Assembly (NCBI RefSeq): GCF_000745965.1 | Contig: NZ_JQKI01000016.1 | Span: forward strand, 1 to 64,000 | Direction of reading: 5' to 3' | From: Edaphobacter aggregans DSM 19364 | Lineage (GTDB): Bacteria > Acidobacteriota > Terriglobia > Terriglobales > Acidobacteriaceae | Length of the DNA stretch: 64,000 nucleotides | Shown: positions 1 to 64,000 of the stretch, in pieces | How positions within the stretch are numbered: position 1 is the stretch's first letter | How the letters are laid out: each line of letters opens with the position of its first letter | Made by a program: the position numbers and the translations under genes | The notes under the pieces: generated by a model | Databases searched by the model: none | Told to the model about the DNA's origin: nothing | Seen by the model: the letters and a program-made list of their open reading frames with translations, nothing else

Positions 1-32
1 CAGACAGGCGACCAACCCATCCCCGAGCACCC

Positions 33-93
33 TTCGGGTGAACCGGCTTCCGGCTCCGGGCTTCGCCCTCCGCCTCCAGCCGGTTCACCCGAA
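33..93. repeat. Large perfect inverted repeat (16-bp arms)
   Basis: Bases 33-48 are the exact reverse complement of 78-93. The 29-base middle is very GC-rich and holds a smaller hairpin (GGGC-TTC-GCCC). The stop codon of the TetR remnant on the minus strand lies inside the right arm. There is no T-tract, so this is not a classical terminator. A REP-like or mobile hairpin that truncated the TetR gene is possible but unproven. Confidence 0.6.
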
Positions 94-303
94 CTCCACA
101 AAGATGTCGTCAGCAGTTGATGGCGGTAGATGTCGTTCGTAGGGAGAAATAACTGTCGTCAAAGGGAAAGAGTAGTTGAGCTGTGCCAGCGCTCGCCGCT
201 TCTCGGGATAGGACACCGCCCAGTTCATCCAGTGTTGCCAGAGGCTCCAAAGCTGCTCACGAGGTTCTGCACCCGTGGGAAGGCCCGTCATTGTGTTACT
301 CAC
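85..303 (-). pseudogene. TetR-family regulator remnant (C-terminal part)
   Basis: The stretch encodes a piece resembling the ligand-binding part of TetR regulators (LWQHWMNWAV...PEKRRALAQL). After that motif the similarity is lost, suggesting a frameshift, and the frame ends inside the inverted repeat at 33-93. No helix-turn-helix is encoded upstream on the minus strand, so both ends are missing. The family assignment rests on one recognisable motif and is moderate. I infer a dead regulator gene, in keeping with the other broken genes in this half of the window. Confidence 0.4.
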
Positions 304-526
304 ATGGGCAGTGGCGAGGGACGGCTGCCCGAACTCACTCTATAGGTTTGTGCAGCACTGAACCAATAGAAATGAACAGGGTCTTCTGTCACAGTTTCCA
401 CGATCATACGTATAGCCCAAGATCATGAACCCTCAGTCACCAGGAAACTTGTTTCTTCCTGGTTTGAGAATCTGATGATTCCAGCTTTCTGCCACGCATA
501 GACCAACGCCCGAAGAGGATTAGACG
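304..526. other. Gap without supported gene
   Basis: I see no gene here. The last 40 bases form the leader of the peroxiredoxin-like gene, with a weak purine-rich ribosome-binding site (GAGGAT) about 8 bases before its ATG. Confidence 0.5.
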
Positions 527-1063
527 ATGCTTATTCCCCGTGACATTGCTCCTGCCCTTGTAGTTGAGACCCTCTCAGGAACGCCCTATGATTTGAGTCT
601 GGAGAGGCCCGCTCGCTTCTCCCTCGTCTGCTTTTATCGTGGCCTGCATTGTCCTGTCTGTTCGAATTACCTTAGGGAACTAGATCGCCTGACGCCGGCT
701 TTCGGAGAGCGAGGCGTAACCACCGTCGCGATCAGTTCGGATACAGAGGAGCGTGCGCGACAAATGTCTCAAAAGATCGGTGCCGTAAACCTGAGGATTG
801 GATACGGTCTTGAGTTGCCTGAGGCTCGTAAGTGGGGTCTCTATATCTCAGCATCGCGGGGAGAGAGCTCCATCGGGATCGTCGAACCACCACTGTTTTC
901 AGAACCTGGTGTATTTCTTTTAAGGCCGGATCAGTCGATCTACTACATCTCAGTCCAGTCCATGCCTTTCGTTCGGCCCAACTTCCAGGAGATGGTGCAG
1001 GCGCTCGACTTCATCATCAGCACTGATTATCCGGCGAGAGGCGAGTACATAGGAGCCGTCTAA
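527..1063 (+). CDS. AhpC/TSA-type peroxiredoxin-like protein
   Basis: This 178-residue protein has the thioredoxin-fold layout of the AhpC/TSA superfamily. A beta strand (FSLVCFYRG) leads into a CPVC motif at residues 42-45, followed by a helix and a second beta-alpha unit (VTTVAISSD). The CxxC arrangement is typical of the thiol-oxidoreductase branch of the family rather than classical two-cysteine AhpC, which has one cysteine in a TxxC context. The likely role is thiol-dependent reduction of peroxides or disulfides in the cytoplasm; no signal peptide is visible. It is the first intact gene of the redox-stress region. The substrate cannot be told from sequence. Confidence 0.8.
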   Translation: MLIPRDIAPALVVETLSGTPYDLSLERPARFSLVCFYRGLHCPVCSNYLRELDRLTPAFGERGVTTVAISSDTEERARQMSQKIGAVNLRIGYGLELPEARKWGLYISASRGESSIGIVEPPLFSEPGVFLLRPDQSIYYISVQSMPFVRPNFQEMVQALDFIISTDYPARGEYIGAV

Positions 1064-1086
1064 ACGCAGGCAATGGCTTCGAAGAA

Positions 1087-1497
1087 TTAGCTAGTGACTG
1101 TCGATTCGATGACGTGGTCCGGATCTGCAAACGGTAGCTTATGCATCGCCCATGCCGCCGAAGGATCCGGCCAAGAAGAATTGGGGGACTTGGCATATTT
1201 CTCTTCGTGCTTGAGTAGCCATGACTTTCGATGCAGGCCTCCGCCGTATCCAGTGAGCGATCCGTTGCTCCCTATTACACGGTGGTAGGGAACGACGATG
1301 CTGATCAGCATTAGCTCCATTGGAGAGTCCGACAGCGCGAAAAGCTGAGGGAAGGCAAGTTTTTTCGACAGGATTCCATAGCTGGTTGTTGCTCCTGCAG
1401 GGATGGTTCGGAGAGCTTCCCATACGCTCTTTTGGAATGCCGTGCCGCCTGTAGCTACAGGAAGCGAATGTTGTGGGACGATAGTGTGACGAGGCAT
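1087..1497 (-). pseudogene. ogt: Methylated-DNA-cysteine methyltransferase (ogt), decayed
   Basis: The frame resembles the C-terminal domain of O6-alkylguanine-DNA alkyltransferase: GTAFQKSVWEALRTIPAG...SYG near the start, VVPYHRVIGSNGSLTGYGGG later. Three defects are visible. The invariant PCHR cysteine is Tyr (codon 1285-1287). The conserved RAVGxxNGAN stretch is present only in another frame, so two compensating frameshifts lie near 1350 and 1308. The N-terminal domain is absent, and the C-terminus carries about 40 unrelated residues. Tyr at the active site is not the Trp or Ala of alkyltransferase-like proteins. I call a dead gene. Confidence 0.75.
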
Positions 1498-1595
1498 CTG
1501 AATGAATAATTTTTGTACCGGGCTCTGAAGCTTGAGTAGTTGCTAATATGCGATAAAGACCGACCAATCGAAGCTGAAATTAAGAGGTGAAGCTA

Positions 1596-1841
1596 ATGGA
1601 TAGGGAAATCGAAGCGATCATAGCCCGCGAAGCCGGTTACGGACGGGTAAGCAATGACAGCGAACGTTCTGAAGATGAATTGGTAGAAGAGGAAGGATTT
1701 CGTAGCGACGGTTACAGCGATGCAGACGCTCGCGAAGAGATAATCGAACTAGAAAACGACACGATTGACACCCTCGTCAATGACAGCCAGGATGCCCCCA
1801 CGGAAGGTATTGACAATGGCGGCTGGAACCACGACGACTAG
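1596..1841 (+). CDS. Small acidic hypothetical protein
   Basis: The protein is about 81 residues long, very rich in Asp and Glu, without cysteines or membrane segments, and I do not recognise a family. A GTG at 1587 is in frame, but a good ribosome-binding site (GAGGTG, 1584-1589) lies 6 bases before the ATG at 1596, so I prefer 1596. It stands alone between the ogt remnant (convergent) and the racemase remnant. Expression is plausible from the ribosome-binding site; function is unknown. Confidence 0.4.
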   Translation: MDREIEAIIAREAGYGRVSNDSERSEDELVEEEGFRSDGYSDADAREEIIELENDTIDTLVNDSQDAPTEGIDNGGWNHDD

Positions 1842-1943
1842 CGTGCTGAACTCCTCAATCGAGCACGTTTCCTGCTGATGGACTTACCCCGTGGAGCACC
1901 CAAAATGAAGATTTAGTATCAATCGACGCTGGACTTCGCCTAA

Positions 1944-2282
1944 CACCCTAATTACGCAAATGCACTGGCAGCACACTTCCGAAAAATTGCCAGTTCAGGG
2001 ACCGCGGTCCTTCTCCATGGCCGAGTTGGCGATCCTCGGAATCATCTACCCGCCTCCGAGATCATCGGCTCACCCGTCGTCTATCAGAGCGTCGTCGATC
2101 CAGCCTTTATTCGAGCTGTACTGGCGTCAGAGGAGGCGAACTCAGACGCCTTTATCGCTGCTTCCTTCAGCGAGCCCATTCTTCCGAAGCTACGTGGTTT
2201 GGCAAAGATCCCAGTGGTCTCAATGTCGGAGGCTTGCTTCGTCGCGGCGACAGCGAGGGCTTCAAGTGTTTTTCAACATCTG
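1944..2282 (+). pseudogene. Asp/Glu/hydantoin racemase-family remnant
   Basis: Reading from 1944 gives a continuous frame typical of the aspartate/glutamate/hydantoin racemase family: an NPN-like start, SPVVYQSVVDPAFIRAV, DAFIAASFSEPILPKLR, then IPVVSMSEACFVAA. The in-frame codon just before 1944 is a stop and there is no start codon, so the 5' end is missing. The frame then runs into the 3' end of the membrane protein on the opposite strand, so the C-terminal half is missing too. The family match is by pattern and fairly clear. It is a fragment left by two deletions. Confidence 0.6.
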
Positions 2283-3224
2283 AAGAATGCGCCTATAGCC
2301 GAAACAGCACAGTACCAATGCAATCGTTCCAAGGAACACCGAGATCGGAAATTTATAATTTGGCATTTTGATGACGAACGGCAACAAGCCCACCGCAAGC
2401 GCCGGCGGCATGTGTACCTCGAAGCGGCGAAGAATGATGATTGAACAGAGAACCGTCACCATCACGGCGAGGACGGTCCCTTGAACCAGATCGTACGTCA
2501 GACGACCTATGGTTGAGGTCAGCAGGCAGACGAAAGGGAACAGTACGGGTCTGCGAACCCAGTCGGGCGCTGTTGGATGTCCGACAATCTCATAGGCCAT
2601 TACGATAACGGGTGGGAAAAGAAGGAAGCGAAGGTCTGTGAACTGAGCGGCAGCGCCGACCAGGATAACAAAAGTCATCAACCCCACCGGCCAGAATCGG
2701 TTGAGTGGAATAGCTTGGTGGGCCTCCACAATTTCATTGTGCTTCATCACCTTCTTAGGTGGATCAATGCAGCAGAGCCCGTATCGATTCCAGAGCATCA
2801 GGATCACGACCAACAAGCTGACATCAGCGAAGATGGCGAGAGGGTAGTACCAGCTTCGTTCGCCCAGGACGAGAGGAAGTACACCTGCGGAGATAGCCGG
2901 CCCGATGGCAGATTTTGTCAGCCTGATGAACACCAGACTCAGCGCAACAATGAGAGCGATGCTGAGAACGTTGTAGCTCAGGTGGCGAGTGAGAAAGAGA
3001 CCCAACGCTGCGGTGACCGTAGGCGTGACAATCAGCCGTAGCGGCTGACTTGCCCACTTTCCTTGGGGTCGGTTGATAACGTCGTGCGACAGGGCTACAA
3101 GTTCAGGGAACAGAATCACCGCCAGACCCGTCTTAGAAGCCACAAAAGCTACGAGGCCCATAAACGCAAGGACGACGACTTCACCCACAATCCTGGCGGT
3201 CGTGCTTCCACGCACGGTTTGCAT
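2262..3224 (-). CDS. Integral membrane protein, HPP-like
   Basis: A 320-residue protein with about ten hydrophobic segments in two similar halves, each containing a motif of the type LFPxxVxxxxE/H. Both halves resemble HPP-family membrane proteins; no soluble catalytic domain is seen. The ribosome-binding site GAGGAAG precedes the ATG at 3224. Its role is unknown; some HPP-domain proteins are linked to anion transport, but that is family knowledge from distant members. The 3' end overlaps the racemase fragment on the other strand by about 20 bases, suggesting a junction there. Confidence 0.6.
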   Translation of the reverse strand: MQTVRGSTTARIVGEVVVLAFMGLVAFVASKTGLAVILFPELVALSHDVINRPQGKWASQPLRLIVTPTVTAALGLFLTRHLSYNVLSIALIVALSLVFIRLTKSAIGPAISAGVLPLVLGERSWYYPLAIFADVSLLVVILMLWNRYGLCCIDPPKKVMKHNEIVEAHQAIPLNRFWPVGLMTFVILVGAAAQFTDLRFLLFPPVIVMAYEIVGHPTAPDWVRRPVLFPFVCLLTSTIGRLTYDLVQGTVLAVMVTVLCSIIILRRFEVHMPPALAVGLLPFVIKMPNYKFPISVFLGTIALVLCCFGYRRILQMLKNT

Positions 3225-3353
3225 ATCTCTTCCTCTTTTCGGGGAATAGCTGCCCTTCGGATGAGCAGTTGCTAGTGGATGATGGGGGACGTAAGCCCTA
3301 TGTGCGTACCTGAACCCGCAAGAGCGATAGAACTTGTGATGGACAATGAACCT

Positions 3354-4740
3354 TCAAAGACCCAAATCTGCGAGGGCCATCTTAGCCGCGTGAAATCCAC
3401 ACATCCCATGAACTCCGCCTCCCGGGGGAGTAGATGCTCCGCATAAGTAGAGACCGGAACGCGAAGTGCGATACAGCGAACATGTAGGACGAAAGAGTAG
3501 TTGGCGAACGTTCATCGCTCCGCCCAGAATGTCGCCCCCCACCAAGTTCGGATTCCAACTCTCCAAAGCCTTGGGTGAAGAAACGGAGCGAGACAAAATG
3601 CAGTCGCGGAACCCGGGAGCGTAGCGGACGATCTGACGCTCGATAGATTCGACATAATCTTCGGTGCTGCCATTAGGAACATGGCAGTAAGCCCACGCGG
3701 TATGTTGGCCGGCTGGAGCCCGGCTGGAATCGAAAAGTGATGGCTGGCCGAGAAGAACGAATGGTTTGTTAGGGGAAAGGGTTCTCTCAGCCTGGGCAAT
3801 CTCTTCGAGAGAGCCTCCGATGTGAACAGTAGCGGCACGCTGGCATTCGCGGGCAGTCCAAGGAATTGGTGCACTCAATGCATAGTCGATCTTGAAAGCG
3901 CCAGCCCCATAACGAAATCTCTCTAATTGATTTCGATAATCACCGGACAGGTGGGAACCAGCAATGCGAAGGAGCTGACGAGGAGTGATGTCTGCGAGCA
4001 CGAGGTCAGACAAAGGCAGGTCGGTTACGTCATGACCGTTTTCAACTCGACCACCGAGATTTTCCAAATGCCGGACAAGGGCATCTGTAAGAGTCTGTGC
4101 ACCACCACGCAGGATGGGCCAGCCTTTCGTATGCCCTGCAGCTATCATCGTCAAGCCAACAGCAGCTGACGCGGTGGTTTCAAGCGGAAGGATGGAGTGG
4201 GTTGAAACACCGGCAAAAAGCGCTTGGGCTCGCTTTCCGGCAAAGTGAGACCGGGCCAAGGACAGCGCCGGCAATAGAGCAGACAAGCCGAACCGCGCAA
4301 GCACGAAAGGACTTCTTGGAATATGCAGGATGGGGCCGAGAATCTCTTCGGTCAATGCCGCGAAGTTGGAAACGACAGGTTCTATCAGCGATCGATATGC
4401 TTTGCGGTCACATGCATCAAGTGTCTCGACTGTTTCTTCAATCGAGTGCTCAAGTATGACTGCAGTTCCGTCATCGAGGGGATGCGCGAATGCTGCCTGC
4501 GATGTAATCCAGGGAATGGTGAGGGGAAGAGAATCGTAGAAGGGACTTGCAGCACCCAAGGGGGTATGTCGACGAGCCCAGGTCATGAAGAAAACCAGGC
4601 TGCGTGGCTTCGGCAGTGGAACATCCACCGCCAATCCGCGTATTCCGTTCCAAAACGATTGTTTCTACCTCCGCCGCAGCAAGGGTAATAGCGGCTGAGA
4701 GTCCATTCGGTCCCGAACCGATAATTGTCGCAGTAGGCAT
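3354..4740 (-). pseudogene. FAD-dependent oxidoreductase (phytoene-dehydrogenase-like), frameshifted
   Basis: The first frame (ATG at 4740) carries the FAD-binding GSGPNGLSAAI motif, the LERN acidic residue and GGGCSTAE. The second frame carries the rest through the C-terminal FAD motif (LYLCGASTPPGGGVHGMCG). They join at a run of five G (4560-4564 on the + strand), where YPLG and PLGAASPF lie in different frames. One base change there would restore a protein of about 460 residues, the usual length for this family. As given it is broken. Intact homologues act on polyprenoid or other alkene substrates; this one cannot be assigned. Confidence 0.75.
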
Positions 4741-4880
4741 GAGCAACACGCTCTCTCGAAAACCTGGTTGAAGGTCCCGTCAAAATCACCTGCCTCAGCC
4801 GAACGGCTTCTTCATCCGGCCCTTGGCAGATAATTAGTCCGCTACTTCCTGTTAGCGTTACCTGCGGGACAAGCCGCCAT

Positions 4881-5118
4881 TTAGACCTCTATAAGCTGCG
4901 AAGCCAGAGCTGAGGCGCGAGATGGTTTGACGATCCTAAAATCTTCTTCGCCTTCTTCTGCGAGCTCATCCCATCCACCAGGTGGCGTGATTGTATGCTG
5001 GACCTCCTTTGGCTTCCAGGTGTTCGGCTCATAGGCAAAGACCGGCGTGAACTCAGTTAATGCTCGGTCAACGATTCGCCAAGCCTCCTCAACGTAATCC
5101 CGTCGGGCGAAGAGTGTT
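4881..5118 (-). pseudogene. zwf: Glucose-6-phosphate dehydrogenase C-terminal remnant
   Basis: The frame reads [19 protein letters not shown], then a Tyr-Glu-Pro-x-x-Trp-x-Pro-Lys-Glu stretch, which is the typical C-terminal end of G6PD (R-x-D-x-V-E-x-A-W...). It ends at the TAA at 4881-4883. Roughly 70 of the expected 480-500 residues remain and there is no start. The upstream edge runs directly into the 3' end of msrA in a different frame, so a deletion has joined msrA to the tail of zwf. An intact transaldolase gene lies 18 kb away, so the pathway partner survives in the same region. Confidence 0.65.
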
Positions 5119-5610
5119 GAGCTTCCACTTCGGACGGATAAAGTGACATGTGTATCCGTTTGGATGATGTTCGAGATAGTCCTGGTGTTCCGGCTCTGCT
5201 TGCCAGAACGTGGCGGCAGGAGAAACCTCAGTTACGACCTTCCCTGGCCAGATTCCCGAGGCGTCGATATCGGCGATCGTTTTGTCAGCGATCTGTTTCT
5301 GTGCTTCGCTGATGTAGAAGATAGCTGAGCGATAGCTTGAGCCATAATCGTTTCCCTGACTGTCGGTCGTCGTTGGATCGTGAATCTGGAAGAAAAATTC
5401 AAGGATTTTGCGATAGGTCTGCTTATCGGGGTCAAAGATGATTTCGATGGCCTCCGCATGCCCCTCATGGTTTCGGTAAGTGGCGTTGGCCACTTTGCCG
5501 CCTGTATAACCGACACGGGTCGAGATAACGCCTGGGAAGCGACGGAATAGATCCTGCATGCCCCAGAAACAGCCGCCCGCGAGAATCGCTTTCTCCGTAG
5601 AGTTGCACAT
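5089..5610 (-). CDS. msrA: Peptide methionine-S-sulfoxide reductase MsrA
   Basis: The catalytic GCFWG motif (Cys14 from the chosen start) is followed by [21 protein letters not shown], and EHQDYLE with GYTCHF near the end, the standard MsrA order. The ATG at 5610 lies one base past the msrB stop (TAATATG), indicating translational coupling; the longer in-frame start at 5679 lies inside msrB. The enzyme reduces the S-epimer of methionine sulfoxide. The last dozen residues (after FIRPKW) are not MsrA-like and come from the junction with the zwf remnant, so the natural C-terminus has been replaced. Activity is probably kept because the motifs are complete. Confidence 0.92.
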
Positions 5611-5611
5611 A

Positions 5612-6070
5612 TTACTTCTCACCTTCCTGTGATTCGAACAGCCTATTGTATTGACCGTAACCTTCGCTTTCGAGCTCATCGAGTGGGATAAACCGAAGAG
5701 ACGCCGAGTTGATGCAATATCTCAGCCCGCCCATCGCGCGCGGACCATCATCAAAAACATGGCCAAGATGGCTATCGCCATGTGTGGATCGGACCTCGGT
5801 CCGCTTCATTCCGTGAGTGGTGTCCTGGTTTTCCACCACATACTCTGGGTCGATGGGTTTGGTGAAGCTGGGCCATCCAGAATGACTCTCGAACTTATCC
5901 GTGGAGGCAAATAAAGGTTCTCCTGACACAACGTCGACGTAAATACCAGGCTCCTTATTATCCCAATACTCATTCTCGAATGGCCGTTCAGTGCCATCAC
6001 GCTGCGTCACCCGATATCGTTCTGGGGACAAACTAGATATGGCGTCTGGGTTTTTGCGGTACTCTGGCAT
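5612..6070 (-). CDS. msrB: Peptide methionine-R-sulfoxide reductase MsrB
   Basis: A 152-residue MsrB with [20 protein letters not shown] and the catalytic [11 protein letters not shown] (Cys119). It lacks the two CxxC zinc pairs found in many MsrB proteins: a Ser stands where CGWPSF is usual. The zinc-free form is known in the family. It reduces the R-epimer of methionine sulfoxide and is coupled to msrA directly downstream, so both epimers are repaired by one operon. The surrounding genes suggest a role in hypochlorite or peroxide stress. Confidence 0.93.
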
Positions 6071-6238
6071 ATCTCATCTCCTGACTTTCCAATTGTGACG
6101 TTCTCGCCCTTCGTCGACGGCTCTGAAGATCGATGGTCGCATCCAGCAAACTGATCTACTAAACAGATGTAACCCGTCTCTGGAGCCTGAAAAAGGAACG
6201 GCGGCAATCGAGATGATTGCGCCATCCCTCCCTAGCTG

Positions 6239-7009
6239 CTAATTGCGGCCTGCCATTACGCCGCCATCCACCGGCAAGATGGTACCAGTAATCCACGCAC
6301 TCTCATCGGACGCTAGGAAGAGGATTGCGCCGGCGACATCCCCGGGTTGCCCGATACGCCCCAATGGGTGGAAGGCATTGAAAGTAGGAAGAACTTTCGG
6401 CACCTCGTCCTTCGAGAGAAACGTAGAGTAGAGTGGGGTCTCAACCACCGCCGGAGCAACCGCGTTGACCCTGATCTTGTCAGCTGCCAATTCGATGGCC
6501 AGATTGTGCACGAGGGCATGAACGCCTGCATTAGCTACTGAATAGGCAGAGGACGGGGTTGCACCGATGGCCTGAAGAGCCCATAGAGAACCGGTCTGAA
6601 CGATCGCGCCGCCACCGCGTTTCTTCATCGCCTTCGCGGCTGCCTGTGCCATGAAGAATTTGCCCTTCAGAATCGTATTGAGGAAGCCATCATACTGCTC
6701 TTCGGTAACCTCGGAGAACGGTATCGGCTTGAAGATCCCAGCATTGTTTATTAGAACATCCAAGCCTCCAAACTCTTTCTCGGCGAGATCTACGAGAGCA
6801 GCTCCGGTTGCAGGCTTGCCGATATCTCCAGCGAGGACGCGGACCGCGCCGGGGTCTTCCGAGACCTCTTTGGCGGCGGCATGAAGTTTTTCCTCATCTC
6901 GCCCGCCAAGAACGACCGATGCGCCGTGGGCGACAAGACGCTTAGCCGACTCTTTCCCGATCCCAGAGCTGCCGCCAGTAACGATTGCTACTTTTCCCTT
7001 GAAATGCAT
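6239..7009 (-). CDS. SDR-family oxidoreductase with altered catalytic motif
   Basis: A 256-residue classical short-chain dehydrogenase: TGGSSGIG (11-18) for cofactor binding, NNAG (88-91), Ser141 in QTGS, and PVDGG near the C-terminus. The acidic-to-GGRD region after strand 2 suggests NADP(H). The active-site YxxxK is instead Tyr156-SVA-Asn160, so the catalytic lysine is replaced by Asn. Everything else is intact and the ribosome-binding site (AGGAAGGA) before the ATG is good. It may be inactive, use another residue, or have lost activity recently. The substrate is unknown; the upstream neighbour is the DUF417 gene on the same strand. Confidence 0.85.
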   Translation of the reverse strand: MHFKGKVAIVTGGSSGIGKESAKRLVAHGASVVLGGRDEEKLHAAAKEVSEDPGAVRVLAGDIGKPATGAALVDLAEKEFGGLDVLINNAGIFKPIPFSEVTEEQYDGFLNTILKGKFFMAQAAAKAMKKRGGGAIVQTGSLWALQAIGATPSSAYSVANAGVHALVHNLAIELAADKIRVNAVAPAVVETPLYSTFLSKDEVPKVLPTFNAFHPLGRIGQPGDVAGAILFLASDESAWITGTILPVDGGVMAGRN

Positions 7010-7094
7010 GAAATCCTTCCTGTTGTTGTAATGCGTTAGCGGAGTGAAGACCGCTTGCCAGACCCAGGTCCTGCAAGCCGACCGACAATATGTT

Positions 7095-7613
7095 CTACAC
7101 GCGATCGCGCAGAAATTTGGGCAGTGATGTGGCGGCGCTCAGAGAATCAGCCAGCGTCCATATCGAAGCGCCGAGCAGTGTGAAATCTTTGATCAGGAAC
7201 TCGCCTACATCGCCCGACAGGGCAGGAAAGCCGCCTAGACTCGGTTCCCAACCTGGAGTCGTAATGATGAAAGACAGCGTGGTGAGAAACATAAAGATTG
7301 CTCCTACGCTCCCGACCGCGGATGCTTTAGGAAACCAGCGGCGAAGAGCGATGAGGATCGCGATTGTCATCTCCACTGCGCCGATGATTTCCGTGAAATG
7401 GTGAACTGTCCAGATGCTGTATCCCCAACTCAGCAATGGACTGTGTGCAATCAGTGGTTCGATACCTTTTGCTTCGTATTCTGTGACTTTCATGGCCGCA
7501 ATCCAGCCAATCGCAATCACCAAGCCGAAGCGAAGAAAAAAGAACCCAAGGCGTTCAATTTGTGCCACTCTTCGAGTCTTGGTGCTGTGAAACATCGTTG
7601 ATGAGTTGTTCAT
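7095..7613 (-). CDS. DUF417/YkgB (RclC-like) membrane protein
   Basis: A 172-residue protein with four predicted membrane helices. The pattern matches DUF417: a first helix followed by MKVTEYEAKGIEPLIAHSPLL, then a central helix with GAVEMTI, TLSFIITTP, and GFPALSGDVGEFLIKDFTLL. E. coli YkgB (RclC), part of the reactive-chlorine regulon, belongs to this family. The ATG at 7613 has a GAGGAAAT ribosome-binding site. Its job is not biochemically established; the setting of msr, SDR and peroxiredoxin genes fits defence against oxidants such as hypochlorite. Confidence 0.85.
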   Translation of the reverse strand: MNNSSTMFHSTKTRRVAQIERLGFFFLRFGLVIAIGWIAAMKVTEYEAKGIEPLIAHSPLLSWGYSIWTVHHFTEIIGAVEMTIAILIALRRWFPKASAVGSVGAIFMFLTTLSFIITTPGWEPSLGGFPALSGDVGEFLIKDFTLLGASIWTLADSLSAATSLPKFLRDRV

Positions 7614-8163
7614 CGTAATTTCCTCTTCTCTCTTTTCTTGGCGGCGCTCTTGAGTGGGACCGGGTGTCCCGGTTGGGTGTAAAGGAAGCCTTTGTTTGGC
7701 GACTACAAAACAACCAACTCTAGTACAAGTGCGATTGTGCGCTTAAAAGCAATCCCCTCCATCCTCAAAAGCCACAGTAACGACGCTGTAGTTCTCTCTA
7801 GGTTCTCCTCACGAAACCAAGCGCCCGAGAAGGGTTAGTATGCTTTCATCCCTATATCTCCCTGTGAGATGGCTTCAATTTGTGACCTGTTCACTTGATG
7901 CGGTACGGCTCATTGTTCTCATCGCGCTGTACCGTGTCCTTCTATCGCTTATCGATCGTTTGGTTATTTAGGGTGCCCACATCAGCTGAAGAGAAGGCGG
8001 CCCTCAATCTCGTTCTTACAAGCGACAGGCGCTTCGCAAGCGGAGGTCGACTATGAATGGTTCAACGTCACAGGCGCGAGCCCAAGCGAAATTGTTATTG
8101 GCATTCAATGCCGGCCCGGCAAAGATTCCGCCACGACGCTGCGGGCGTACTCACTCGGATCGA
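7614..8163. other. Gap with small-ORF candidate and palindrome
   Basis: About 550 bases without a supported gene. A short palindrome (ACCGGG-TGT-CCCGGT, 7659-7673) sits in the leader of the DUF417 gene and could bind a regulator. A 43-codon + strand ORF (7840-7971), with AGGG before its ATG and a hydrophobic, Leu/Ile/Val-rich product, might be a tiny membrane protein, but I cannot support it. Coding-like traces in shifting frames near 7975-8160 suggest further gene debris. Confidence 0.3.
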
Positions 8164-8719
8164 TCAGTTCCTCAGAAACTCTGAGTCAATCTCAACCTCT
8201 GAGACATGGTCGAAGTAATTGCTGATCGTCTTGAGTCCGACGCCCACGGGAACTTCAAGCAGCTGGTCTTTGGAGTATCCTGCCGCGACAAATGCGTCAA
8301 TCGTCGTCCTCGGAGCATATCCACGCTGTGAGACCAACTGTCTTGTGAGGTCGACCAAAGCATTTAGTTTGGGATCGGACAGTGGTCTGTCATTCTCGAT
8401 CGCGACGATCGCATCGCCTGGTACGTTAGCAAAGAACCTTGCGAGCAGCGCTGTGGGATGTTGTGCAGTACCTGCAAGCATTTTCCTTGCTAGCGGCCAA
8501 GAAAACAATTTGCTGTTCTCCGGGAGTTAGGGTGCCGTGCTGGAAACCGAGATCCGCATTGAGGTATACCCTTAGTGCTGAAGGCGAGTGAGCCATGGTT
8601 GCGATTAGGTTGGGCACGAATCCGTAGTATCGATGAGCCTGTTCCAGCAAAGTCCTCGATGCCAGAGGAGCGTCATGCATCAACAGCGGAGTGAAAAGGG
8701 GGGCTTCTGCTGTGTTCAT
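8164..8719 (-). pseudogene. AhpD-like carboxymuconolactone decarboxylase-family gene, frameshifted
   Basis: The first frame (ATG at 8719) covers the N-terminus and the active-site stretch ENACRYCTTSHS, where AhpD-like proteins have CxxC...H. It hits a stop after a few codons. The second frame continues with VPGDAIVAIENDRPLSDPKLNAL, typical of the same family. Removing one base at AAA 8431-8433 would join them into about 180 residues, the usual length. As given the gene is broken. Intact relatives act as alkylhydroperoxidases or related disulfide-dependent enzymes. Confidence 0.75.
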
Positions 8720-8854
8720 ACGAGTGGTTCCTTCAAATCGTTCTATAGTGGATGCGAATCCATTGGTTGCTGTCTTGCTCTGTTATGATTCGTCCGCTCA
8801 CGTCTTTCATTGCGAGCCAGGCTCCGGTGAGTCCATAAGGGAATAAACGATCAC

Positions 8855-9238
8855 TCAGCGGTCGCTAGCTACGGCCATAGTCTGACCGCCGCTCAACGAT
8901 TCGTTGTCCGCGATCAAGGCTTGAGCAGCAACGACGTAACGTTCCTTGAGCTCGGGATGACGCGCTAGATGTTCCTTCGCAAACGGGCACACGATGCGGA
9001 GATGAGACGAATCACGCGAGGCCAATTGGACAGCCTCTTCTACGAGCTTTCCTCCAATGCCCATGTGTTGCAGCGATGGTGGGACCTCGGTGTGCCAGAT
9101 CGTCATCTGGTTTTTGTCGTCGATGGAGTAGCTTAGAAAGGCGACGGAGTCTCCCACGCGTTCTTCGAGACGGTGCACTCTCACCTTATTCCGAGTCTTG
9201 GTTTTGATTAAGGCTTCCGCTTCATCGATCGTCATCAC
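8855..9238 (-). CDS. GNAT-family N-acetyltransferase
   Basis: A short (about 127 residues) acetyltransferase fold of the YjdJ-like type: VAFLSYSIDD, TEVPPSLQHMGIGGKLVEEAV (the acetyl-CoA loop, Q/R-x-x-G-x-G/A variant), then RIVCPFAKEHLARHPE. Such proteins often act on small or unknown acceptors. The in-frame GTG at 9238 and the ATG at 9235 are both possible; GAGG a few bases upstream suits either. The C-terminal 20 residues are low in hydrophobics and not family-like. It sits between the broken AhpD gene and an unassigned stretch. Confidence 0.8.
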   Translation of the reverse strand: MMTIDEAEALIKTKTRNKVRVHRLEERVGDSVAFLSYSIDDKNQMTIWHTEVPPSLQHMGIGGKLVEEAVQLASRDSSHLRIVCPFAKEHLARHPELKERYVVAAQALIADNESLSGGQTMAVASDR

Positions 9239-9567
9239 ATAGTCCTCTTTTCTTCGAACGTAGGTACTTCTCTCGCGAGAAGCGTCCTGGGAGTGGGTCG
9301 AAAAGTCTGTTTTCTGGCCTCATAGGATTCGCTCCTCGCTCCTGTGTTCGGTGTTGCTGCGACAGGATGCCGCTGAAACACTCCAATCGCCAACACAAAC
9401 GCCATCACTAACGAGAGGGAGCGGCCTTCGTCAGGAAGCGACCGAGCGCCCAAAGTGTCAACTTCCACCGAAAGTTTCTCAATAAGGCGGGCGCCGCCTG
9501 GCGATTCCCGCAGACGGCTCCCGATCTGATCGCGGGCTCGTGAAAATACCACTCCTACGACGAGCCG
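9239..9567. other. Unassigned stretch
   Basis: A 105-codon minus-strand frame with a GTG start (to 9552) ends just at the start of the GNAT gene. Its product has a short hydrophobic patch (LVMAFVLAIGVF) but otherwise an erratic composition, and I do not recognise it. It may be a further gene remnant. I do not call a gene. Confidence 0.3.
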
Positions 9568-9927
9568 TTAAGCCAATTTAAAATCATCGACAACAGATGG
9601 ATAGCTGAACGTGACTAGGACGGAGCATCCTGTCTTCGTCGTATGGGGACCGTGAATGGTGTTTGGCTTGATATTGAATTCCGTGCCCTTCGGATGCGAG
9701 ATGCCTTCGTTTATGAAGTCACCGTCAAGGACGTACGACGTTTCGGTTGTTCGCTCGTGTACGTGTCTTGGAATTTCGCTCCCTGGCTCCATTCTCAGTA
9801 GGGCCACTGCTGGACCTAAGGACTCCTCACTATTTAAGACTTTGAGGGTAACATTCCCTTTGGTCTTTGGAAATGGTGCCGGTATAGCCTCGACCTTCGA
9901 GGCTTCGACAGTTTGTGTAAAACTCAT
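9568..9927 (-). CDS. Cupin-domain protein
   Basis: About 119 residues with one cupin barrel: motif 1 PRHVHERTTETSYVLDGDF (two His and a Glu as metal ligands) and motif 2 around PNTIHGPHTT. I chose the ATG at 9927, which follows a purine-rich GGGAGA; the upstream in-frame ATG at 10020 gives a basic, disordered extension. No signal peptide. Small cupins of this kind may be metal-dependent dioxygenases, isomerases or sensors; the sequence does not tell which. Confidence 0.8.
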   Translation of the reverse strand: MSFTQTVEASKVEAIPAPFPKTKGNVTLKVLNSEESLGPAVALLRMEPGSEIPRHVHERTTETSYVLDGDFINEGISHPKGTEFNIKPNTIHGPHTTKTGCSVLVTFSYPSVVDDFKLA

Positions 9928-10082
9928 AACATTCTCCCTTCTTTCTGTCTCTCGTTTTTCTTTCGCGCCATGCGTCCGGGCATGACGGAGTGTCTGTAGG
10001 CTAATCATCAAATCGGACAAATCGGCTGACGTTCAGAACAGCCGGAGGCCTGAATTTTTCTATAGGAGCGTTGTTCTGCTGT

Positions 10083-10715
10083 CTATTCGAGTTCCAAGAG
10101 GCCACGTCGAAAGCCGATGGTCACGGCGTGGGCCCGGTCATTTGCCTGGAGCTTTCCGACGATGTTCCTGATATGGAAATTGACCGTCGTTTCGCAAATT
10201 CCTAAGCTTCCGGCGATCTGTTTGTTCCGATTGCCATCTCGGATCAGCCTCAGGACCGAGCTCTCCCGTGGAGAAAGCTCCTCCTGTCCTAGATGTTCTG
10301 CGATTGTGCTCGCTACCTCGGAAGGGATGTGTCTACGGCCCTCAGAGACCCAACGGATCACGCGAAGCATCTCTGCTTTTGGGGTGTTCTTCAAAACATA
10401 GGCTGCAGCGCCCGCATTGAGTGCGCGGCGTACGTCCATATCTTTTTTCGATGTACTCACCATCATCACGATCGCGCGAGGGCTTTCCTTCCGGATCGCA
10501 ATAAGCGCATCCGTACCGCTCGCGCCCGGAAGTCTCTGATCCATAATCGTCACGTGAGGCCGGATGCGACCAAACTGAGAAAGAGCATCCTCCGCGTTCT
10601 CCGCCTGACCGACAAGGAACAAATCGGGCTGCGATTGGATGATCATACTCAACCCTTCGCGAAAAATCGGGTTGTTATCGACCAACAATATCCGTACGGG
10701 TTTCGGTGGTGGCAT
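10083..10715 (-). CDS. NarL/LuxR-type response regulator
   Basis: About 210 residues. The receiver domain (1-120) has the DNN acidic pocket (13-15), phosphoacceptor Asp59 in MDQRLPG, and Lys109 in YVLKN. The LuxR-type helix-turn-helix begins at about residue 143 (LSPRESSVLRLI...NKQIAGSLGICETTVNFHIRN). The ATG at 10715 follows a strong AGGAGGTG site. No histidine kinase is adjacent, so its partner lies elsewhere or was lost. Targets are unknown; the DoxX remnant and the secreted cupin lie upstream on the same strand. Confidence 0.92.
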   Translation of the reverse strand: MPPPKPVRILLVDNNPIFREGLSMIIQSQPDLFLVGQAENAEDALSQFGRIRPHVTIMDQRLPGASGTDALIAIRKESPRAIVMMVSTSKKDMDVRRALNAGAAAYVLKNTPKAEMLRVIRWVSEGRRHIPSEVASTIAEHLGQEELSPRESSVLRLIRDGNRNKQIAGSLGICETTVNFHIRNIVGKLQANDRAHAVTIGFRRGLLELE

Positions 10716-10822
10716 ATCGCACCTCCTATCAAACAAAGCTATATTTCTCTCAACCGAACGACGGTAAACGACCCTACCGCACACTGAAAACGGCACTCCT
10801 CGAGATCGAGCTCTCGCTCCTT

Positions 10823-11360
10823 TTATTCGCTGTTTCTATTACGCGGAGCGTTCTCGCTATCGAAGTTAGTGTTGTTTGTGATCGGATCGCAGTTTTGCGA
10901 TCGATTCGGGAGCTTGTCCAACGTGAATCTGTCAGGCTCCCAGAACGCCAGTAAGAATGCTGCAGCGGCCGCAGAGAAGACCGAATAGTCGAATGGCGTC
11001 TTGATGCCAAGACCTGTGACCATACCCATAGCAAATGACAAAAGAAGAAGGCCGGAGAGGTACGGAGGTCATTCGTGTCTTGAAGCCTGCGATGAGCAAT
11101 ATCCCAAGGAGTGTCTCCGCGACGGTCGCTGCCCATGCAAACGACACCGTCAATGAACTGGGGAAGAGAGACGTCACCGCGCCCGTGTACTCCACGAAAT
11201 GAGCGAAATCTCCCCAGGATACGTTCTTTGTTCCATATGGCCCCCATACGCCAAAACGATCAGCCACAGCAGATAGAAAGGAAGCTCCTAGCGCAAACCG
11301 TGCGAACAGACGGACAATCTCTGTCCCATTCTCTGTGAGTTGCGCGGCTTTTGAATTCAT
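10823..11360 (-). pseudogene. DoxX-family membrane protein, frameshifted
   Basis: The first frame (ATG 11360, preceded by GGAGGG) has the DoxX start: LFARFALGASFLSAVADRFG, then WGDFAHFVEYTG and AETLLGILLIAGFKTR. The frame is lost near 11056-11064, where one extra base shifts it. The downstream frame continues in DoxX style with MGMVTGLGIKTPFDYSVFSAAAAAFLLA. Together they would give about 175 residues. DoxX proteins are membrane partners of thiol redox enzymes in some bacteria. The gene is broken as given; a single-base sequencing error cannot be excluded from one sequence. Confidence 0.75.
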
Positions 11361-11433
11361 ACGTCCCTCCACGTAAGGAATATTGCTTTAGGCAAATGGT
11401 TTCATCAGGGAAATGCAATGCTCGCGTCCGAAG

Positions 11434-11829
11434 CTAGTGAACGGGAGTGAGAATCGGTGCTCCTTCATTCTTGATAAAAAAAACGACGAACTTCGCTGGT
11501 TTTGTCTTACTAGAGTTGCGGCTTACGGTATGAACGTCTTCAGGTGATTCGTAAAATACCTGCCCGGGACCGAGCCGCTGAAGCGTGCCTCCGCGAACCT
11601 GCATCTCAACTTTCCCTTCGAGAACATAGACAACCGTATGCGCATCATGCCGGTGGATTGCGCCGATCGCTCCTGGGGCGTAATTGACAGTTACGACTTC
11701 AATCTCTTTACCCGGCGCTTCCGGAAGCCGTTTCGTAAAGAGCGTATTCACTTGCTGGGCATGCGTTGCCGTGGCAAGTCCGAAGGTAAAGATAAATACA
11801 GAGAGGATGAGCTTCTTCATGTTACGCAT
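11434..11829 (-). CDS. Secreted cupin-domain protein
   Basis: About 130 residues with an N-terminal signal peptide (MKKLILSVFIFTFGLATATHA, cleavage probably after HA before QQ). A single cupin barrel follows, with the metal-ligand motif HRHDAHTVVYVLEGKVEM and a second motif around ESPEDVHTVSRN. The ATG of MKKL (three codons inside the longest frame) is the likely start. It should act in the periplasm. Function unknown; it is separated from the DoxX remnant by about 70 bases and could be co-transcribed with it. Confidence 0.8.
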   Translation of the reverse strand: MRNMKKLILSVFIFTFGLATATHAQQVNTLFTKRLPEAPGKEIEVVTVNYAPGAIGAIHRHDAHTVVYVLEGKVEMQVRGGTLQRLGPGQVFYESPEDVHTVSRNSSKTKPAKFVVFFIKNEGAPILTPVH

Positions 11830-11871
11830 CGGTTCTGTTCCTTTCGGGGATGATGTGCTGCGATAACCGGC

Positions 11872-12330
11872 TTAACCGATCTTGTGTGGCTGATACTCAC
11901 CTGGGATCTTGCGGAAACCTATCGCAAGTCGATTCCACCCATTGATCGTGATGATCGCCAATGAGAGGTTGACCAGTTCTTTTTCGCCAAACTCCTTCCG
12001 GACTTCGGCGTAGACGTCATCCGATGCGCGGCCTTCCGTGATAAGGGTTAGCGCTTCCGTCCATGCGAGAGCCGCGCGTTCGCGGTTGGTAAAGAAGGTC
12101 GTTTCTCGCCATGCAGACAAGGCGTAGAGACGTTGCTCCGTCTCACCATTCATACGCGCGCTTTTGGAATGCATATCAATGTAGAAAGCACACCCATTGA
12201 TCTGTGAGGCTCTCATCTTGACTAGTTCCAATAGAGATACCTCAAGCTTCGATGACTTACTTACGAAGCTCTCTAATCCGAGCATCGCATGGTAAGCAGC
12301 GGGTGAAACCTTCGCCGGCTCCAATCTCAT
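11872..12330 (-). CDS. AhpD-like alkylhydroperoxidase-family protein
   Basis: About 152 residues starting at MRLEPAKVSPAAYHAMLGLE, the usual N-terminus of the carboxymuconolactone decarboxylase/AhpD family. The active-site region is LLELVKMRASQINGCAFYIDMHSKSAR. It has one Cys followed at a distance by His, where the family has CxxCxxxH; the first Cys is replaced (INGCAFYIDMH: G-C-A-F-Y-I), a common variant. I chose the ATG at 12330 because the family starts here. It is divergent from the MocR-type regulator across about 100 bases, so it is the probable target of that regulator. Confidence 0.85.
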   Translation of the reverse strand: MRLEPAKVSPAAYHAMLGLESFVSKSSKLEVSLLELVKMRASQINGCAFYIDMHSKSARMNGETEQRLYALSAWRETTFFTNRERAALAWTEALTLITEGRASDDVYAEVRKEFGEKELVNLSLAIITINGWNRLAIGFRKIPGEYQPHKIG

Positions 12331-12382
12331 CTTCACGACGTATTCTCCTTCCACAGTTAGGTTATATTGGAATGGAATAGCC

Positions 12383-12419
12383 GACTGGTCCATAATTAGC
12401 ATGATGACTAGTCCATGAT
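12383..12419. promoter_or_regulatory. Candidate operator: 14-bp direct repeat
   Basis: Two copies of a 14-base sequence, 12383-12396 and 12406-12419, agree at 12 of 14 positions (GACTGGTCCATAAT and GACTAGTCCATGAT). Their starts are 23 bases apart, about two helical turns. They lie between the divergent AhpD-like and MocR-type genes, 12 bases before the latter's ATG. MocR/PdxR-type regulators are known to bind spaced direct repeats in such intergenic regions, so this is a good operator candidate. Confidence 0.55.
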
Positions 12420-12431
12420 AGGTGCCTGAAA

Positions 12432-13907
12432 ATGCCGAAGATAGAGACATTTCAAGACCTGGTCTTAGAACCAAGGAAGGATGGCCAGGAGATGTGGCGC
12501 TGGCTCTATACTGAGCTGCGCTCCGCAATTATTGATGGCCGATTGAAATCTGGAGCACGATTGCCGTCCACGAGAAACCTCGCAGCACAATACGGCGTTG
12601 CCCGGGGTACAGTCGTGGCAGCATTCCAGCAACTTCAGGCTGAGGGATTCGTTTCGTCCGAAGTGAGTGCTGGAACATTTGTCGTACCGGCGCCAGGGTG
12701 GGAGATGACCTCTCCGACTAAACAAAGATCTTCCCGGCCGGTAATCTCCAGAGCGACGATAGCAAAGCGCACGCAGAGTCTTCTTAAGCCCACATTTTTC
12801 TTGCCAGCTTCGCATTCCATCGGTAAGGCGTTTAGGGGCTACGAGCCGGCTATCGACCTGTTTCCAGTCGACTTGTGGGCGCGGATTGCGGCGCGCGTTT
12901 ATCGCAAAGCACCCCGTTCTTTGTATGGGCAGGGTGATGCAGGTGGTTATCCGCCGCTGCGAAGAGCCATCGCGGAATATGTGGGACATTCCCGCGGAGT
13001 ACGTTGTTCCGCTGAACAGATCATCGTGACATCGGGCGCGCAGCAGGCGTTGGACCTCTTGGCGCGAGTGCTTCTCGATCCAGACGACGAGGTGTGGATG
13101 GAAGATCCCGGGTACCCTGGAGCTTCTCAAGCCTTTCAGAGCGCTGGCGCGAGTGTGATTCCCATTCCAGTTGATGGGGACGGTATAGATGTCGCAAGAG
13201 CGATAAAGTCATCTCCCGCCGCCCGTGTGGTGTATGTAACACCAGCCAATCAGTTTCCCCTTGGATCTGTTATGTCAGCAGAGAGACGAGTCGAACTTCT
13301 TTCCTGGGCCGCCCGTGCGGGGGCATGGATTATCGAAGACGAATACGATGCGGAATATCGTTATTCCGGGAAGCCGATCGCGTCACTGCACAGCCTCGAT
13401 AGATCTGGATCGGTCATTTATGTTGGAACATTTACGAAGATGCTCTTCAACGCTCTTCGCATTGGGTTCATCGTTGTTCCGGAACGGTTAGTCGAAGCAT
13501 TTAGAATCGCACGAAGCTTCATTGATCGCCATGCTCCGACCTTAGATCAGGCCGTGCTGACGGAATTCATCAACGAAGGTCACTTCGGCCACCACGTTAG
13601 AAAGATGAGGCAGGTCTACTCGGAGCGTTCGCAGCTACTTACAGAAGAGGCGAATCGGCGTCTTTCCGGTTTGCTCGATGTAGAGCACGCGCAATCTGGG
13701 ATGCGTACCGTAGCCTGGATCACAACACGTGTCACCGAAATGGAGTTGACACGACGGGCAGAACAGCTGGGATTGGAAGTTGTTCCAATGTCCAAATATG
13801 TCAGGAAGTACGAGCAGAAGCCGGCGTTGACGCTGGGCTTCGCAGGGTGTAACGCGAGTGAGATAAAGAGAGGCGTGTCGGTTTTGGAAGCTGTACTTTC
13901 TCGATAA
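12432..13907 (+). CDS. MocR/PdxR-type transcriptional regulator (GntR-aminotransferase fusion)
   Basis: A 491-residue protein of usual length for the family. A GntR winged helix spans about residues 20-85 (LRSAIIDGRLKSGARLPSTRNLA...TVVAAFQQLQAEGF). A fold-type I aminotransferase domain follows (about 130-490), with YGQGDAGGYPPLR, SGAQQALDLL, the DEYDAEYRY segment and the PLP-binding lysine Lys336 in TFTKML. Such proteins sense PLP or an amino compound and control adjacent, often divergent, genes. The operator-like direct repeat upstream and the divergent AhpD-like gene fit local control. All key residues appear intact. Confidence 0.93.
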   Translation: MPKIETFQDLVLEPRKDGQEMWRWLYTELRSAIIDGRLKSGARLPSTRNLAAQYGVARGTVVAAFQQLQAEGFVSSEVSAGTFVVPAPGWEMTSPTKQRSSRPVISRATIAKRTQSLLKPTFFLPASHSIGKAFRGYEPAIDLFPVDLWARIAARVYRKAPRSLYGQGDAGGYPPLRRAIAEYVGHSRGVRCSAEQIIVTSGAQQALDLLARVLLDPDDEVWMEDPGYPGASQAFQSAGASVIPIPVDGDGIDVARAIKSSPAARVVYVTPANQFPLGSVMSAERRVELLSWAARAGAWIIEDEYDAEYRYSGKPIASLHSLDRSGSVIYVGTFTKMLFNALRIGFIVVPERLVEAFRIARSFIDRHAPTLDQAVLTEFINEGHFGHHVRKMRQVYSERSQLLTEEANRRLSGLLDVEHAQSGMRTVAWITTRVTEMELTRRAEQLGLEVVPMSKYVRKYEQKPALTLGFAGCNASEIKRGVSVLEAVLSR

Positions 13908-14036
13908 ATCCGTACCAACGGACGCCACTGGGTGATCGAAGAACAAACAGAAATGCTCCTACGCGAGCTGCTGTCGTTTTTGCCCTAGATTCTCTGTCCG
14001 TATTTCTCTTACTTGCACGTTCTCTCCAGCTCCGCG

Positions 14037-15614
14037 TCACCAGAGAATAACAGGCAAGGCCGAAAGCAGAGCGGCAACAGCGCAGCAGTACATCACCAAT
14101 TCGTATCCGTCCGTGTAGGAGTCTGCGAGAATCGCCGCGGCCGTCTGCTTCTCCTTACTGTTGAGTGTGTTTGGAATCTCGGCAGCGGCCATGAGAGACC
14201 GTTCCGCATAGAGTCTCTCTTTGGCGCTCGACGGCAAAGAAGAACCCGACAATTTTTGAGCGAAGGAATGGTCAAATGCTTGAGACAGAACAAGAATCAG
14301 TCCGGACAAAACTAGTAGCCCCGCGAGTCTTGAAACCGAGTTATTTACAGCGGAGGCCAAACTGCTCTTGCCGTCAGGAACCGAAGTCATAACGACATTC
14401 GTGAGCGGCGCCAGACCGATCGTGATGCCCACACCGAGGCCAACCATTCCCGGCAGTAGAGAAGTCGCGTAGCCCGGCTGCCTAGCAAAGATAGCGAAAA
14501 GCGCGATCCCCGCTGCCGAGGCAATAGCCCCAATGATCAGGAATGGCCGCTCGCCGAAGCGGGCACTCATTCGTCCGATGCGGCTCGCAAAAATAAACAT
14601 CACCGAAATGCCTGGCAAAAATGCAGCCCCTGTCGCTACGGCATCCAGATGTTTGATTTGAATTGCGAAGAACGGAGTCATATAGAAAGTCACGCCCAAC
14701 GCTCCGTAGAGTAGAAACGTAAGGATGTTAACCGATAGGAACCGCTGATTCTTGAACAGCGAGAGTGGCATGAGTGCGTTCTCTTGCCGTGACTGGGTCA
14801 CAAGAAATGCCACGATCAGCAGCAGGCCGAATACGAAGGTTCCACCGATTTGGAGATCGTTCCACCCGTATTCCGAAGCGAACGATAACGAATAGACAAC
14901 AGCTCCCAGCCCTAGCGTATTGAGAAGCGTCCCCCTCAGGTCAAGCTTCCTTAGACTTTCGAGGCTGAAATCTGATTCGCTCTCGCGAAGCTTCGGCAGG
15001 AGAAAGAAGATCCAAACGGCAACTGGCAGGTTGATTGCAAATGCCCAGCGCCAATTGAGAGACTGTATCAACCACCCTCCGGCCACTGGCCCCAAGGCTG
15101 CGAAGACGCTGGTCCACGCCGACCAAGTGCCGATGGCTGCGGCACGATCCTCGGCAGAATAGGCCGCCGATAAGATCGCGAGCGATTGCGGAATGAGAAG
15201 CGAGGCTCCTATTCCTTGCAGGGATCGCCATACGATCAGGAACGATAGAGAGTTCACAACGGCACAGCCAAGAGAAGATGCCGTGAAAAACGCCACGCCC
15301 AGCACGAAGATCTTCTTTCTGCCAAATTGGTCGCCAAGAGCTCCACTGAACAGGAGAAGTGCGGCAGAGAAGAGTGCGTAGCTTTGCACGACCCACTGCA
15401 CCGATGACGCACCAGCATGGAAGGTACGCTGAAGCGTTGGCAATGCAATGTTCACAATGGAACCGTCCATGAACGCGAGAGACGAACCCAAGATCGTAAT
15501 CAACAAGACGGCTCGGCGATTCGTTTTCGCACAAGGATGGTAGTCGGGGTCGAGGTCAGTCGCTTCGGGACATGGGATCGCCTGTGGGGTGCGAATCGCA
15601 TTCGCGTTGTTCAC
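14037..15614 (-). CDS. MFS transporter, DHA2 family (drug efflux)
   Basis: About 525 residues and 14 predicted helices, the EmrB/QacA type. The first helix carries LAFMDGSIVNIALPTLQ (motif D1 with an Asp) and loop 2-3 has LGDQFGRKK (motif A). Motif C-like Gly/Pro pattern appears in helix 5 (LGPVAGGWL). I prefer the GTG at 15614, preceded six bases upstream by AGGAGAG; the longest frame starts at 15671. It should export toxic organic compounds driven by the proton gradient. No adaptor (EmrA) or regulator gene adjoins it on this strand. Confidence 0.9.
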   Translation of the reverse strand: MNNANAIRTPQAIPCPEATDLDPDYHPCAKTNRRAVLLITILGSSLAFMDGSIVNIALPTLQRTFHAGASSVQWVVQSYALFSAALLLFSGALGDQFGRKKIFVLGVAFFTASSLGCAVVNSLSFLIVWRSLQGIGASLLIPQSLAILSAAYSAEDRAAAIGTWSAWTSVFAALGPVAGGWLIQSLNWRWAFAINLPVAVWIFFLLPKLRESESDFSLESLRKLDLRGTLLNTLGLGAVVYSLSFASEYGWNDLQIGGTFVFGLLLIVAFLVTQSRQENALMPLSLFKNQRFLSVNILTFLLYGALGVTFYMTPFFAIQIKHLDAVATGAAFLPGISVMFIFASRIGRMSARFGERPFLIIGAIASAAGIALFAIFARQPGYATSLLPGMVGLGVGITIGLAPLTNVVMTSVPDGKSSLASAVNNSVSRLAGLLVLSGLILVLSQAFDHSFAQKLSGSSLPSSAKERLYAERSLMAAAEIPNTLNSKEKQTAAAILADSYTDGYELVMYCCAVAALLSALPVILW

Positions 15615-15969
15615 GGTTCTCTCCTTGAACGGCATCGTCACTCGAAAAACACCGAGGCAGGTTCCGTTCAAGACCCAAGATCACAATGCAGAGTTGAAGC
15701 ATTCCTACAGTTATCTTCAGGCTCTACTTCGATTCAGTCAGGCTTTGTAGTTTGGTTTGCTTACCCCGGTCGCCGCAGTCAGATCCGGCACCAATCAGCT
15801 CGAACTGTCTTTTCCGATAGGGCGTATTTCGATCAGTCGAACAGCCTAGAGAAATCCATAGGTGAACCGCCGTCGATCTCAATGGTCGAACTGGGCGTTG
15901 CTCCCCATAAAGTCGAAGCTAGTCTTGACGCATAACCCATTTTGAATTGTCGATTCCGAGGCCGACCTA

Positions 15970-17337
15970 ATGACTGACTCCCAAAGTTCCAAATCGCGTC
16001 CGAAGGTGGTCGTCCTGGGCGCGGGTTTTGCGGGGCTGAATGCCGTCAAGACCCTGGGCAGCGCCCACGTCGATGTCACGATCATCGACCGCAATAACCA
16101 CCACACATTTCACCCGTTGCTTTACCAAGTCGCGCTCGCCGTGTTAAGTCCCGGGGATATTGCACAGCCAATCCGTTCCATCCTCAGCAATCACAATAAT
16201 GTCGAAGTGCTCATGGAGGAAGCTTGTCAGATTGATGTTGTCGCTCAAACTGTGGCCTTGAAAACTGGTATCAAACTTCCTTACGACTTTCTGATCATCG
16301 CCACCGGCTCAACACACAGCTACTTCGGAAAGGAAGAGTGGGCAGGCGTTGCGCCCGGCCTCAAAACCATTGAAGACGCTACTGAGATCCGCAGAAGGGT
16401 GCTGCTCGCGTACGAACTCGCCGAACGGCAGATGGTCGAGACCGGCTCCCACGCCCCGCTGAAATTTGTCATCATCGGGGGCGGTCCCACGGGGGTTGAG
16501 CTTGCCGGAGCGATCTCCGATATTGCGAATCTCTACATGCTGCGAGACTTCCGGCATATCGACACATCGTCAACAGAGGTCTGCATCCTCGAAGGTTCGA
16601 CCTCTATTTTGGCTGCGTATCCAGAGGAACTCCGCCAGAAAGCCGTGCAACAACTCCAAGCCTTAGGCGTTCAGGTTCGTACCGGCTTTCACGTCACAGA
16701 TGTCCGACCTGGCTATGTGATGGTCGGTAGCGAAAGGATTGAAAGCGCCTGTACGCTTTGGGCCGCTGGAGTTCAAGGGTCTCCTCTGGGAAGAATGCTC
16801 GGCCTTGACGTCGATAAGCGCGGTCGGGTTCCGGTAGACAAGTTCTTGAACCCTAAAGGATTGCCTAACGTCTTCGTCTGTGGCGATCTCGCGTATCTGG
16901 AACAAGATGGCAATGCGATCCCCGGTGTCGCGCAGCCCGCTATGCAGATGGGTGTATACGCGGGAAGACGAATTAAGCACCTTGTGCAAGCTCTAGAGGT
17001 CGTCAAGAACTTTCCCGGCTTCCGCTACTTCGATAAAGGTGACATTGCGACGATCGGGCGGAAGGCAGCGGTTGCTAAGATTCTCTGGCCTTTTCGAGCG
17101 AACTGGAGCGGACTTCTTGCGTGGTTGACGTGGATGGGCGTCCACATATTTTTCCTCATTGGCTTCCGAAATCGCGTTTCGGTTTTCGCCTCCTGGGCGC
17201 GTACCTACATTCGCTTGCGGGACGGAGTGAGACTGATCGTTGGTTCTCGTGAGCTTCCCGGTTGGGATTCACTCAGTAAAGAGACAATGCCCGCACCTGA
17301 GCCTATCGATCAGGCATTCGCAGCAGAAAGCAAATAA
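15970..17337 (+). CDS. Type II NADH dehydrogenase-like FAD oxidoreductase
   Basis: A 455-residue NDH-2-like flavoprotein: first dinucleotide motif VVVLGAGFAGL (FAD), then HTFHPLLYQVA, ATGSTHSYFG, the second motif FVIIGGGPTGVELAG (NADH), and VFVCGDLAYLEQDG (FAD C-terminal motif). The C-terminal amphipathic and hydrophobic part (LLAWLTWMGVHIFFLIGFRNR) is the usual membrane anchor. It would pass electrons from NADH to quinone without pumping protons. The quinone-oxidoreductase-like gene follows 66 bases downstream on the same strand. Confidence 0.9.
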   Translation: MTDSQSSKSRPKVVVLGAGFAGLNAVKTLGSAHVDVTIIDRNNHHTFHPLLYQVALAVLSPGDIAQPIRSILSNHNNVEVLMEEACQIDVVAQTVALKTGIKLPYDFLIIATGSTHSYFGKEEWAGVAPGLKTIEDATEIRRRVLLAYELAERQMVETGSHAPLKFVIIGGGPTGVELAGAISDIANLYMLRDFRHIDTSSTEVCILEGSTSILAAYPEELRQKAVQQLQALGVQVRTGFHVTDVRPGYVMVGSERIESACTLWAAGVQGSPLGRMLGLDVDKRGRVPVDKFLNPKGLPNVFVCGDLAYLEQDGNAIPGVAQPAMQMGVYAGRRIKHLVQALEVVKNFPGFRYFDKGDIATIGRKAAVAKILWPFRANWSGLLAWLTWMGVHIFFLIGFRNRVSVFASWARTYIRLRDGVRLIVGSRELPGWDSLSKETMPAPEPIDQAFAAESK

Positions 17338-17403
17338 CCCATCGCGATCCGGGAGACGCTGAAGCCGGCTCCCGGAGAAAGGACACCGCAGAGGAGAACA
17401 TAT

Positions 17404-18330
17404 ATGAAAGCAGCACAAATCGTACAATTCGGTCCACCGAGTGTGATCACAAACACTGACCTGCCCCAGCCGGAACCCAGCACCGGGCAACTGCTGGTCC
17501 GGGTAAAAGCGGCCGGCGTGGGTAATTGGGACGCCCTCATCCGGGAAGGCAAGGTTCAACTCCAACCTTTGCCTCTCGTTTTGGGCGCCGAGCTTTCAGG
17601 AATTGTCGAAGGGGTAGGGCCAGATGTTTCTGGATTTAAGGTTGGAGACGAGGTATACGGGGCGACAAATGAGCAATTCAGTGGAGCATATGCAGAATGT
17701 GCTCAGCCATTCGCCAAAATGATGGCGCATAAGCCGAACACACTTAACTTCATTGAGGCAGCCTCAGCTCCAATTGTGACTGTCTCAGCTTGGCAGATGC
17801 TTTTCGACTACGCCCGTGTAACTGCTGGGCAGACCGTACTCATCCATGGAGCCGCCGGGAATGTTGGAGCGTACGCCGTACAAATGGCGAAGCAAGTCGG
17901 CGTTCATGTTGTAGCGAGCGCTAGTTCTGCCGATCTGGACTACGTTCGAGGCCTGGGCGCTGAGAAAGTTGTGGACTATCAGAAACAGCGTTTTGAGGAC
18001 TACGTCAGTGGAGTGGATGCGGTCCTTGATACGGTTGGAGGAGACACCCAGCAAGAGTCGCTCCAAGTCCTAAAGCCTGGGGGGATTCTTGTCTCTGTCG
18101 TTTCACCCGTTTCCGAGGAAGTACAAAAACGCCTTGGTATTCGTGCAGCCTACTTTTATGTAGATGTGACTACGGCACGATTGAAGAAGATCACCGAAAT
18201 GTTCGATAGCGGAAAGATGATAACTAACGTGGGAACGGTGCTTCCACTGGAAAAAGCGCGTGTTGCTCATGAGATGCTTGCCGGTGCTCCGCATAAACGC
18301 GGAAAGATTGTGTTGAGCATCGAGGCCTAA
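17404..18330 (+). CDS. NADP-dependent quinone oxidoreductase-like MDR protein
   Basis: A 308-residue zinc-free medium-chain dehydrogenase/reductase: GVGNWDALIREGK, LGAELSGIVEGVG, then the quinone-reductase signature region TVLIHGAAGNVGAYAVQMAK for NADPH. The cysteine and His zinc ligands of alcohol dehydrogenases are absent. Ribosome-binding site GAGGAGA lies just before the ATG. Likely reduces quinones or electrophilic alkenes, consistent with the neighbouring NDH-2. A second, more GC-rich member of the same family is found at 21317-22243. Confidence 0.9.
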   Translation: MKAAQIVQFGPPSVITNTDLPQPEPSTGQLLVRVKAAGVGNWDALIREGKVQLQPLPLVLGAELSGIVEGVGPDVSGFKVGDEVYGATNEQFSGAYAECAQPFAKMMAHKPNTLNFIEAASAPIVTVSAWQMLFDYARVTAGQTVLIHGAAGNVGAYAVQMAKQVGVHVVASASSADLDYVRGLGAEKVVDYQKQRFEDYVSGVDAVLDTVGGDTQQESLQVLKPGGILVSVVSPVSEEVQKRLGIRAAYFYVDVTTARLKKITEMFDSGKMITNVGTVLPLEKARVAHEMLAGAPHKRGKIVLSIEA

Positions 18331-19024
18331 CAACCATTCAGCGAGTGCAGCCACGGAACTTTACCAGATTCATAGCTTGTACAGGGCAACACAATTGGTT
18401 TTTACCGAAAGCGATGATTCCGACTCTAGGAAAGAGGGAAAATTACTTCAGTACGGGAAAGTCGCGTTTCGATGTAATTTGAATCACAAGAACGAATTCC
18501 ACAGGAACTCCACAATCGGATGCCAGGTCCACGTACTCCCAATTGCGGCGGAGATGTTGGCAACCTGCGTTAAACCATCTGCGCCTTAGATCGCGTCACG
18601 GATCGTGATGCCCTCCTCAACGACATGGTCCATACGCTTGCGCTATCGCCCCAGGCACTCGCTCGCTCCGTCGAAGCGCGGAGGACTGCTTGAGGTATGT
18701 CTACATCACACAGGAGCGGGTTCACAAATCCCAAGATATGCTGACACGATCTGATCGCCTGATCGCTCAACTCCACGATCTCGGACACCGGCCGAGTGGT
18801 ATGAGCGGCAATCGGAATCATCATGGAGCCGCTTGCATGTGCTCCTCTACTGTGACTCACAGCCTGCATCCGAGCGACTTCACAGAACACCTTCAATCGC
18901 CGCGGCCACTCCTCTGGGGTCGGGTTCTTTAAACCGTCTTCACCGTAATGTGTTGTACAGACCGCGGACCGTCTTCCGGTACTCTTCGACTAGCCGGGAG
19001 CGATAGAGCCGGTCAATGTTGTTT
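18331..19024. other. Long gap, probable gene debris
   Basis: About 690 bases without a supported gene. A 108-codon minus-strand frame (18570-18896) has a fairly protein-like first half, but I do not recognise it and its end looks random. The trace KEPDPRGVAAAIEGVL just upstream on the minus strand (about 18890-18935) is coding-like and may belong to the same lost gene. Confidence 0.3.
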
Positions 19025-19564
19025 TCAGTACGTCGTGTTTGTTTCCAATTCATCAAAATTGAGCGAGCTTGCATTGGCGTCCAACCACTTCCTCAGAGCG
19101 TCGCCTTCAATCGTGCCTTGGGACCTCAACTCGCGAGCGAGAGATTCGATGAGCGGTTGATCCGTCCGCAGAAGCCGCGAGGCCAACTTGTACCCGGCAT
19201 GCGCAAAGGGATTAGTGTCTGTCACTGCTTTGGCGACATCCCAATCAACCGCAGTTTGCCGCGCGTCAAGCGCACTCGACATGTCGGATACGAGCTCTTT
19301 GCGCAACTCATCCGAAATCGGATCACTGATTGCCTGGTCCACGATCGATCCGACGTAGACGAAGGCGAAGGCTCTGCCTAGCAGCTTCGCGTCATTGTGA
19401 AACGAGTCACGCTGGCCCTTCCAGTCGCATACGATACCGCTGGGGCGCTCGCTACTATTAGTAACCGAAAGCAGCGCGACCGGAAATCCCGCACGATATG
19501 CCATTACGGCTCGTGCGGCGAGATGTTTTGCGCTTTGTTGTTGTGGCGCTATATTTTCTGGCAT
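19025..19564 (-). CDS. Hypothetical protein, M41-peptidase-like without HExxH
   Basis: About 179 residues from the ATG at 19564. The N-terminal stretch AKHLAARAVMAYRAGFPV lines up in pattern with the active-site helix of FtsH-type M41 peptidases (HEAGHAVVAYxxGxPV), but the second zinc-ligand His and the catalytic Glu are absent. The C-terminal stretch (LLRTDQPLIESLARELRSQGTIEGDALRKWL) resembles the end of M41 domains. No ATPase domain. It is thus possibly a degenerate, catalytically dead M41-like protein; the relation is my inference from pattern only. Confidence 0.45.
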   Translation of the reverse strand: MPENIAPQQQSAKHLAARAVMAYRAGFPVALLSVTNSSERPSGIVCDWKGQRDSFHNDAKLLGRAFAFVYVGSIVDQAISDPISDELRKELVSDMSSALDARQTAVDWDVAKAVTDTNPFAHAGYKLASRLLRTDQPLIESLARELRSQGTIEGDALRKWLDANASSLNFDELETNTTY

Positions 19565-19757
19565 TGAATCAACTCCTTGCATTTCTCTTTGACGATCACT
19601 TCTGTTTCTAGACCGGTGCGGTTAACTCCCAGCTCCATGAGCCAGGCTGTGACCAAGGGCAGCGTTGGATCTAACTTTCAATGCCGGGTCCTTCCATTGC
19701 ATATCCGGTGGGAAGACTCGAAATCAAAAGAGATCTCTTGGCACACCCTTTCAGGAC

Positions 19758-20651
19758 TTATTTCTCGTTTATGGTTCGGTCGAGAAACTCATGCATCAAC
19801 GACCCGATCCGATCGACTTCTTCTTCCAAGGCGAAATGGCCCGTGTCAAGAAGATGGAGTTCTGCGTTGGGAAGCTCTCTTTTATAGAGCTCAGCGCCCT
19901 CAACCGTAAAGATTCCATCGTTTTTGCCCCAAGTGATCAGCGTGGGGGGCTGTTGTTTACGGAAATACTCCTGCCAATCGGCATACGCATCCAGATTCCT
20001 TTTTGCGTTGTAGAGGATTGCAAGTTGAATATCCTTGTTCCCCGGTCGGTCCTGATAAGCCTGGTCGATCACCCAATTGTCAGGGCTGATCTTCGACGGA
20101 TCGCTGACACCATGCAGATAATGCCACTTGGTTCCTTCAATCGTCAGAAGCCAGTCGAGTAGAACTTGAGCGTTCTTTTGGCTCGGATCTTCCCAATAGT
20201 CAAGTAATCCCGTTTTTAAGAACTCCTTATTTATGGCTTCAACATGGGCGTCCCCGTTTTGGACGATCATAGCGGTCACGCGTTCGGGATGCATGACAGC
20301 TAAATGGAAGCCAACCGATGAACCTATGTCCGAGAGGTATAGCGCATATGAAGAAAGATTCAGCTTTTCGGTGACCTTTTCGGTCACAGTCGCGAACCGC
20401 TCGAAGGAATAGTCGAAATCGTTGACCGACGGTGCTGAGCTTTCGCCATATCCAGGGAAGTCTGGGGCAACGACATGATATGTATCCGCAAGCATGGGAA
20501 TCAGATTGCGGAACATATGAGAAGACGACGGAAAGCCGTGCAAGAGCAGAACGGTGGGAGCATCTCGGGGACCGGCTTCGCGATAGAATATTTCCAGCCC
20601 CTCTACGTTAAGCGTGCGATAGAAAACGGTCGGTGTAATCGTGTTTGACAT
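19758..20651 (-). CDS. Alpha/beta hydrolase (haloalkane dehalogenase/epoxide hydrolase-like)
   Basis: About 297 residues from the ATG at 20651, chosen for its GGAGAG site. The oxyanion region is LLLHGFPSSSHMF, the nucleophile elbow is YLSDIGSSVGF with Asp108 in the nucleophile position, and the catalytic His lies in DTGHFALEEE near the end. Asp rather than Ser as nucleophile places it with epoxide hydrolases and haloalkane dehalogenases, or close relatives. The first base pair of the elbow differs from the usual HDWGG, so the substrate is open. Confidence 0.88.
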   Translation of the reverse strand: MSNTITPTVFYRTLNVEGLEIFYREAGPRDAPTVLLLHGFPSSSHMFRNLIPMLADTYHVVAPDFPGYGESSAPSVNDFDYSFERFATVTEKVTEKLNLSSYALYLSDIGSSVGFHLAVMHPERVTAMIVQNGDAHVEAINKEFLKTGLLDYWEDPSQKNAQVLLDWLLTIEGTKWHYLHGVSDPSKISPDNWVIDQAYQDRPGNKDIQLAILYNAKRNLDAYADWQEYFRKQQPPTLITWGKNDGIFTVEGAELYKRELPNAELHLLDTGHFALEEEVDRIGSLMHEFLDRTINEK

Positions 20652-21316
20652 CCAAACTCTCCTTCGGCGCGTGAATCGCACCTTCAAGAGACTAAGCCGC
20701 GATAGCACGCGACTCCCTATAGAAATGTTTAGGTCTCGAACAATACAAAGTTGCAACTGCAGAAAACAGTAGGCCACGGGCTGATTGAAGAATGAGGCGC
20801 GTCTTTCAACAGTCAAACTACGCTTGGTTGACCCTTTGCTTCTCAGGTATTTTCGCCGACCAGGGCCACAGAGAATCGTCTCCACAAAGCCTTGCTCGAT
20901 ATGCCGATCACGAGTCAAGTCCCAGAGGGTGTGTTCTCGCCTCAGGCAGAAGACGATTCGGACGGATCAATATTGACGATCCAAATTAACTATGGCCGGG
21001 ACCTGATAATCGCTGCTAGCGACCACGGCAAAGGAAGCGATGTATTACGCATCCACGAGAAGGAACCAGGACATTATGGGGTTAGGTGAATGTATGAACG
21101 CGCGCGCAACATTGGCGCCAGCTTATCGAGCGGCGGCGCCGGAGCACAACACAAGAATAGGATTGGCGGACGCTTGGCGATTTCTGAATGAGGGTGGTGC
21201 CCGCTGAAGCTCGGCTGGGCCCTCTGACGAGTGGTGCTTGAGCATCGTCGATGCTCAAGCACCACTCGCGAAGCGATGGAAAGTATACGGCGTGGGCGTT
21301 GGGCAATCCCGAGTCC
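20652..21316. other. Long gap with a palindrome
   Basis: No gene is supported. A 65-codon + strand frame (20892-21089) is protein-like in its last half, but I do not recognise it. The right part contains the 41-base palindrome described separately. Confidence 0.35.
21228..21268. repeat. 41-base perfect palindrome
   Basis: Bases 21228-21247 and 21249-21268 are exact reverse complements around a single central T (21248). It lies 48 bases past the stop of the GC-rich MDR gene. There is no T-run, so intrinsic termination is not obvious. It may be a mobile-element end, a recombination site or a strong hairpin that limits transcription. I saw no second copy in the window. Confidence 0.7.
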
Positions 21317-22243
21317 TCACTGACGAACGCGGATGATCGTCTTTCCCTTGATCCGCTCGGTCGGGTTGAAGGCGGCGACGGCATCGTCGAGGGCAGCCAC
21401 GTTACCGATGTTTGTCCGCAGCCGACCATGCCGGACCCGCTGGACGACCTCACTCAATTGGGCGCGATCGGGTACCACCACGAAATCGATAGTCAGGCCG
21501 TCAGCGGGCCGCGCCTCGGTCGGGCCGGTGATGGTCACCAGCGTTCCTCCGGCGCGAATCACGCCCGCGGACCGCTTCGCGATGTCGCCACCGAGGACAT
21601 CGAAAACCAGATCGACCCCGCCGACATCTTCTAGGGCGTCGTTATCGAGGTCGACGAACTCCTGCGCGCCGAAGTCGAGAGCCGTCTGACGGCCGCCAGC
21701 GCGCCCGGTGCCGATGACGTACGCGCCGGCCTCACGTGCAAGCTGGCTCGCCATCGAACCGACTACGCCGGCCGCACCGTGCACGAGGACGGTCTGCCCC
21801 GCACGAAGGCGGCCGTGCTCAAACAGCCCCTGCCACGCGGTCAGGCCCGGCATCACGAGGGCCGCGCCCACCGTGAAGTCAACGTCGCCCGGCAGCGGCG
21901 CGAGATTGCGTGCCTCGACGCCTACATACTCCGCCAGCGTGCCGTCGCGAGTCCAGTCCGTGAGGCCGAACACCCGTTGTCCCACCGACAGCCCCGTCGT
22001 TCCATAGCTGAGGGCGGTGACCACTCCGGCCAGCTCGTGGCCGGGGATCGAAGGCGTCCGGTCACGGCCGAGGCGGTCGATCCAGGTCGAGGGCCACGAC
22101 AGCTCATCCCCGGTGAATCCCGACGCATGAACCTGAACAACGACATCGCCGTAGTTCGCGCCCTCCCCCTGCGGCTCGGGCCGCTCCACCAGCTTCATCC
22201 CGGCCGTTCCCGCAGCCTGATCCGTCACCACAATCGCCTTCAT
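21317..22243 (-). CDS. NADP-dependent MDR oxidoreductase, GC-rich
   Basis: A 308-residue zinc-free medium-chain reductase: HASGFTGDELSWP, PGHELAGVVT, and TVLVHGAAGVVGSMASQLAREAG for NADPH binding. C-terminal segment NIGNVAALDDAVAAFN. Its codons end almost always in G or C, unlike the lower-GC genes on both sides; the protein style resembles actinobacterial homologues. I infer a separate transfer event. It is flanked on its 3' side by the 41-base palindrome. Function: reduction of quinones or enones, unassigned. Confidence 0.88.
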   Translation of the reverse strand: MKAIVVTDQAAGTAGMKLVERPEPQGEGANYGDVVVQVHASGFTGDELSWPSTWIDRLGRDRTPSIPGHELAGVVTALSYGTTGLSVGQRVFGLTDWTRDGTLAEYVGVEARNLAPLPGDVDFTVGAALVMPGLTAWQGLFEHGRLRAGQTVLVHGAAGVVGSMASQLAREAGAYVIGTGRAGGRQTALDFGAQEFVDLDNDALEDVGGVDLVFDVLGGDIAKRSAGVIRAGGTLVTITGPTEARPADGLTIDFVVVPDRAQLSEVVQRVRHGRLRTNIGNVAALDDAVAAFNPTERIKGKTIIRVRQ

Positions 22244-22407
22244 CGGTCACCTCCCTGTGTCGAGTTCTTGCCTGCAAGGTAGCCGCTCCATCCTTTGTTG
22301 CCGTGCCATGTCAGTTTCATAGGAATTGTCTCCTCGGTAATTTGTCTCTTTACTGCCCTTATGTTAGGATCTGCATCCTTTTTCAGAAACCGCGGAAATC
22401 ATAGGGG

Positions 22408-22743
22408 TCAACCTCTATTTTTCTGCAGCTCTGATCGCCGCGTCCCAAGGGGAATTTGGCGCCGTGTCGATCGGGGTGCTTCATAATATTGCAGAATTCG
22501 TTGAAGCAGTACCTTTTGCGGCGCGCTAACTTCGACATCCCGCTCTTTGACCGTATTCCGGACAAACGTTAGTTGGTTGGCAACACCACACGAGCAAGCG
22601 GATGTGGCCGCAATCATCAAATGGTTGATGATCAGTTCGATAACCTCGTCCTTCGATGCAATGGCCTCACGAAGTAACTGGTTCTTATAGAGCAATTCTC
22701 CAATAAGAACTAAGAGGCTCTCATCAGCGTGGTCTTCGTTCAT
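22408..22743 (-). CDS. Hypothetical protein
   Basis: A 111-residue frame from the ATG at 22743 with a helical, leucine-rich N-terminal half (LLVLIGELLYKNQLLREAI) and a CSCG pair. The C-terminal third is basic and less protein-like. I do not recognise it. It stands alone between the GC-rich MDR and transaldolase genes. It could be a truncated gene; no ribosome-binding site better than GGACGACC is seen. Confidence 0.35.
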   Translation of the reverse strand: MNEDHADESLLVLIGELLYKNQLLREAIASKDEVIELIINHLMIAATSACSCGVANQLTFVRNTVKERDVEVSAPQKVLLQRILQYYEAPRSTRRQIPLGTRRSELQKNRG

Positions 22744-23022
22744 GGTCGTCCATCCATTCCGTCCGGTGGAGGCGCCTTTACCCGACGGCTCGACGCCGGA
22801 TTGGCTTCAGCTTCCACGATTTTGTTCGAAAAGTTCTTTCGCGGCGACATCGCATCCCACAGTCCAAATACTGTAGTTCTATCTAGGTGCATAGTGCGCC
22901 GGAGTGCGCCGCTCATGGGCTGGTGATGGGGGCGGTACCAACGAGGATGCGAATACCGTCGCCCGCGTCGGGTTTCCCATAAGCCCTGTGTATCCTGAAA
23001 TGCATTGATTTCTCCCGGTTGC

Positions 23023-24108
23023 CTATCCGACCCGCGCCAGTTCAGCACCCTTTGCGCTGATAACATCCATCAATTCGATCCAGGACTTAACGAACGATTT
23101 TGCGCCATCGTTTTGAAGCTCGAGGCCCAATGCATCGATGTCTATTCCCGCTTCTGAGAACCGCCGCAGGACGTCTTCGACATCGGGCTGATCTGGTGAC
23201 ATCGCACGATCTACTTCGCCATGATCCCCGAAAGCAATGAGCGTTGCTTCGGGCATGGTGTTCACAGTAAGCGGCGCCGCCAGTGCCCTTACGTAGTACG
23301 TATCCGGCAGCCCCGGATCCTTTGTCCCAGTGCTTGCCCATAGAAGTCGCTGGGCGTGGGCGCCAAAGTTGTAGGCACGTTGCCAGCGCGGCGAGCGCAG
23401 CAGCGCCTGGTAACTCCGATATACTTTGCCGGCAACCGCTATTCCAAGCTGTCCCCTGAGATGCTCCGGTACCTTGTTCGCGACGGCCACGTCCCAACGG
23501 CTAATGAACACCGAGGCCACCGACTCGACAACCGGCTTGAGACCTGCAGCGATTCGCCGCTCAATTCCGCGGAGGTATGCTTCGGCCGCAGCAACATATT
23601 GATCGGACGAGAAGAGTAGGGTCACATTGATGGGCACCCCCGCAAAGATCGCCTCTTCGATTGCCGGAAGGCCTTCGACAGTGCCGGGAATCTTGATGAA
23701 GACATTCGGTCGCGCTGCGCGGGCGAAGAGATCCTTCGCCGCGGCGAGGGTCTTTGTCATGTCATAGGCGAAAGAAGGTGGAACCTCCAAGGATACCCAA
23801 CCATCGACACCATTTGTGCGATCGTAAGCGGGTCGAAAAAGATCCGCTGCTCGCGTTATGTCTTTCAAAGCGAGATCGAAGAATACCGCCTCCCCACTTT
23901 TACCGCGACGCGAGCCATCAAGAATCGCCGAGTCATACGCAGCGCTATTCTTCACAGCGTGGTCGAAGATCGTCGGGTTAGACGTCAGTCCCGTAATCGA
24001 AAGATCGTCGATGTAGTGTTCGAGTGTGCCATTGTTCAGCAGGTCACGAGTTATATTGTCGAGCCAGAGGCTCTGGCCGAGATCCCTTAGCAGTGCTGTC
24101 GCCTTCAT
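23023..24108 (-). CDS. tal: Transaldolase
   Basis: About 361 residues, the long (actinobacterial/cyanobacterial-like) transaldolase type. It has SLWLDNITRDLL at the N-terminus, ITGLTSNPTIFDHAV, the Schiff-base lysine in NVFIKIPGT, and NVTLLFSSDQY. I chose the ATG at 24108; the longest frame adds 50 residues that do not belong to the family. The enzyme moves dihydroxyacetone units between sugar phosphates in the pentose phosphate pathway, which supplies NADPH for the redox enzymes here. A zwf remnant lies 18 kb upstream, hinting that an NADPH-generating group was once present. Confidence 0.93.
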   Translation of the reverse strand: MKATALLRDLGQSLWLDNITRDLLNNGTLEHYIDDLSITGLTSNPTIFDHAVKNSAAYDSAILDGSRRGKSGEAVFFDLALKDITRAADLFRPAYDRTNGVDGWVSLEVPPSFAYDMTKTLAAAKDLFARAARPNVFIKIPGTVEGLPAIEEAIFAGVPINVTLLFSSDQYVAAAEAYLRGIERRIAAGLKPVVESVASVFISRWDVAVANKVPEHLRGQLGIAVAGKVYRSYQALLRSPRWQRAYNFGAHAQRLLWASTGTKDPGLPDTYYVRALAAPLTVNTMPEATLIAFGDHGEVDRAMSPDQPDVEDVLRRFSEAGIDIDALGLELQNDGAKSFVKSWIELMDVISAKGAELARVG

Positions 24109-24258
24109 CGCTTCACCATTCCCTGTAAACCGTTGTCGTAGCCGTTCAGGTAGCCCGCATCCGTTCGAAATCGCGGTCGGAGTGCTAGCCAGAAGTCCTA
24201 CGCTGTGAGGATTCCTCATCACACCTGATAGCGCGACATCCCTGCCGGTAGTAATCAT

Positions 24259-24865
24259 CCTGCATTTTTCTACAGGGACCGTAATGACCGTCGCGCATAG
24301 GAGTGTCCGGATTGGGTGAGATATCCGAAGCTGCTCCGAAGGATGACGCTGAACAAATGTTCAGGTGAGGGAATGGAGATGTAGCGGTGCGAGATATCGA
24401 TAGTTGGCGCAGAGTATCGGTAGGCTGGTTGACCTGATTATGCTTGCGGCCGTGCTTAAGGTTGGGCTCGGCCTTCTTTTCTCAGAACTGAATTTAGGCC
24501 TGACCTTCTGCGAAAACGCTGTGGGGACTTTTGTGGGTAGACTGGCTAAAAATAGTGGTTAATTGTGGTCAGTCCCCGCAGTCCTCCTGTAACAATTGAG
24601 CTGCGTAAGACACTGAAGATGAGCGATATAGAACAACCATGAGCAATCACGAAATGGACAAATGTCTAGCTGTTAACCCAATGGTTGTAGGTTCGAGTTC
24701 CAGAGCCATGAGATCCATGGCTTACAAGTCTCGCTTCATAAGGTGCAACCGATTGTTTGCAAATCTGCGACTTCTTGTGGAGGAGGGTGACTCGAACCAT
24801 ATGCCATGCGCCATGCGGCATCGGCACCTCAAGCTAAGAAGCACGTTGTTGGAGATTATGCGGCA
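24259..24865. other. Gap with tRNA fragment and inverted repeat
   Basis: No protein gene is supported. The stretch contains an imperfect inverted repeat of 11 bases (24519-24529 and 24574-24584, one mismatch) and the tRNA-Asn remnant listed separately. A GAAC-AAAT-GTTC palindrome at 24351-24362 is present without a gene positioned to use it. Confidence 0.35.
24662..24708 (+). pseudogene. tRNA-Asn 3'-half remnant
   Basis: The stretch contains an anticodon-loop-like TGTTAAC (GTT, Asn), followed by GGTTGTAGGTTCGAGT, the variable region and T-arm of tRNA-Asn. The 5' half and a paired acceptor stem are missing and the anticodon stem is poorly paired. This pattern is typical of the attachment-site fragment left where an integrative element inserts in a tRNA gene. 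The serine-recombinase remnant is 160 bases away. Confidence 0.5.
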
Positions 24866-25225
24866 CTAGTCGGTGAAACCCTGATCACAAGGTGTCCGAT
24901 ATGGTGTCCCTTCGATTTCGGATTCTATGCGATTCAATGCAGATCGGCGCGAGATCAGAATCCCAATTTCCATCGTGTGCGAGACAGCGTATTGGCGGAT
25001 CACTTCCAGTTGATTTTCAGGTGAATACTGCTGGTGCTCAGTGGACATGCGCACGTATTGCGCTGCGCGCACGGAAAGAAGCGTGTTCGTGGGCGTAGTA
25101 GACGTCTCCATTCGTATGCTAACCAAACCTTGCAGAATCGAAATTTCACCATGACGTTCGGCATTTGGTGAAACCTCAAATGGCTCTATATTTGTAGTGG
25201 CGAAGCGATGTTCTTTTCGCGACAA
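24866..25225 (-). pseudogene. Serine recombinase (resolvase family) N-terminal remnant
   Basis: The frame includes RAAQYVRMSTEHQQYSPENQ and IRQYAVSHTMEI, the start of resolvase/invertase-type serine recombinases: catalytic Ser follows RM in YVRMSTEHQ. The usual continuation (a Ser/Gly-rich loop and a 100-residue catalytic core) breaks off after about 40 residues; the rest is unrelated. It lacks the DNA-binding part. I read it as a fragment of the integrase of a vanished element. Confidence 0.7.
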
Positions 25226-25480
25226 GACTGGCGAAATTTATCTGTGGATAATCACGCGATGTAGGTAACGACCGAAACGGCAACGAGGATCAGTATGCTG
25301 GCCAAAAAAGGTTCCCAGTCTCTACCGTAGTCGTCGCGCTCTAGTGTTCATCTCTTCGCTTTTTAGCCGAATGGTGCACTTAAACCAGTACCGAGGAACC
25401 GGCTTCGCTTCCTGCCAAATTAGTGGAGACTGGAGACAATCTCGCGAGCCTTAGATTCCCACTTCGGTTATCACTTTTCG

Positions 25481-25879
25481 TTAGGTCAGCAACTTAGCCT
25501 GCTGTCCCTGCTTGGTGATCAGTGAAACGGCCCGTTTGTCGAAGGAAACGAAGGTTTCGGCGCCCAGCCAGTTACCCTCGTAGGCGATCAGGCCGTCCGC
25601 AAAGTCTCCGCCAGCATTGAGGATCGCTAATCCGGCATCCACAGCCGGACGATTGACGGCGACATTGCTGGCATCGAGCAGCGCATCGAGGGCCGCGGAA
25701 ATATCCCCCAGCCCGAAGTTGTAAACCCGACGCAGCACCCAGACGAACTCGCAGAGGCATGGCAGGGAAACGGCGATCAGCTCGGCTTCCTTGAGGAGCT
25801 TGGTTGCAGCCTGGGCCTGTTTCACATCGTCACGCACCACAGCGCGGATAAGAATGTTCGTGTCCGGGGTGATCTTCAT
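25481..25879 (-). CDS. VapC-like PIN-domain toxin
   Basis: A 132-residue PIN-domain ribonuclease: N-terminal PDTNILIRAVVRDD with the first acidic residue, the conserved Glu in LCEFVWVLRR, and DFADGLIAYEG with the Asp pair, then TFVSFDKRAV near the end. All four acidic positions of VapC-type toxins are present. It starts with ATG overlapping the antitoxin stop by four bases (ATGA). It would cleave RNA (often tRNA or rRNA) when free of its partner. Confidence 0.9.
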   Translation of the reverse strand: MKITPDTNILIRAVVRDDVKQAQAATKLLKEAELIAVSLPCLCEFVWVLRRVYNFGLGDISAALDALLDASNVAVNRPAVDAGLAILNAGGDFADGLIAYEGNWLGAETFVSFDKRAVSLITKQGQQAKLLT

Positions 25880-26127
25880 TCCTGCCCGGCCCAGTTGGCC
25901 GCCGCCGCCTCGTTGAGTTCATCGAGAGTCGCGATCTTCTTGGTCTTGCCCGCAAGCAGGCCGAGGAAGCCGTCTATCGTTCCGGCAGGCCGCACGGCCC
26001 TGAGGGTCACCCGACCATCCGGCAGCTTGTCCAACTCGATTTTTTCTCCCGGCTCGATGCCAAGATGTTGCAGCACATCCTTACGGAATGTGACTTGCCC
26101 CCGCGCCGTTACCGTCAAAGTGGTCAT
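25876..26127 (-). CDS. AbrB/MazE-type antitoxin
   Basis: About 83 residues from the ATG at 26127 (MTTLTV). The N-terminal swapped-hairpin domain is typical: TVTARGQVTFRKDVLQHLGIEPGEKIELDKLPDGRV. The C-terminal part (LNEAAAANWAGQE) is the probable toxin-binding tail. It sits directly upstream of the PIN-domain toxin and overlaps it by four bases, the usual type II layout. It should bind its own promoter region and keep the toxin inactive. Confidence 0.9.
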   Translation of the reverse strand: MTTLTVTARGQVTFRKDVLQHLGIEPGEKIELDKLPDGRVTLRAVRPAGTIDGFLGLLAGKTKKIATLDELNEAAAANWAGQE

Positions 26128-26425
26128 GGCTAAATCCTCATGCTTCAAACTTGATTGTAATGCAAAACTGCATTACCAGGCAATGGACGAGGGACAAGGG
26201 AAGGGCGGGCGAGAAGTGCAGCAAAGGTATTTTCACGAATGCTGCCGAGAAAGAACCTTGGAGACGGTGGAGAATCCGTTGTAATGCCGAATGACCTTTG
26301 TAAGTAAAATCTGGGGGACAGAAGAGAATTGCGTGCAAAATGGGCACGATATACGCGATATGCATATCGTCCAAATAGCTTGTTTTGAAAGATTTGCAAG
26401 TGGGTCAGCAACTTGCGAGTTGGTG

Positions 26426-26513
26426 TGGCGGAGAGACAGGGATTCGAACCCTGGATACCTTGCGGTATACACGCTTTCCAAGCGTGCGCCTTCAGCCACT
26501 CGGCCATCTCTCC
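26426..26513 (-). tRNA. tRNA-Ser (anticodon GGA)
   Basis: Eighty-eight bases with encoded CCA. The acceptor stem is GGAGAGA (5') with TCTCTCC (3'), the discriminator is G. The anticodon arm is CACGC-TTGGAAA-GCGTG, giving GGA. A long variable arm (TATACCGCAAGGTAT-type stem) and the T-arm GGGTTCGAATCCC are present, as expected for tRNA-Ser. It lies at the boundary between the accessory region and the GC-rich core. Confidence 0.97.
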
Positions 26514-26559
26514 GCGATTTGCGGGCCTTCTTGAATCTAACACAGTGGGCGGGATGACT

Positions 26560-28302
26560 TCACGGAGCCTGTGCCGTGATGTCTTGCCTCAGGTTCGCGC
26601 CGGATCGAGGCTCGAGCGGCACGCCTTGGGTCAGGTAACCTCGAAGCGTTGCGGGATCGCTCCAGTTCACGCTCCATCCATGATCGATCGCGATCAGGAT
26701 GTACTGCCCCGGAACGATCTTCGGTAGATCGAAGCTGCCGTCCGTGTTCGTCTGGTCGCGGACCACTGTGGTGAAGGAACCTGGGTCGTCCAATCCAGCG
26801 GGAACGAGAAGCACCATAGCTCCGACTGCCGGCTTGCCATCGAAGGTTGCGATGCCAGTGACCGTGGCATGGCCGCTGGCCATGTGCAGGGTTAGCGTAG
26901 CATCGCCTCCTTGGAACGTGACGAAGCGGCCGGCGACCTCCGCTCCCTGTGCCGAGATGCCGGTGAGATACGCGTCGCCTCTACCGGTAAAGTTGGCCTC
27001 GTATCGCCCCGGCGGTATCTCGAAGCCGCTCTCACGCGGCTGCTGTGTCTGCGGGCCACGACGCATCACCACCGGCATCGGGTGATTGCCGCCGAAAGGG
27101 AAGAACTGCTGCCCCGTCTCGGCATCGATCAGTTCGAGGCCGAAGGGCCGTTCCTCGGTCCCTTCGTTGTCAAAGTTCACAGTGATGTTGGCCAGCGAGG
27201 AGGCCGCCGCATTGAAGTCGACGACACGCGCCGAGCCATCGGATATCTCAACCAGCGCGGTTCGAGTCTCCGCGTTCTGTTGTGCGAGCCGCACACGGTA
27301 GGGGCCGGGCGCCAGGCCTCCGACATCGACCTGCCCCTGTGGACCGTTCGTGATCGCAACCTGTGCAAAGCCGAGGCCGGCGATCCCGGTATCCATCCGC
27401 TCGAGCACAGGAAAAGCAGGAACGACACGGCCGCCAGACTGCTCCGCAGGCGGTGGAGGAAGAATCCGAAGATGAACTGCGGGAATTGGAACAAGGTGAA
27501 AGTCGGCCCGTCGAACGTCGCCGCCGTGAAGATCGATCGTCTCCGCCTCGGCAGCGTTGTTGACGCCCGGATACCACGAGAGCTGATACGTTACGTCGAG
27601 TGATGGGTCGGCCGGCGGCGCGGACAGGGCAGAACTTGTCTGTGAGTTGAATCTACGCGACTGGGCGGTGCTCGCATACCAGGGTTTCGCCTCGACCAGC
27701 ACACGGTAATGGCCCGGGGCAAGATTGGCGAACTCATAGACGCCGCGATCGTCGGTCTGCGCAAAGGTCTGTGGACGAAAGGAGTCGGCCTTGCGTTCCG
27801 GAATCGAGAGCTGCTCCATCAGCAGCCCGACACGAGCGTTGCGGACCGGCTCTCCGGCCTCATCCAGAACCGCTCCTGTGATGCTGGCCTCAGGCGAAAG
27901 CTGGAAGCGCAGATCGATGGTGGGCGCTGCCGCGGTGAGGACGATCGCCGAGGAATAGTTTTGATGCTCGTCGTAGGCTTGCGAGACATATCCAGGCGCT
28001 GCGGCGTTCAGTTGCCACGCTCCCGCCGAGGGCAGCGGAATCGAAAAGCGGCCGTGCTCGTCGGCGTCGAAGCCTTCGACGGCAGGAACGGCAGGGAACT
28101 GACGCCCCGGGCCTCGTCCCCTCTGCTGGGTCAGCGACGGAGTCAGATGGCTGTGGGGAATCGGCGTTCCATCCACACGGCTGACCACCACTCCAGTAAT
28201 CCGGTAGGGGGTAGGCGGGGCCGGAGCTGGCCCAGGCGGCATTGCGAGACAGTACGACGCCGCCAGCAGCAGAGCCAGACCAGACGAGAGCACGCGCATC
28301 AT
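26560..28302 (-). CDS. Secreted carboxypeptidase-regulatory-like protein
   Basis: A 580-residue protein with an N-terminal signal peptide ([17 protein letters not shown]) and then several beta-sandwich modules of the carboxypeptidase-regulatory-like (CarboxypepD_reg) type: [16 protein letters not shown], then [20 protein letters not shown] followed by [19 protein letters not shown], and another near the end ([21 protein letters not shown]). No peptidase or TonB-receptor domain follows. It probably works in the periplasm or on the surface. Its start overlaps the stop of the preceding paralogue by four bases. Confidence 0.8.
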
Positions 28303-30062
28303 GGAACTATCTCCGCCGAAGGCACGGCATTCACCTCGAGTTCCGTCTTGTCGCCTGCATTCACCGTCACCGAGTGAATATACGTCGAGTAGGCCGCCAG
28401 GGCCTTGGGGTCACGATAGTCGGCCAAGTGCCGGTTCTCAAACCCGACCGCCTGATAACTTCCCGGTGGCAGGTAAGGAAGGCTGAAGACGCCATCCGAG
28501 CCGCTGCGAGCGGTATAGACCGGAGCCGCGCTGCGGCCTGCCGGGATCAGGTAGAGCCAGACCGAGGCAGGGCTTCCGTTCACCATTGTTGTTCCGTACA
28601 GGCTGCCGGTCTGATCGCTCACCGTAATGACGATTGGAGAGTTCCCGGAGCCGGGGCTGATCGACAACTCCTGCTGGAGCAGGTCGGTCGCGCCGTAAGT
28701 CGCGGACTTCACGAACCATTGTCCCGAGTTGCGCGCAGTCAAGCGATACACACCCGGAGGAGCATGGAAGAAGCTGCCGTGGTCGGGGGAGTTGACCAGC
28801 CCTACAGTGCCATTGCCGCGCTTGGAGGAAGAGTCCCGGACGTCTTCCATCATTAATCCAAGCTGCTGCGGCATGGGAGGCGCTTTATCGGACGTACTGC
28901 CCGAATCCTGAATCACTTGCACCGGAATCGCCGGAATCGTTGCCATGCGGAGGACCACGCCCGAGACGTTCTGCTCGGCGACGGTTACGGTCGTCTCGCC
29001 GTACTCCGATATCTCCCCCATGTTCAGCGTAGCCATCAGAGTAAACGAGCCGCTGGGCAGCTGGACTCTCAGTTCGCTGTCCGGCCCCGTACGAGCGACG
29101 TTCAGTGGAATCACCGTTCCGTCGCTGGAGCGGGCCAGAATCGTTGGGAAGCCGCCCTCTGCGGACTGTTCCAGGCGTAATGACACCATGTAAGCAGGAG
29201 CTACACGCGGATGGAGGTCAAAGCGCTCCTCGGTGCCGCTTCCAATATGGATGGTCTCTGAGGCGTTGGATGAGGTCCCCGAGGGAACTCTCAGAGGAAG
29301 GATGGCCTTCGCGGTTCCTCGCAGCCGGGGCGAAAAGGCGGTCTCGATCCGGTAATCTCCGGGCGGCACCGCGACGCGAAACTCGCCGCGCGAGTTGGTC
29401 ATGTTCTGACCCGCCGGGTACCACTGATGTCCCGTCTCGTTGTAGACGCTCCTCTGGGCCGTCACCATGACCTGCGGCAGTGGCGTGCCGTCCGAGGCCG
29501 TCAAGGTTCCGGTCAGCAGGGCCTCAGGATAAAGCCGCACGATCACCGGTACTGCTATCTGGTCGGCCCGCAACGTGGTGTTCGACATCGTCTCACCCTC
29601 GACGCCGGAGTAAAACCCAGGCTTGTTTACTTGCAGCATCGCGTTGCCGGCCGCGGCAAACTGATCGAACTCGAACTTGCCCTCATGATCGGTCAGCATC
29701 GCCCGATCGTTGAGCCTGACCAGCGCGCGCGGGACTGGTTGACCGGTCGCAGCATTCAGGACGGCGCCGGAGACCGAGGTCATGGCCGACGACGACGTCG
29801 TTGTGGAGTTCATGCTGCGAAGCTGTCCCGACATCTGCCCAGCGGACGATGCCGTGGCCATCCCCAAGAGAAGGCAGAGGGCAGCGAGAGCGCTTGTATA
29901 TCCGGGCGAGATCCGAACAAGTGGCAAGAGAGCGGGCTCCTGGCGAATCAGACGGCGTAAACCGATATTAGTGAGACACCAGGGCTGCAGCAAAGGTGCC
30001 TGCGGACAGCTTTCTCGGCGCACGTGGTATGTCCGATAACACATATTATGTACAGTGGCCAA
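28299..30062 (-). CDS. Secreted carboxypeptidase-regulatory-like protein (paralogue)
   Basis: A protein of up to 587 residues. Modules start with SGAVLNAATGQPVPRALVRLN...TDHEGKFEFDQF and TGTLTASDGTPLPQVMVTAQ, ending with DGVFSLPYLPPGSYQAVGFENRH. The signal peptide is internal to the longest frame (YTSALAALCLLLGMATASSA), so the true start lies downstream of 30062. A TTG preceded by AGGAG (around 29930) is one option. The next gene overlaps by four bases (ATGA), so both are translated together. They have matching architecture and probably arose by duplication. Function unknown. Confidence 0.72.
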   Translation of the reverse strand: MATVHNMCYRTYHVRRESCPQAPLLQPWCLTNIGLRRLIRQEPALLPLVRISPGYTSALAALCLLLGMATASSAGQMSGQLRSMNSTTTSSSAMTSVSGAVLNAATGQPVPRALVRLNDRAMLTDHEGKFEFDQFAAAGNAMLQVNKPGFYSGVEGETMSNTTLRADQIAVPVIVRLYPEALLTGTLTASDGTPLPQVMVTAQRSVYNETGHQWYPAGQNMTNSRGEFRVAVPPGDYRIETAFSPRLRGTAKAILPLRVPSGTSSNASETIHIGSGTEERFDLHPRVAPAYMVSLRLEQSAEGGFPTILARSSDGTVIPLNVARTGPDSELRVQLPSGSFTLMATLNMGEISEYGETTVTVAEQNVSGVVLRMATIPAIPVQVIQDSGSTSDKAPPMPQQLGLMMEDVRDSSSKRGNGTVGLVNSPDHGSFFHAPPGVYRLTARNSGQWFVKSATYGATDLLQQELSISPGSGNSPIVITVSDQTGSLYGTTMVNGSPASVWLYLIPAGRSAAPVYTARSGSDGVFSLPYLPPGSYQAVGFENRHLADYRDPKALAAYSTYIHSVTVNAGDKTELEVNAVPSAEIVP

Positions 30063-30172
30063 CAGGACAGGACATTTGAGGCCCCGTCCCCACCCAGCCC
30101 CCGCGTTTCCACGGATTCTGAGCCCGTTTGCTACTATCGACTCCGGGGGCTCTCCTCTCTTTCCTGTTCTTC

Positions 30173-31357
30173 ATGAGAATCGTCCAGGCCGTCTTCGGCG
30201 TCTTTCATCACTTCGAACTTGCTCGCGAGATGGACCGCCGGGGTCACCTCTCCGTCATCTACTCCACCTTTCCCTGGCGGCGCCTCCAGCGCGAAGGCCT
30301 GCCTCACTCCAAGGTCGAGACCTACCCCTGGCTGCATACGACAGAGTTTCTTCTACAGCGCTACCGACTCAGCAATCGGTGGCTCTATGACCAGCTGGGC
30401 TATACCAACGCGCGTGCCTTTGATAATTGGACGCTGCGACGGATTCCTGCCTGCGACGCGTTTATCGCCATCTCAGGTGCCGGCCTGAAGACGGGCCGCG
30501 AGGTACAGCGCCGCGGCGGCCGGTTTATCTGCGACCGTGGCTCGACCCACCAGCGTTACCAGGACCGGATCGTCTCGGAGGAGTTTCGGCGTTGGGGGGT
30601 CGACCAGCCCGTCACCGATATCCGCGACACCCTCCGTGAGGAGGAGATCTACGAGGCGGCTGACGCCATCACGGTCCCGTCGAGCTTTGCGGCGCGGTCC
30701 TTTGTGGAGATGGGCCTGCCCGCCGACAAGGTCCGGAGGATCCCCTATGGAGTACGACTCGAGCGCTTCCGGCGCGTTGGGGAGCCCAGTACGGAGCGCT
30801 TCGACGTGCTGTTCGCCGGCTCGGTGGGCCTGCGCAAAGGGTTTCCCTATCTGCTGGAGGCGTTCGCGCAGCTGACACATCCGAAGAAGCGTCTGCGAGT
30901 GGCGGGGGCGATCCAGCCTGATATCCGCAATGTTCTGGCGCGGCTGCCGCAGAAAAACGTCGAGTTCCTGGGAACGGTCTCGCAGGAGCGCATGGCGGAT
31001 CTGATGAGCACAAGCCACGTCATGGTGCTGCCCAGTATCGAGGAGGGCCTCGCCCTGGTCCAGGGGCAGGCGCTGGCCTGTGGCTGCCCAGTCATCGCAA
31101 GCACCAACACCGGCGCCGAGGACCTGTTCACCGACGGGGTCGAAGGCTTCATTGTGCCGATTCGCGATCAGGCTGCCCTGACCACACGGATGCAGCAACT
31201 GGGCGACGACCGCTCACTCCAGCAACGCATGAGCGAGGCTGCGCTGGCTCGGGTTCAGATGCTCGGCGGCTGGCAGCAGTATGGGGACTCTTGGGAGCAG
31301 TTTCTCCATGAGCTCACTGCCGAAACCAGCGGGTCAATATCTAAAGCAGTATCTTAG
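30173..31357 (+). CDS. Glycosyltransferase family 4 (GT-B)
   Basis: About 394 residues from the ATG at 30173, the start of MRIVQAVFG; the longest frame has 15 extra hydrophobic residues. The N-terminal half binds the acceptor (VFHHFELAREMDRRGH). The C-terminal half has FDVLFAGSVGLRKGFPYLLEAF and VLPSIEEGLALVQGQALACGCPVI, the donor-binding E-x7-E region of GT4. It is divergent from the carboxypeptidase-regulatory-like pair. It would transfer a nucleotide-activated sugar to a surface glycan or lipid. The substrate is not identifiable. Confidence 0.88.
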   Translation: MRIVQAVFGVFHHFELAREMDRRGHLSVIYSTFPWRRLQREGLPHSKVETYPWLHTTEFLLQRYRLSNRWLYDQLGYTNARAFDNWTLRRIPACDAFIAISGAGLKTGREVQRRGGRFICDRGSTHQRYQDRIVSEEFRRWGVDQPVTDIRDTLREEEIYEAADAITVPSSFAARSFVEMGLPADKVRRIPYGVRLERFRRVGEPSTERFDVLFAGSVGLRKGFPYLLEAFAQLTHPKKRLRVAGAIQPDIRNVLARLPQKNVEFLGTVSQERMADLMSTSHVMVLPSIEEGLALVQGQALACGCPVIASTNTGAEDLFTDGVEGFIVPIRDQAALTTRMQQLGDDRSLQQRMSEAALARVQMLGGWQQYGDSWEQFLHELTAETSGSISKAVS

Positions 31358-31389
31358 AAATTTTAGCTTTATGTCTGATAAAGTGGTAC

Positions 31390-31611
31390 TTAGATCGCTC
31401 CACCACCAACAAAATGCACGATCTCAAGCTTGTCGCCGTCAGATAGCGGTGTCTCCGACCACTGGGCCCGGGATGCGATCGTTCCATTATGCTCGACGGC
31501 GACACGATCCAGCTTGAGGCCGAGTTCACGAACCAGGTCTTCCAGGCTCGGAGATTCGGGCAGCGTCGAGAAGACGCGGGACTGACCATTCAAGACAACG
31601 GTGAACGACAT
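31390..31611 (-). CDS. thiS: Sulfur carrier protein ThiS
   Basis: A 73-residue ubiquitin-like protein: VVLNGQSRVF, LEDLVRELGL, VAVEHNGTIASRAQW, and GDKLEIVHFVGGGAI. ThiS must end in Gly-Gly for adenylation by ThiF and thiocarboxylate formation; here two residues (Ala-Ile) follow the GGG. The gene must therefore use a trimmed or unusual C-terminus, or the tail blocks function. It lies about 0.5 kb from thiD on the same strand, with a hypothetical gene between. It should donate sulfur for the thiazole of thiamine. Confidence 0.85.
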   Translation of the reverse strand: MSFTVVLNGQSRVFSTLPESPSLEDLVRELGLKLDRVAVEHNGTIASRAQWSETPLSDGDKLEIVHFVGGGAI

Positions 31612-31754
31612 GTTTCAAGGGTAGCAGAGCCGATCGCCCAGCGCCTGCCGCCGCTCCTGGTGTGGCGCTTGTGCTCCTCACGCCGCACCATAGACACGGA
31701 CTGCCTTCTGCATGATCCAGTCGGCGATGGGATGGCGATGTGCCGTGATCACAG

Positions 31755-32036
31755 CTACTCATCGAAGACCTCGCGGCTGAGACGAATCAGGATACGGACG
31801 GCCTCGCGGTCGTCGGCGGTCTCCTCGATCTCCGGCGAAAACGGCCGGGAGTTGACCAGGTACTCCGCCGCGTGGCCCAGCGTTCGCAGCGTATCGCCGT
31901 GGTGCGAGGCGCTGAGGCGGTGGATCGTCAGATCGGGGTAGCCATATCGCGATTCGCCGAGCGAGAGGCTCCGTGGAAGAGCCTCTCCCCCGTCTGCCAG
32001 ATTTGTTGCGGTTCTGTTGAGGGATGCTGTCGACAT
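31755..32036 (-). CDS. Hypothetical protein
   Basis: About 93 residues from the ATG at 32036 (MSTASLNRT). The C-terminal half is helical and acidic (YLVNSRPFSPEIEETADDREAVRILIRLSREVF); no cysteines, signal peptide or membrane segment. I do not recognise a family. It sits between thiD and thiS on the same strand, 100 bases after thiD, and may be co-transcribed. The frame 3' of it to about 31620 holds no gene that I can support. Confidence 0.45.
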   Translation of the reverse strand: MSTASLNRTATNLADGGEALPRSLSLGESRYGYPDLTIHRLSASHHGDTLRTLGHAAEYLVNSRPFSPEIEETADDREAVRILIRLSREVFDE

Positions 32037-32136
32037 CACAGATGAATCCTCCGTCCTCCTTCCTATCGGCGGTGTGATGCGGAGCATTACCGGGTTAGCG
32101 AAGGGGTAATGTCCTCCGGACCGAGTGAATCTGCCG

Positions 32137-32943
32137 CTAATCCTGCCGATGCAGAGGCCAGAGGTGATTCAGCGGACCATGCCCATGCCCCAGCGGAGAG
32201 GCCCGGCGGATCGCCTCGGCGACGTAGTGCTTGGCGGACCACGCTGCCTCAAGTGCGCTGCCGCCGAGGACTAGGCGACTCAGTAGGGCACTCGAGAGGG
32301 CGCAGCCGGTACCGTGAGTGGAGGTGCTCTCGATGCGCTCGCCGGCGAGCCAGTGGAAGTCGCCCTCGGAGGTAAGCAGCAGGTCGTCGGGCGAGTCGAG
32401 ATGACCGCCTGTGGCCAGGACATTCAGAGCGGGACAATAGTGCTGCAACGCTCGGGTCGCCGGCTCGAGGTCATCGTGACGGTTCACTGGAAGGCCGGTC
32501 AGGGCGCTCAGCTCTGCCAGGTTCGGGGTCGTCCATGACGCCAGCGGAAGCAGCCGCTCGCGGAGAAGAGCCAGTCCGTCCGGGGAGAGCAGTTCCCTTC
32601 CTGAACTCGATCGAATCACTGGGTCCAGGACCACTGGGAGCCGAGGGGAATCCCGCTTCAGCTCTTCCAGATAATCTGCAACCACTTCGACGATCGCCGC
32701 GCTCGCCAGCATCCCCAGCTTTACACCGGCCGGGGGGAGATCGGCATGGAGACAGTCGAGCGTCTGCCGCAAAATCCCGGCTTCTACTGGCTGACTAGAG
32801 CGAACTCCGGTGGTCGACTGAACTGTGAGACTGGTGATGACCGAGGTTCCAAAGAGGCCGTGGGCTGCGAAGACCATCAGGTCGGCCGTGACTCCGGCGC
32901 CGGAGGAGGGATCGAAGCCGGCGATGGTCAGGACGGTCTGCAT
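32137..32943 (-). CDS. thiD: Hydroxymethylpyrimidine/phosphomethylpyrimidine kinase ThiD
   Basis: A 268-residue ribokinase-fold enzyme: TIAGFDPSSGAGVTADL at the N-terminus binds the pyrimidine, VVLDPVIRSSSG lies in the middle, and the ATP/catalytic motif is STHGTGCALSSAL with Asp replaced by His at the second position (family: D-T-H-G-T-G-C). It phosphorylates HMP and HMP-P for thiamine synthesis. No TPP riboswitch could be recognised in the 270 bases upstream. Confidence 0.92.
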   Translation of the reverse strand: MQTVLTIAGFDPSSGAGVTADLMVFAAHGLFGTSVITSLTVQSTTGVRSSQPVEAGILRQTLDCLHADLPPAGVKLGMLASAAIVEVVADYLEELKRDSPRLPVVLDPVIRSSSGRELLSPDGLALLRERLLPLASWTTPNLAELSALTGLPVNRHDDLEPATRALQHYCPALNVLATGGHLDSPDDLLLTSEGDFHWLAGERIESTSTHGTGCALSSALLSRLVLGGSALEAAWSAKHYVAEAIRRASPLGHGHGPLNHLWPLHRQD

Positions 32944-33209
32944 ATGCGCGAGACGGAGTTTTGGATGAAAACGGCCGTCTTGAGGCTTTTTTTGTAACTT
33001 TCGAAAAATTAGCAGGATCGGCGGGAATTGTCCCGAAAAGGGCGAAAATCAGCCCAAAATGGGGCAATTCTGCTCGATTATCGACATCTTAGCAAGGGAT
33101 TCCCTTTAGCACATCGAGGGGATTCGATCAAGGCATTTCCTGCGCTTAACCCCAAGCGCATGATTGACTTAGCTAGTTTCTGCCGGGACAATAAACAGAT
33201 GGAGATGCC

Positions 33210-33725
33210 ATGAAGCTAATTCCTACGAAGATGAGAGACGGTAATGTCTCGACCAGGCGTGGAGTTGCCATCGTGACACTGCTGGTCGCACTTGGCCTTA
33301 CAGCGTCGGCAAGTGACCCTGCTCCTTCACAGAAGAAGCAGGATCAGGCCGGCAAGGGACACCACTGGTATCAGATCGGTCAGGCGTCCTGGTATGGAAG
33401 ATACTTCCAGGGGAAGAAGACGGCGAACGGGGAGTCCTACGATATGAACGGGCTTACCTGTGCGCACCGCAGTCTCCCGCTAGGAAGCTGGATCCGCGTG
33501 ACGAACCTGAGGAATCGCAGGTCCATCTTTGTCCGGGTCAATGACCGGGGGCCGGTTCCGGAGAATCGGATCGTCGATCTCTCCTACGGAGCCGCGCAGG
33601 CGGTCGGGCTCGCCGAGGCCGGAATCGGCAAGGTGAAGCTGGAGACGCTGCGGCCGGGCGATCCGGAGATGGCCATGCAGCTGATTGCGCAGCTACGCAT
33701 GCCGATCAGCCCGCAGGGCCTGTAG
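33210..33725 (+). CDS. rlpA: Septal ring lytic transglycosylase RlpA-like protein
   Basis: A 171-residue protein with an N-terminal signal peptide (VAIVTLLVALGLTASA) without a lipobox cysteine. The double-psi beta-barrel RlpA domain follows: GQASWYGRYFQGKKTANGESYDM, LTCAHRSLPLGSWIRVTN, and VRVNDRGPVPENRIVDLSYGAAQAVG, with the catalytic Asp in NDRGP. There is no C-terminal SPOR domain, so septal targeting via denuded glycan is not evident. It should cleave peptidoglycan glycan strands in the periplasm. Confidence 0.92.
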   Translation: MKLIPTKMRDGNVSTRRGVAIVTLLVALGLTASASDPAPSQKKQDQAGKGHHWYQIGQASWYGRYFQGKKTANGESYDMNGLTCAHRSLPLGSWIRVTNLRNRRSIFVRVNDRGPVPENRIVDLSYGAAQAVGLAEAGIGKVKLETLRPGDPEMAMQLIAQLRMPISPQGL

Positions 33726-33798
33726 TTTTTCTCAGTAACCTCACAGAAATTTCATCTCCAGTCGAGCCCTGAGTTTGCTCTCGGGCTAGACTGGAGCT

Positions 33799-34536
33799 GT
33801 GAAGGTTCTTGACGAGAGAAGCGGCACTGCGGTCGATGTAAGGGACCGGCTGGCGGTCGCGCTCGATGTGCCGGATGTGCGGCTTGCGCTAGATCTGGTC
33901 GATCGCCTTGGAGATAGCTGCCGCTGGGTGAAAGTCGGAATGGAGCTGTACTACGCGGCCGGCAACTCCCTGCTAGATGAGTTGCGCTCGCGCGGATACA
34001 GGATCTTCCTCGATCTGAAGCTGCACGATATTCCCAACACGGTCGCGGGAGGGGTTCAGTCGGTCGCGAAGTCCGGGGCGGAGTTGCTGACCGTTCATGC
34101 TTCGGGCGGCGGTGCGATGCTGACGGCGGCGGCTGAGGCGGCGAAGACACCAGGTGCTCCGCGGCTGCTCGCCGTGACGGTCTTGACCAGCATGGATGCC
34201 GCGGAGCTGAGCGCCGTGGGCGTGTGCAGCTCGCCGGCCGAGCAGGTGCTCCAGCTGGCGCGGCTGGCGACCCGCGCCGGCATCAACGGGATGGTCTGCT
34301 CCGCCGAGGAGGTCGCCGCGTTGCGCGCGGAACTGGGGCCGGAGGCAATGCTGGTGGTTCCGGGGATTCGCCCTGCCGGCAACGAGAGCAACGATCAACG
34401 CCGCGTTGCGACCCCGGCGGAGGCGATCGCGCGCGGAGCCTCGATGCTGGTGGTGGGACGGCCGATCACGCGGGCGGAGGATCCTGCCGATGCGGCGCGG
34501 GCGGTTCTCAGGGAGATCGAGTCGGCCTTTGCCTGA
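33799..34536 (+). CDS. pyrF: Orotidine-5'-phosphate decarboxylase
   Basis: A 245-residue OMP decarboxylase: VALDVPDVRLALDLVDRL, VKVGMELYYAAG, and the catalytic FLDLKLHDIPNTV (Asp-x-Lys-x-x-Asp), then PGIRPAG and VGRPITRAEDP for phosphate binding. The start is GTG at 33799, as no ATG fits the family N-terminus. Last step of UMP synthesis. An intrinsic terminator lies 90 bases downstream. Confidence 0.95.
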   Translation: MKVLDERSGTAVDVRDRLAVALDVPDVRLALDLVDRLGDSCRWVKVGMELYYAAGNSLLDELRSRGYRIFLDLKLHDIPNTVAGGVQSVAKSGAELLTVHASGGGAMLTAAAEAAKTPGAPRLLAVTVLTSMDAAELSAVGVCSSPAEQVLQLARLATRAGINGMVCSAEEVAALRAELGPEAMLVVPGIRPAGNESNDQRRVATPAEAIARGASMLVVGRPITRAEDPADAARAVLREIESAFA

Positions 34537-34621
34537 CTTCCCTCCCCCCTACTAAATTGAGCAAAGTATTCAAAGAAAATAATTTAGCTTGGTACTTCCG
34601 ATTTTGAAGTATCGCTGAACG

Positions 34622-34654
34622 AGAAAAGGCCCCGTGGTGGACGGGGCCTTTTCT
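34622..34654. terminator. Intrinsic terminator (bidirectional)
   Basis: Two exact 14-base arms (34622-34635 and 34641-34654, AGAAAAGGCCCCGT type) around a five-base loop. A run of T follows the stem on the + strand and of A precedes it, so it can end pyrF transcription and, in reverse, the convergent amidinotransferase gene. Between here and that gene (34655-34889) I see no other feature but the repeat at 34791-34849. Confidence 0.85.
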
Positions 34655-34790
34655 GATGCTGTTTTAAGTTTAGCAAAACGGCTGGAATTAATCGACACTC
34701 TATATTTGCCTTGCTTTGAATAAGTTGCGCCGTTTTGGGGCTTGACAGCTTTTGTGTCTCGTCCTGTCATGAGCCGGGCAAACCGCAGAT

Positions 34791-34849
34791 CCTTCGACTA
34801 CGCCTCTCGCGGTAAGGCTGCGAGAGGCTTCGCTCAGGATGACACTTTA
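34791..34849 (+). repeat. TTCGACTACGC...CTCAGGAT repeat, copy 1
   Basis: The stretch begins TTCGACTACGC and ends TTCGCTCAGGATGACACTT. Inside, exact nine-base arms (34802-34810 and 34820-34828) form a hairpin. Copy 2 (35984-36020) has the same ends but no inner hairpin. Both are intergenic, flanking the amidinotransferase gene. Confidence 0.6.
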
Positions 34850-34889
34850 GGGGAAGCGATTGGTAGCCGTCGCTTCCAGCAGATTTGTT

Positions 34890-35798
34890 TTATGGCTGCG
34901 CGGGCAGGCCGCTGGTGATCCTCGAATCGCTGAGGCGGAGGGTGAGGGCCTTGGCCGAGCCTCCTCCGCGGATGAACTCCCTCAGGTCGAGCTCCGTCAC
35001 CTCGTAGCCGAGGCGTCCGAGTCGCTGGGCGAGGTCGCTGCCAGCTGCAGCCATCAGGATGCTCTGGCCCACGTTGATGACGTTGCATGCGAAGTGGGTC
35101 GCCTCGGCCTCGGTGACGGCGATGCGGTTCTCTGGGGCGTAGCCGGCTTCGATCCTGGCAAGCGACGGAGCGTCGAAGGCTCCCGGAAAGTAGAGCAGGT
35201 GGCCGCCGGAGAGCGGGGCGAAGCAGGTATCGAGGTGGTAGAAGCGCGGATCGACCAGGTGGAGCGAGGTGACGGTGGTGTGCCAGGCGTCGGCGACGTG
35301 GCGGTGGCTCTGGCGGCAGGTGCGGACGCCATGCGCGGCCCACAGGTGGTCGCCGGCGCTGTTGAAGAGCGCGTCTCCCTCGCCCTCGAAGCAAGTCTCG
35401 CGGGGGGTCTCCCAGACGAGGAAGCCGGCCTTCTGGAACCAGCGGCGGAGGTGTTGTTCCTCGGTCTGGCGCTGAGGATGGGCGAAGCTGGAGATTGCGG
35501 CCACGCCGTGCTGGACGAGAGCGGCGTGGGCGACGAAGACCATGTCGGGTGAGTCGGGCTGGCCGTGGATCAGCCGGACGTCGGCGATGCGCTGCAGGTG
35601 CTGGTGCAGCTCCTTCCACTGTTCGAAGGCGCGGTCGCGCGAGGGCCGGTGCAGATTGCCCGCCATCCAGGGATTGATGACGTAGTTGACGTCGTACCAC
35701 TCCGGGGGACACATCAGGAAGGTCGGTCGATCGAACTGTGGAAGGGATGCGAGTGCGGGGGAAGATGAATTGGTAAACGCGGTGCTGGTGAGGCTCAT
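34890..35798 (-). CDS. Amidinotransferase/dimethylargininase-fold protein lacking catalytic Cys
   Basis: About 302 residues from the ATG at 35798 (MSLTSTAFTN); the longest frame starts at 35885. The fold of guanidine-modifying enzymes is evident: CPPEWYDVNYVINPWM at the N-terminus, CFEGEGDALF (substrate-binding acids), and the catalytic His in FYHLDTCFAPLSGGHL. Near the C-terminus, where the family has GGGxxKCLTL with the nucleophilic Cys, this protein has GGGSAKALTL: Ala284. The rest is well kept. It may be a non-catalytic binding protein or use another residue. Confidence 0.85.
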   Translation of the reverse strand: MSLTSTAFTNSSSPALASLPQFDRPTFLMCPPEWYDVNYVINPWMAGNLHRPSRDRAFEQWKELHQHLQRIADVRLIHGQPDSPDMVFVAHAALVQHGVAAISSFAHPQRQTEEQHLRRWFQKAGFLVWETPRETCFEGEGDALFNSAGDHLWAAHGVRTCRQSHRHVADAWHTTVTSLHLVDPRFYHLDTCFAPLSGGHLLYFPGAFDAPSLARIEAGYAPENRIAVTEAEATHFACNVINVGQSILMAAAGSDLAQRLGRLGYEVTELDLREFIRGGGSAKALTLRLSDSRITSGLPAQP

Positions 35799-35983
35799 AT
35801 AAGGAACGGTCCCTACTTTCCGGTCTAGAGTCTGCCCGTCTAAGAGGACGACCGTCAAGTGAGGTAACGTGAATTTGTTGTACAACTTTGGTTCGTTACA
35901 GTTAGGGAAAGATACTGCTGTCCCGTGGGGTTAGGCCTGGGACATGTGGGCGCAGATCCAATTAGGCCTCGTTCAGGGGAGGC

Positions 35984-36020
35984 TCTTCGACTACGCTTCG
36001 CTCGCTCAGGATACACTTAC
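35984..36020 (+). repeat. TTCGACTACGC...CTCAGGAT repeat, copy 2
   Basis: A shorter version of the repeat at 34791-34849: TTCGACTACGC, then TTCGCTCGCTCAGGAT and ACACTT. Found in the region 35799-36093 between the amidinotransferase gene and the zinc-ribbon gene; no gene is supported there. Confidence 0.55.
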
Positions 36021-36048
36021 AAAACGATCCAAACCATATACACAATAA

Positions 36049-36071
36049 GAGAGCCCCTTTTCGGGGCTCTC
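36049..36071. terminator. Probable terminator
   Basis: Exact nine-base arms GAGAGCCCC and GGGGCTCTC (36049-36057, 36063-36071) around a five-base loop, directly downstream of the minus-strand zinc-ribbon gene. The T-tract on that strand is weak (TCTTATTG). Confidence 0.6.
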
Positions 36072-36093
36072 CTGAGGTTCGTGCGCGGTAGCG

Positions 36094-36273
36094 TTAGAGC
36101 TTTTCGAAGAAGTCGCATGTCGAGCAGGAGATGTAGACTCCGCCCGGGGTTCCACGCTCGCGGTCCTTGACGCGCTTGACGATGCGGGTGGGCTTGGAGC
36201 ACTTGGGACAGTCGGTGCTCTTGTGGGTATCCATGACCTTCTTACGGTCGCCGGTCTTGGCAATCTTCGCCAT
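36094..36273 (-). CDS. Small zinc-ribbon protein, 59 residues
   Basis: A complete 59-codon ORF from ATG (36271-36273) to TAA (36094-36096). The product starts MAKIAKTGDRKK, is basic, and carries two CxxC pairs (CPKC and CSTC) about 30 residues apart, a zinc-ribbon arrangement, ending FFEKL. No family name comes to mind; its size and charge suggest nucleic acid or ribosome binding. A terminator follows 23 bases downstream. It is single, not clearly in an operon. Confidence 0.8.
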   Translation of the reverse strand: MAKIAKTGDRKKVMDTHKSTDCPKCSKPTRIVKRVKDRERGTPGGVYISCSTCDFFEKL

Positions 36274-36469
36274 AATGCTTGTTCTCCCTGTTACGAATGT
36301 TTCGGCTCGCGCGCTGGGATGCCTGATGCTCGAAAGGCATCCGGGAACTTCTCAGGATTGTCCGGGGCAGAGTTTTCGGCCGGAATCGAAGGAGAAGAAC
36401 TGCGGTTGTTGCTCCCTGTGATTTTACACGATTACGAACGAGTTGACACGGTGCGGGCGGCTTCCCGGA

Positions 36470-37711
36470 TCAGGGATTCGTGCGGGTGCGAGGCGTCTGA
36501 GTCTGCTGCTGGGGATACTGGGACGGTTGCGAAGGCGGAATGGGCTGTGATGCATCCGGGATCGGCCGCGTGGACTGCGGAAGGTCGTTGGTCGTGTCGG
36601 CGGGCGATCCGGGAGCCGCGGGGATGGGCTGGCGGTCCAGCCGCTTGTCCTTATCCTTATCCTTGTTCTTGTCGTCCGGGAACTGCACCTTGCCCGGAGC
36701 GTTATTGACCTCTACCGCCTCGCCGGGCAGGCGGAGTGATGGCGGCGGAGCAGGTGCGGCGCCGTCCTCACCCTCGACTCCGGGCTTTCGGTCGCCCATG
36801 GCGACCTCGCGGGTGTTGCCCGGCATCTCCACGTCCTCGAGCTCGTTCTTGTCGCGAATCTCGAGCGGCTTACCCAGTGCGGCAATCTCGACCATCGCGA
36901 CACGGTCGCCCTTGAAGCGGACAAACTTGACGGTCTGGGGCACGTGGCCGTAGATCCACTCCTCGTAGGTTCCGCCGCTTGCGTCGCCGCTCTGCTCGCG
37001 GACCTTGCGCTCGGGCGCGCCGAGTGAGGCAAGCACCATGCGGCGATTCATCCCCACGAGCACCTCGTGGGCGGCGATGGCGTCGCGGAGTTTGGGAGGC
37101 AGGGTCTGGGCGTAGGCCTGCTCGCCGGACTTGACCCCGAAGTCGATCACGGGCTCAAGCAGCGCCTTGACCTCGGGTGCGGAGATCTCAGGGACACCGT
37201 TGGGAAAGACCAGCGTGATGCGGGCGCCGGTGGGACGCTCGGCGGGCTGCTGCGCGACGGAGTTGTTGTTGATCTGAATGTGGCTAAGGAAGCGGTGCTT
37301 GGCGTACGGGCCGCCATTGAGATCGAGCGTGATCGAATCGCCCTGGATCTTCATGGCAGTGATGATGACGCGGTCGCCGGGCGCCGCAGACTGCCCCTTC
37401 TCATAGATCATGCGGCGGTACTTGTCGGGTTCGGGCGAGAGATCGCCGTTGGCCTTGAGAGTGATGATGCCGACCGGAATGGCTCGGTGCGCGAAGCCCT
37501 GCTCGGCCTCGAGGTTGCGGACCAGATCGCGGCGTCCGCGCTCGGTGAGCTTGTCTGTCGGAAGAGGAAGATTGGTCGGAGTGAAGCTGGTGGTGATGTC
37601 GGCGGTGGCGGTCTTTTCGCCCACGACGAAGACCTGCGCCGGAAGCGCCGACGCGGCCGAGAGTACGAGACATCCTGCGAGGAGAGCCCATCTGTGCGTG
37701 CGCGTCGCCAT
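36470..37711 (-). CDS. Secreted hypothetical protein with BamE-like segment
   Basis: A 413-residue protein with an N-terminal signal peptide (WALLAGCLVLSAASALPA). The middle holds AAHEVLVGMNRRMVLASLGAPERKV...EEWIYG, a SmpA/OmlA (BamE)-like pattern in which a Gly-Met-Thr-type turn precedes a helix and Leu-Gly-x-Pro. The C-terminal 100 residues are disordered: Pro- and Gln-rich, with a KNKDKDKDK run coded by a short tandem repeat at about 36650-36675. Unknown function; periplasmic or outer-membrane-linked seems likely. Confidence 0.7.
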   Translation of the reverse strand: MATRTHRWALLAGCLVLSAASALPAQVFVVGEKTATADITTSFTPTNLPLPTDKLTERGRRDLVRNLEAEQGFAHRAIPVGIITLKANGDLSPEPDKYRRMIYEKGQSAAPGDRVIITAMKIQGDSITLDLNGGPYAKHRFLSHIQINNNSVAQQPAERPTGARITLVFPNGVPEISAPEVKALLEPVIDFGVKSGEQAYAQTLPPKLRDAIAAHEVLVGMNRRMVLASLGAPERKVREQSGDASGGTYEEWIYGHVPQTVKFVRFKGDRVAMVEIAALGKPLEIRDKNELEDVEMPGNTREVAMGDRKPGVEGEDGAAPAPPPSLRLPGEAVEVNNAPGKVQFPDDKNKDKDKDKRLDRQPIPAAPGSPADTTNDLPQSTRPIPDASQPIPPSQPSQYPQQQTQTPRTRTNP

Positions 37712-37835
37712 CGAAGCACCTCAGACTACACACAAGCTTGCGCCTTCTCTTCTCTTTTGACAAGAGGCTGGCGGGCCCATTCTCTTGCTCTTTTGGTGAG
37801 ATGCAAAGATTTTACAAATGGTCTACGCGAGGAGG

Positions 37836-38870
37836 TTAGAGCTTCGGTTCAGTGTCGGCGGAACGGCTCTGCGGCGTGGTGGGAAGGATCTGGATGAGGG
37901 CCGGAGGACGTGTCTGCTGGGCCTGCTCCATCGCGGTGTGGGCGGCGGGAGGGGGGATGTCCATGGGGTATCCGCCGGGAACTATGGCGGCGTGTGTGTA
38001 GTCCCAGGCGTAGTCACGCGTGGTGCGGACCAGCACGATCAGGCCGAGGAGGAGGGCAAGCGCCATGAAGGCGGCGGCTTCAGGACCGTAGTCTCCGCCG
38101 GTGAGCCAGGTACGGCCGACGGCCGTGGTCTGGATGAGCGTCGAGTAGTCGACCGAGCCCGCGACCGGGAGGCCGAAGAGGATGCCCATGCTGGCGGTCC
38201 AGGCAAAGCGCATCCCCCAGGCGAGCCAGAGGCCGTGTGTTCTGAGCCACGCGACGGAGAAGACGACGCCGGACAACATCGCGAGAAAGATGCCGGTTCG
38301 GTTGGCGCCGTTTTGGAGGGCGCGGGCGAGGCCGAAGAGCAGCGACATGCCGAAGGTGGCGGCGACCGGGCCGATGGCCTCGATGAGGCAGCGGAAGGGA
38401 TAGCCGCGAAAGATGACCTCCTCGGCAAGCGAGCCGGCGGCGAGAGTGGCGAGGTTGACGGCGATCAGCCTGATGGCGCGCGGCTCGGTCCAGAAGCTGG
38501 TGTGCAGGCTGCCGGTAAGCGCCATCGGTAGCACGGCGAGCACAACTATGCCCCAGCCGATCGCGGCGCCGAGGAGCCACTCGTGGCCGGCGGTGGGACG
38601 CTTCGGAAGTCCGAGCACGAAGCGCGCCGAGGCCGGCCTGCGCGCGATGGTCTGGAGCAGCGAGAAGCCGATGGTGAGCAGGAAGAGAAGAAACAGCGAC
38701 GAGAGCAGCGGGAGAGCAGCATCCACGTTGAAGCGATTGGTGATGCCGCGAGCGGAGCTTGCCGAGAGCAGCGAAGTGGAGAGCGCCCACGCGATCGAGG
38801 TGCCGAAGAGTGCAAGCTGGAGCGTTCGCTTGGTGCGGGCTTGCGTCGTCGTCGAATCGGATGCGGACAA
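37836..38870 (-). CDS. CPBP-family membrane metalloprotease (Abi domain)
   Basis: A 344-residue membrane protein with about eight helices. The CPBP signature EEVIFRGYPFRCL holds the catalytic Glu pair and Arg, and the second motif has FGLARA and a helix with GMRFAW. The C-terminal 60 residues are soluble and Pro-rich. Family members include Rce1 CAAX proteases and bacteriocin-immunity proteins; here the substrate is unknown. It follows accA by 26 bases on the same strand and is probably co-transcribed with it. Confidence 0.88.
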   Translation of the reverse strand: MSASDSTTTQARTKRTLQLALFGTSIAWALSTSLLSASSARGITNRFNVDAALPLLSSLFLLFLLTIGFSLLQTIARRPASARFVLGLPKRPTAGHEWLLGAAIGWGIVVLAVLPMALTGSLHTSFWTEPRAIRLIAVNLATLAAGSLAEEVIFRGYPFRCLIEAIGPVAATFGMSLLFGLARALQNGANRTGIFLAMLSGVVFSVAWLRTHGLWLAWGMRFAWTASMGILFGLPVAGSVDYSTLIQTTAVGRTWLTGGDYGPEAAAFMALALLLGLIVLVRTTRDYAWDYTHAAIVPGGYPMDIPPPAAHTAMEQAQQTRPPALIQILPTTPQSRSADTEPKL

Positions 38871-38895
38871 CGGTAGATGCTCCGTGGGCGAAGCG

Positions 38896-39789
38896 CTAGA
38901 CGCCGGTTGAGGCCGTGGCCTGAACGGCGGCGGAGTCGCTGGTGTAGAACTGCGCGATGTTGCGGAACTTGCGATAGCGCTCTGCGATCATCTGATCGAC
39001 GGAGAGCGTACGCAGGCTGGCGAGGTGATACCGCAGGCGCTCGTCGACGGTCGCGAAGGCTGCCGCAGGGTCGTTCTGACTGCCGCCGTCGGGTTCTCCG
39101 AGAACATCGTCGACGCAGCCGAGGGCAACGACGTCGCTGGCGGTGTACTTCAACGCAGCGGCGGCCTGCTGCTTCTTGTTGGCGTCCTTCCACATGATGG
39201 AGGCGCAGCCCTCGGGCGAGATGACGGAGTAGATGGCGTTCTCGAGCATGAGGACCCGGTCGGCCACAGCCAGCGCTAAGGCACCGCCGGAACCTCCCTC
39301 GCCGGTGATGGTTGCGATGGTGGGGACGCGCAGGCGCGACATCTCGAGCAGGTTGCGGGCGATGGCCTCGCCCTGGCCGCGCTCCTCGGCGCCGATGCCG
39401 GGGTAGGCTCCGGCGAGATCGATGAAGGTGAAGACAGGCCGCTGGAATTTTTCGGCGATCTTCATCGCGCGAAGGGCCTTGCGATAGCCCTCAGGGTCAG
39501 GCGAGCCGAACTTGCGGGCGACGCGCTCCTTGAGGGTGCGGCCCTTGAGATTGCCGATGACCATGACGGGCTCGCCGTGAAACCAGGCCATGCCGCAAGA
39601 CATCGCCTGATCGTCGCCGAAGGCGCGATCGCCGTGAATCTCGCTGAAGTCCGTGAAGATCGCTTCGATGAAGTCCATGGGGTAAGGGCGCTGCGGGTGC
39701 CGCGCCAGCTCCGTCTTGATCCAGGCCGCGGGAACGTGGGACCCGTTGGAGGAAGTCGGACCGGCTTTGCTCGTCTGGTGTTCTGCCAT
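38896..39789 (-). CDS. accA: Acetyl-CoA carboxylase carboxyltransferase subunit alpha
   Basis: About 297 residues from the ATG at 39789 (MAEHQTSK). Characteristic segments: HPQRPYPMDFIEAIFTDFSEIHGDRAFGDD, GRTLKERVARKFGSPDPEGYRKALR, TFIDLAGAYPGIGAEERGQGEAIA and TGEGGSGGALALAVADRV. It transfers the carboxyl group from biotin to acetyl-CoA with AccD in fatty-acid synthesis. The dnaE gene ends 77 bases upstream on the same strand. The sequence is of usual length and intact. Confidence 0.97.
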   Translation of the reverse strand: MAEHQTSKAGPTSSNGSHVPAAWIKTELARHPQRPYPMDFIEAIFTDFSEIHGDRAFGDDQAMSCGMAWFHGEPVMVIGNLKGRTLKERVARKFGSPDPEGYRKALRAMKIAEKFQRPVFTFIDLAGAYPGIGAEERGQGEAIARNLLEMSRLRVPTIATITGEGGSGGALALAVADRVLMLENAIYSVISPEGCASIMWKDANKKQQAAAALKYTASDVVALGCVDDVLGEPDGGSQNDPAAAFATVDERLRYHLASLRTLSVDQMIAERYRKFRNIAQFYTSDSAAVQATASTGV

Positions 39790-39865
39790 ATCGGAAATCA
39801 GTAAGGCTCCGCTCCGATTGTACCGTCCGGCTCCTCTCTGCGTCTTGGCGACGCGACTGATTCGA

Positions 39866-42800
39866 TTATTCGATGACGCGGACACCGCCCTGGCCGACCA
39901 GCTCCTCGACGCGGTCGATGAAGAGGCGGTCCGCTGCGACCGTCACGCCGTTAGGCTCAAGCACCGCACAAAACTCGCCGGGCTCTTCGAGATCGAGCAG
40001 AAGCTTTCCCTTGCCCGGTGCAGCGAGCAAGATTGCGTGCAGCTTCTCCAGCAGCGCCTCGTCGGGATTGTGCAGCGGGACTTTGATGCGCAGCGCCTCG
40101 GGGAGCTTGATCTTCACGTCTTCGAGCGCCTGGATGGAGGAGATCGCGAGCTTGGGGGCGGAGTCCTCTTCGCCGCGCAGAACGCCGCGCACGAGCACCG
40201 GCACCTCGATCTTCAGCTTCTCGGCGAGCTTCTCGTAGGACTGCGGGAAGGCGATCAGCTCGATCTTGCCGGTGGTGTCCTCAAGTGCAGCCTGCGCGTA
40301 GAGCTCGCCGGAGCGCTTGGACTTGGCGACCTTGAGGCCGGTGATGACCCCGGCGATCTGAATCTCGTTCTGCGGTGACTCGTCGCGGCCGCGGCGGAAG
40401 ACCTGCGGCTCGGGCTTCATCTCGACGGCGGTGGCGGTATCGACGACTTTGATGTTGCGCAGCTTCTCGCGGTACTTGTCCATCGGGTGACCGGAGACAA
40501 AGAAGCCGAGGACCTCTTTCTCGTTCTGCAGGCGCGTGTGCTCGTCCCACTCGGGCACGCTGGGCAGCGCGTCTTCTGCTTGCGCGCCTGATGAGATGTC
40601 GGAGTCGAAGATTCCAAAGAATCCGCTCTGTCCTGCTGCGGCGTCTCGCTGTGCCTTCTGCGCGCGCTCCATTGCGCGGTCGAGCGCGGCGGTGGTCTGG
40701 GCGCGATTGCCGAAGGCGTCCATGGCGCCTGCCTTGATGAGCGACTCGAGCACGCGCTTGTTCAGTCGGCTCAGATCCACCTTCTCGCAGAACTCCCACA
40801 GCGAGGCAAAGCCCTGCTTCCCTTCCTTACGCAGTTCGTTGCGTGCGGCGATGATGGACTCGATGGCGTTGAAGCCGACGTTCTTGATTGCAGCAAGACC
40901 GAAGCCGATGGCCTTGCCGGTCTCCGTGACGATCGGCGTGAAGTTTGCATCGGAGAACTGGACGTTCGGCGGCACGACGGGAATGTTCATCTCGCGGCAC
41001 TCGCCGATGTACTTCACGACGTTCTCGGGCTTCGAGGTTTCGCTGGTGAGCAGCGCGGCCATGAACTCGACCGGGTAGTGCGTCTTGAGCCACGCGGTGT
41101 GATATGCGAGCAGAGCGTACGCGGCAGAGTGCGATTTGTTGAAGCCGTATCCGGCGAACTGCTCCATCAGGTCAAAGAGCTGGCCGGCCTTGTCCTTGGC
41201 GAACTTCTTCTCGACCGCTCCCTTCATGAAGAGGTCGCGCTGCTTGGCCATCTCCTCGGCGATTTTTTTGCCCATGGCGCGGCGCAGCAGGTCGGCGCCG
41301 CCGAGCGAGTAGCCGCCGATGACGGAGCTGATCTGCATGACCTGCTCCTGGTAGACGATGACGCCGAGCGTCTCCTTGAGGATGGGCTCGAGCTCCGGGA
41401 ACATGTACTCGACGGCGCGGCGGCCCCACTTGCGCTCGATGAAGTCGTCGATCATGCCGCCCTGGATCGGGCCGGGGCGATAGAGCGCGTTGAGAGCGGT
41501 GAGGTCTTCGACGGTGTTGGGCTTGTAGCGGCGCAGCACGTCGCGCATGCCACCGGATTCAAACTGGAACACCCCTGAGGTCAATGCCCGGTGGAAGACC
41601 TGCTCGTAGGTCTTCGCGTCGTCGAGCGGGATCTTCGCCATGTCAATCTCTTCGCCCGTTGTCTGCTTGATGAGTTTCAGGCAGTCGTCGATGACGGTGA
41701 GGGTCGTCAGGCCGAGGAAGTCCATCTTGAGAAGACCCATCTTCTCGACGGCCTTCATGTCGTAGGCCGTGACGGTGGCCTCGTCCTTGGTGCGCGTGAC
41801 GGGGACTAGTTCGGTAAGCGGCTTGGGCGCGATGACGACGCCGGCGGCGTGAACGCCTGCTCCACGCACGAGCCCTTCGAGGCGCATCGCGGTGTCGATC
41901 AGTTCCTTCACCTTCGGGTCGGAGTCGTACGCCGTTGCCAGCGGGCCCTTGTCCTTGAGCGCCTGATCGATGGTGATGCCGATCGTCGCGGGGATCATCT
42001 TCGCGATGCGATCGACCTCGCCGTAGGGCATCTCGAGCGCGCGGCCTACGTCTTTGATGGCTGCCTTCGCGGCCATGGTGTTGAAGGTGATGATCTGCGC
42101 GACCTGGTCGTTGCCGTACTTTCGCTTGACGTACTCGATCACCTCGCCGCGGCGATTCATGCAGAAGTCGATGTCGATATCAGGCATCGACACGCGCTCG
42201 GGATTAAGGAAGCGCTCGAAGAGCAGCTCGTTCTGGAGCGGGTCGATGTCGGTGATCTCCATCACGTAGGCGACGAGCGATCCTGCAGCGGAGCCACGGC
42301 CCGGGCCGACGGGGATTCCCTGCTCCTTCGCGTAGCGGATGAAGTCCCAGACGATCATGAAGTAGCCGGGGAACTTCATCTGCTTGATGCAGTCGAGCTC
42401 GCGGTTCAGCCGCTCTTCGTAGTCGGCGGTGGATTTGCGCAGCAGGCCGTTGGCGCGCAGATGCGCTACGTTAGTCTCGAGGCGCTTCCTGAGGCCCTCG
42501 CGGCAGACGCTTTCGAAGTAGCTGTCGAGGGTGTGACCCTCGGGGACGGGAAACTCCGGGAATGGGTTGTCGACGGCGCTGAGCTTCAGGTTGCAGCGCT
42601 CGACGAACTGCATCGTGCGTGTGCAGACCTCGGGGTTGTCGGCGAAGAGCTGGTGCATCTCGTCGGCCGACTTGATGTAGAACTCCTGCGTATCGAACTT
42701 GAAGCGGTTGGGGTCGTTCATGCTGCCCGCGGTCTGCACGCAGAGCAGAATCTCGTGGGCGCGCGAGTCGTCGTTTGCGACGTAGTGGCTGTCGTTGGTG

Positions 42801-43402
42801 GCGATCAGCGGGATGCCGAGCTCGCGCTCCATTTTGTAGAGCGCCTCGCGGACGGGCTTGTCGGGCTGCAGGCCATGATCCTGCACCTCGAGGAAGAAGT
42901 TGCCCTTGCCGAACATGTCCTCGAAGCGTCCGGCGGTCTTCTTTGCCTCCTCGTACTTCCCTGCCATCAGGTGCTGGTTCAACTCGCCCGCAAGGCAGCC
43001 GGAGAAGGCGATGAGGCCCTTGGTGTGGCGCGAGAGAAATTCCTTCGAGACGCGTGGCTTGCGGTAGAAGCCGTGCAGCGCAGCCTCACTGGTGAGGCGA
43101 ACGAGGTTGCGGTAGCCCTCTTCGTTTTCGGCGAGCACGAGAAAGTGGTTGTAGCCGCCGGAGAGTTCGCGGTGATCGTCAGTCTCGGAGAGATAGAGCT
43201 CGCAGCCGAGAATGGGCTTGATGTTCTTCTTCTTCATCGCGTCGAAGAAGTGAACCGCGCCAAAGATGTTGCCGTGGTCGGTCATTGCCGCGGCGGTCTG
43301 GCCGATCTTGCTCAGGTGAGCAGCGAGCTTATCGACATCGCAGGCTCCATCGAGGAGAGAGTAGTCCGTGTGCAGATGGAGGTGGGTAAACTCAGCGGCC
43401 AT
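39866..43402 (-). CDS. dnaE: DNA polymerase III subunit alpha
   Basis: A 1178-residue DnaE1-type replicative polymerase. PHP domain at the N-terminus (HLHTDYSLLDGACDVDKL, MTDHGNIFG), polymerase core with the catalytic MPDIDIDFCMNRRGEVIEYV and GRGSAAGSLVAY, helix-hairpin-helix region (FGNRAQTTAALD), and a C-terminal OB fold (IAGVITGLKVAKSKRSGELYAQAALED). It is the main chromosomal replicase; no intein or frameshift seen. Upstream is 70 bases to the M20 peptidase on the same strand. Confidence 0.98.
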   Translation of the reverse strand: MAAEFTHLHLHTDYSLLDGACDVDKLAAHLSKIGQTAAAMTDHGNIFGAVHFFDAMKKKNIKPILGCELYLSETDDHRELSGGYNHFLVLAENEEGYRNLVRLTSEAALHGFYRKPRVSKEFLSRHTKGLIAFSGCLAGELNQHLMAGKYEEAKKTAGRFEDMFGKGNFFLEVQDHGLQPDKPVREALYKMERELGIPLIATNDSHYVANDDSRAHEILLCVQTAGSMNDPNRFKFDTQEFYIKSADEMHQLFADNPEVCTRTMQFVERCNLKLSAVDNPFPEFPVPEGHTLDSYFESVCREGLRKRLETNVAHLRANGLLRKSTADYEERLNRELDCIKQMKFPGYFMIVWDFIRYAKEQGIPVGPGRGSAAGSLVAYVMEITDIDPLQNELLFERFLNPERVSMPDIDIDFCMNRRGEVIEYVKRKYGNDQVAQIITFNTMAAKAAIKDVGRALEMPYGEVDRIAKMIPATIGITIDQALKDKGPLATAYDSDPKVKELIDTAMRLEGLVRGAGVHAAGVVIAPKPLTELVPVTRTKDEATVTAYDMKAVEKMGLLKMDFLGLTTLTVIDDCLKLIKQTTGEEIDMAKIPLDDAKTYEQVFHRALTSGVFQFESGGMRDVLRRYKPNTVEDLTALNALYRPGPIQGGMIDDFIERKWGRRAVEYMFPELEPILKETLGVIVYQEQVMQISSVIGGYSLGGADLLRRAMGKKIAEEMAKQRDLFMKGAVEKKFAKDKAGQLFDLMEQFAGYGFNKSHSAAYALLAYHTAWLKTHYPVEFMAALLTSETSKPENVVKYIGECREMNIPVVPPNVQFSDANFTPIVTETGKAIGFGLAAIKNVGFNAIESIIAARNELRKEGKQGFASLWEFCEKVDLSRLNKRVLESLIKAGAMDAFGNRAQTTAALDRAMERAQKAQRDAAAGQSGFFGIFDSDISSGAQAEDALPSVPEWDEHTRLQNEKEVLGFFVSGHPMDKYREKLRNIKVVDTATAVEMKPEPQVFRRGRDESPQNEIQIAGVITGLKVAKSKRSGELYAQAALEDTTGKIELIAFPQSYEKLAEKLKIEVPVLVRGVLRGEEDSAPKLAISSIQALEDVKIKLPEALRIKVPLHNPDEALLEKLHAILLAAPGKGKLLLDLEEPGEFCAVLEPNGVTVAADRLFIDRVEELVGQGGVRVIE

Positions 43403-43473
43403 ACCTCTATGTTAAGCCTCGATGCGGTGTTGAAAACACGTCCCTAATCTGGACGCATCTCACCGGGTTCCGC

Positions 43474-44508
43474 TCAGCTCACCAGGCTCGTCGCCAGGTC
43501 GTAGTACAGATCGACCGCCTCTAACAGCTCTTTTTTCGCGATCTTCTCGTCGGGCGTGTGCGCGACGTGGATGGAGCCGGGGCCCAGAAGGAACGGCTCG
43601 CCCCATGCAGTCAATGAGGGGATGTCGGTGGTGAACTTGGCGACCATCGTGGGCAGGTTGCCGACCTTGCGCATGCGGACGAATGGCAGCTCCAGCGAGA
43701 ACTCCACGTCGGCGCGATCGCCGACGATCCTGAGGATGTTCTGCTTGGTCTCGTCGGCCGGGCCAACGAGGCGGATCAGGATGTGTGCCTCGGCCTTGTC
43801 GGCGATGACGTTCGGCGCGCGGCCCCCTTCGATCAAGCCGATGTTCAGGGTCGAAGGGCCGATCTCCGGCTCGACCGGAAGCGGCATGGCGAGGATGTCA
43901 TGCAGCGCGCCGACGAGCTTGTCGATGGCCGACTCGCCCAGCTCCGGATAGGCGGAGTGCGCCATCCTTCCCTTCGCGCGCAGCTCGCAGCGCAGCGCGC
44001 CCTTGGAGGCCAGCGCGAGCCGGTTGTCGGTGGGCTCGCCGTTGATCAGGAACTTCGATCCCCTGGGGTTAAGATTCGCCACGGCGGCGCCGGCGGAGTC
44101 ACGCTCCTCGCCGACGACGAAGAGCAGCCCGACCTTCACGCCTGCTTCGCGCAGACGGTCGGCCGCAGCGACCTGCGCGGCGATGATGCCCTTCGCATCG
44201 CACGATCCGCGCCCGTAGATAAACTCGTCGTCCTCGCTGCTGCCGAAGTACGGCGGGACCGTGTCCATGTGAGTGGAGAGCACAACATCGGGCGTCACGC
44301 CCGGCATGGCGGCATACACATTGAAGCGCTCGCCATCCCCCGCACCCGGAGTACAGCTGCGGTCCGGCTGCAATACCCCCATGCACTCCACGCGGTAGCG
44401 CTGGTCTTCGAGATACTCGTGCAGAAAGGCTCCAGCCGGACCCTCGTGATAGGTCGTGGACTCGATATCAACGAGCTTCCGGGTGAGCTGAATCGGATCG
44501 ACGGGCAT
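43474..44508 (-). CDS. M20-family metallopeptidase/deacylase
   Basis: A 344-residue M20 enzyme of the ArgE/DapE/CPG2 type: metal ligands in STHMDTVPP, YGRGSCDAKGIIAA, GEERDSAGA and the last His in HVAHTPDEKI. The dimerisation lid domain starts at about residue 165 (SKGALRCELRAKGRMAHSAYPELG). It hydrolyses an N-acyl or peptide bond of a small substrate using two zinc or cobalt ions. Whether it is acetylornithine, succinyl-diaminopimelate or another compound cannot be decided. Confidence 0.9.
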   Translation of the reverse strand: MPVDPIQLTRKLVDIESTTYHEGPAGAFLHEYLEDQRYRVECMGVLQPDRSCTPGAGDGERFNVYAAMPGVTPDVVLSTHMDTVPPYFGSSEDDEFIYGRGSCDAKGIIAAQVAAADRLREAGVKVGLLFVVGEERDSAGAAVANLNPRGSKFLINGEPTDNRLALASKGALRCELRAKGRMAHSAYPELGESAIDKLVGALHDILAMPLPVEPEIGPSTLNIGLIEGGRAPNVIADKAEAHILIRLVGPADETKQNILRIVGDRADVEFSLELPFVRMRKVGNLPTMVAKFTTDIPSLTAWGEPFLLGPGSIHVAHTPDEKIAKKELLEAVDLYYDLATSLVS

Positions 44509-44575
44509 GGCTCCAGCATACGATAGACGTTACCCCGTCCTGAATGCTGGACGCGCGCCGCAGATAGACTTGTAG

Positions 44576-45283
44576 ATGATGACGCACACGACCAGCTCTC
44601 CTGCAGGACCGGTCATCCGGTCGATCGACGATCTTCGCGGCCCGGCGGGCAAACTTGAGGCCGTGCTCAACGGCGGCCGCCCCGATGCGCGCTTTGCCGC
44701 ACTGGTCTGCCATCCGCATCCGCTGGGCGGTGGGACCATGCACAACAAGGTGGTCTACCACGCCATGAAGGTCTTCTCGGGCTTCGGACTGCCGGTGCTT
44801 CGCTTCAACTTTCGCGGCGTGGGCTTGAGCGACGGCCAGTTCGATCACGGCCGTGGCGAACTCGACGACGCGCGGGCCGCGCTCGACTGGATGGACCGAA
44901 CGCTGCAGCTTCCGATTCTTCTGGTGGGCTTCTCCTTCGGCTCGTTCGTCGGAATGCGCGCCGGCTGCGGCGACCCGCGAGTCCCAGGCATCATCGGACT
45001 GGGAGTTCCCTACCGCGCCGAAGGCCGCAGCTACACCTACGAGTTCCTGGAGCACTGCACCCAGCCCAAGCTCTTCATCATCGGAACCGAAGACCAGTTC
45101 GGCCCTCGCGAGTTCGTCGAGCCGATGCTTGAGCAAGTAGGCGACCCGAAGCGCATCGTCTGGATCGAAGGCGCCGAGCACTTCTTCCAGGGAACGCCGT
45201 CGTCACCGGGGGCGAAGCTCGACCGTATGCAGGCCGCCATGCGGCAGTGGCTGGAAGACACGTTCCGGTTGAGTGAAAGCTAG
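44576..45283 (+). CDS. Alpha/beta hydrolase
   Basis: A 235-residue alpha/beta-hydrolase of the COG2945 type: VCHPHPLGGGTMHNKVVYHAMK, LRFNFRGVGLSDG, the nucleophile elbow GFSFGS, and the His in EGAEHFFQG. No membrane segment. The last 81 bases overlap the 3' end of the next gene, which runs the other way. The substrate is unknown; such proteins are short esterases. Confidence 0.88.
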   Translation: MMTHTTSSPAGPVIRSIDDLRGPAGKLEAVLNGGRPDARFAALVCHPHPLGGGTMHNKVVYHAMKVFSGFGLPVLRFNFRGVGLSDGQFDHGRGELDDARAALDWMDRTLQLPILLVGFSFGSFVGMRAGCGDPRVPGIIGLGVPYRAEGRSYTYEFLEHCTQPKLFIIGTEDQFGPREFVEPMLEQVGDPKRIVWIEGAEHFFQGTPSSPGAKLDRMQAAMRQWLEDTFRLSES

Positions 45284-46171
45284 CGCCTCATGGACTCGGG
45301 CCGATGTGCGCGAAGGCAGCGGGCTCGAGAGCCAGTCGCGCATCGCGAGATTGCAGGTCTCCGGCATCTCTTCGAAGGGGATATGGCCGACGCCCGGCAG
45401 GACGACGAGCCGCGAACGACGCAGAGTCTGCTGCAACTGCTTGGCCGAGCTCAATCCGACGGTGCGGTCGCGGTCTCCCCAGATCAGCAGTGTCGGCTTC
45501 TCGGCCAGATTGACCAGTACCTCGCGCAGCTGGCCCATATCCAAGTACCATCCGCGCACGATGTTCAACACGTGATCGATCGTGCCGGGAACGCGTAGTC
45601 CGGCGGTGTAGCCATCCAGGGCATCGTCTGCCACGCGACGCGGATCTCCGTACATCCGGCTCAGCGCAGTCTTCTTGAGCATACGGGGCAGCCACGGAAT
45701 CTGCCGCGCCATCCAGATGCCGACCGGCGTCTGGTAGAAACTGATCAGCTGGCGTCCCAGGTCGCAGTAAGGATTCGCGGGGGCAAACAGAATCAGGCGC
45801 CTCACGCGCTGAGGATGCCGTGCCGCGAGCATCATGGCGATAGCGCCTCCATGGGAGTGCCCGGCGACGTCAGCCTCCTGCAATCCAAGCGCGTCCATGC
45901 AGGCGACCAGACGGTCTGCCGTGGCCTCAAGGCTCGCATCGGCCCCGAGAACCCGCTCCGACTCGCCCATGTTCAGAAGGTCGACCGCATAGACGTTCGC
46001 GTGGCGTGCCAGAAAGCTGATGTTCTGCCGCCAGTTCTGTGCCGAACCCACCAGTCCATGCAGCAGAAGCAGCGGCCGGCCGTTCCCGGCGCGCTGGTAG
46101 TGCAGCCTGACTCCCCTGACCGTGACAAACGCCTCTTCGAGCTCGGTCAGTCTTTCAGTACGCATCCGCAT
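45203..46171 (-). CDS. Alpha/beta hydrolase
   Basis: About 320 residues. HG motif LLLLHGLVGSAQNW, nucleophile elbow GHSHGGAI, acid in GDRDRTVGL, and His in PGVGHIPFEE. The start is uncertain (ATG near 46171 or 46165 preceded by GGAGAG; the longest frame starts at 46189). The last 35 residues are beyond the usual fold and are the part that overlaps the convergent gene. Likely an esterase or haloperoxidase-like enzyme. Confidence 0.87.
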   Translation of the reverse strand: MRMRTERLTELEEAFVTVRGVRLHYQRAGNGRPLLLLHGLVGSAQNWRQNISFLARHANVYAVDLLNMGESERVLGADASLEATADRLVACMDALGLQEADVAGHSHGGAIAMMLAARHPQRVRRLILFAPANPYCDLGRQLISFYQTPVGIWMARQIPWLPRMLKKTALSRMYGDPRRVADDALDGYTAGLRVPGTIDHVLNIVRGWYLDMGQLREVLVNLAEKPTLLIWGDRDRTVGLSSAKQLQQTLRRSRLVVLPGVGHIPFEEMPETCNLAMRDWLSSPLPSRTSARVHEALAFTQPERVFQPLPHGGLHTVELRPR

Positions 46172-46189
46172 CTCTCCCCAACCCTCCAA

Positions 46190-46439
46190 AGGAGTATGTT
46201 ACAGGAAGATTAATTCAGCGCTGCTCAATTTATGTTGCAAACCGACCTGTATTAGGAGGAAGCTGGAAGGTGCACGTGTAACCAGTAAATTTCGGTAAAT
46301 GCAAGCGCTCCACGCATTTGAATTATGGAACCGCCTATGATTTTTCATAGGTCGTTGTAACCTTAATGAGTGCAAACCCTGAATGTACCTATCTCGGTGG
46401 TTTGGCATGCGATGTGCTCCGCTAACCCTGACGGAAAAG
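46190..46439. promoter_or_regulatory. Leader of the sensor-kinase gene with candidate sigma54 promoter
   Basis: An inverted repeat CCTATGA-TTTT-TCATAGG lies at 46334-46351. Further on, TGGCAT-GCGAT-GTGCT (46403-46418) matches the -24/-12 sigma54 pattern with GG and GC 12 bases apart; it has two mismatches to TGGCAC-N5-TTGCW. Transcription would start near 46429, supporting the ATG at 46440, which has GGAAAAG before it. Tentative. Confidence 0.35.
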
Positions 46440-50862
<4,423 letters not shown>

Positions 50863-50865
50863 TAC

Positions 50866-51942
50866 CTACAACTCCGGCTGAATCACAATCTTCATTGAGT
50901 CCGGCTGCGGATTCGACGCCAGATCGATCGCTGCAACCGCATCTTCAATCGAGAAGCGGTGCGAGATCAGCTGCGTCAGGTCAAAGCCCATGCCGTAGCC
51001 GTTCAATACCAACTGCGCCACCTCGTCGTTGATCGCGACCGACGAGCTGTACGACCCCATCAGTGTCTTCTCATCCATGCACACGGCCGCCGGATCGAAG
51101 GGCGCCTCGCCGTGCTGCGTCGCCGCAAATAGCATCACGCGCCCGCCGGGCCGGATGGCATTCATCGCCAGCGTAATCAGCGCATTCCCGCCCACCGCAA
51201 CCAGCGCGACATCAGTTCCGCGCCCGTCCGTCGCTGCCTTCGCGGCGGCCACCACATCACCGCGCGCGTCCAGCGGACGATCGAGCCCGAACTTCGCCGC
51301 TACCGCGTGTCTCTCCCCGTACAGATCGCTCGTCAGCACGGTTGCGCCAGTTCGCTTCGCCAGCGCGGCCAGCAAAATCCCAATCGGACCCTGCCCAATC
51401 ACCAGCACGGTCTCGTCAGGCTCAAGCGCGAGCATCTCGACGGCCTTGTAGCACGTGTTCACCGGCTCGATAAACGCGGCCTGCTCGAACGGGACGCCGT
51501 CGGGAATCTTCACCAGCCCCTTGCGCACGATCCAATCCATCACGCGGATGTACTCAGCGAAGCCGCCGCCCGAGGGCATAAACGCCGCTGTACAACCGAC
51601 CTTCTTGTAGGTCTCGCACTGCGCGAAGGTCTGCTTGCGGCAGTAGTAGCACTCGCCGCAGGGAATGTGGTGATACGCCATCACGCGGTCGCCAATCGCA
51701 AAGTCGGTAACGCCCCCGCCCACCGCGGCGATCGTGCCGGCCATCTCATGCCCGAAGACACGCGGTGCCGAGTGCGACCCTGTATGAATCTTCTTCAAGT
51801 CCGTCCCGCAGATCCCGCAGGTGTGGATCTTCACCAGCACCTCTCCCGGCCCGATCTCCGGCACGGGAATCGTCTCCACGCGCACATCATTCACGCCGCG
51901 ATACACCGCCGCACGCATCGTCTTCGGCACTTCCATCATCAA
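50866..51942 (-). CDS. Zinc-dependent alcohol dehydrogenase in the hopanoid operon
   Basis: A 358-residue MDR with catalytic-zinc ligands (TCGICGTDLKKIH, FGHEMAGTI), structural zinc cysteines (PCGECYYCRKQTFAQC), and the NAD-binding VLVIGQGPIGIL. It overlaps hpnG by four bases (ATGA) and ends the operon. The sequence is of the sorbitol/threonine-dehydrogenase type. In the hopanoid pathway the enzyme that converts ribosylhopane (an aldose) to the open-chain tetrol (bacteriohopanetetrol) has remained ill-defined, and an aldose reductase of this kind is a reasonable candidate. That role is my inference from location and chemistry. Confidence 0.9.
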   Translation of the reverse strand: MMMEVPKTMRAAVYRGVNDVRVETIPVPEIGPGEVLVKIHTCGICGTDLKKIHTGSHSAPRVFGHEMAGTIAAVGGGVTDFAIGDRVMAYHHIPCGECYYCRKQTFAQCETYKKVGCTAAFMPSGGGFAEYIRVMDWIVRKGLVKIPDGVPFEQAAFIEPVNTCYKAVEMLALEPDETVLVIGQGPIGILLAALAKRTGATVLTSDLYGERHAVAAKFGLDRPLDARGDVVAAAKAATDGRGTDVALVAVGGNALITLAMNAIRPGGRVMLFAATQHGEAPFDPAAVCMDEKTLMGSYSSSVAINDEVAQLVLNGYGMGFDLTQLISHRFSIEDAVAAIDLASNPQPDSMKIVIQPEL

Positions 51943-52655
51943 ACCGCTCCCGTTCTGTTGGCGCCCGCCGCGTCTTTATCCACCAGGAATCTGTTCACGC
52001 TCTCCGCGATCGCCTTCGCCCCCGCAGAACTGTTACTTCCCAGCGCCAGCAGTGATCCCCACAACTGCGGCCGCACAGCAACATGCGCAAGAAATGGCAG
52101 CAACTGCATCTGTCCCTGCCCATCGATGAATGGGTTCAGATCAGGCAACGTCGCGTCCTGCGTATCCGAGACCGCCTTGAAGCAGATCACCGGAACGCCG
52201 CGCATCTGCGCCAGCCGCGCCACCGCAGCGGCCTCCATATCGACCATCGCCGCGCCGTAGGTCTCACGCAGCCGCTGCTTCTCCTGCGCGCCCGCAACCT
52301 GCACCGTTGTTACTAAACGGAGCCTGCGCGCTCCATCCGCAAGCAGGAACCGCTCGCCCGTCTGCGCATCGATGATCTCGGACGGAATGTAGCACTGCCC
52401 TGGCTTCACGATTGCATCGAGCGCCCCCACCCAGCCGACGGAAACCAGCAGATCCAGCGCACCCAGAAACTCCGCAGCCGCAACACTGCGCGTCGCCGCT
52501 GCAACACCCATGCCACCGGCGACTGCAATCAGTTCGTCTTCGCCGCAAATAGTTGTCCACACCGAGATTCCCTTCACGCCGGAACGCTGCCGCTGCCATC
52601 CGCGCACCAGCGGCTTCAGCTCTCCGGGCAGTGCAGCGATGATGCCGATCCTCAT
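51939..52655 (-). CDS. hpnG: Hopanoid-associated nucleoside phosphorylase HpnG
   Basis: A 238-residue nucleosidase/phosphorylase-fold protein: IGIIAALPGELKPLV, VAGGMGVAAATRSVAAAEFLGALDLLVSVGWVGAL, and VDMEAAAVARLAQMRGVPVICFKAVSDTQDA with the conserved Glu and Asp. The family member in hopanoid clusters removes adenine from adenosylhopane, giving (phospho)ribosylhopane. It overlaps hpnA and the dehydrogenase by four bases on each side, which implies a common transcript. Confidence 0.9.
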   Translation of the reverse strand: MRIGIIAALPGELKPLVRGWQRQRSGVKGISVWTTICGEDELIAVAGGMGVAAATRSVAAAEFLGALDLLVSVGWVGALDAIVKPGQCYIPSEIIDAQTGERFLLADGARRLRLVTTVQVAGAQEKQRLRETYGAAMVDMEAAAVARLAQMRGVPVICFKAVSDTQDATLPDLNPFIDGQGQMQLLPFLAHVAVRPQLWGSLLALGSNSSAGAKAIAESVNRFLVDKDAAGANRTGAV

Positions 52656-53662
52656 GCCTTCGGCCCGCCGTACGCAGGTGCGTATCCGTGCTCGACGAAC
52701 CAGTCGATCGCCGCCCGCAACGAGTTGTAGATCGGCAGCACCCTGAAGCCAAGCTCGAGCTCCGCCCTGGCGGACGAGGCAAACATCATCTTCTTTCCCA
52801 TCCGCACCGCCTCGACTGTCGCGCGCGGCTCCTTGCCGCGCAGCCTTCCCGTGATGGTCTCGTCGAAGAACGCGAACCCCATCGCAACGGAGTGTGGCAC
52901 CTTCATTGTCGGCGAGGGCAGCCCCGTAATCGTCGACATCCGATCGAGGATCTGCTTCAGCGTCAGATTCTCTCCGCCCAGGATGTAGCGCTCTCCCGGC
53001 GTCCCACGCTCCAGCGCCACCACATGCATCCGCGCTACTTCATCGACATCGACGAGATTCAACCCTGTATCGACGTACGCCGGAAATTTGCGATTGAGGA
53101 AGTCGACGATGATCCTCCCCGTCGGCGTAGGCTTCGCATCGCCCGGCCCGATCGGCGTCGTGGGATTGAGGATCATCACGTGCTGCCCCGCCTGCGCCGC
53201 CTTGATCGCCTCCTGCTCGCCGAGAAACTTCGATCGCTTGTAGTGCCCGATCATGTCGCCCAACCCGACCGGCGTGTCCTCGTTCACGATCGTCCCATCT
53301 GACCTGAACCCCATCGTCGCGACGCTCGACGTGTACACCACCCGCTGCACACCCGCCTCACGCGCCATCCCCAACAACTCGCGCGTGCCGTCGACGTTGG
53401 CCGCATACATCTCACGCGGCTCGCGCACCCACAGCCTGTAATCGGCGGCCACATGAACAAGCGCATCGCATCCTTCAAGCGCTGAGCGTAGCGACGAAGG
53501 CTCGCGCAGATCGCCGACCACCGTCTCCGCATTCAGCCCGGCCAGTGCTTCCAGGCGGCTCGTCTTGCGAGTGAGCACACGCAGCGAAGCGCCCTCAGCG
53601 GCGTACCTGCGAGCCACATGGGCGCCCACGAAGCCTGTCGCTCCCGTGATGAATACGCGCAC
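52652..53662 (-). CDS. hpnA: Hopanoid-associated sugar epimerase-like protein HpnA
   Basis: A 336-residue extended SDR: FITGATGFVGAHVARRYA for NAD(P), RYS-type catalytic triad with YTSSVATMG and YKRSK, and LNPTTPIGPGDAKPTPTG. The motifs are intact. HpnA proteins occur in most hopanoid clusters; the reaction remains uncertain. Coupled to hpnG by four-base overlap. Confidence 0.9.
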   Translation of the reverse strand: MRVFITGATGFVGAHVARRYAAEGASLRVLTRKTSRLEALAGLNAETVVGDLREPSSLRSALEGCDALVHVAADYRLWVREPREMYAANVDGTRELLGMAREAGVQRVVYTSSVATMGFRSDGTIVNEDTPVGLGDMIGHYKRSKFLGEQEAIKAAQAGQHVMILNPTTPIGPGDAKPTPTGRIIVDFLNRKFPAYVDTGLNLVDVDEVARMHVVALERGTPGERYILGGENLTLKQILDRMSTITGLPSPTMKVPHSVAMGFAFFDETITGRLRGKEPRATVEAVRMGKKMMFASSARAELELGFRVLPIYNSLRAAIDWFVEHGYAPAYGGPKA

Positions 53663-53733
53663 TGTCGATCGTTCCTTTGTGCAGGAAAATTCTTAACCAG
53701 CTGCCAACTCAGCTTCCCAGCTTGTCCGGCGTT

Positions 53734-54180
53734 CTACTCCAGCTTCTCCGGCTCAATCTGGATGTTCTTCTCGCCGGCCGCCTTCTTCTCCCAGTACTTC
53801 TTCACCCAGGCCTCGAAGGTCTTGCCGGCCGCGGTATCGCGCCCCGTGAAGGCCAGCGCGGCGATGTCGGCGTAGCTGACGTTCACCTTGGTCTTCGCGT
53901 TTGTCGGAATGACCCGCACAAACGAGTCCGCAAGCGACGCCCCCGAGCGCCGGTCGAAGAGGTAGCCCTCGACCTTCTCGCCGTTCTTCAGAGTGATCGT
54001 CACATCGCCGCGATAATCGAACGCCTTCTCCAGCGCCTCGCGAACCTCGGCCTCCGACGCGAGTGACGGAATCCAGCCTTCGAGTTTCTCCTTCTCGCGG
54101 CCCGCAATAGTCTCGATCTCATCGGCGTTCTGCTGCCGCAGTTGCTGGATCTTCAGATGTTCTTGCTGCTCCGTTGCCAT
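53734..54180 (-). CDS. Unknown protein inside the hopanoid operon
   Basis: About 148 residues from the ATG at 54180, which lies five bases beyond the hpnH stop, so the genes are tightly coupled. Helical and charged N-terminal half (HLKIQQLRQQNADEI, EVREALEKAFDYRG), then a beta-rich stretch (DVTITLKNGEKVEGYLFDRR, KVNVSYADIAALAFTGRDTA), and a basic helix (FEAWVKKYWEKKA). The beta part could be a small barrel. No signal peptide. Not recognised as a named family; its operon position suggests a part in hopanoid synthesis or membrane placement. Confidence 0.75.
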   Translation of the reverse strand: MATEQQEHLKIQQLRQQNADEIETIAGREKEKLEGWIPSLASEAEVREALEKAFDYRGDVTITLKNGEKVEGYLFDRRSGASLADSFVRVIPTNAKTKVNVSYADIAALAFTGRDTAAGKTFEAWVKKYWEKKAAGEKNIQIEPEKLE

Positions 54181-54185
54181 GGTCG

Positions 54186-55316
54186 TTAGTCTCCCGAGAC
54201 CGGCTGCAGTTGATCGTTGCTCGCGCTCCGGATCTGCACCAGCGGCATCGCATGCGCCGGCTTCCACTCATTCAGCAGCTTCTCCGCTTCAGCGTCCGGA
54301 TAGAGCGACGGCAACATGTACCTCTTCGCCGTCTCAATGAAGCCCTTCAGCGAGCCGAAGTTGTAGTCCACCGCCGAGGCCTCATGCCCCGAGTGCACCA
54401 TGCAGTTCGCACACTGCGGATTGCCGCTCTTTGCGCCGTAGTTGTCCCAGTTGGTCGCCTCCATAAGCTCCTGGAACGAGTCGGCGTAGCCGTCCTGCAG
54501 GAGGTAGCAGGGTTTCTGCCAGCCGAAGATCGAGAACGTCGGCATGCCCCACGGCGTGCACTCGAAGTTTCGCTTGCCCATCAGAAACTCCGCAAACAGC
54601 GGGTGCGTGTTGAACTCCCACGACTTCTTGCGGTTCGAAAGAATCGCGCGGAAGAGCCGGCGCGATTTCGCCTTGCCCAGAAAGTGGTTTTGGTCCGGAG
54701 CCTTGTCATACGTGTAGCCCGGCGACACCATCATGCTCTCAACGCCAGCCGCCATCAGCTGGTCAAAGTGCCGGCGCACGCTATTCGGGTCGGCTCCGTC
54801 AAACAACGTCGTGTTCGTCGTCACGCGGAAGCCCGCAGCCACCGCGGCGCGAATACCTTCCATCGCAATGTCGTGTCCGCCCTCGCGGCATACCGAGAAG
54901 TCGTGATGCTCTTTCTCGCCGTCAACGTGCACCGAGAACGAGAGATACTTCGAAGGCTTGAAGAAGTGCAGCTTCTCTTTGAGCAGCAGAGCGTTCGTGC
55001 ACATGTAGACGTACTTCTTGCGAGCTACCAGTCCGGCGACGATCTCCGGCATGTGCGGGTGCAGCAGCGGCTCGCCGCCGGGGATCGAGACCATCGGCGC
55101 CCCGCACTCCTCTACCGCCTTGAAGCACTCCTCAGGGGTGAGCTCGGACTTCAGGATGTGCGCCGGATACTGAATCTTGCCGCAACCCGCGCAGGCAAGG
55201 TTGCAGCGAAAGAGCGGCTCGAGCATCAGCACCAGCGGGTAGCGCTTCCGCCCCGAGAGCTTCTGCTTCAATACGTACGTTGCGACCGTCCAGGCCTGTG
55301 AAACCGGTACCGCCAT
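54186..55316 (-). CDS. hpnH: Radical SAM adenosyl-hopene synthase HpnH
   Basis: A 376-residue radical SAM enzyme. The 4Fe-4S-binding cysteines are in CNLACAGCGKIQYP (CxxxCxxC) preceded by LVLMLEPLFRCN, followed by SIPGGEPLLHPHMPEI and CTNALLLKEKL. The C-terminal part carries more cysteines (CYLLQDGY, CANCMVHSGHEASA). It joins a 5'-deoxyadenosyl radical to hopene (diploptene), the first side-chain step for extended hopanoids. It starts 27 bases after the shc stop. Confidence 0.96.
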   Translation of the reverse strand: MAVPVSQAWTVATYVLKQKLSGRKRYPLVLMLEPLFRCNLACAGCGKIQYPAHILKSELTPEECFKAVEECGAPMVSIPGGEPLLHPHMPEIVAGLVARKKYVYMCTNALLLKEKLHFFKPSKYLSFSVHVDGEKEHHDFSVCREGGHDIAMEGIRAAVAAGFRVTTNTTLFDGADPNSVRRHFDQLMAAGVESMMVSPGYTYDKAPDQNHFLGKAKSRRLFRAILSNRKKSWEFNTHPLFAEFLMGKRNFECTPWGMPTFSIFGWQKPCYLLQDGYADSFQELMEATNWDNYGAKSGNPQCANCMVHSGHEASAVDYNFGSLKGFIETAKRYMLPSLYPDAEAEKLLNEWKPAHAMPLVQIRSASNDQLQPVSGD

Positions 55317-55343
55317 TCGGAGGTTCCTCCAGAAAAAAGTCTG

Positions 55344-57380
55344 TTAAGCGACAGCCTCTTCGGCTGCCTCGCGCATCATCGCGCGCTCGTATGTCGTCAA
55401 AGCCAGCAGCGGGAAGTACTGCTTGTACAGGTGATACCCCAGATAAAAGACGCGCGGGAAGCCTGTTCCGGTGTAATAACTTTCGCCGTTGCGTCCGGGA
55501 ACCAGCTCGTCCCAGCTTCCATCCTTGTGCTGCCGCTCGATCAGCCAGCGAACGCCCTTGGCCACCGAGTCAGACCGCGTATCCCCGGCTGCCAGCAACC
55601 CAAGAACCGCCCACGCGGTCTGCGACGGCGTGCTCGGCCCGATGCCGCGCTGGTTGGGGTCGTCGTAGGTCCCGCAGGTCTCGCCCCAGCCGCCGTCGGT
55701 GTTCTGCACCATGCGGATCCACTCGGCAGCCTGCTGAATGGCGGGTTCGTGGTTCCACATCCCCATGGCCTCAAGGCCGCGCAGCACCAGGAAGGTGCCG
55801 TACAGGTAGTTCACGCCCCAGCGGCCGAACCAACTTCCGTCCGGTTCCTGTTCCTTCAGGATGAACTGCACCGCCTTCTCCACGCGCGGGTCCTTGCGGG
55901 TGTAGCCATACTGCGCAAGCATCTCGAGCATGCGGCCCGTGATATCAACCGTCGGTGGGTCCAGCATCGCGTTGTGGTCGGCGAACGGGATGTACTGAAA
56001 GATCATCTTCGTGTTGTCTTTATCGAAGCTGGCCCAGCCGCCGTTCTTGCACTGCATCGCCCAGACCCAGTGGATAGCGCGTTGGCAGACCTCGTACTGG
56101 TAGCGCTCACGCGGATTCTCCACGCAGTTCAGCGCCATCAGAACCTGGCCCGTATCATCTACATCCGGGTAAAACTCATTGTTGAACTCGAAGTACCATC
56201 CGCCCGGCTCAACATTCTTGACCTTTTCGGCCCAGTCGCCCTTGGTCCGGACCTCCTTCGAGATAATCCAGTCCGCGGCCTTCAGCAGACGTGGGTCGTT
56301 GCGGCTCACTCCGGCCTCGCCTAGCGCATACATCGCCTGCGCGGTGTCCCACACCGGCGGGAAGCATGGCTGCATCCGGAAGGTCGGCGTCGGGTAGTCC
56401 GGCGTTCCCTCCGGGCAGTCGATGCCCAGTTTCTCGAACTCGTCCATCGCGCGAATCATCTGCGGGTCGTCGAACGAGTAGTCCAGGCACCGCAGCGCAA
56501 CGATCGAGTTCAGCATCGCCGGATAGATCGCGCCCAGGCCGTCGGACTTTTCGAAGCGCTCCAGCATCCACTCCTTCGCCCGACGGATCGCCATCTTGCG
56601 CAGCGGACGAATGTGCACGCGCTCAAACCAGTGCACCATCCGGTCGGTCAAGAGGAAGAAGTTCCGCCAGCTGATCAGGCTCTTCCTGTCCCACCTAAGG
56701 TGAAGGTTCGCGTTCTGACGCCCACCGACGAACAACTCCTCGATGCCCTGCTCGGCCGAAAGCTTCTTGAACGGCTTCTTGGCGTAGATGATCGACAGCG
56801 GAACCAAAATGCCGCGCGACCACGACGAGATCTCGTAGATGTTGAAGTAGAACCAGTTGGGAAACAGAACGATCTCCGGCGGAACCGCCGGCACCGCGTT
56901 GTAGTCGTACTGGCCCAGCGCGCACAGGTAGATCTTCGTGAAGGTGTTGCACTCCGTCACGCCGCCGTTGGCCAGAACCCACTCGCGCGCCTTCACCAGG
57001 ACCGGGTGATCCTTCGACCAGCCCATCAGCTTCAGCGCCAGGTAGGACTTCACGCCGTAGTTGATGTTCGATGGCCCGCCAGGATTGAGGCTCCACCCGC
57101 CGTCCTCGTTCTGATGACGCAGAATCTCGTTCAGCGCCCGCTGCATCTTGCCCGGCTCGCCGGTCCCCAACAGCGTATGCATGAAGATGTAATCCGCCTC
57201 GAGCATCACGTCTGCTTCGAGTTCACCGCACCAGTAGCCGTCTTCGTGCTGCTGGCCCAGCAGCCAATCCTTGGCACGCCGGATCCCCTCGGACACCTTG
57301 TCCAGACCCAGGTCCAGCCGGCCGAAGCGCGGCTGCGCGGGTTGGGTCAGCGTCTTCGGGTTACTTGAAATTTTGCTCAT
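55344..57380 (-). CDS. shc: Squalene-hopene cyclase
   Basis: A 678-residue terpene cyclase with several QW motifs (such as QEPDGSWFGRWGVNYLYGT and QTAWAVLGLLAAGD) and the catalytic DVDDTGQ, the DxDD acid motif that protonates squalene. Acidic second signature and C-terminal YTGTGFPRVFYLGYHLY are typical. It forms hopene and hopanol at the membrane. Follows ispH by 45 bases and is the second gene of the operon. Confidence 0.97.
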   Translation of the reverse strand: MSKISSNPKTLTQPAQPRFGRLDLGLDKVSEGIRRAKDWLLGQQHEDGYWCGELEADVMLEADYIFMHTLLGTGEPGKMQRALNEILRHQNEDGGWSLNPGGPSNINYGVKSYLALKLMGWSKDHPVLVKAREWVLANGGVTECNTFTKIYLCALGQYDYNAVPAVPPEIVLFPNWFYFNIYEISSWSRGILVPLSIIYAKKPFKKLSAEQGIEELFVGGRQNANLHLRWDRKSLISWRNFFLLTDRMVHWFERVHIRPLRKMAIRRAKEWMLERFEKSDGLGAIYPAMLNSIVALRCLDYSFDDPQMIRAMDEFEKLGIDCPEGTPDYPTPTFRMQPCFPPVWDTAQAMYALGEAGVSRNDPRLLKAADWIISKEVRTKGDWAEKVKNVEPGGWYFEFNNEFYPDVDDTGQVLMALNCVENPRERYQYEVCQRAIHWVWAMQCKNGGWASFDKDNTKMIFQYIPFADHNAMLDPPTVDITGRMLEMLAQYGYTRKDPRVEKAVQFILKEQEPDGSWFGRWGVNYLYGTFLVLRGLEAMGMWNHEPAIQQAAEWIRMVQNTDGGWGETCGTYDDPNQRGIGPSTPSQTAWAVLGLLAAGDTRSDSVAKGVRWLIERQHKDGSWDELVPGRNGESYYTGTGFPRVFYLGYHLYKQYFPLLALTTYERAMMREAAEEAVA

Positions 57381-57425
57381 CTACTGCTGACTCTCTCGGT
57401 CTTACGTTGTTCGCGACTTCCCAAG

Positions 57426-58439
57426 CTACCGGGAAGCCGCAGGAGCAGACTGAATCGCCTGCACGATCTCAGGTGGCAAGCCAAAACGCACATTTTCGGG
57501 CATCACCTCGACCTCATCGACCGAGCCGTACCCCTTCGTCTGCAGATAGCCAACTACGTCCTGCACCAGAACCTCAGGCGCCGAAGCACCGGCGGTCACT
57601 GCCACGGTATCCACGCCGTCCAGCCACTCCGACTGGATGTCCTCAGCCTTGTCGATCAGGAAGGAGCTCGTCCCAAGATTCTGCGAGACCTCCACCAGAC
57701 GGTTTGAGTTCGAGCTGTTGCGCGACCCCACCACCAGCACCACATCCGCACCATGGGCAACGTTCTTCACCGCCGTCTGGCGGTTCTCCGTCGCATAGCA
57801 GATGTCCTGCGCGTGCGGCCCCACGATGTTGGGGAACTTCTTCTTCAGCGCATCGATCATGTACTTCGCCTCGTCCAGCGAGAGCGTCGTCTGCGTCAGG
57901 TACGCCACCTTGTCCGGGTCCGGAACCACCAGCGCCTCAACCTCTTCCACCGTCGAGACGACCTGGGTCACCTCCGGGGCCTCACCCTGAGTCCCCTCCA
58001 CCTCTTCGTGATCGCGATGCCCAACGAGCACAAGCGAATAGCCTTGCTTGGCGAACTTGATCGCCTCCACGTGAACCTTTGTCACCAGCGGACAGGTCGC
58101 GTCGATCACCTTCAGCCCGCGCTCCTTCGCCCTCTGCCGCACCGCCGGCGAGACGCCGTGCGCCGAGTAGATCACCCGCGCGCCCTCCGGAACTTCGTCC
58201 AGCTCGTTCACAAAGATCGCGCCCTTCTTCGCCAGGTCGTTGACGACATAGCTGTTATGCACAATCTCTTTGCGGACGTAGATCGGCGCGCCAAAGGTCT
58301 CAAGCGCGATCCGGACGATATCGATCGCCCGAACCACACCGGCACAGAAGCCGCGGGGCTTAAGAAGGAGGACGCGTTTGGTTGAGGTGGAAGGGCCGCT
58401 TTCTGTTACAGCAGCATGATCAAGGGTCGTAGTAGTCAC
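57426..58439 (-). CDS. ispH: 4-hydroxy-3-methylbut-2-enyl diphosphate reductase
   Basis: A 337-residue iron-sulfur enzyme with the three cluster cysteines in PRGFCAGVVRAID, IDATCPLVTKVH and DICYATENRQTA, plus NSSNSNRLVEV and TAGASAPEVLV. Last step of the MEP pathway, giving IPP and DMAPP. First gene of the hopanoid operon, so precursor supply and hopanoid synthesis are probably linked. The start codon ATG at 58439 has no strong ribosome-binding site nearby. Confidence 0.96.
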   Translation of the reverse strand: MTTTTLDHAAVTESGPSTSTKRVLLLKPRGFCAGVVRAIDIVRIALETFGAPIYVRKEIVHNSYVVNDLAKKGAIFVNELDEVPEGARVIYSAHGVSPAVRQRAKERGLKVIDATCPLVTKVHVEAIKFAKQGYSLVLVGHRDHEEVEGTQGEAPEVTQVVSTVEEVEALVVPDPDKVAYLTQTTLSLDEAKYMIDALKKKFPNIVGPHAQDICYATENRQTAVKNVAHGADVVLVVGSRNSSNSNRLVEVSQNLGTSSFLIDKAEDIQSEWLDGVDTVAVTAGASAPEVLVQDVVGYLQTKGYGSVDEVEVMPENVRFGLPPEIVQAIQSAPAASR

Positions 58440-58602
58440 CTATCCAGTATATCGTGTCCGGTGGGTAAATTCCCTAAAATGGGAACCTTGGCTGGTGCGC
58501 ATATAATAGTGTTTCCTTGACGCACGAAAGGCCTTCTGATATAGGCACTTACTGCCGTGGCGACTAGGCCTCACGTCGACGCTTCAGCCGCATCCGAGCC
58601 GT

Positions 58603-58752
58603 CTATCCTGCGCACTCCGGATGCCCGCACAAGCACTTCAGCGTCATGAATTTTTTCGAGTCCTCGCACTGGGTCGAACAGTACTTGCTTCCGGGCTGCG
58701 CCATGCAACTGCAGCCCTCCTTCGCGCACTTCTGGGGAGTCGATGTCGTCAT
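58603..58752 (-). CDS. Small metallothionein-like protein, 49 residues
   Basis: A complete ORF from ATG (58750-58752) to TAG (58603-58605). It has nine cysteines and one His near the C-terminus: C-x4-C-x-C in CAKEGCSC, then GSKYCSTQC and KCLCGHPEC. This resembles SmtA-type bacterial metallothioneins in Cys spacing, the YC-S-xx-C segment and the CGH-xx-C end. It should bind zinc, cadmium or copper. It stands between ispH and recN, all on the minus strand. Confidence rests on pattern, not on an alignment. Confidence 0.75.
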   Translation of the reverse strand: MTTSTPQKCAKEGCSCMAQPGSKYCSTQCEDSKKFMTLKCLCGHPECAG

Positions 58753-58843
58753 CGCGAAGGCCCCTCCCAAAAGGCCTTTTAGCCTTACTCGGATGCAGCT
58801 CGCACGACGCGGGATGTGCGCCCCTTCACTGCCTCCTCGGGCC

Positions 58844-60535
58844 CTACCGGCTCGTCGCCAGCAGATGTTCGGCGTGCTTCAGGCTCGTCTCCGTCAACTT
58901 CTCCCCGCTCAGCATCCGCGCGATCTCCCGCGCCCGCCCGGCGTCGTCCATCCGTCGTATCTCCGTCTGAGTGCGGCCCTTCTTCTCGGTCTTCTCGATC
59001 ACAAAATGCTGGTCCGCAAACGCCGCAATCTGCGGCAGATGCGTGATACACAACACTTGCTGGCCGCGCGAGAGCGTCTTCAGCTTCTTCCCCACAGCCT
59101 CAGCCGCCCTGCCGCCGATGCCGATGTCGATCTCGTCGAACACGAGCGTTCGCGGCAGAGGAGCCTTCTTCTTCCTGGCGCCTCCCTGAACGCCCTCCTC
59201 CACCGTCACCTTCAGGGCAAGCATCACTCTCGACATCTCGCCGCCTGAGGCGATCTCGTCCAGCGGCTTCAGCGGCTCCCCCGCGTTGGTCGCAATCCGA
59301 TACTCCACCGTGTCCCACCCATGCGCCGTCCAGTTCGCCGCTGCCTCGTCCGGCGCCACGCGAACCTCAAACCGCGTGTTCATCGCAAGATCGTTGATCT
59401 GCGCCACAGCCAGCTTCTCCAGCCGCTTCGCCGCCTCCTGCCGGACGGCAGTAAGCCTCGCCGCCGCTGCGTGATACGCCTCCGCGTCCTTCGCCTGCCT
59501 CGCCCTCAGTTCCACTAGCAGAGCGTCGCGGTTCTCCACCTCGGCCAGTTTTCGCGCCGCCTCCGCGCCAAATGCCATCACCTCCGCCAGCGTCTGCCCG
59601 TACTTGCGCTTCAGCCGGTCCAGGGCGGCCAGCCGGTCTTCGATCTCCTCCAGCCGCCCCGGCGACGCATTCACATTCTCGGCAAACTCCCGCACCTCGG
59701 CGTCCACATCTTCGATCGTCGCCTTCGCCGTCGCCAGCTGCTGCGCCGGGGCTACAAACCGCGCATCAAAACGCGCCAGCTCCTCGACGTGCTTCAACGC
59801 CGCCCCCAGCGTCGTCTCTGTCGAGCCCTCGCTCTCATACAGCAGCTCATGCGCGCTCATCGCCGCCGTGTACAGCCGCTCGGAGTTCGCAAGCACACGC
59901 TTCTCCGCCTCCAGCTGAACATCCTCGTCGTCCGCCGTCAGCCCAGCCTGTTCGATCTCCTTCGCCTGAAACCGCCACAAATCCGCCATGCGCAGACGAT
60001 CCTGCTCATCAGCCTCAAGCTCCGCAAGCTTCGCCGTCGTCGCCTTCCACTCCTCATACGTCGAAGCCACCGCATCGGCCGCAATCTCGCCAAAACGATC
60101 CAGCAGCATCCTCTGCTGCGCCTGGTCGAACGACCCTAGCGTCTCGCCCTGCGAGTGCACCAGCGCAAGCTCCGGCGCCAGCTGCCGCAGCACCCCCACC
60201 GTCGCCGGCTGGTTATTCACAAAGACGCGTCCCTTGCCGTTGGCCCCGATCTCGCGCCGCAGCAGAACGTCGTCCACCTCGCAGTCGATCCCATTGGCCT
60301 CAAGCACACGCTCGGCCCCCGGAGTCATCTCGAAGACGCACGACACCACGGCCTTCTCCTCGCCATGCCGCACCACGTCCGACGAAGCCTTGCCCCCGAG
60401 CAGCATCTCCAGCGCATCAATCAGAATCGACTTGCCAGCGCCCGTCTCACCCGTCATCAGGTTCAGCCCCGGTCCAAACGACGCGACCGCACGGTCGATC
60501 ACAGCATAGTTTTCCGCGCGTAATTCCAGCAGCAT
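58844..60535 (-). CDS. recN: DNA repair protein RecN
   Basis: A 563-residue SMC-like ATPase: LELRAENYAVIDRAVASFGPGLNLMTGETGAGKSILIDAL with Walker A, a long coiled-coil middle (about residues 160-370), and the C-terminal DEIASGGEMSRVMLALKV signature with FDEIDIGIGGRAAEAVGKKL (Walker B). It works in double-strand-break repair. It is divergent from panB across about 130 bases that should hold both promoters. Confidence 0.96.
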   Translation of the reverse strand: MLLELRAENYAVIDRAVASFGPGLNLMTGETGAGKSILIDALEMLLGGKASSDVVRHGEEKAVVSCVFEMTPGAERVLEANGIDCEVDDVLLRREIGANGKGRVFVNNQPATVGVLRQLAPELALVHSQGETLGSFDQAQQRMLLDRFGEIAADAVASTYEEWKATTAKLAELEADEQDRLRMADLWRFQAKEIEQAGLTADDEDVQLEAEKRVLANSERLYTAAMSAHELLYESEGSTETTLGAALKHVEELARFDARFVAPAQQLATAKATIEDVDAEVREFAENVNASPGRLEEIEDRLAALDRLKRKYGQTLAEVMAFGAEAARKLAEVENRDALLVELRARQAKDAEAYHAAAARLTAVRQEAAKRLEKLAVAQINDLAMNTRFEVRVAPDEAAANWTAHGWDTVEYRIATNAGEPLKPLDEIASGGEMSRVMLALKVTVEEGVQGGARKKKAPLPRTLVFDEIDIGIGGRAAEAVGKKLKTLSRGQQVLCITHLPQIAAFADQHFVIEKTEKKGRTQTEIRRMDDAGRAREIARMLSGEKLTETSLKHAEHLLATSR

Positions 60536-60669
60536 CTCTTCAGGGCCTCAACGAACGATGTACGGCGAGAATAGCAAACTCGCATACGACCCACGCAGAA
60601 CAATTCCATTTATAATCTGACTAATTTCGGGCCTCATCCAGCCTCGCTGGAGCGGCACTGGGGGACAAC

Positions 60670-61584
60670 GTGAGTCTTACGCAACCATCCGCTGGTACAC
60701 CTTCTCTCCGACCAAAGACAACCGCCGGCACTCTCCTTCTCAAAAAGCAATCCGGCCAACTGATTACGGCGCTCACCGCGTACGACTTCCCCACCGCCCG
60801 CCTGGTGGACGAAGCAGGAATCGACGTGATTCTCGTCGGCGACTCCCTTGGGATGGCTGTCCTCGGCTACCAGAACACGCTGCCCGTGACGATGGAGGAG
60901 ATGCTGCACCACGCACGTGCCGTCAGTCGAGCGGCACAATCCGCCTTTCTTGTGGGCGACATGCCCTACGGCAGTTATCACTCCTCCATCGCCACGGCAA
61001 CTGAGAATGCTCTGCGCTTCATCAAAGAAGCCGGAATGGCGGCGGTCAAGATCGAGGGTGGCTCCCATCGCGCCGTGCTCGTCGAGCAACTCACGCTCGC
61101 GGAGATTCCTGTCGTCGGTCATATCGGCCTCACGCCTCAATCGGTTCATCGCATGGGCGGGTACAAGGTCCAGGGCAGGTCTGCCTCGGCGATGGAGACA
61201 CTGATCTCCGACGCCATCGCGCTTCAGGGAGCAGGCGCCGTCGCACTGGTCCTCGAGGGGATGCCAAGAGAACTCGCGGCGCAGATTACAAAAGAACTCT
61301 CCATTCCCACCATCGGCATCGGAGCCGGACCCGACTGCGACGGTCAGATTCTCGTCTTTCACGATCTCTTCAACCTCACCTTCTCTCCGCCTGCAAAGTT
61401 CGTCCGCCGCTACGGCGATGCAGCTCAGCTATTCCGCGAGGGCATCTCCCGCTACCGTGACGACGTGCAGGCGCGAACCTTTCCCAGCGACCGCGAAAGC
61501 TACCACCTCCCCAAAGAGGAGCTGGCCGCGAACGCCGACACCGAACAACAACTTCCTGCCCGTCGGGAACTCTCAAAGGTATAG
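60670..61584 (+). CDS. panB: 3-methyl-2-oxobutanoate hydroxymethyltransferase
   Basis: A 304-residue enzyme with TAYDFPTARLVDEAGIDVILVGDSLGM (metal and substrate binding), ADMPYGSY-type segment VGDMPYGSYHSS, KIEGG, and HIGLTPQSVH. First committed step of pantothenate synthesis. The start is GTG at 60670; no ATG fits. The panC start lies eight bases after its stop. Usual length, intact. Confidence 0.97.
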   Translation: MSLTQPSAGTPSLRPKTTAGTLLLKKQSGQLITALTAYDFPTARLVDEAGIDVILVGDSLGMAVLGYQNTLPVTMEEMLHHARAVSRAAQSAFLVGDMPYGSYHSSIATATENALRFIKEAGMAAVKIEGGSHRAVLVEQLTLAEIPVVGHIGLTPQSVHRMGGYKVQGRSASAMETLISDAIALQGAGAVALVLEGMPRELAAQITKELSIPTIGIGAGPDCDGQILVFHDLFNLTFSPPAKFVRRYGDAAQLFREGISRYRDDVQARTFPSDRESYHLPKEELAANADTEQQLPARRELSKV

Positions 61585-61592
61585 CTGCCAGC

Positions 61593-62456
61593 ATGCGTGT
61601 CATAACAACCGTTCAGGAGATGCGCACTGCCTGTAAGCAGGCCCGCCGCGCGGCAGGAGAAGACTCCACCCTTGCTCTCATCCCAACCATGGGGGCGATT
61701 CATCAGGGCCATCTCTCTCTGGTCGAGGCGGGCAGAACAGAGTGCAGCCTCGTGGCTGCGTCCATCTTCGTAAACCCGCTGCAGTTCGGCCCCACAGAGG
61801 ACTTCGCCCGCTATCCACGCACCTTCGACGAAGACTGCAAAAAACTCGACAGTGCCGGGGTCGACCTGCTCTTTGCACCCGAGGTTCAGGAGATGTATCC
61901 CGAAGGAGCCACAACCTTCGTCGAGGTCGCCGGCCTGAGCGAGCGTCTGGACGGCGCCTCCCGCCCGGGGCACTTTCGCGGAGTCGCCACCGTCGTCGCC
62001 AAGCTCCTCAACATTGTCGCACCCGATGTCGCGTACTTCGGCCAGAAGGATGCCGCTCAGGTCGCGGTGCTGCAGGCGCTGGTGGGCGAGCTCAATCTCC
62101 CGGTACGCATCGCCGTCTGTCCCATCTTCCGTGAGAGCGATGGACTTGCCTTGAGCTCGCGCAACCGATATCTCACTCCCGATCAGCGCACACAGGCCCT
62201 CGCGCTCTCCCGGGCTCTGCGCTCTATTCAGGATGCGATCGATCGCGGCGAGACGAACTCCGCAGCCCTGCGCGCCTTCGCCGTCGCAGAGCTCGAAAAG
62301 GCGCCCGGCGCCAGGACGGACTACGTCGAAGTGGTGAACCCCCGGACACTCTTGCCCGTCGACTCCGTTCGCTCGGGCGCGCTCATCGCGCTGGCTGCAT
62401 GGATCGGTGACACGCGGCTGATCGACAACCTCATAGTGCCCCCGGACAGATCCTGA
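61593..62456 (+). CDS. panC: Pantothenate synthetase
   Basis: A 287-residue enzyme with PTMGAIHQGHLSLVEAGR (HIGH-type ATP site), SIFVNPLQFGPTEDFARYPR, FRGVATVVAKLLNIV, and the SSRNRYL motif. Joins pantoate and beta-alanine with ATP. Forms an operon with panB. A hairpin (62477-62498, eight-base arms) lies between panC and exbB, with no T-tract. Confidence 0.97.
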   Translation: MRVITTVQEMRTACKQARRAAGEDSTLALIPTMGAIHQGHLSLVEAGRTECSLVAASIFVNPLQFGPTEDFARYPRTFDEDCKKLDSAGVDLLFAPEVQEMYPEGATTFVEVAGLSERLDGASRPGHFRGVATVVAKLLNIVAPDVAYFGQKDAAQVAVLQALVGELNLPVRIAVCPIFRESDGLALSSRNRYLTPDQRTQALALSRALRSIQDAIDRGETNSAALRAFAVAELEKAPGARTDYVEVVNPRTLLPVDSVRSGALIALAAWIGDTRLIDNLIVPPDRS

Positions 62457-62546
62457 GCAGGTAATTGGTCCGCACCACAGCAGATGCGTTTCTGCTGTAA
62501 CCGCGCGCCGTCCCGATTTACACTAACCTCTGGTGGACAAATAACT

Positions 62547-63347
62547 ATGGTCTGGACTCTCGCCCTCGCCCTCCACTTCTTCCAGGAAGAAGCCGCATTA
62601 GCGCCCCCGCCGCCAACGAACGGCAGCTCGGCCTTCGCCGAGATGATCCACAACAGCGGCCCGGTCGCCATCACGGTCCTCGTCATCCTCCTGCTCGCCA
62701 GCATCTTCTCCTGGGCCATCATGCTCTCCAAGTGGTCCAGCTTCCGCCGCGCGCAGATACAGGGCCAGCGCTTCGTCCGCGCCTTCCGCAAGTCCAGCCG
62801 CCTCAGCGAGGTCGCCACCGTCGCCGACCAGTTCCGCCCCAGCCCGCTCGTCGCCGTCTTCAACGAGATCCACGACGAGTACCAGCGTCAGAACGGCGGA
62901 CGCGGCCTCCCGCGCAACCCCGTCGCCCTCGAGCGCGCCGCGCAGACCGCCTCCTCCGAAGCGCTCACCGCGATGGAGTCGCGCATGACCTGGCTCGCCA
63001 CCATCGCCGCCATCGCGCCCTTCATCGGCCTCTTCGGAACCGTCTGGGGCATCATCGACGCCTTCCACGGACTCGGCGTCTCCGGCACCGCCACGCTGCG
63101 CGCCGTCGCCCCCGGGATCTCCGAGGCCCTCATCACCACCGCCGCCGGCCTCGTCGTCGCCATCCCCGCCGTCATCGGCTATAACCAGCTCACCGCGCGC
63201 CTGCGTGAGTTCGGCTCGCGCATGGACGACTTCGGCCGCGAGTTGCTCAATGCCATCGAAAACGCCGCCATGGTCGCGCCTCCACCGCAGCCTCCCACCA
63301 CCACCTACGCGCCCGTCGAGGAGCCGCCGCGCCGGAGGGCCTTCTAG
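62547..63347 (+). CDS. exbB: ExbB/TolQ-type proton channel protein
   Basis: About 266 residues from the ATG at 62547 (MVWTLALALHFF); the earlier ATG at 62484 lies in a hairpin and gives an odd extension. Three membrane helices, the middle loop (RLSEVATVADQFRPSPLVAVFNEI) and the conserved IAAIAPFIGLFGTVWGIIDAFHGLG are ExbB/TolQ-like. It forms the proton channel with ExbD, powering TonB or TolA. The C-terminus is Pro-rich. Confidence 0.93.
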   Translation: MVWTLALALHFFQEEAALAPPPPTNGSSAFAEMIHNSGPVAITVLVILLLASIFSWAIMLSKWSSFRRAQIQGQRFVRAFRKSSRLSEVATVADQFRPSPLVAVFNEIHDEYQRQNGGRGLPRNPVALERAAQTASSEALTAMESRMTWLATIAAIAPFIGLFGTVWGIIDAFHGLGVSGTATLRAVAPGISEALITTAAGLVVAIPAVIGYNQLTARLREFGSRMDDFGRELLNAIENAAMVAPPPQPPTTTYAPVEEPPRRRAF

Positions 63348-63349
63348 CC

Positions 63350-63763
63350 ATGGCCTTCTCCACCAAAGGACGCACCCAGACCGCGCTCGCCGAGATCAAT
63401 ATCACCCCTCTCGTCGACGTCGTCCTCGTGCTCCTGCTCATCTTCATGCTCACCGCGCCCGTGCTGCAGTCCGGCATCGACGTCGCGATTCCGAAGACCC
63501 GCACCGTCAACCAGGTCACGGAGGAGCGCATGGTCGTCACCATCGACCGCGAGCAGAACGTCTTCCTGCAGGACAAGCCGATCAACGTCAACGAGCTCCC
63601 CGCGCGTCTCCGCACAACCGGCAAGGGCGACCCGGCAAAGCGCGTCATCTATCTCCGCGCCGACGAGCGCGTGCCCTTCGGCGCCTTCGCCTCCGTGATG
63701 GATGCTGTCAAGCAGGCCGGCATCACCAACATCAGCATCGTTACCCGCCCCATCGAAAAATAA
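63350..63763 (+). CDS. exbD: ExbD/TolR-type biopolymer transport protein
   Basis: A 137-residue protein: cytoplasmic N-terminus with INITPLVDVVLVLLLIFMLTAPV (the proton-carrying Asp in PLVDV) and a periplasmic domain with VTIDREQNVFLQDKPINVNELPARLR. Works with the preceding ExbB-like protein; two bases separate the stop and the start. Whether it serves TonB receptors or the Tol system depends on the following gene, which is cut off. Confidence 0.94.
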   Translation: MAFSTKGRTQTALAEINITPLVDVVLVLLLIFMLTAPVLQSGIDVAIPKTRTVNQVTEERMVVTIDREQNVFLQDKPINVNELPARLRTTGKGDPAKRVIYLRADERVPFGAFASVMDAVKQAGITNISIVTRPIEK

Positions 63764-63772
63764 AACAGCATC

Positions 63773-64000
63773 ATGGCCGATCTCCGCTGGATTCACGACG
63801 AGCACCCCACAGGCGACAACCTGCGCGGCAACTTCTTCGGCTCGCTCGCGCTCCACGGCGCCGTAGCCGCTCTGATGGTCGGCCTCGCATGGTACAGCCA
63901 CCGTGGCCACAGCTGGGGAGAGAACTCCGCCACCGCCGGAGCCATCCAGGCCACCATGGTTTCCTCGCTTCCGCTCCCACCCAAGCAGCGCGAGCTCGAC
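63773..64000 (+). CDS. TonB/TolA-like protein, partial (runs off window)
   Basis: Only 76 codons are inside the window. The N-terminus is cytoplasmic (MADLRWIHDEHPTGDNL), then one membrane helix (LALHGAVAALMVGLAWYS), then a periplasmic Pro-rich start (SSLPLPPKQRELD). Its place directly after exbB-exbD and this layout suit an energy-transducing TonB protein. The rest is missing, so TolA remains possible. Confidence 0.75.
   Translation, partial: MADLRWIHDEHPTGDNLRGNFFGSLALHGAVAALMVGLAWYSHRGHSWGENSATAGAIQATMVSSLPLPPKQRELD

Follow-up and report, generated by a model that had tools for sequence, protein, structure and literature searches.

In the window, i.e. the 64,000-nucleotide stretch of DNA of the soil bacterium Edaphobacter aggregans DSM 19364 analysed here, the seven genes ispH, shc, hpnH, ug3, hpnA, hpnG and DH1 follow each other on the minus strand from 58439 to 50866. 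ispH (57426..58439; GTG start) encodes 4-hydroxy-3-methylbut-2-enyl diphosphate reductase (NCBIfam NF002189, 458 bits, cut-off 444; Pfam LYTB), shc, or hpnF (55344..57380), squalene-hopene cyclase (TIGR01507, 728.5 bits, cut-off 431.1), and hpnH (54186..55316) the radical SAM adenosyl-hopene transferase (TIGR03470, 522.9 bits, cut-off 225.05). ug3 (53734..54180), which is named by position, has its ATG start 5 bases past hpnH and encodes a conserved protein of 148 aa with no assigned function; it matched nothing in Pfam or NCBIfam at 1e-3 and, in Pfam at E<=10, gave a single sub-threshold match (E 0.57), and it sits between hpnH and hpnA in the named relatives as well. hpnA (52652..53662; GTG start) encodes the hopanoid-associated SDR or "sugar epimerase" (TIGR03466, 480.1 bits, cut-off 367.65). 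Between hpnA and DH1 lies hpnG (51939..52655) for a protein of the nucleoside phosphorylase/nucleosidase family, while DH1 (50866..51939), ug1 by position, encodes a Zn-MDR protein of 357 aa counted from the ATG (Pfam ADH_N and ADH_zinc_N). shc and hpnH, both above their curated cut-offs, are 27 bases apart. Thus, the gene order, the single strand and the scores of HpnA, HpnH, Shc and IspH bear out the first-pass annotation of a seven-gene hopanoid operon, here in an Edaphobacter-like genome and ending in a zinc dehydrogenase. The four-base overlaps described for its last three genes hold for hpnA/hpnG (ATGA); hpnG and DH1 overlap by 4 bases only if DH1 starts at a TTG (51942, 358 aa) and by 1 base (TGATG) from the next ATG, and the catalogued DH1 protein has 357 aa, i.e. 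the ATG form. In relatives, 50 of the 66 hpnA/hpnG pairs measured share exactly 4 bases, and hpnG and DH1 are at most 30 bases apart in 65 of 74 when the most upstream possible start is used.

The hpnG name is backed by position and fold family (Pfam PNP_UDP_1, 78.6 bits) and not by score. HpnG of the window is below its family cut-off (TIGR03468, 82.6 vs 187.1 bits), none of 41 other genomes from the phylum reaches this cut-off, and 6 of 14 control genomes likewise give a match to the model at E<=1e-10. The HpnG-like gene of one further locus (L076) scores higher as an MTA/SAH nucleosidase or futalosine hydrolase, with every score below cut-off. HpnG is expected to strip adenine from adenosylhopane. 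For HpnK, the source genome has one match, also below cut-off (177.4 vs 232.6 bits).

DH1 combines a GroES-like domain (PF08240, 98 bits) with an NAD(P)-binding domain (PF00107, 74.7 bits). It has the catalytic-zinc pattern C41/H61/E155, structural-zinc cysteines at 91, 94, 97 and 105 and Asp202 at the NAD(P) selector (numbering of a query beginning at 51930), and the eight residues of the zinc motifs are invariant across all 114 non-identical DH1 sequences. Its median conservation (79.5%) is level with that of shc (80.0), hpnH (80.3) and hpnA (79.2) in the 42 loci with all seven genes among the best 80 of 562 relatives. DH1 is above no NCBIfam equivalog cut-off; the best match is scyllo-inosose 3-dehydrogenase IolM (165.2 of 450 bits), followed closely by L-threonine 3-dehydrogenase (164.7 bits, cut-off 380), and the match to Ahr is weak (77.9 bits, cut-off 470). 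No curated model places DH1 above cut-off as a sorbitol (L-iditol 2-) dehydrogenase, and human SDH (1pl6, E 2.6e-28) ranks after threonine and xylitol dehydrogenases. The label "L-iditol 2-dehydrogenase" on a DH1-type protein is the name given by the database source itself. PDB profile searches (A1, A2) gave no match at E<=1e-60, which is too strict a threshold. Polyol-type MDRs act mostly on secondary alcohols, and sorbitol dehydrogenase interconverts alditol and ketose at C2 rather than aldose and alditol. Likeness to sorbitol dehydrogenase, which had been thought to fit the chemistry, is therefore by itself no fit for reducing the C1 aldehyde of an aldose.

The coupling of the dehydrogenase to hpnG, also part of the first-pass annotation, is conserved, and the outcome that it named as refuting, no genomic association, did not occur. 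Going upstream from DH1 on its own strand, the first recognised gene is hpnG in 77 of 80 named loci (the best 80 of 562 relatives), with more than 500 bases between the two in 3 of them; the linkage is hence not due to chance. Because these loci are, by title, nearly all from Acidobacteriaceae or unplaced Acidobacteria, this count is largely the record of one family. Among 297 genomes of the phylum, 46 have DH1 (a 47th match, at 36%, was left out), and hpnH is present in 42 of these 46 (Fisher p 1.7e-25, without correction for kinship), though DH1 is present in only 42 of the 76 hpnH genomes. Of the five families that have DH1, four retain its linkage to hpnA/hpnG. Of the 34 hpnH genomes without DH1, 3 are in DH1 families and 31 in 14 other families, whose members must manage by other means. 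When stretches of 6.8-17 kb from 20 of the 34 genomes (L093-L112) were searched for a DH1-like gene near hpnH, 19 had no match at E<=1e-6 and one had a 24% match; the gene calling there is rough, and reductases of other families could escape it. DH1-like proteins among the matches listed (120 per search) include those of Bryobacteraceae, Acidobacteriia and one Rhizomicrobium MAG. DH1 has no match (tblastn, E<=1e-40) anywhere in a plasmid collection, which covers single replicons, and is thus absent at this threshold from all 31 of its replicons with hpnH, every one from another phylum. Three of these records, from Pseudomonadota or Actinomycetota, have hpn clusters that share hpnH, shc, hpnD and a gene of ispH type; two of the three also have hpnA plus an HpnG-like gene, and two of the three hpnC plus hpnE. 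The three stretches list no MDR dehydrogenase in gene tables that are incomplete. The Streptomyces stretch has an iron-type alcohol dehydrogenase at its margin.

All 46 DH1 genomes also have a second zinc dehydrogenase, DH2, which either adjoins DH1 or, as in the source genome, heads hpnC-hpnD-hpnE on another contig outside the window (contig G000:C18, locus L129, 9979-11046, minus strand). In 41 of the 80 loci (best 80 of 562 relatives), the next gene downstream of DH1 is DH2, and many relatives have DH2 before hpnC. Outside the family of the window, DH1 and DH2 are side by side in 17 of 17 DH1 loci, 15 of which have the pair immediately after hpnA (12) or hpnG (3). For instance, L079 runs shc-hpnH-hpnA-DH1-DH2 and continues with two genes of HpnC/D type and one of HpnE type, and in family f28 DH1 comes after hpnA without hpnG in between. 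One genome, G221 (100% complete), has the pair and lacks hpnH; the neighbours of the pair there are presumably a WYL-type regulator, a QueF-like gene and a proline-dehydrogenase-like gene. Because a joined DH1-DH2 protein (P0137) lacks the end of DH1 as well as the beginning of DH2, it was excluded as a likely chimera of the assembly.

Like the sorbitol, xylitol, L-threonine 3- and scyllo-inosose 3-dehydrogenases, both proteins have two MDR domains, a Cys/His/Glu zinc site and a four-cysteine motif; unlike these enzymes, they are below all listed NCBIfam equivalog cut-offs and form clades of their own. The Cys/His/Glu(EP) pattern with four structural cysteines is present in 114 of 114 DH1 and 56 of 56 DH2 sequences, with EA replacing EP in 4 of the 56. 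The two differ at the NAD(P) selector, which is acidic in every one of the 114 DH1 sequences (113 Asp, 1 Glu); 55 of the 56 DH2 sequences have V/G/A there, with K/R/N next. Read from this one motif, the signatures suggest that DH1 is NAD-type and DH2 NADP-type. The second-best solved relative of DH2 by sequence, the insect NADP(H)-dependent ketose reductase 1e3j, likewise has non-acidic residues at the position of Asp in NAD enzymes; unlike the role proposed below for DH2, it acts on fructose/sorbitol and not on a lipid. Sister pairs are present in six more loci, where no hopanoid gene was recognised within the stretch covered; cofactor signatures are opposite in four of the six, and two have Asp in both members.

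Hopanoids are lipids of the membrane that resemble sterols. The route to ribosylhopane by HpnH and HpnG is established in other bacteria. That the enzyme for the next step, to bacteriohopanetetrol (BHT), is ill-defined, as first noted, agrees with the passage of a 2025 paper stating that it is not established, and the passages of the open-licence literature covered here name none (PMC12583986, PMC5462960, PMC5358736, PMC8537080). In the parts covered, Sinninghe Damste et al. 2017 (PMC5462960) describe acidobacterial BHP gene clusters A, B and C containing ug1, ug2 and ug3; ug1 and ug2 were both drawn as unknowns; ug1 was left without function, while ug2, which has about 350 aa and is described as a Zn-binding alcohol dehydrogenase, was tied to the squalene genes, and HpnA was suggested for the conversion of ribosylhopane to BHT. 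They also cite Schmerk et al. for some evidence that hpnA is dispensable for BHT in Burkholderia cenocepacia, and C. thermophilum is reported to have BHT but no ug2. As here, their clusters contain hpnA-hpnG-ug1, ug2-hpnC-D-E and shc/hpnH-ug3, and strain KBS 83, which the paper names (locus L184 here), has the concatenated order with DH1 at the ug1 place and DH2 at the ug2 place. Absent from the covered text of that paper are the pairing, any homology between ug1 and ug2, and the split in cofactor signature.

Based on the operon, the linkage, the pairing, the intact zinc motifs and the opposite cofactor signatures shown here, we suggest a model, to which we give an even chance, in which DH1 and DH2, both Zn-dependent MDR oxidoreductases of the polyol type, would complete the ribose-derived C5 hopanoid side chain in Terriglobia-type acidobacteria. 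In this model, HpnH would join adenosyl to hopene, HpnG would remove adenine to give ribosylhopane, and the DH1-DH2 pair would then act on its sugar. We infer substrate, direction and division of labour as follows: DH2, with its NADP-type site, would be the likelier reducer of the C-35 aldehyde to BHT, and DH1, with its NAD-type site, would more likely work on a side-chain hydroxyl or might itself be the reducer. As judged by the selector motif, DH2 would be no worse a match for an NADPH reductase than DH1, whose NAD-type signature would be no advantage in a biosynthetic reductase. The two are good candidates for finishing the hopanoid sugar tail. Counting against this model are the 34 of 76 hpnH genomes without DH1, the report of BHT without ug2 in C. 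thermophilum, the pair without hpnH in G221, the sister pairs with no recognised hopanoid gene, the lack of hpnG between hpnA and DH1 in f28, the scores of the HpnG-like gene of L076 and the preference of polyol-type MDRs for secondary alcohols.

The original proposal that DH1 alone is the ribosylhopane reductase, converting the aldose aldehyde to the terminal alcohol of BHT with NAD(P)H, survives in part: hpnG is directly upstream, linkage to hpnA-hpnG is conserved, the zinc motifs are intact, the enzyme of the step is stated not to be established (2025 paper), and MDR aldehyde reductases exist, DH1 itself matching Ahr weakly. However, DH1 is one of a pair in 46 of 46 genomes, and this constant partner would be left without explanation by a single reductase. 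Together with the NAD-type signature, the best family matches to inosose and threonine dehydrogenases, the absence of DH1 from 34 of 76 hpnH genomes and 31 hpnH plasmid-collection replicons (E<=1e-40), and G221, this makes the proposal unlikely. Passenger status in the operon, with the pair acting on a free polyol or cyclitol, would account for G221 and for the sister pairs; we regard it as distinctly unlikely given the linkage to hpnA/hpnG in four of five DH1 families and 77 of 80 named loci (best 80 of 562). Least probable, and in our view very unlikely, is a role in the squalene/terpenoid half, as proposed for ug2 from its place before hpnC (PMC5462960). DH2 does head hpnC-hpnD-hpnE in the source genome and precedes hpnC in many relatives, but HpnC, D and E are established to make squalene without DH2, as the covered part of that paper has it, and the companion of DH2 in 46 genomes is DH1, which is located with hpnA/hpnG, the f28 pair coming after hpnA.

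The opposite cofactor signatures, seen also in four of six sister pairs, the polyol/secondary-alcohol family and the patchy spread relative to hpnH would be consistent with a lineage-specific oxidation and reduction of the side chain, i.e. epimerisation or isomerisation via a ketone with DH1 using NAD+ and DH2 NADPH. Ribosylhopane would then be reduced by an unlinked enzyme, which DH1-less hopanoid producers must have. Against this, cofactor use is read from one motif, both proteins have Asp in two of the six sister pairs, and the passages of the literature covered here describe no unusual BHT of these bacteria, although the Rohmer degradation data of PMC5462960 would probably not reveal one; we consider it rather improbable. 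At a still lower probability, we speculate that an ancient module of an NAD-type and an NADP-type enzyme was recruited into the Terriglobia hopanoid operon, where a side-chain hydroxyl would be oxidised and the ketone reduced with stereo-inversion or carbonyl migration, and that the BHT would have a stereochemistry or substitution unlike the proteobacterial form.

In sediments, BHT and the compounds derived from it are major biomarkers of bacteria. With the findings here, the idea of a single reductase becomes the idea of an enzyme pair, and two linked, paired candidates in culturable bacteria make the BHT-forming step testable. If editing of the side chain were true, a BHT differing from the proteobacterial form would be a possible acidobacterial biomarker.

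Seven genes make up the hopanoid operon of the window, as the first-pass annotation had described: ispH, shc, hpnH, the gene for a 148-aa protein, hpnA, hpnG and DH1, a zinc-dependent dehydrogenase of the MDR superfamily (50866..51939), follow each other in this order and with short gaps on the minus strand, from 58439 down to 50866. Of the four-base overlaps noted at the same time, that between hpnA and hpnG (ATGA) stands, while hpnG and DH1 overlap by four bases only if DH1 starts at a TTG; with the likely ATG as start, the overlap is a single base. The stop codon of DH1 lies 3 bases from that of a convergent gene (49405-50862) and, therefore, DH1 is the last gene of the operon. From their motifs, we take the plus-strand genes at 46383-50862 to encode a histidine-kinase-like protein and, at 49405-50862, a sigma-54-type response regulator. 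The conserved 148-aa protein encoded after hpnH (53734-54180, minus strand) has no family match in Pfam or NCBIfam; its gene stays beside hpnH in the window's family (f1) and in one genome (G203) of family f28, and by position corresponds to ug3 of PMC5462960.

DH1 is tightly linked to hpnG. Close relatives named among the protein matches listed are Edaphobacter and Granulicella. In a set of 80 named loci with a relative of DH1 (the best 80 of 562), the first gene recognised upstream of DH1, in the same orientation, is hpnG in 77. Three of the 77 have a gap of more than 500 bases (L158, L178, L207), and upstream of DH1 no query gene was found in the other three loci (L187, L196, L198). Using the most upstream start, the two genes are at most 30 bases apart in 65 of 74 measurable pairs. 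In the 42 of the 80 loci with all seven genes, the median identity of DH1 (79.5%) is on par with that of shc, hpnH and hpnA, while hpnG (51939-52655, minus strand) evolves much faster (41.8% vs about 80% for its neighbours). No HpnG in 41 further genomes of the phylum passed the TIGR03468 cut-off, and this model is a poor fit to the HpnG of this phylum. Two records titled Rhodanobacteraceae (L165) and Verrucomicrobia (L205) carry Acidobacteriaceae-type hopanoid operons and are probably misnamed or misbinned.

DH1 has a constant partner, a second zinc-dependent MDR protein (DH2) with 33-38% identity to DH1. DH2 directly follows DH1 in all 17 DH1 loci outside the window's family (f28, 12; f2, 2; f39, 2; f50, 1) and is the nearest recognised downstream gene in 41 of the best 80 of 562 loci; DH1 is followed shortly by the contig end in some of the remaining 39. 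In the window's genome (G000, with the window on contig C11), DH2 is on contig C18, ~3.5 kb from hpnJ, as the first gene of an operon with HpnC and HpnE, both above their cut-offs, and HpnD, slightly under (250.3 vs 278.6 bits). DH2-type genes occur in 57 of 297 genomes of the phylum at E<=1e-90, of which nine with weaker matches (E 2e-98 to 5e-114) were excluded. Six of these nine (G051, G063, G096, G123, G165, G267) also carry hpnH, with no linkage seen between the two genes; G267 has both on one contig, ~14.5 kb apart. All 46 genomes counted for DH1 fall within the remaining 48, leaving G132 and G273 with DH2 only. In G273, an hpnG copy is close to a contig end and, therefore, DH1 may be lost to assembly. 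The DH2 orthologue of G132 (L216) stands without DH1, and the opposite-strand genes there resemble, by motifs, what we take to be a methionine-salvage dioxygenase and an enolase-phosphatase.

The polyol-dehydrogenase zinc pattern (Cys of C-x-T-D, His of GHE, Glu of EP) and the four structural cysteines are kept in 114/114 DH1 and 56/56 DH2 non-identical sequences, with EA in place of EP in four DH2. In such enzymes, one residue usually decides between NAD and NADP. At this position, DH1 has Asp (113/114) or Glu (1/114), and the xylitol dehydrogenase 7y9p, a solved relative, has Asp; 55/56 DH2 carry V, G or A, with K, R or N as the next residue, and one carries Asp, and DH2 aligns here with 1e3j, a ketose reductase that depends on NADP(H). 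These signatures suggest that DH1 is NAD-type and DH2 NADP-type.

Cell-free reduction of ribosylhopane has reportedly been published for Methylobacterium organophilum, with NADPH. The formation of ribosylhopane by HpnH and then HpnG is established in other bacteria (PMC12583986, in the part available). We suggest that the DH1-DH2 pair most likely works on the sugar of ribosylhopane, with the substrate step inferred. In this model, HpnH and then HpnG would provide ribosylhopane, and DH2, rather than DH1 as previously proposed, would be the better candidate for the biosynthetic reduction of the aldehyde to bacteriohopanetetrol (BHT), while DH1 may contribute to that reduction or act on a hydroxyl group.

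DH1 matches at E<=1e-60 in 47 of the 297 genomes; 46, all at least 46% identical, were counted, and G120 (36%) was left out as a different subfamily. HpnH is above cut-off in 76 genomes and occurs with DH1 in 42 (Fisher p 1.7e-25, ignoring kinship and with DH1 confined to five families). Of the four genomes with DH1 and no HpnH (G113, G211, G221, G282), three bear hpnA and ispH on the DH1 contig (G113, G211, G282), G113 also shc. At the thresholds used, hpnA, hpnG, DH1 and DH2 are all missing from G007. HpnH is also present on 31 of 72,556 plasmid records, among which DH1 has no match at E<=1e-40; no MDR gene was seen in the incomplete gene tables of three of these clusters.

Several observations count against the proposed role, the plasmid result among them. 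Of the 34 genomes with HpnH and no DH1, 31 hopanoid genomes are spread over 14 other families. Three such hopanoid genomes (G096, G123, G165) have two replicons each and are presumably Chloracidobacterium. BHT and BHT cyclitol ether are among the reported lipids of C. thermophilum (PMC5462960, available text) and, therefore, BHT can probably be made without DH1. Moreover, in the f28 loci (L073-L086 except L081 and L083), hpnA is followed by DH1 and DH2 without an intervening HpnG gene. All TIGR03468 hits in f28 are weak (in 11/13 genomes, at most 71.6 bits), and at the threshold used (E<=1e-10) this model also gives hits in 6/14 control genomes. The single f28 protein scanned (L076) gives higher scores with models of MTA/SAH nucleosidase and of futalosine hydrolase, with no score reaching cut-off; it is possible that a gene of this kind removes adenine in f28. 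Finally, G221 retains the DH1-DH2 pair without hpnH. There (L083) and in L081, both of f39, the pair adjoins what are presumably genes for a WYL-type regulator and a protein resembling proline dehydrogenase; L081 presumably also has a QueF-like gene.

Part of this arrangement was already drawn by Sinninghe Damste et al. 2017 (PMC5462960), in whose accessible text hpnA-hpnG-ug1 and ug2-hpnC-D-E appear, ug1 is unknown, ug2 is a Zn-binding alcohol dehydrogenase tied to squalene genes, and HpnA is named as a possible BHT-forming enzyme. Because of the gene order in L184 (KBS 83, a strain named there), ug1 is DH1 and ug2 is DH2 by position. The homology of ug1 and ug2, their constant pairing, their opposite cofactor signatures and their proposed place at the BHT-forming step were not met in that part of the paper. 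As of 2025, the available portion of PMC12583986 describes the BHT-forming enzyme as not established, and, around the hpn clusters of Alphaproteobacteria, its authors saw no gene that stood out as a new candidate.

In a tree of representatives, DH1 and DH2 fall into two sister groups (supports 0.97 and 0.966), each also taking one member of MDR pairs from G051, G063, G267, G132, G230 and G078. These tandem pairs (L213, L214, L215, L217, L218, L219) have no recognised hopanoid gene in the stretches around them; four of the six have the NAD/NADP split, and L218 and L219 have Asp in both members. Single, unpaired relatives occur in L090, L212 and L216. Thus, the hopanoid DH1-DH2 pair seems to have been recruited as one branch of a two-gene unit that is older, and the substrate of the sister pairs could give a clue to the chemistry of DH1 and DH2.
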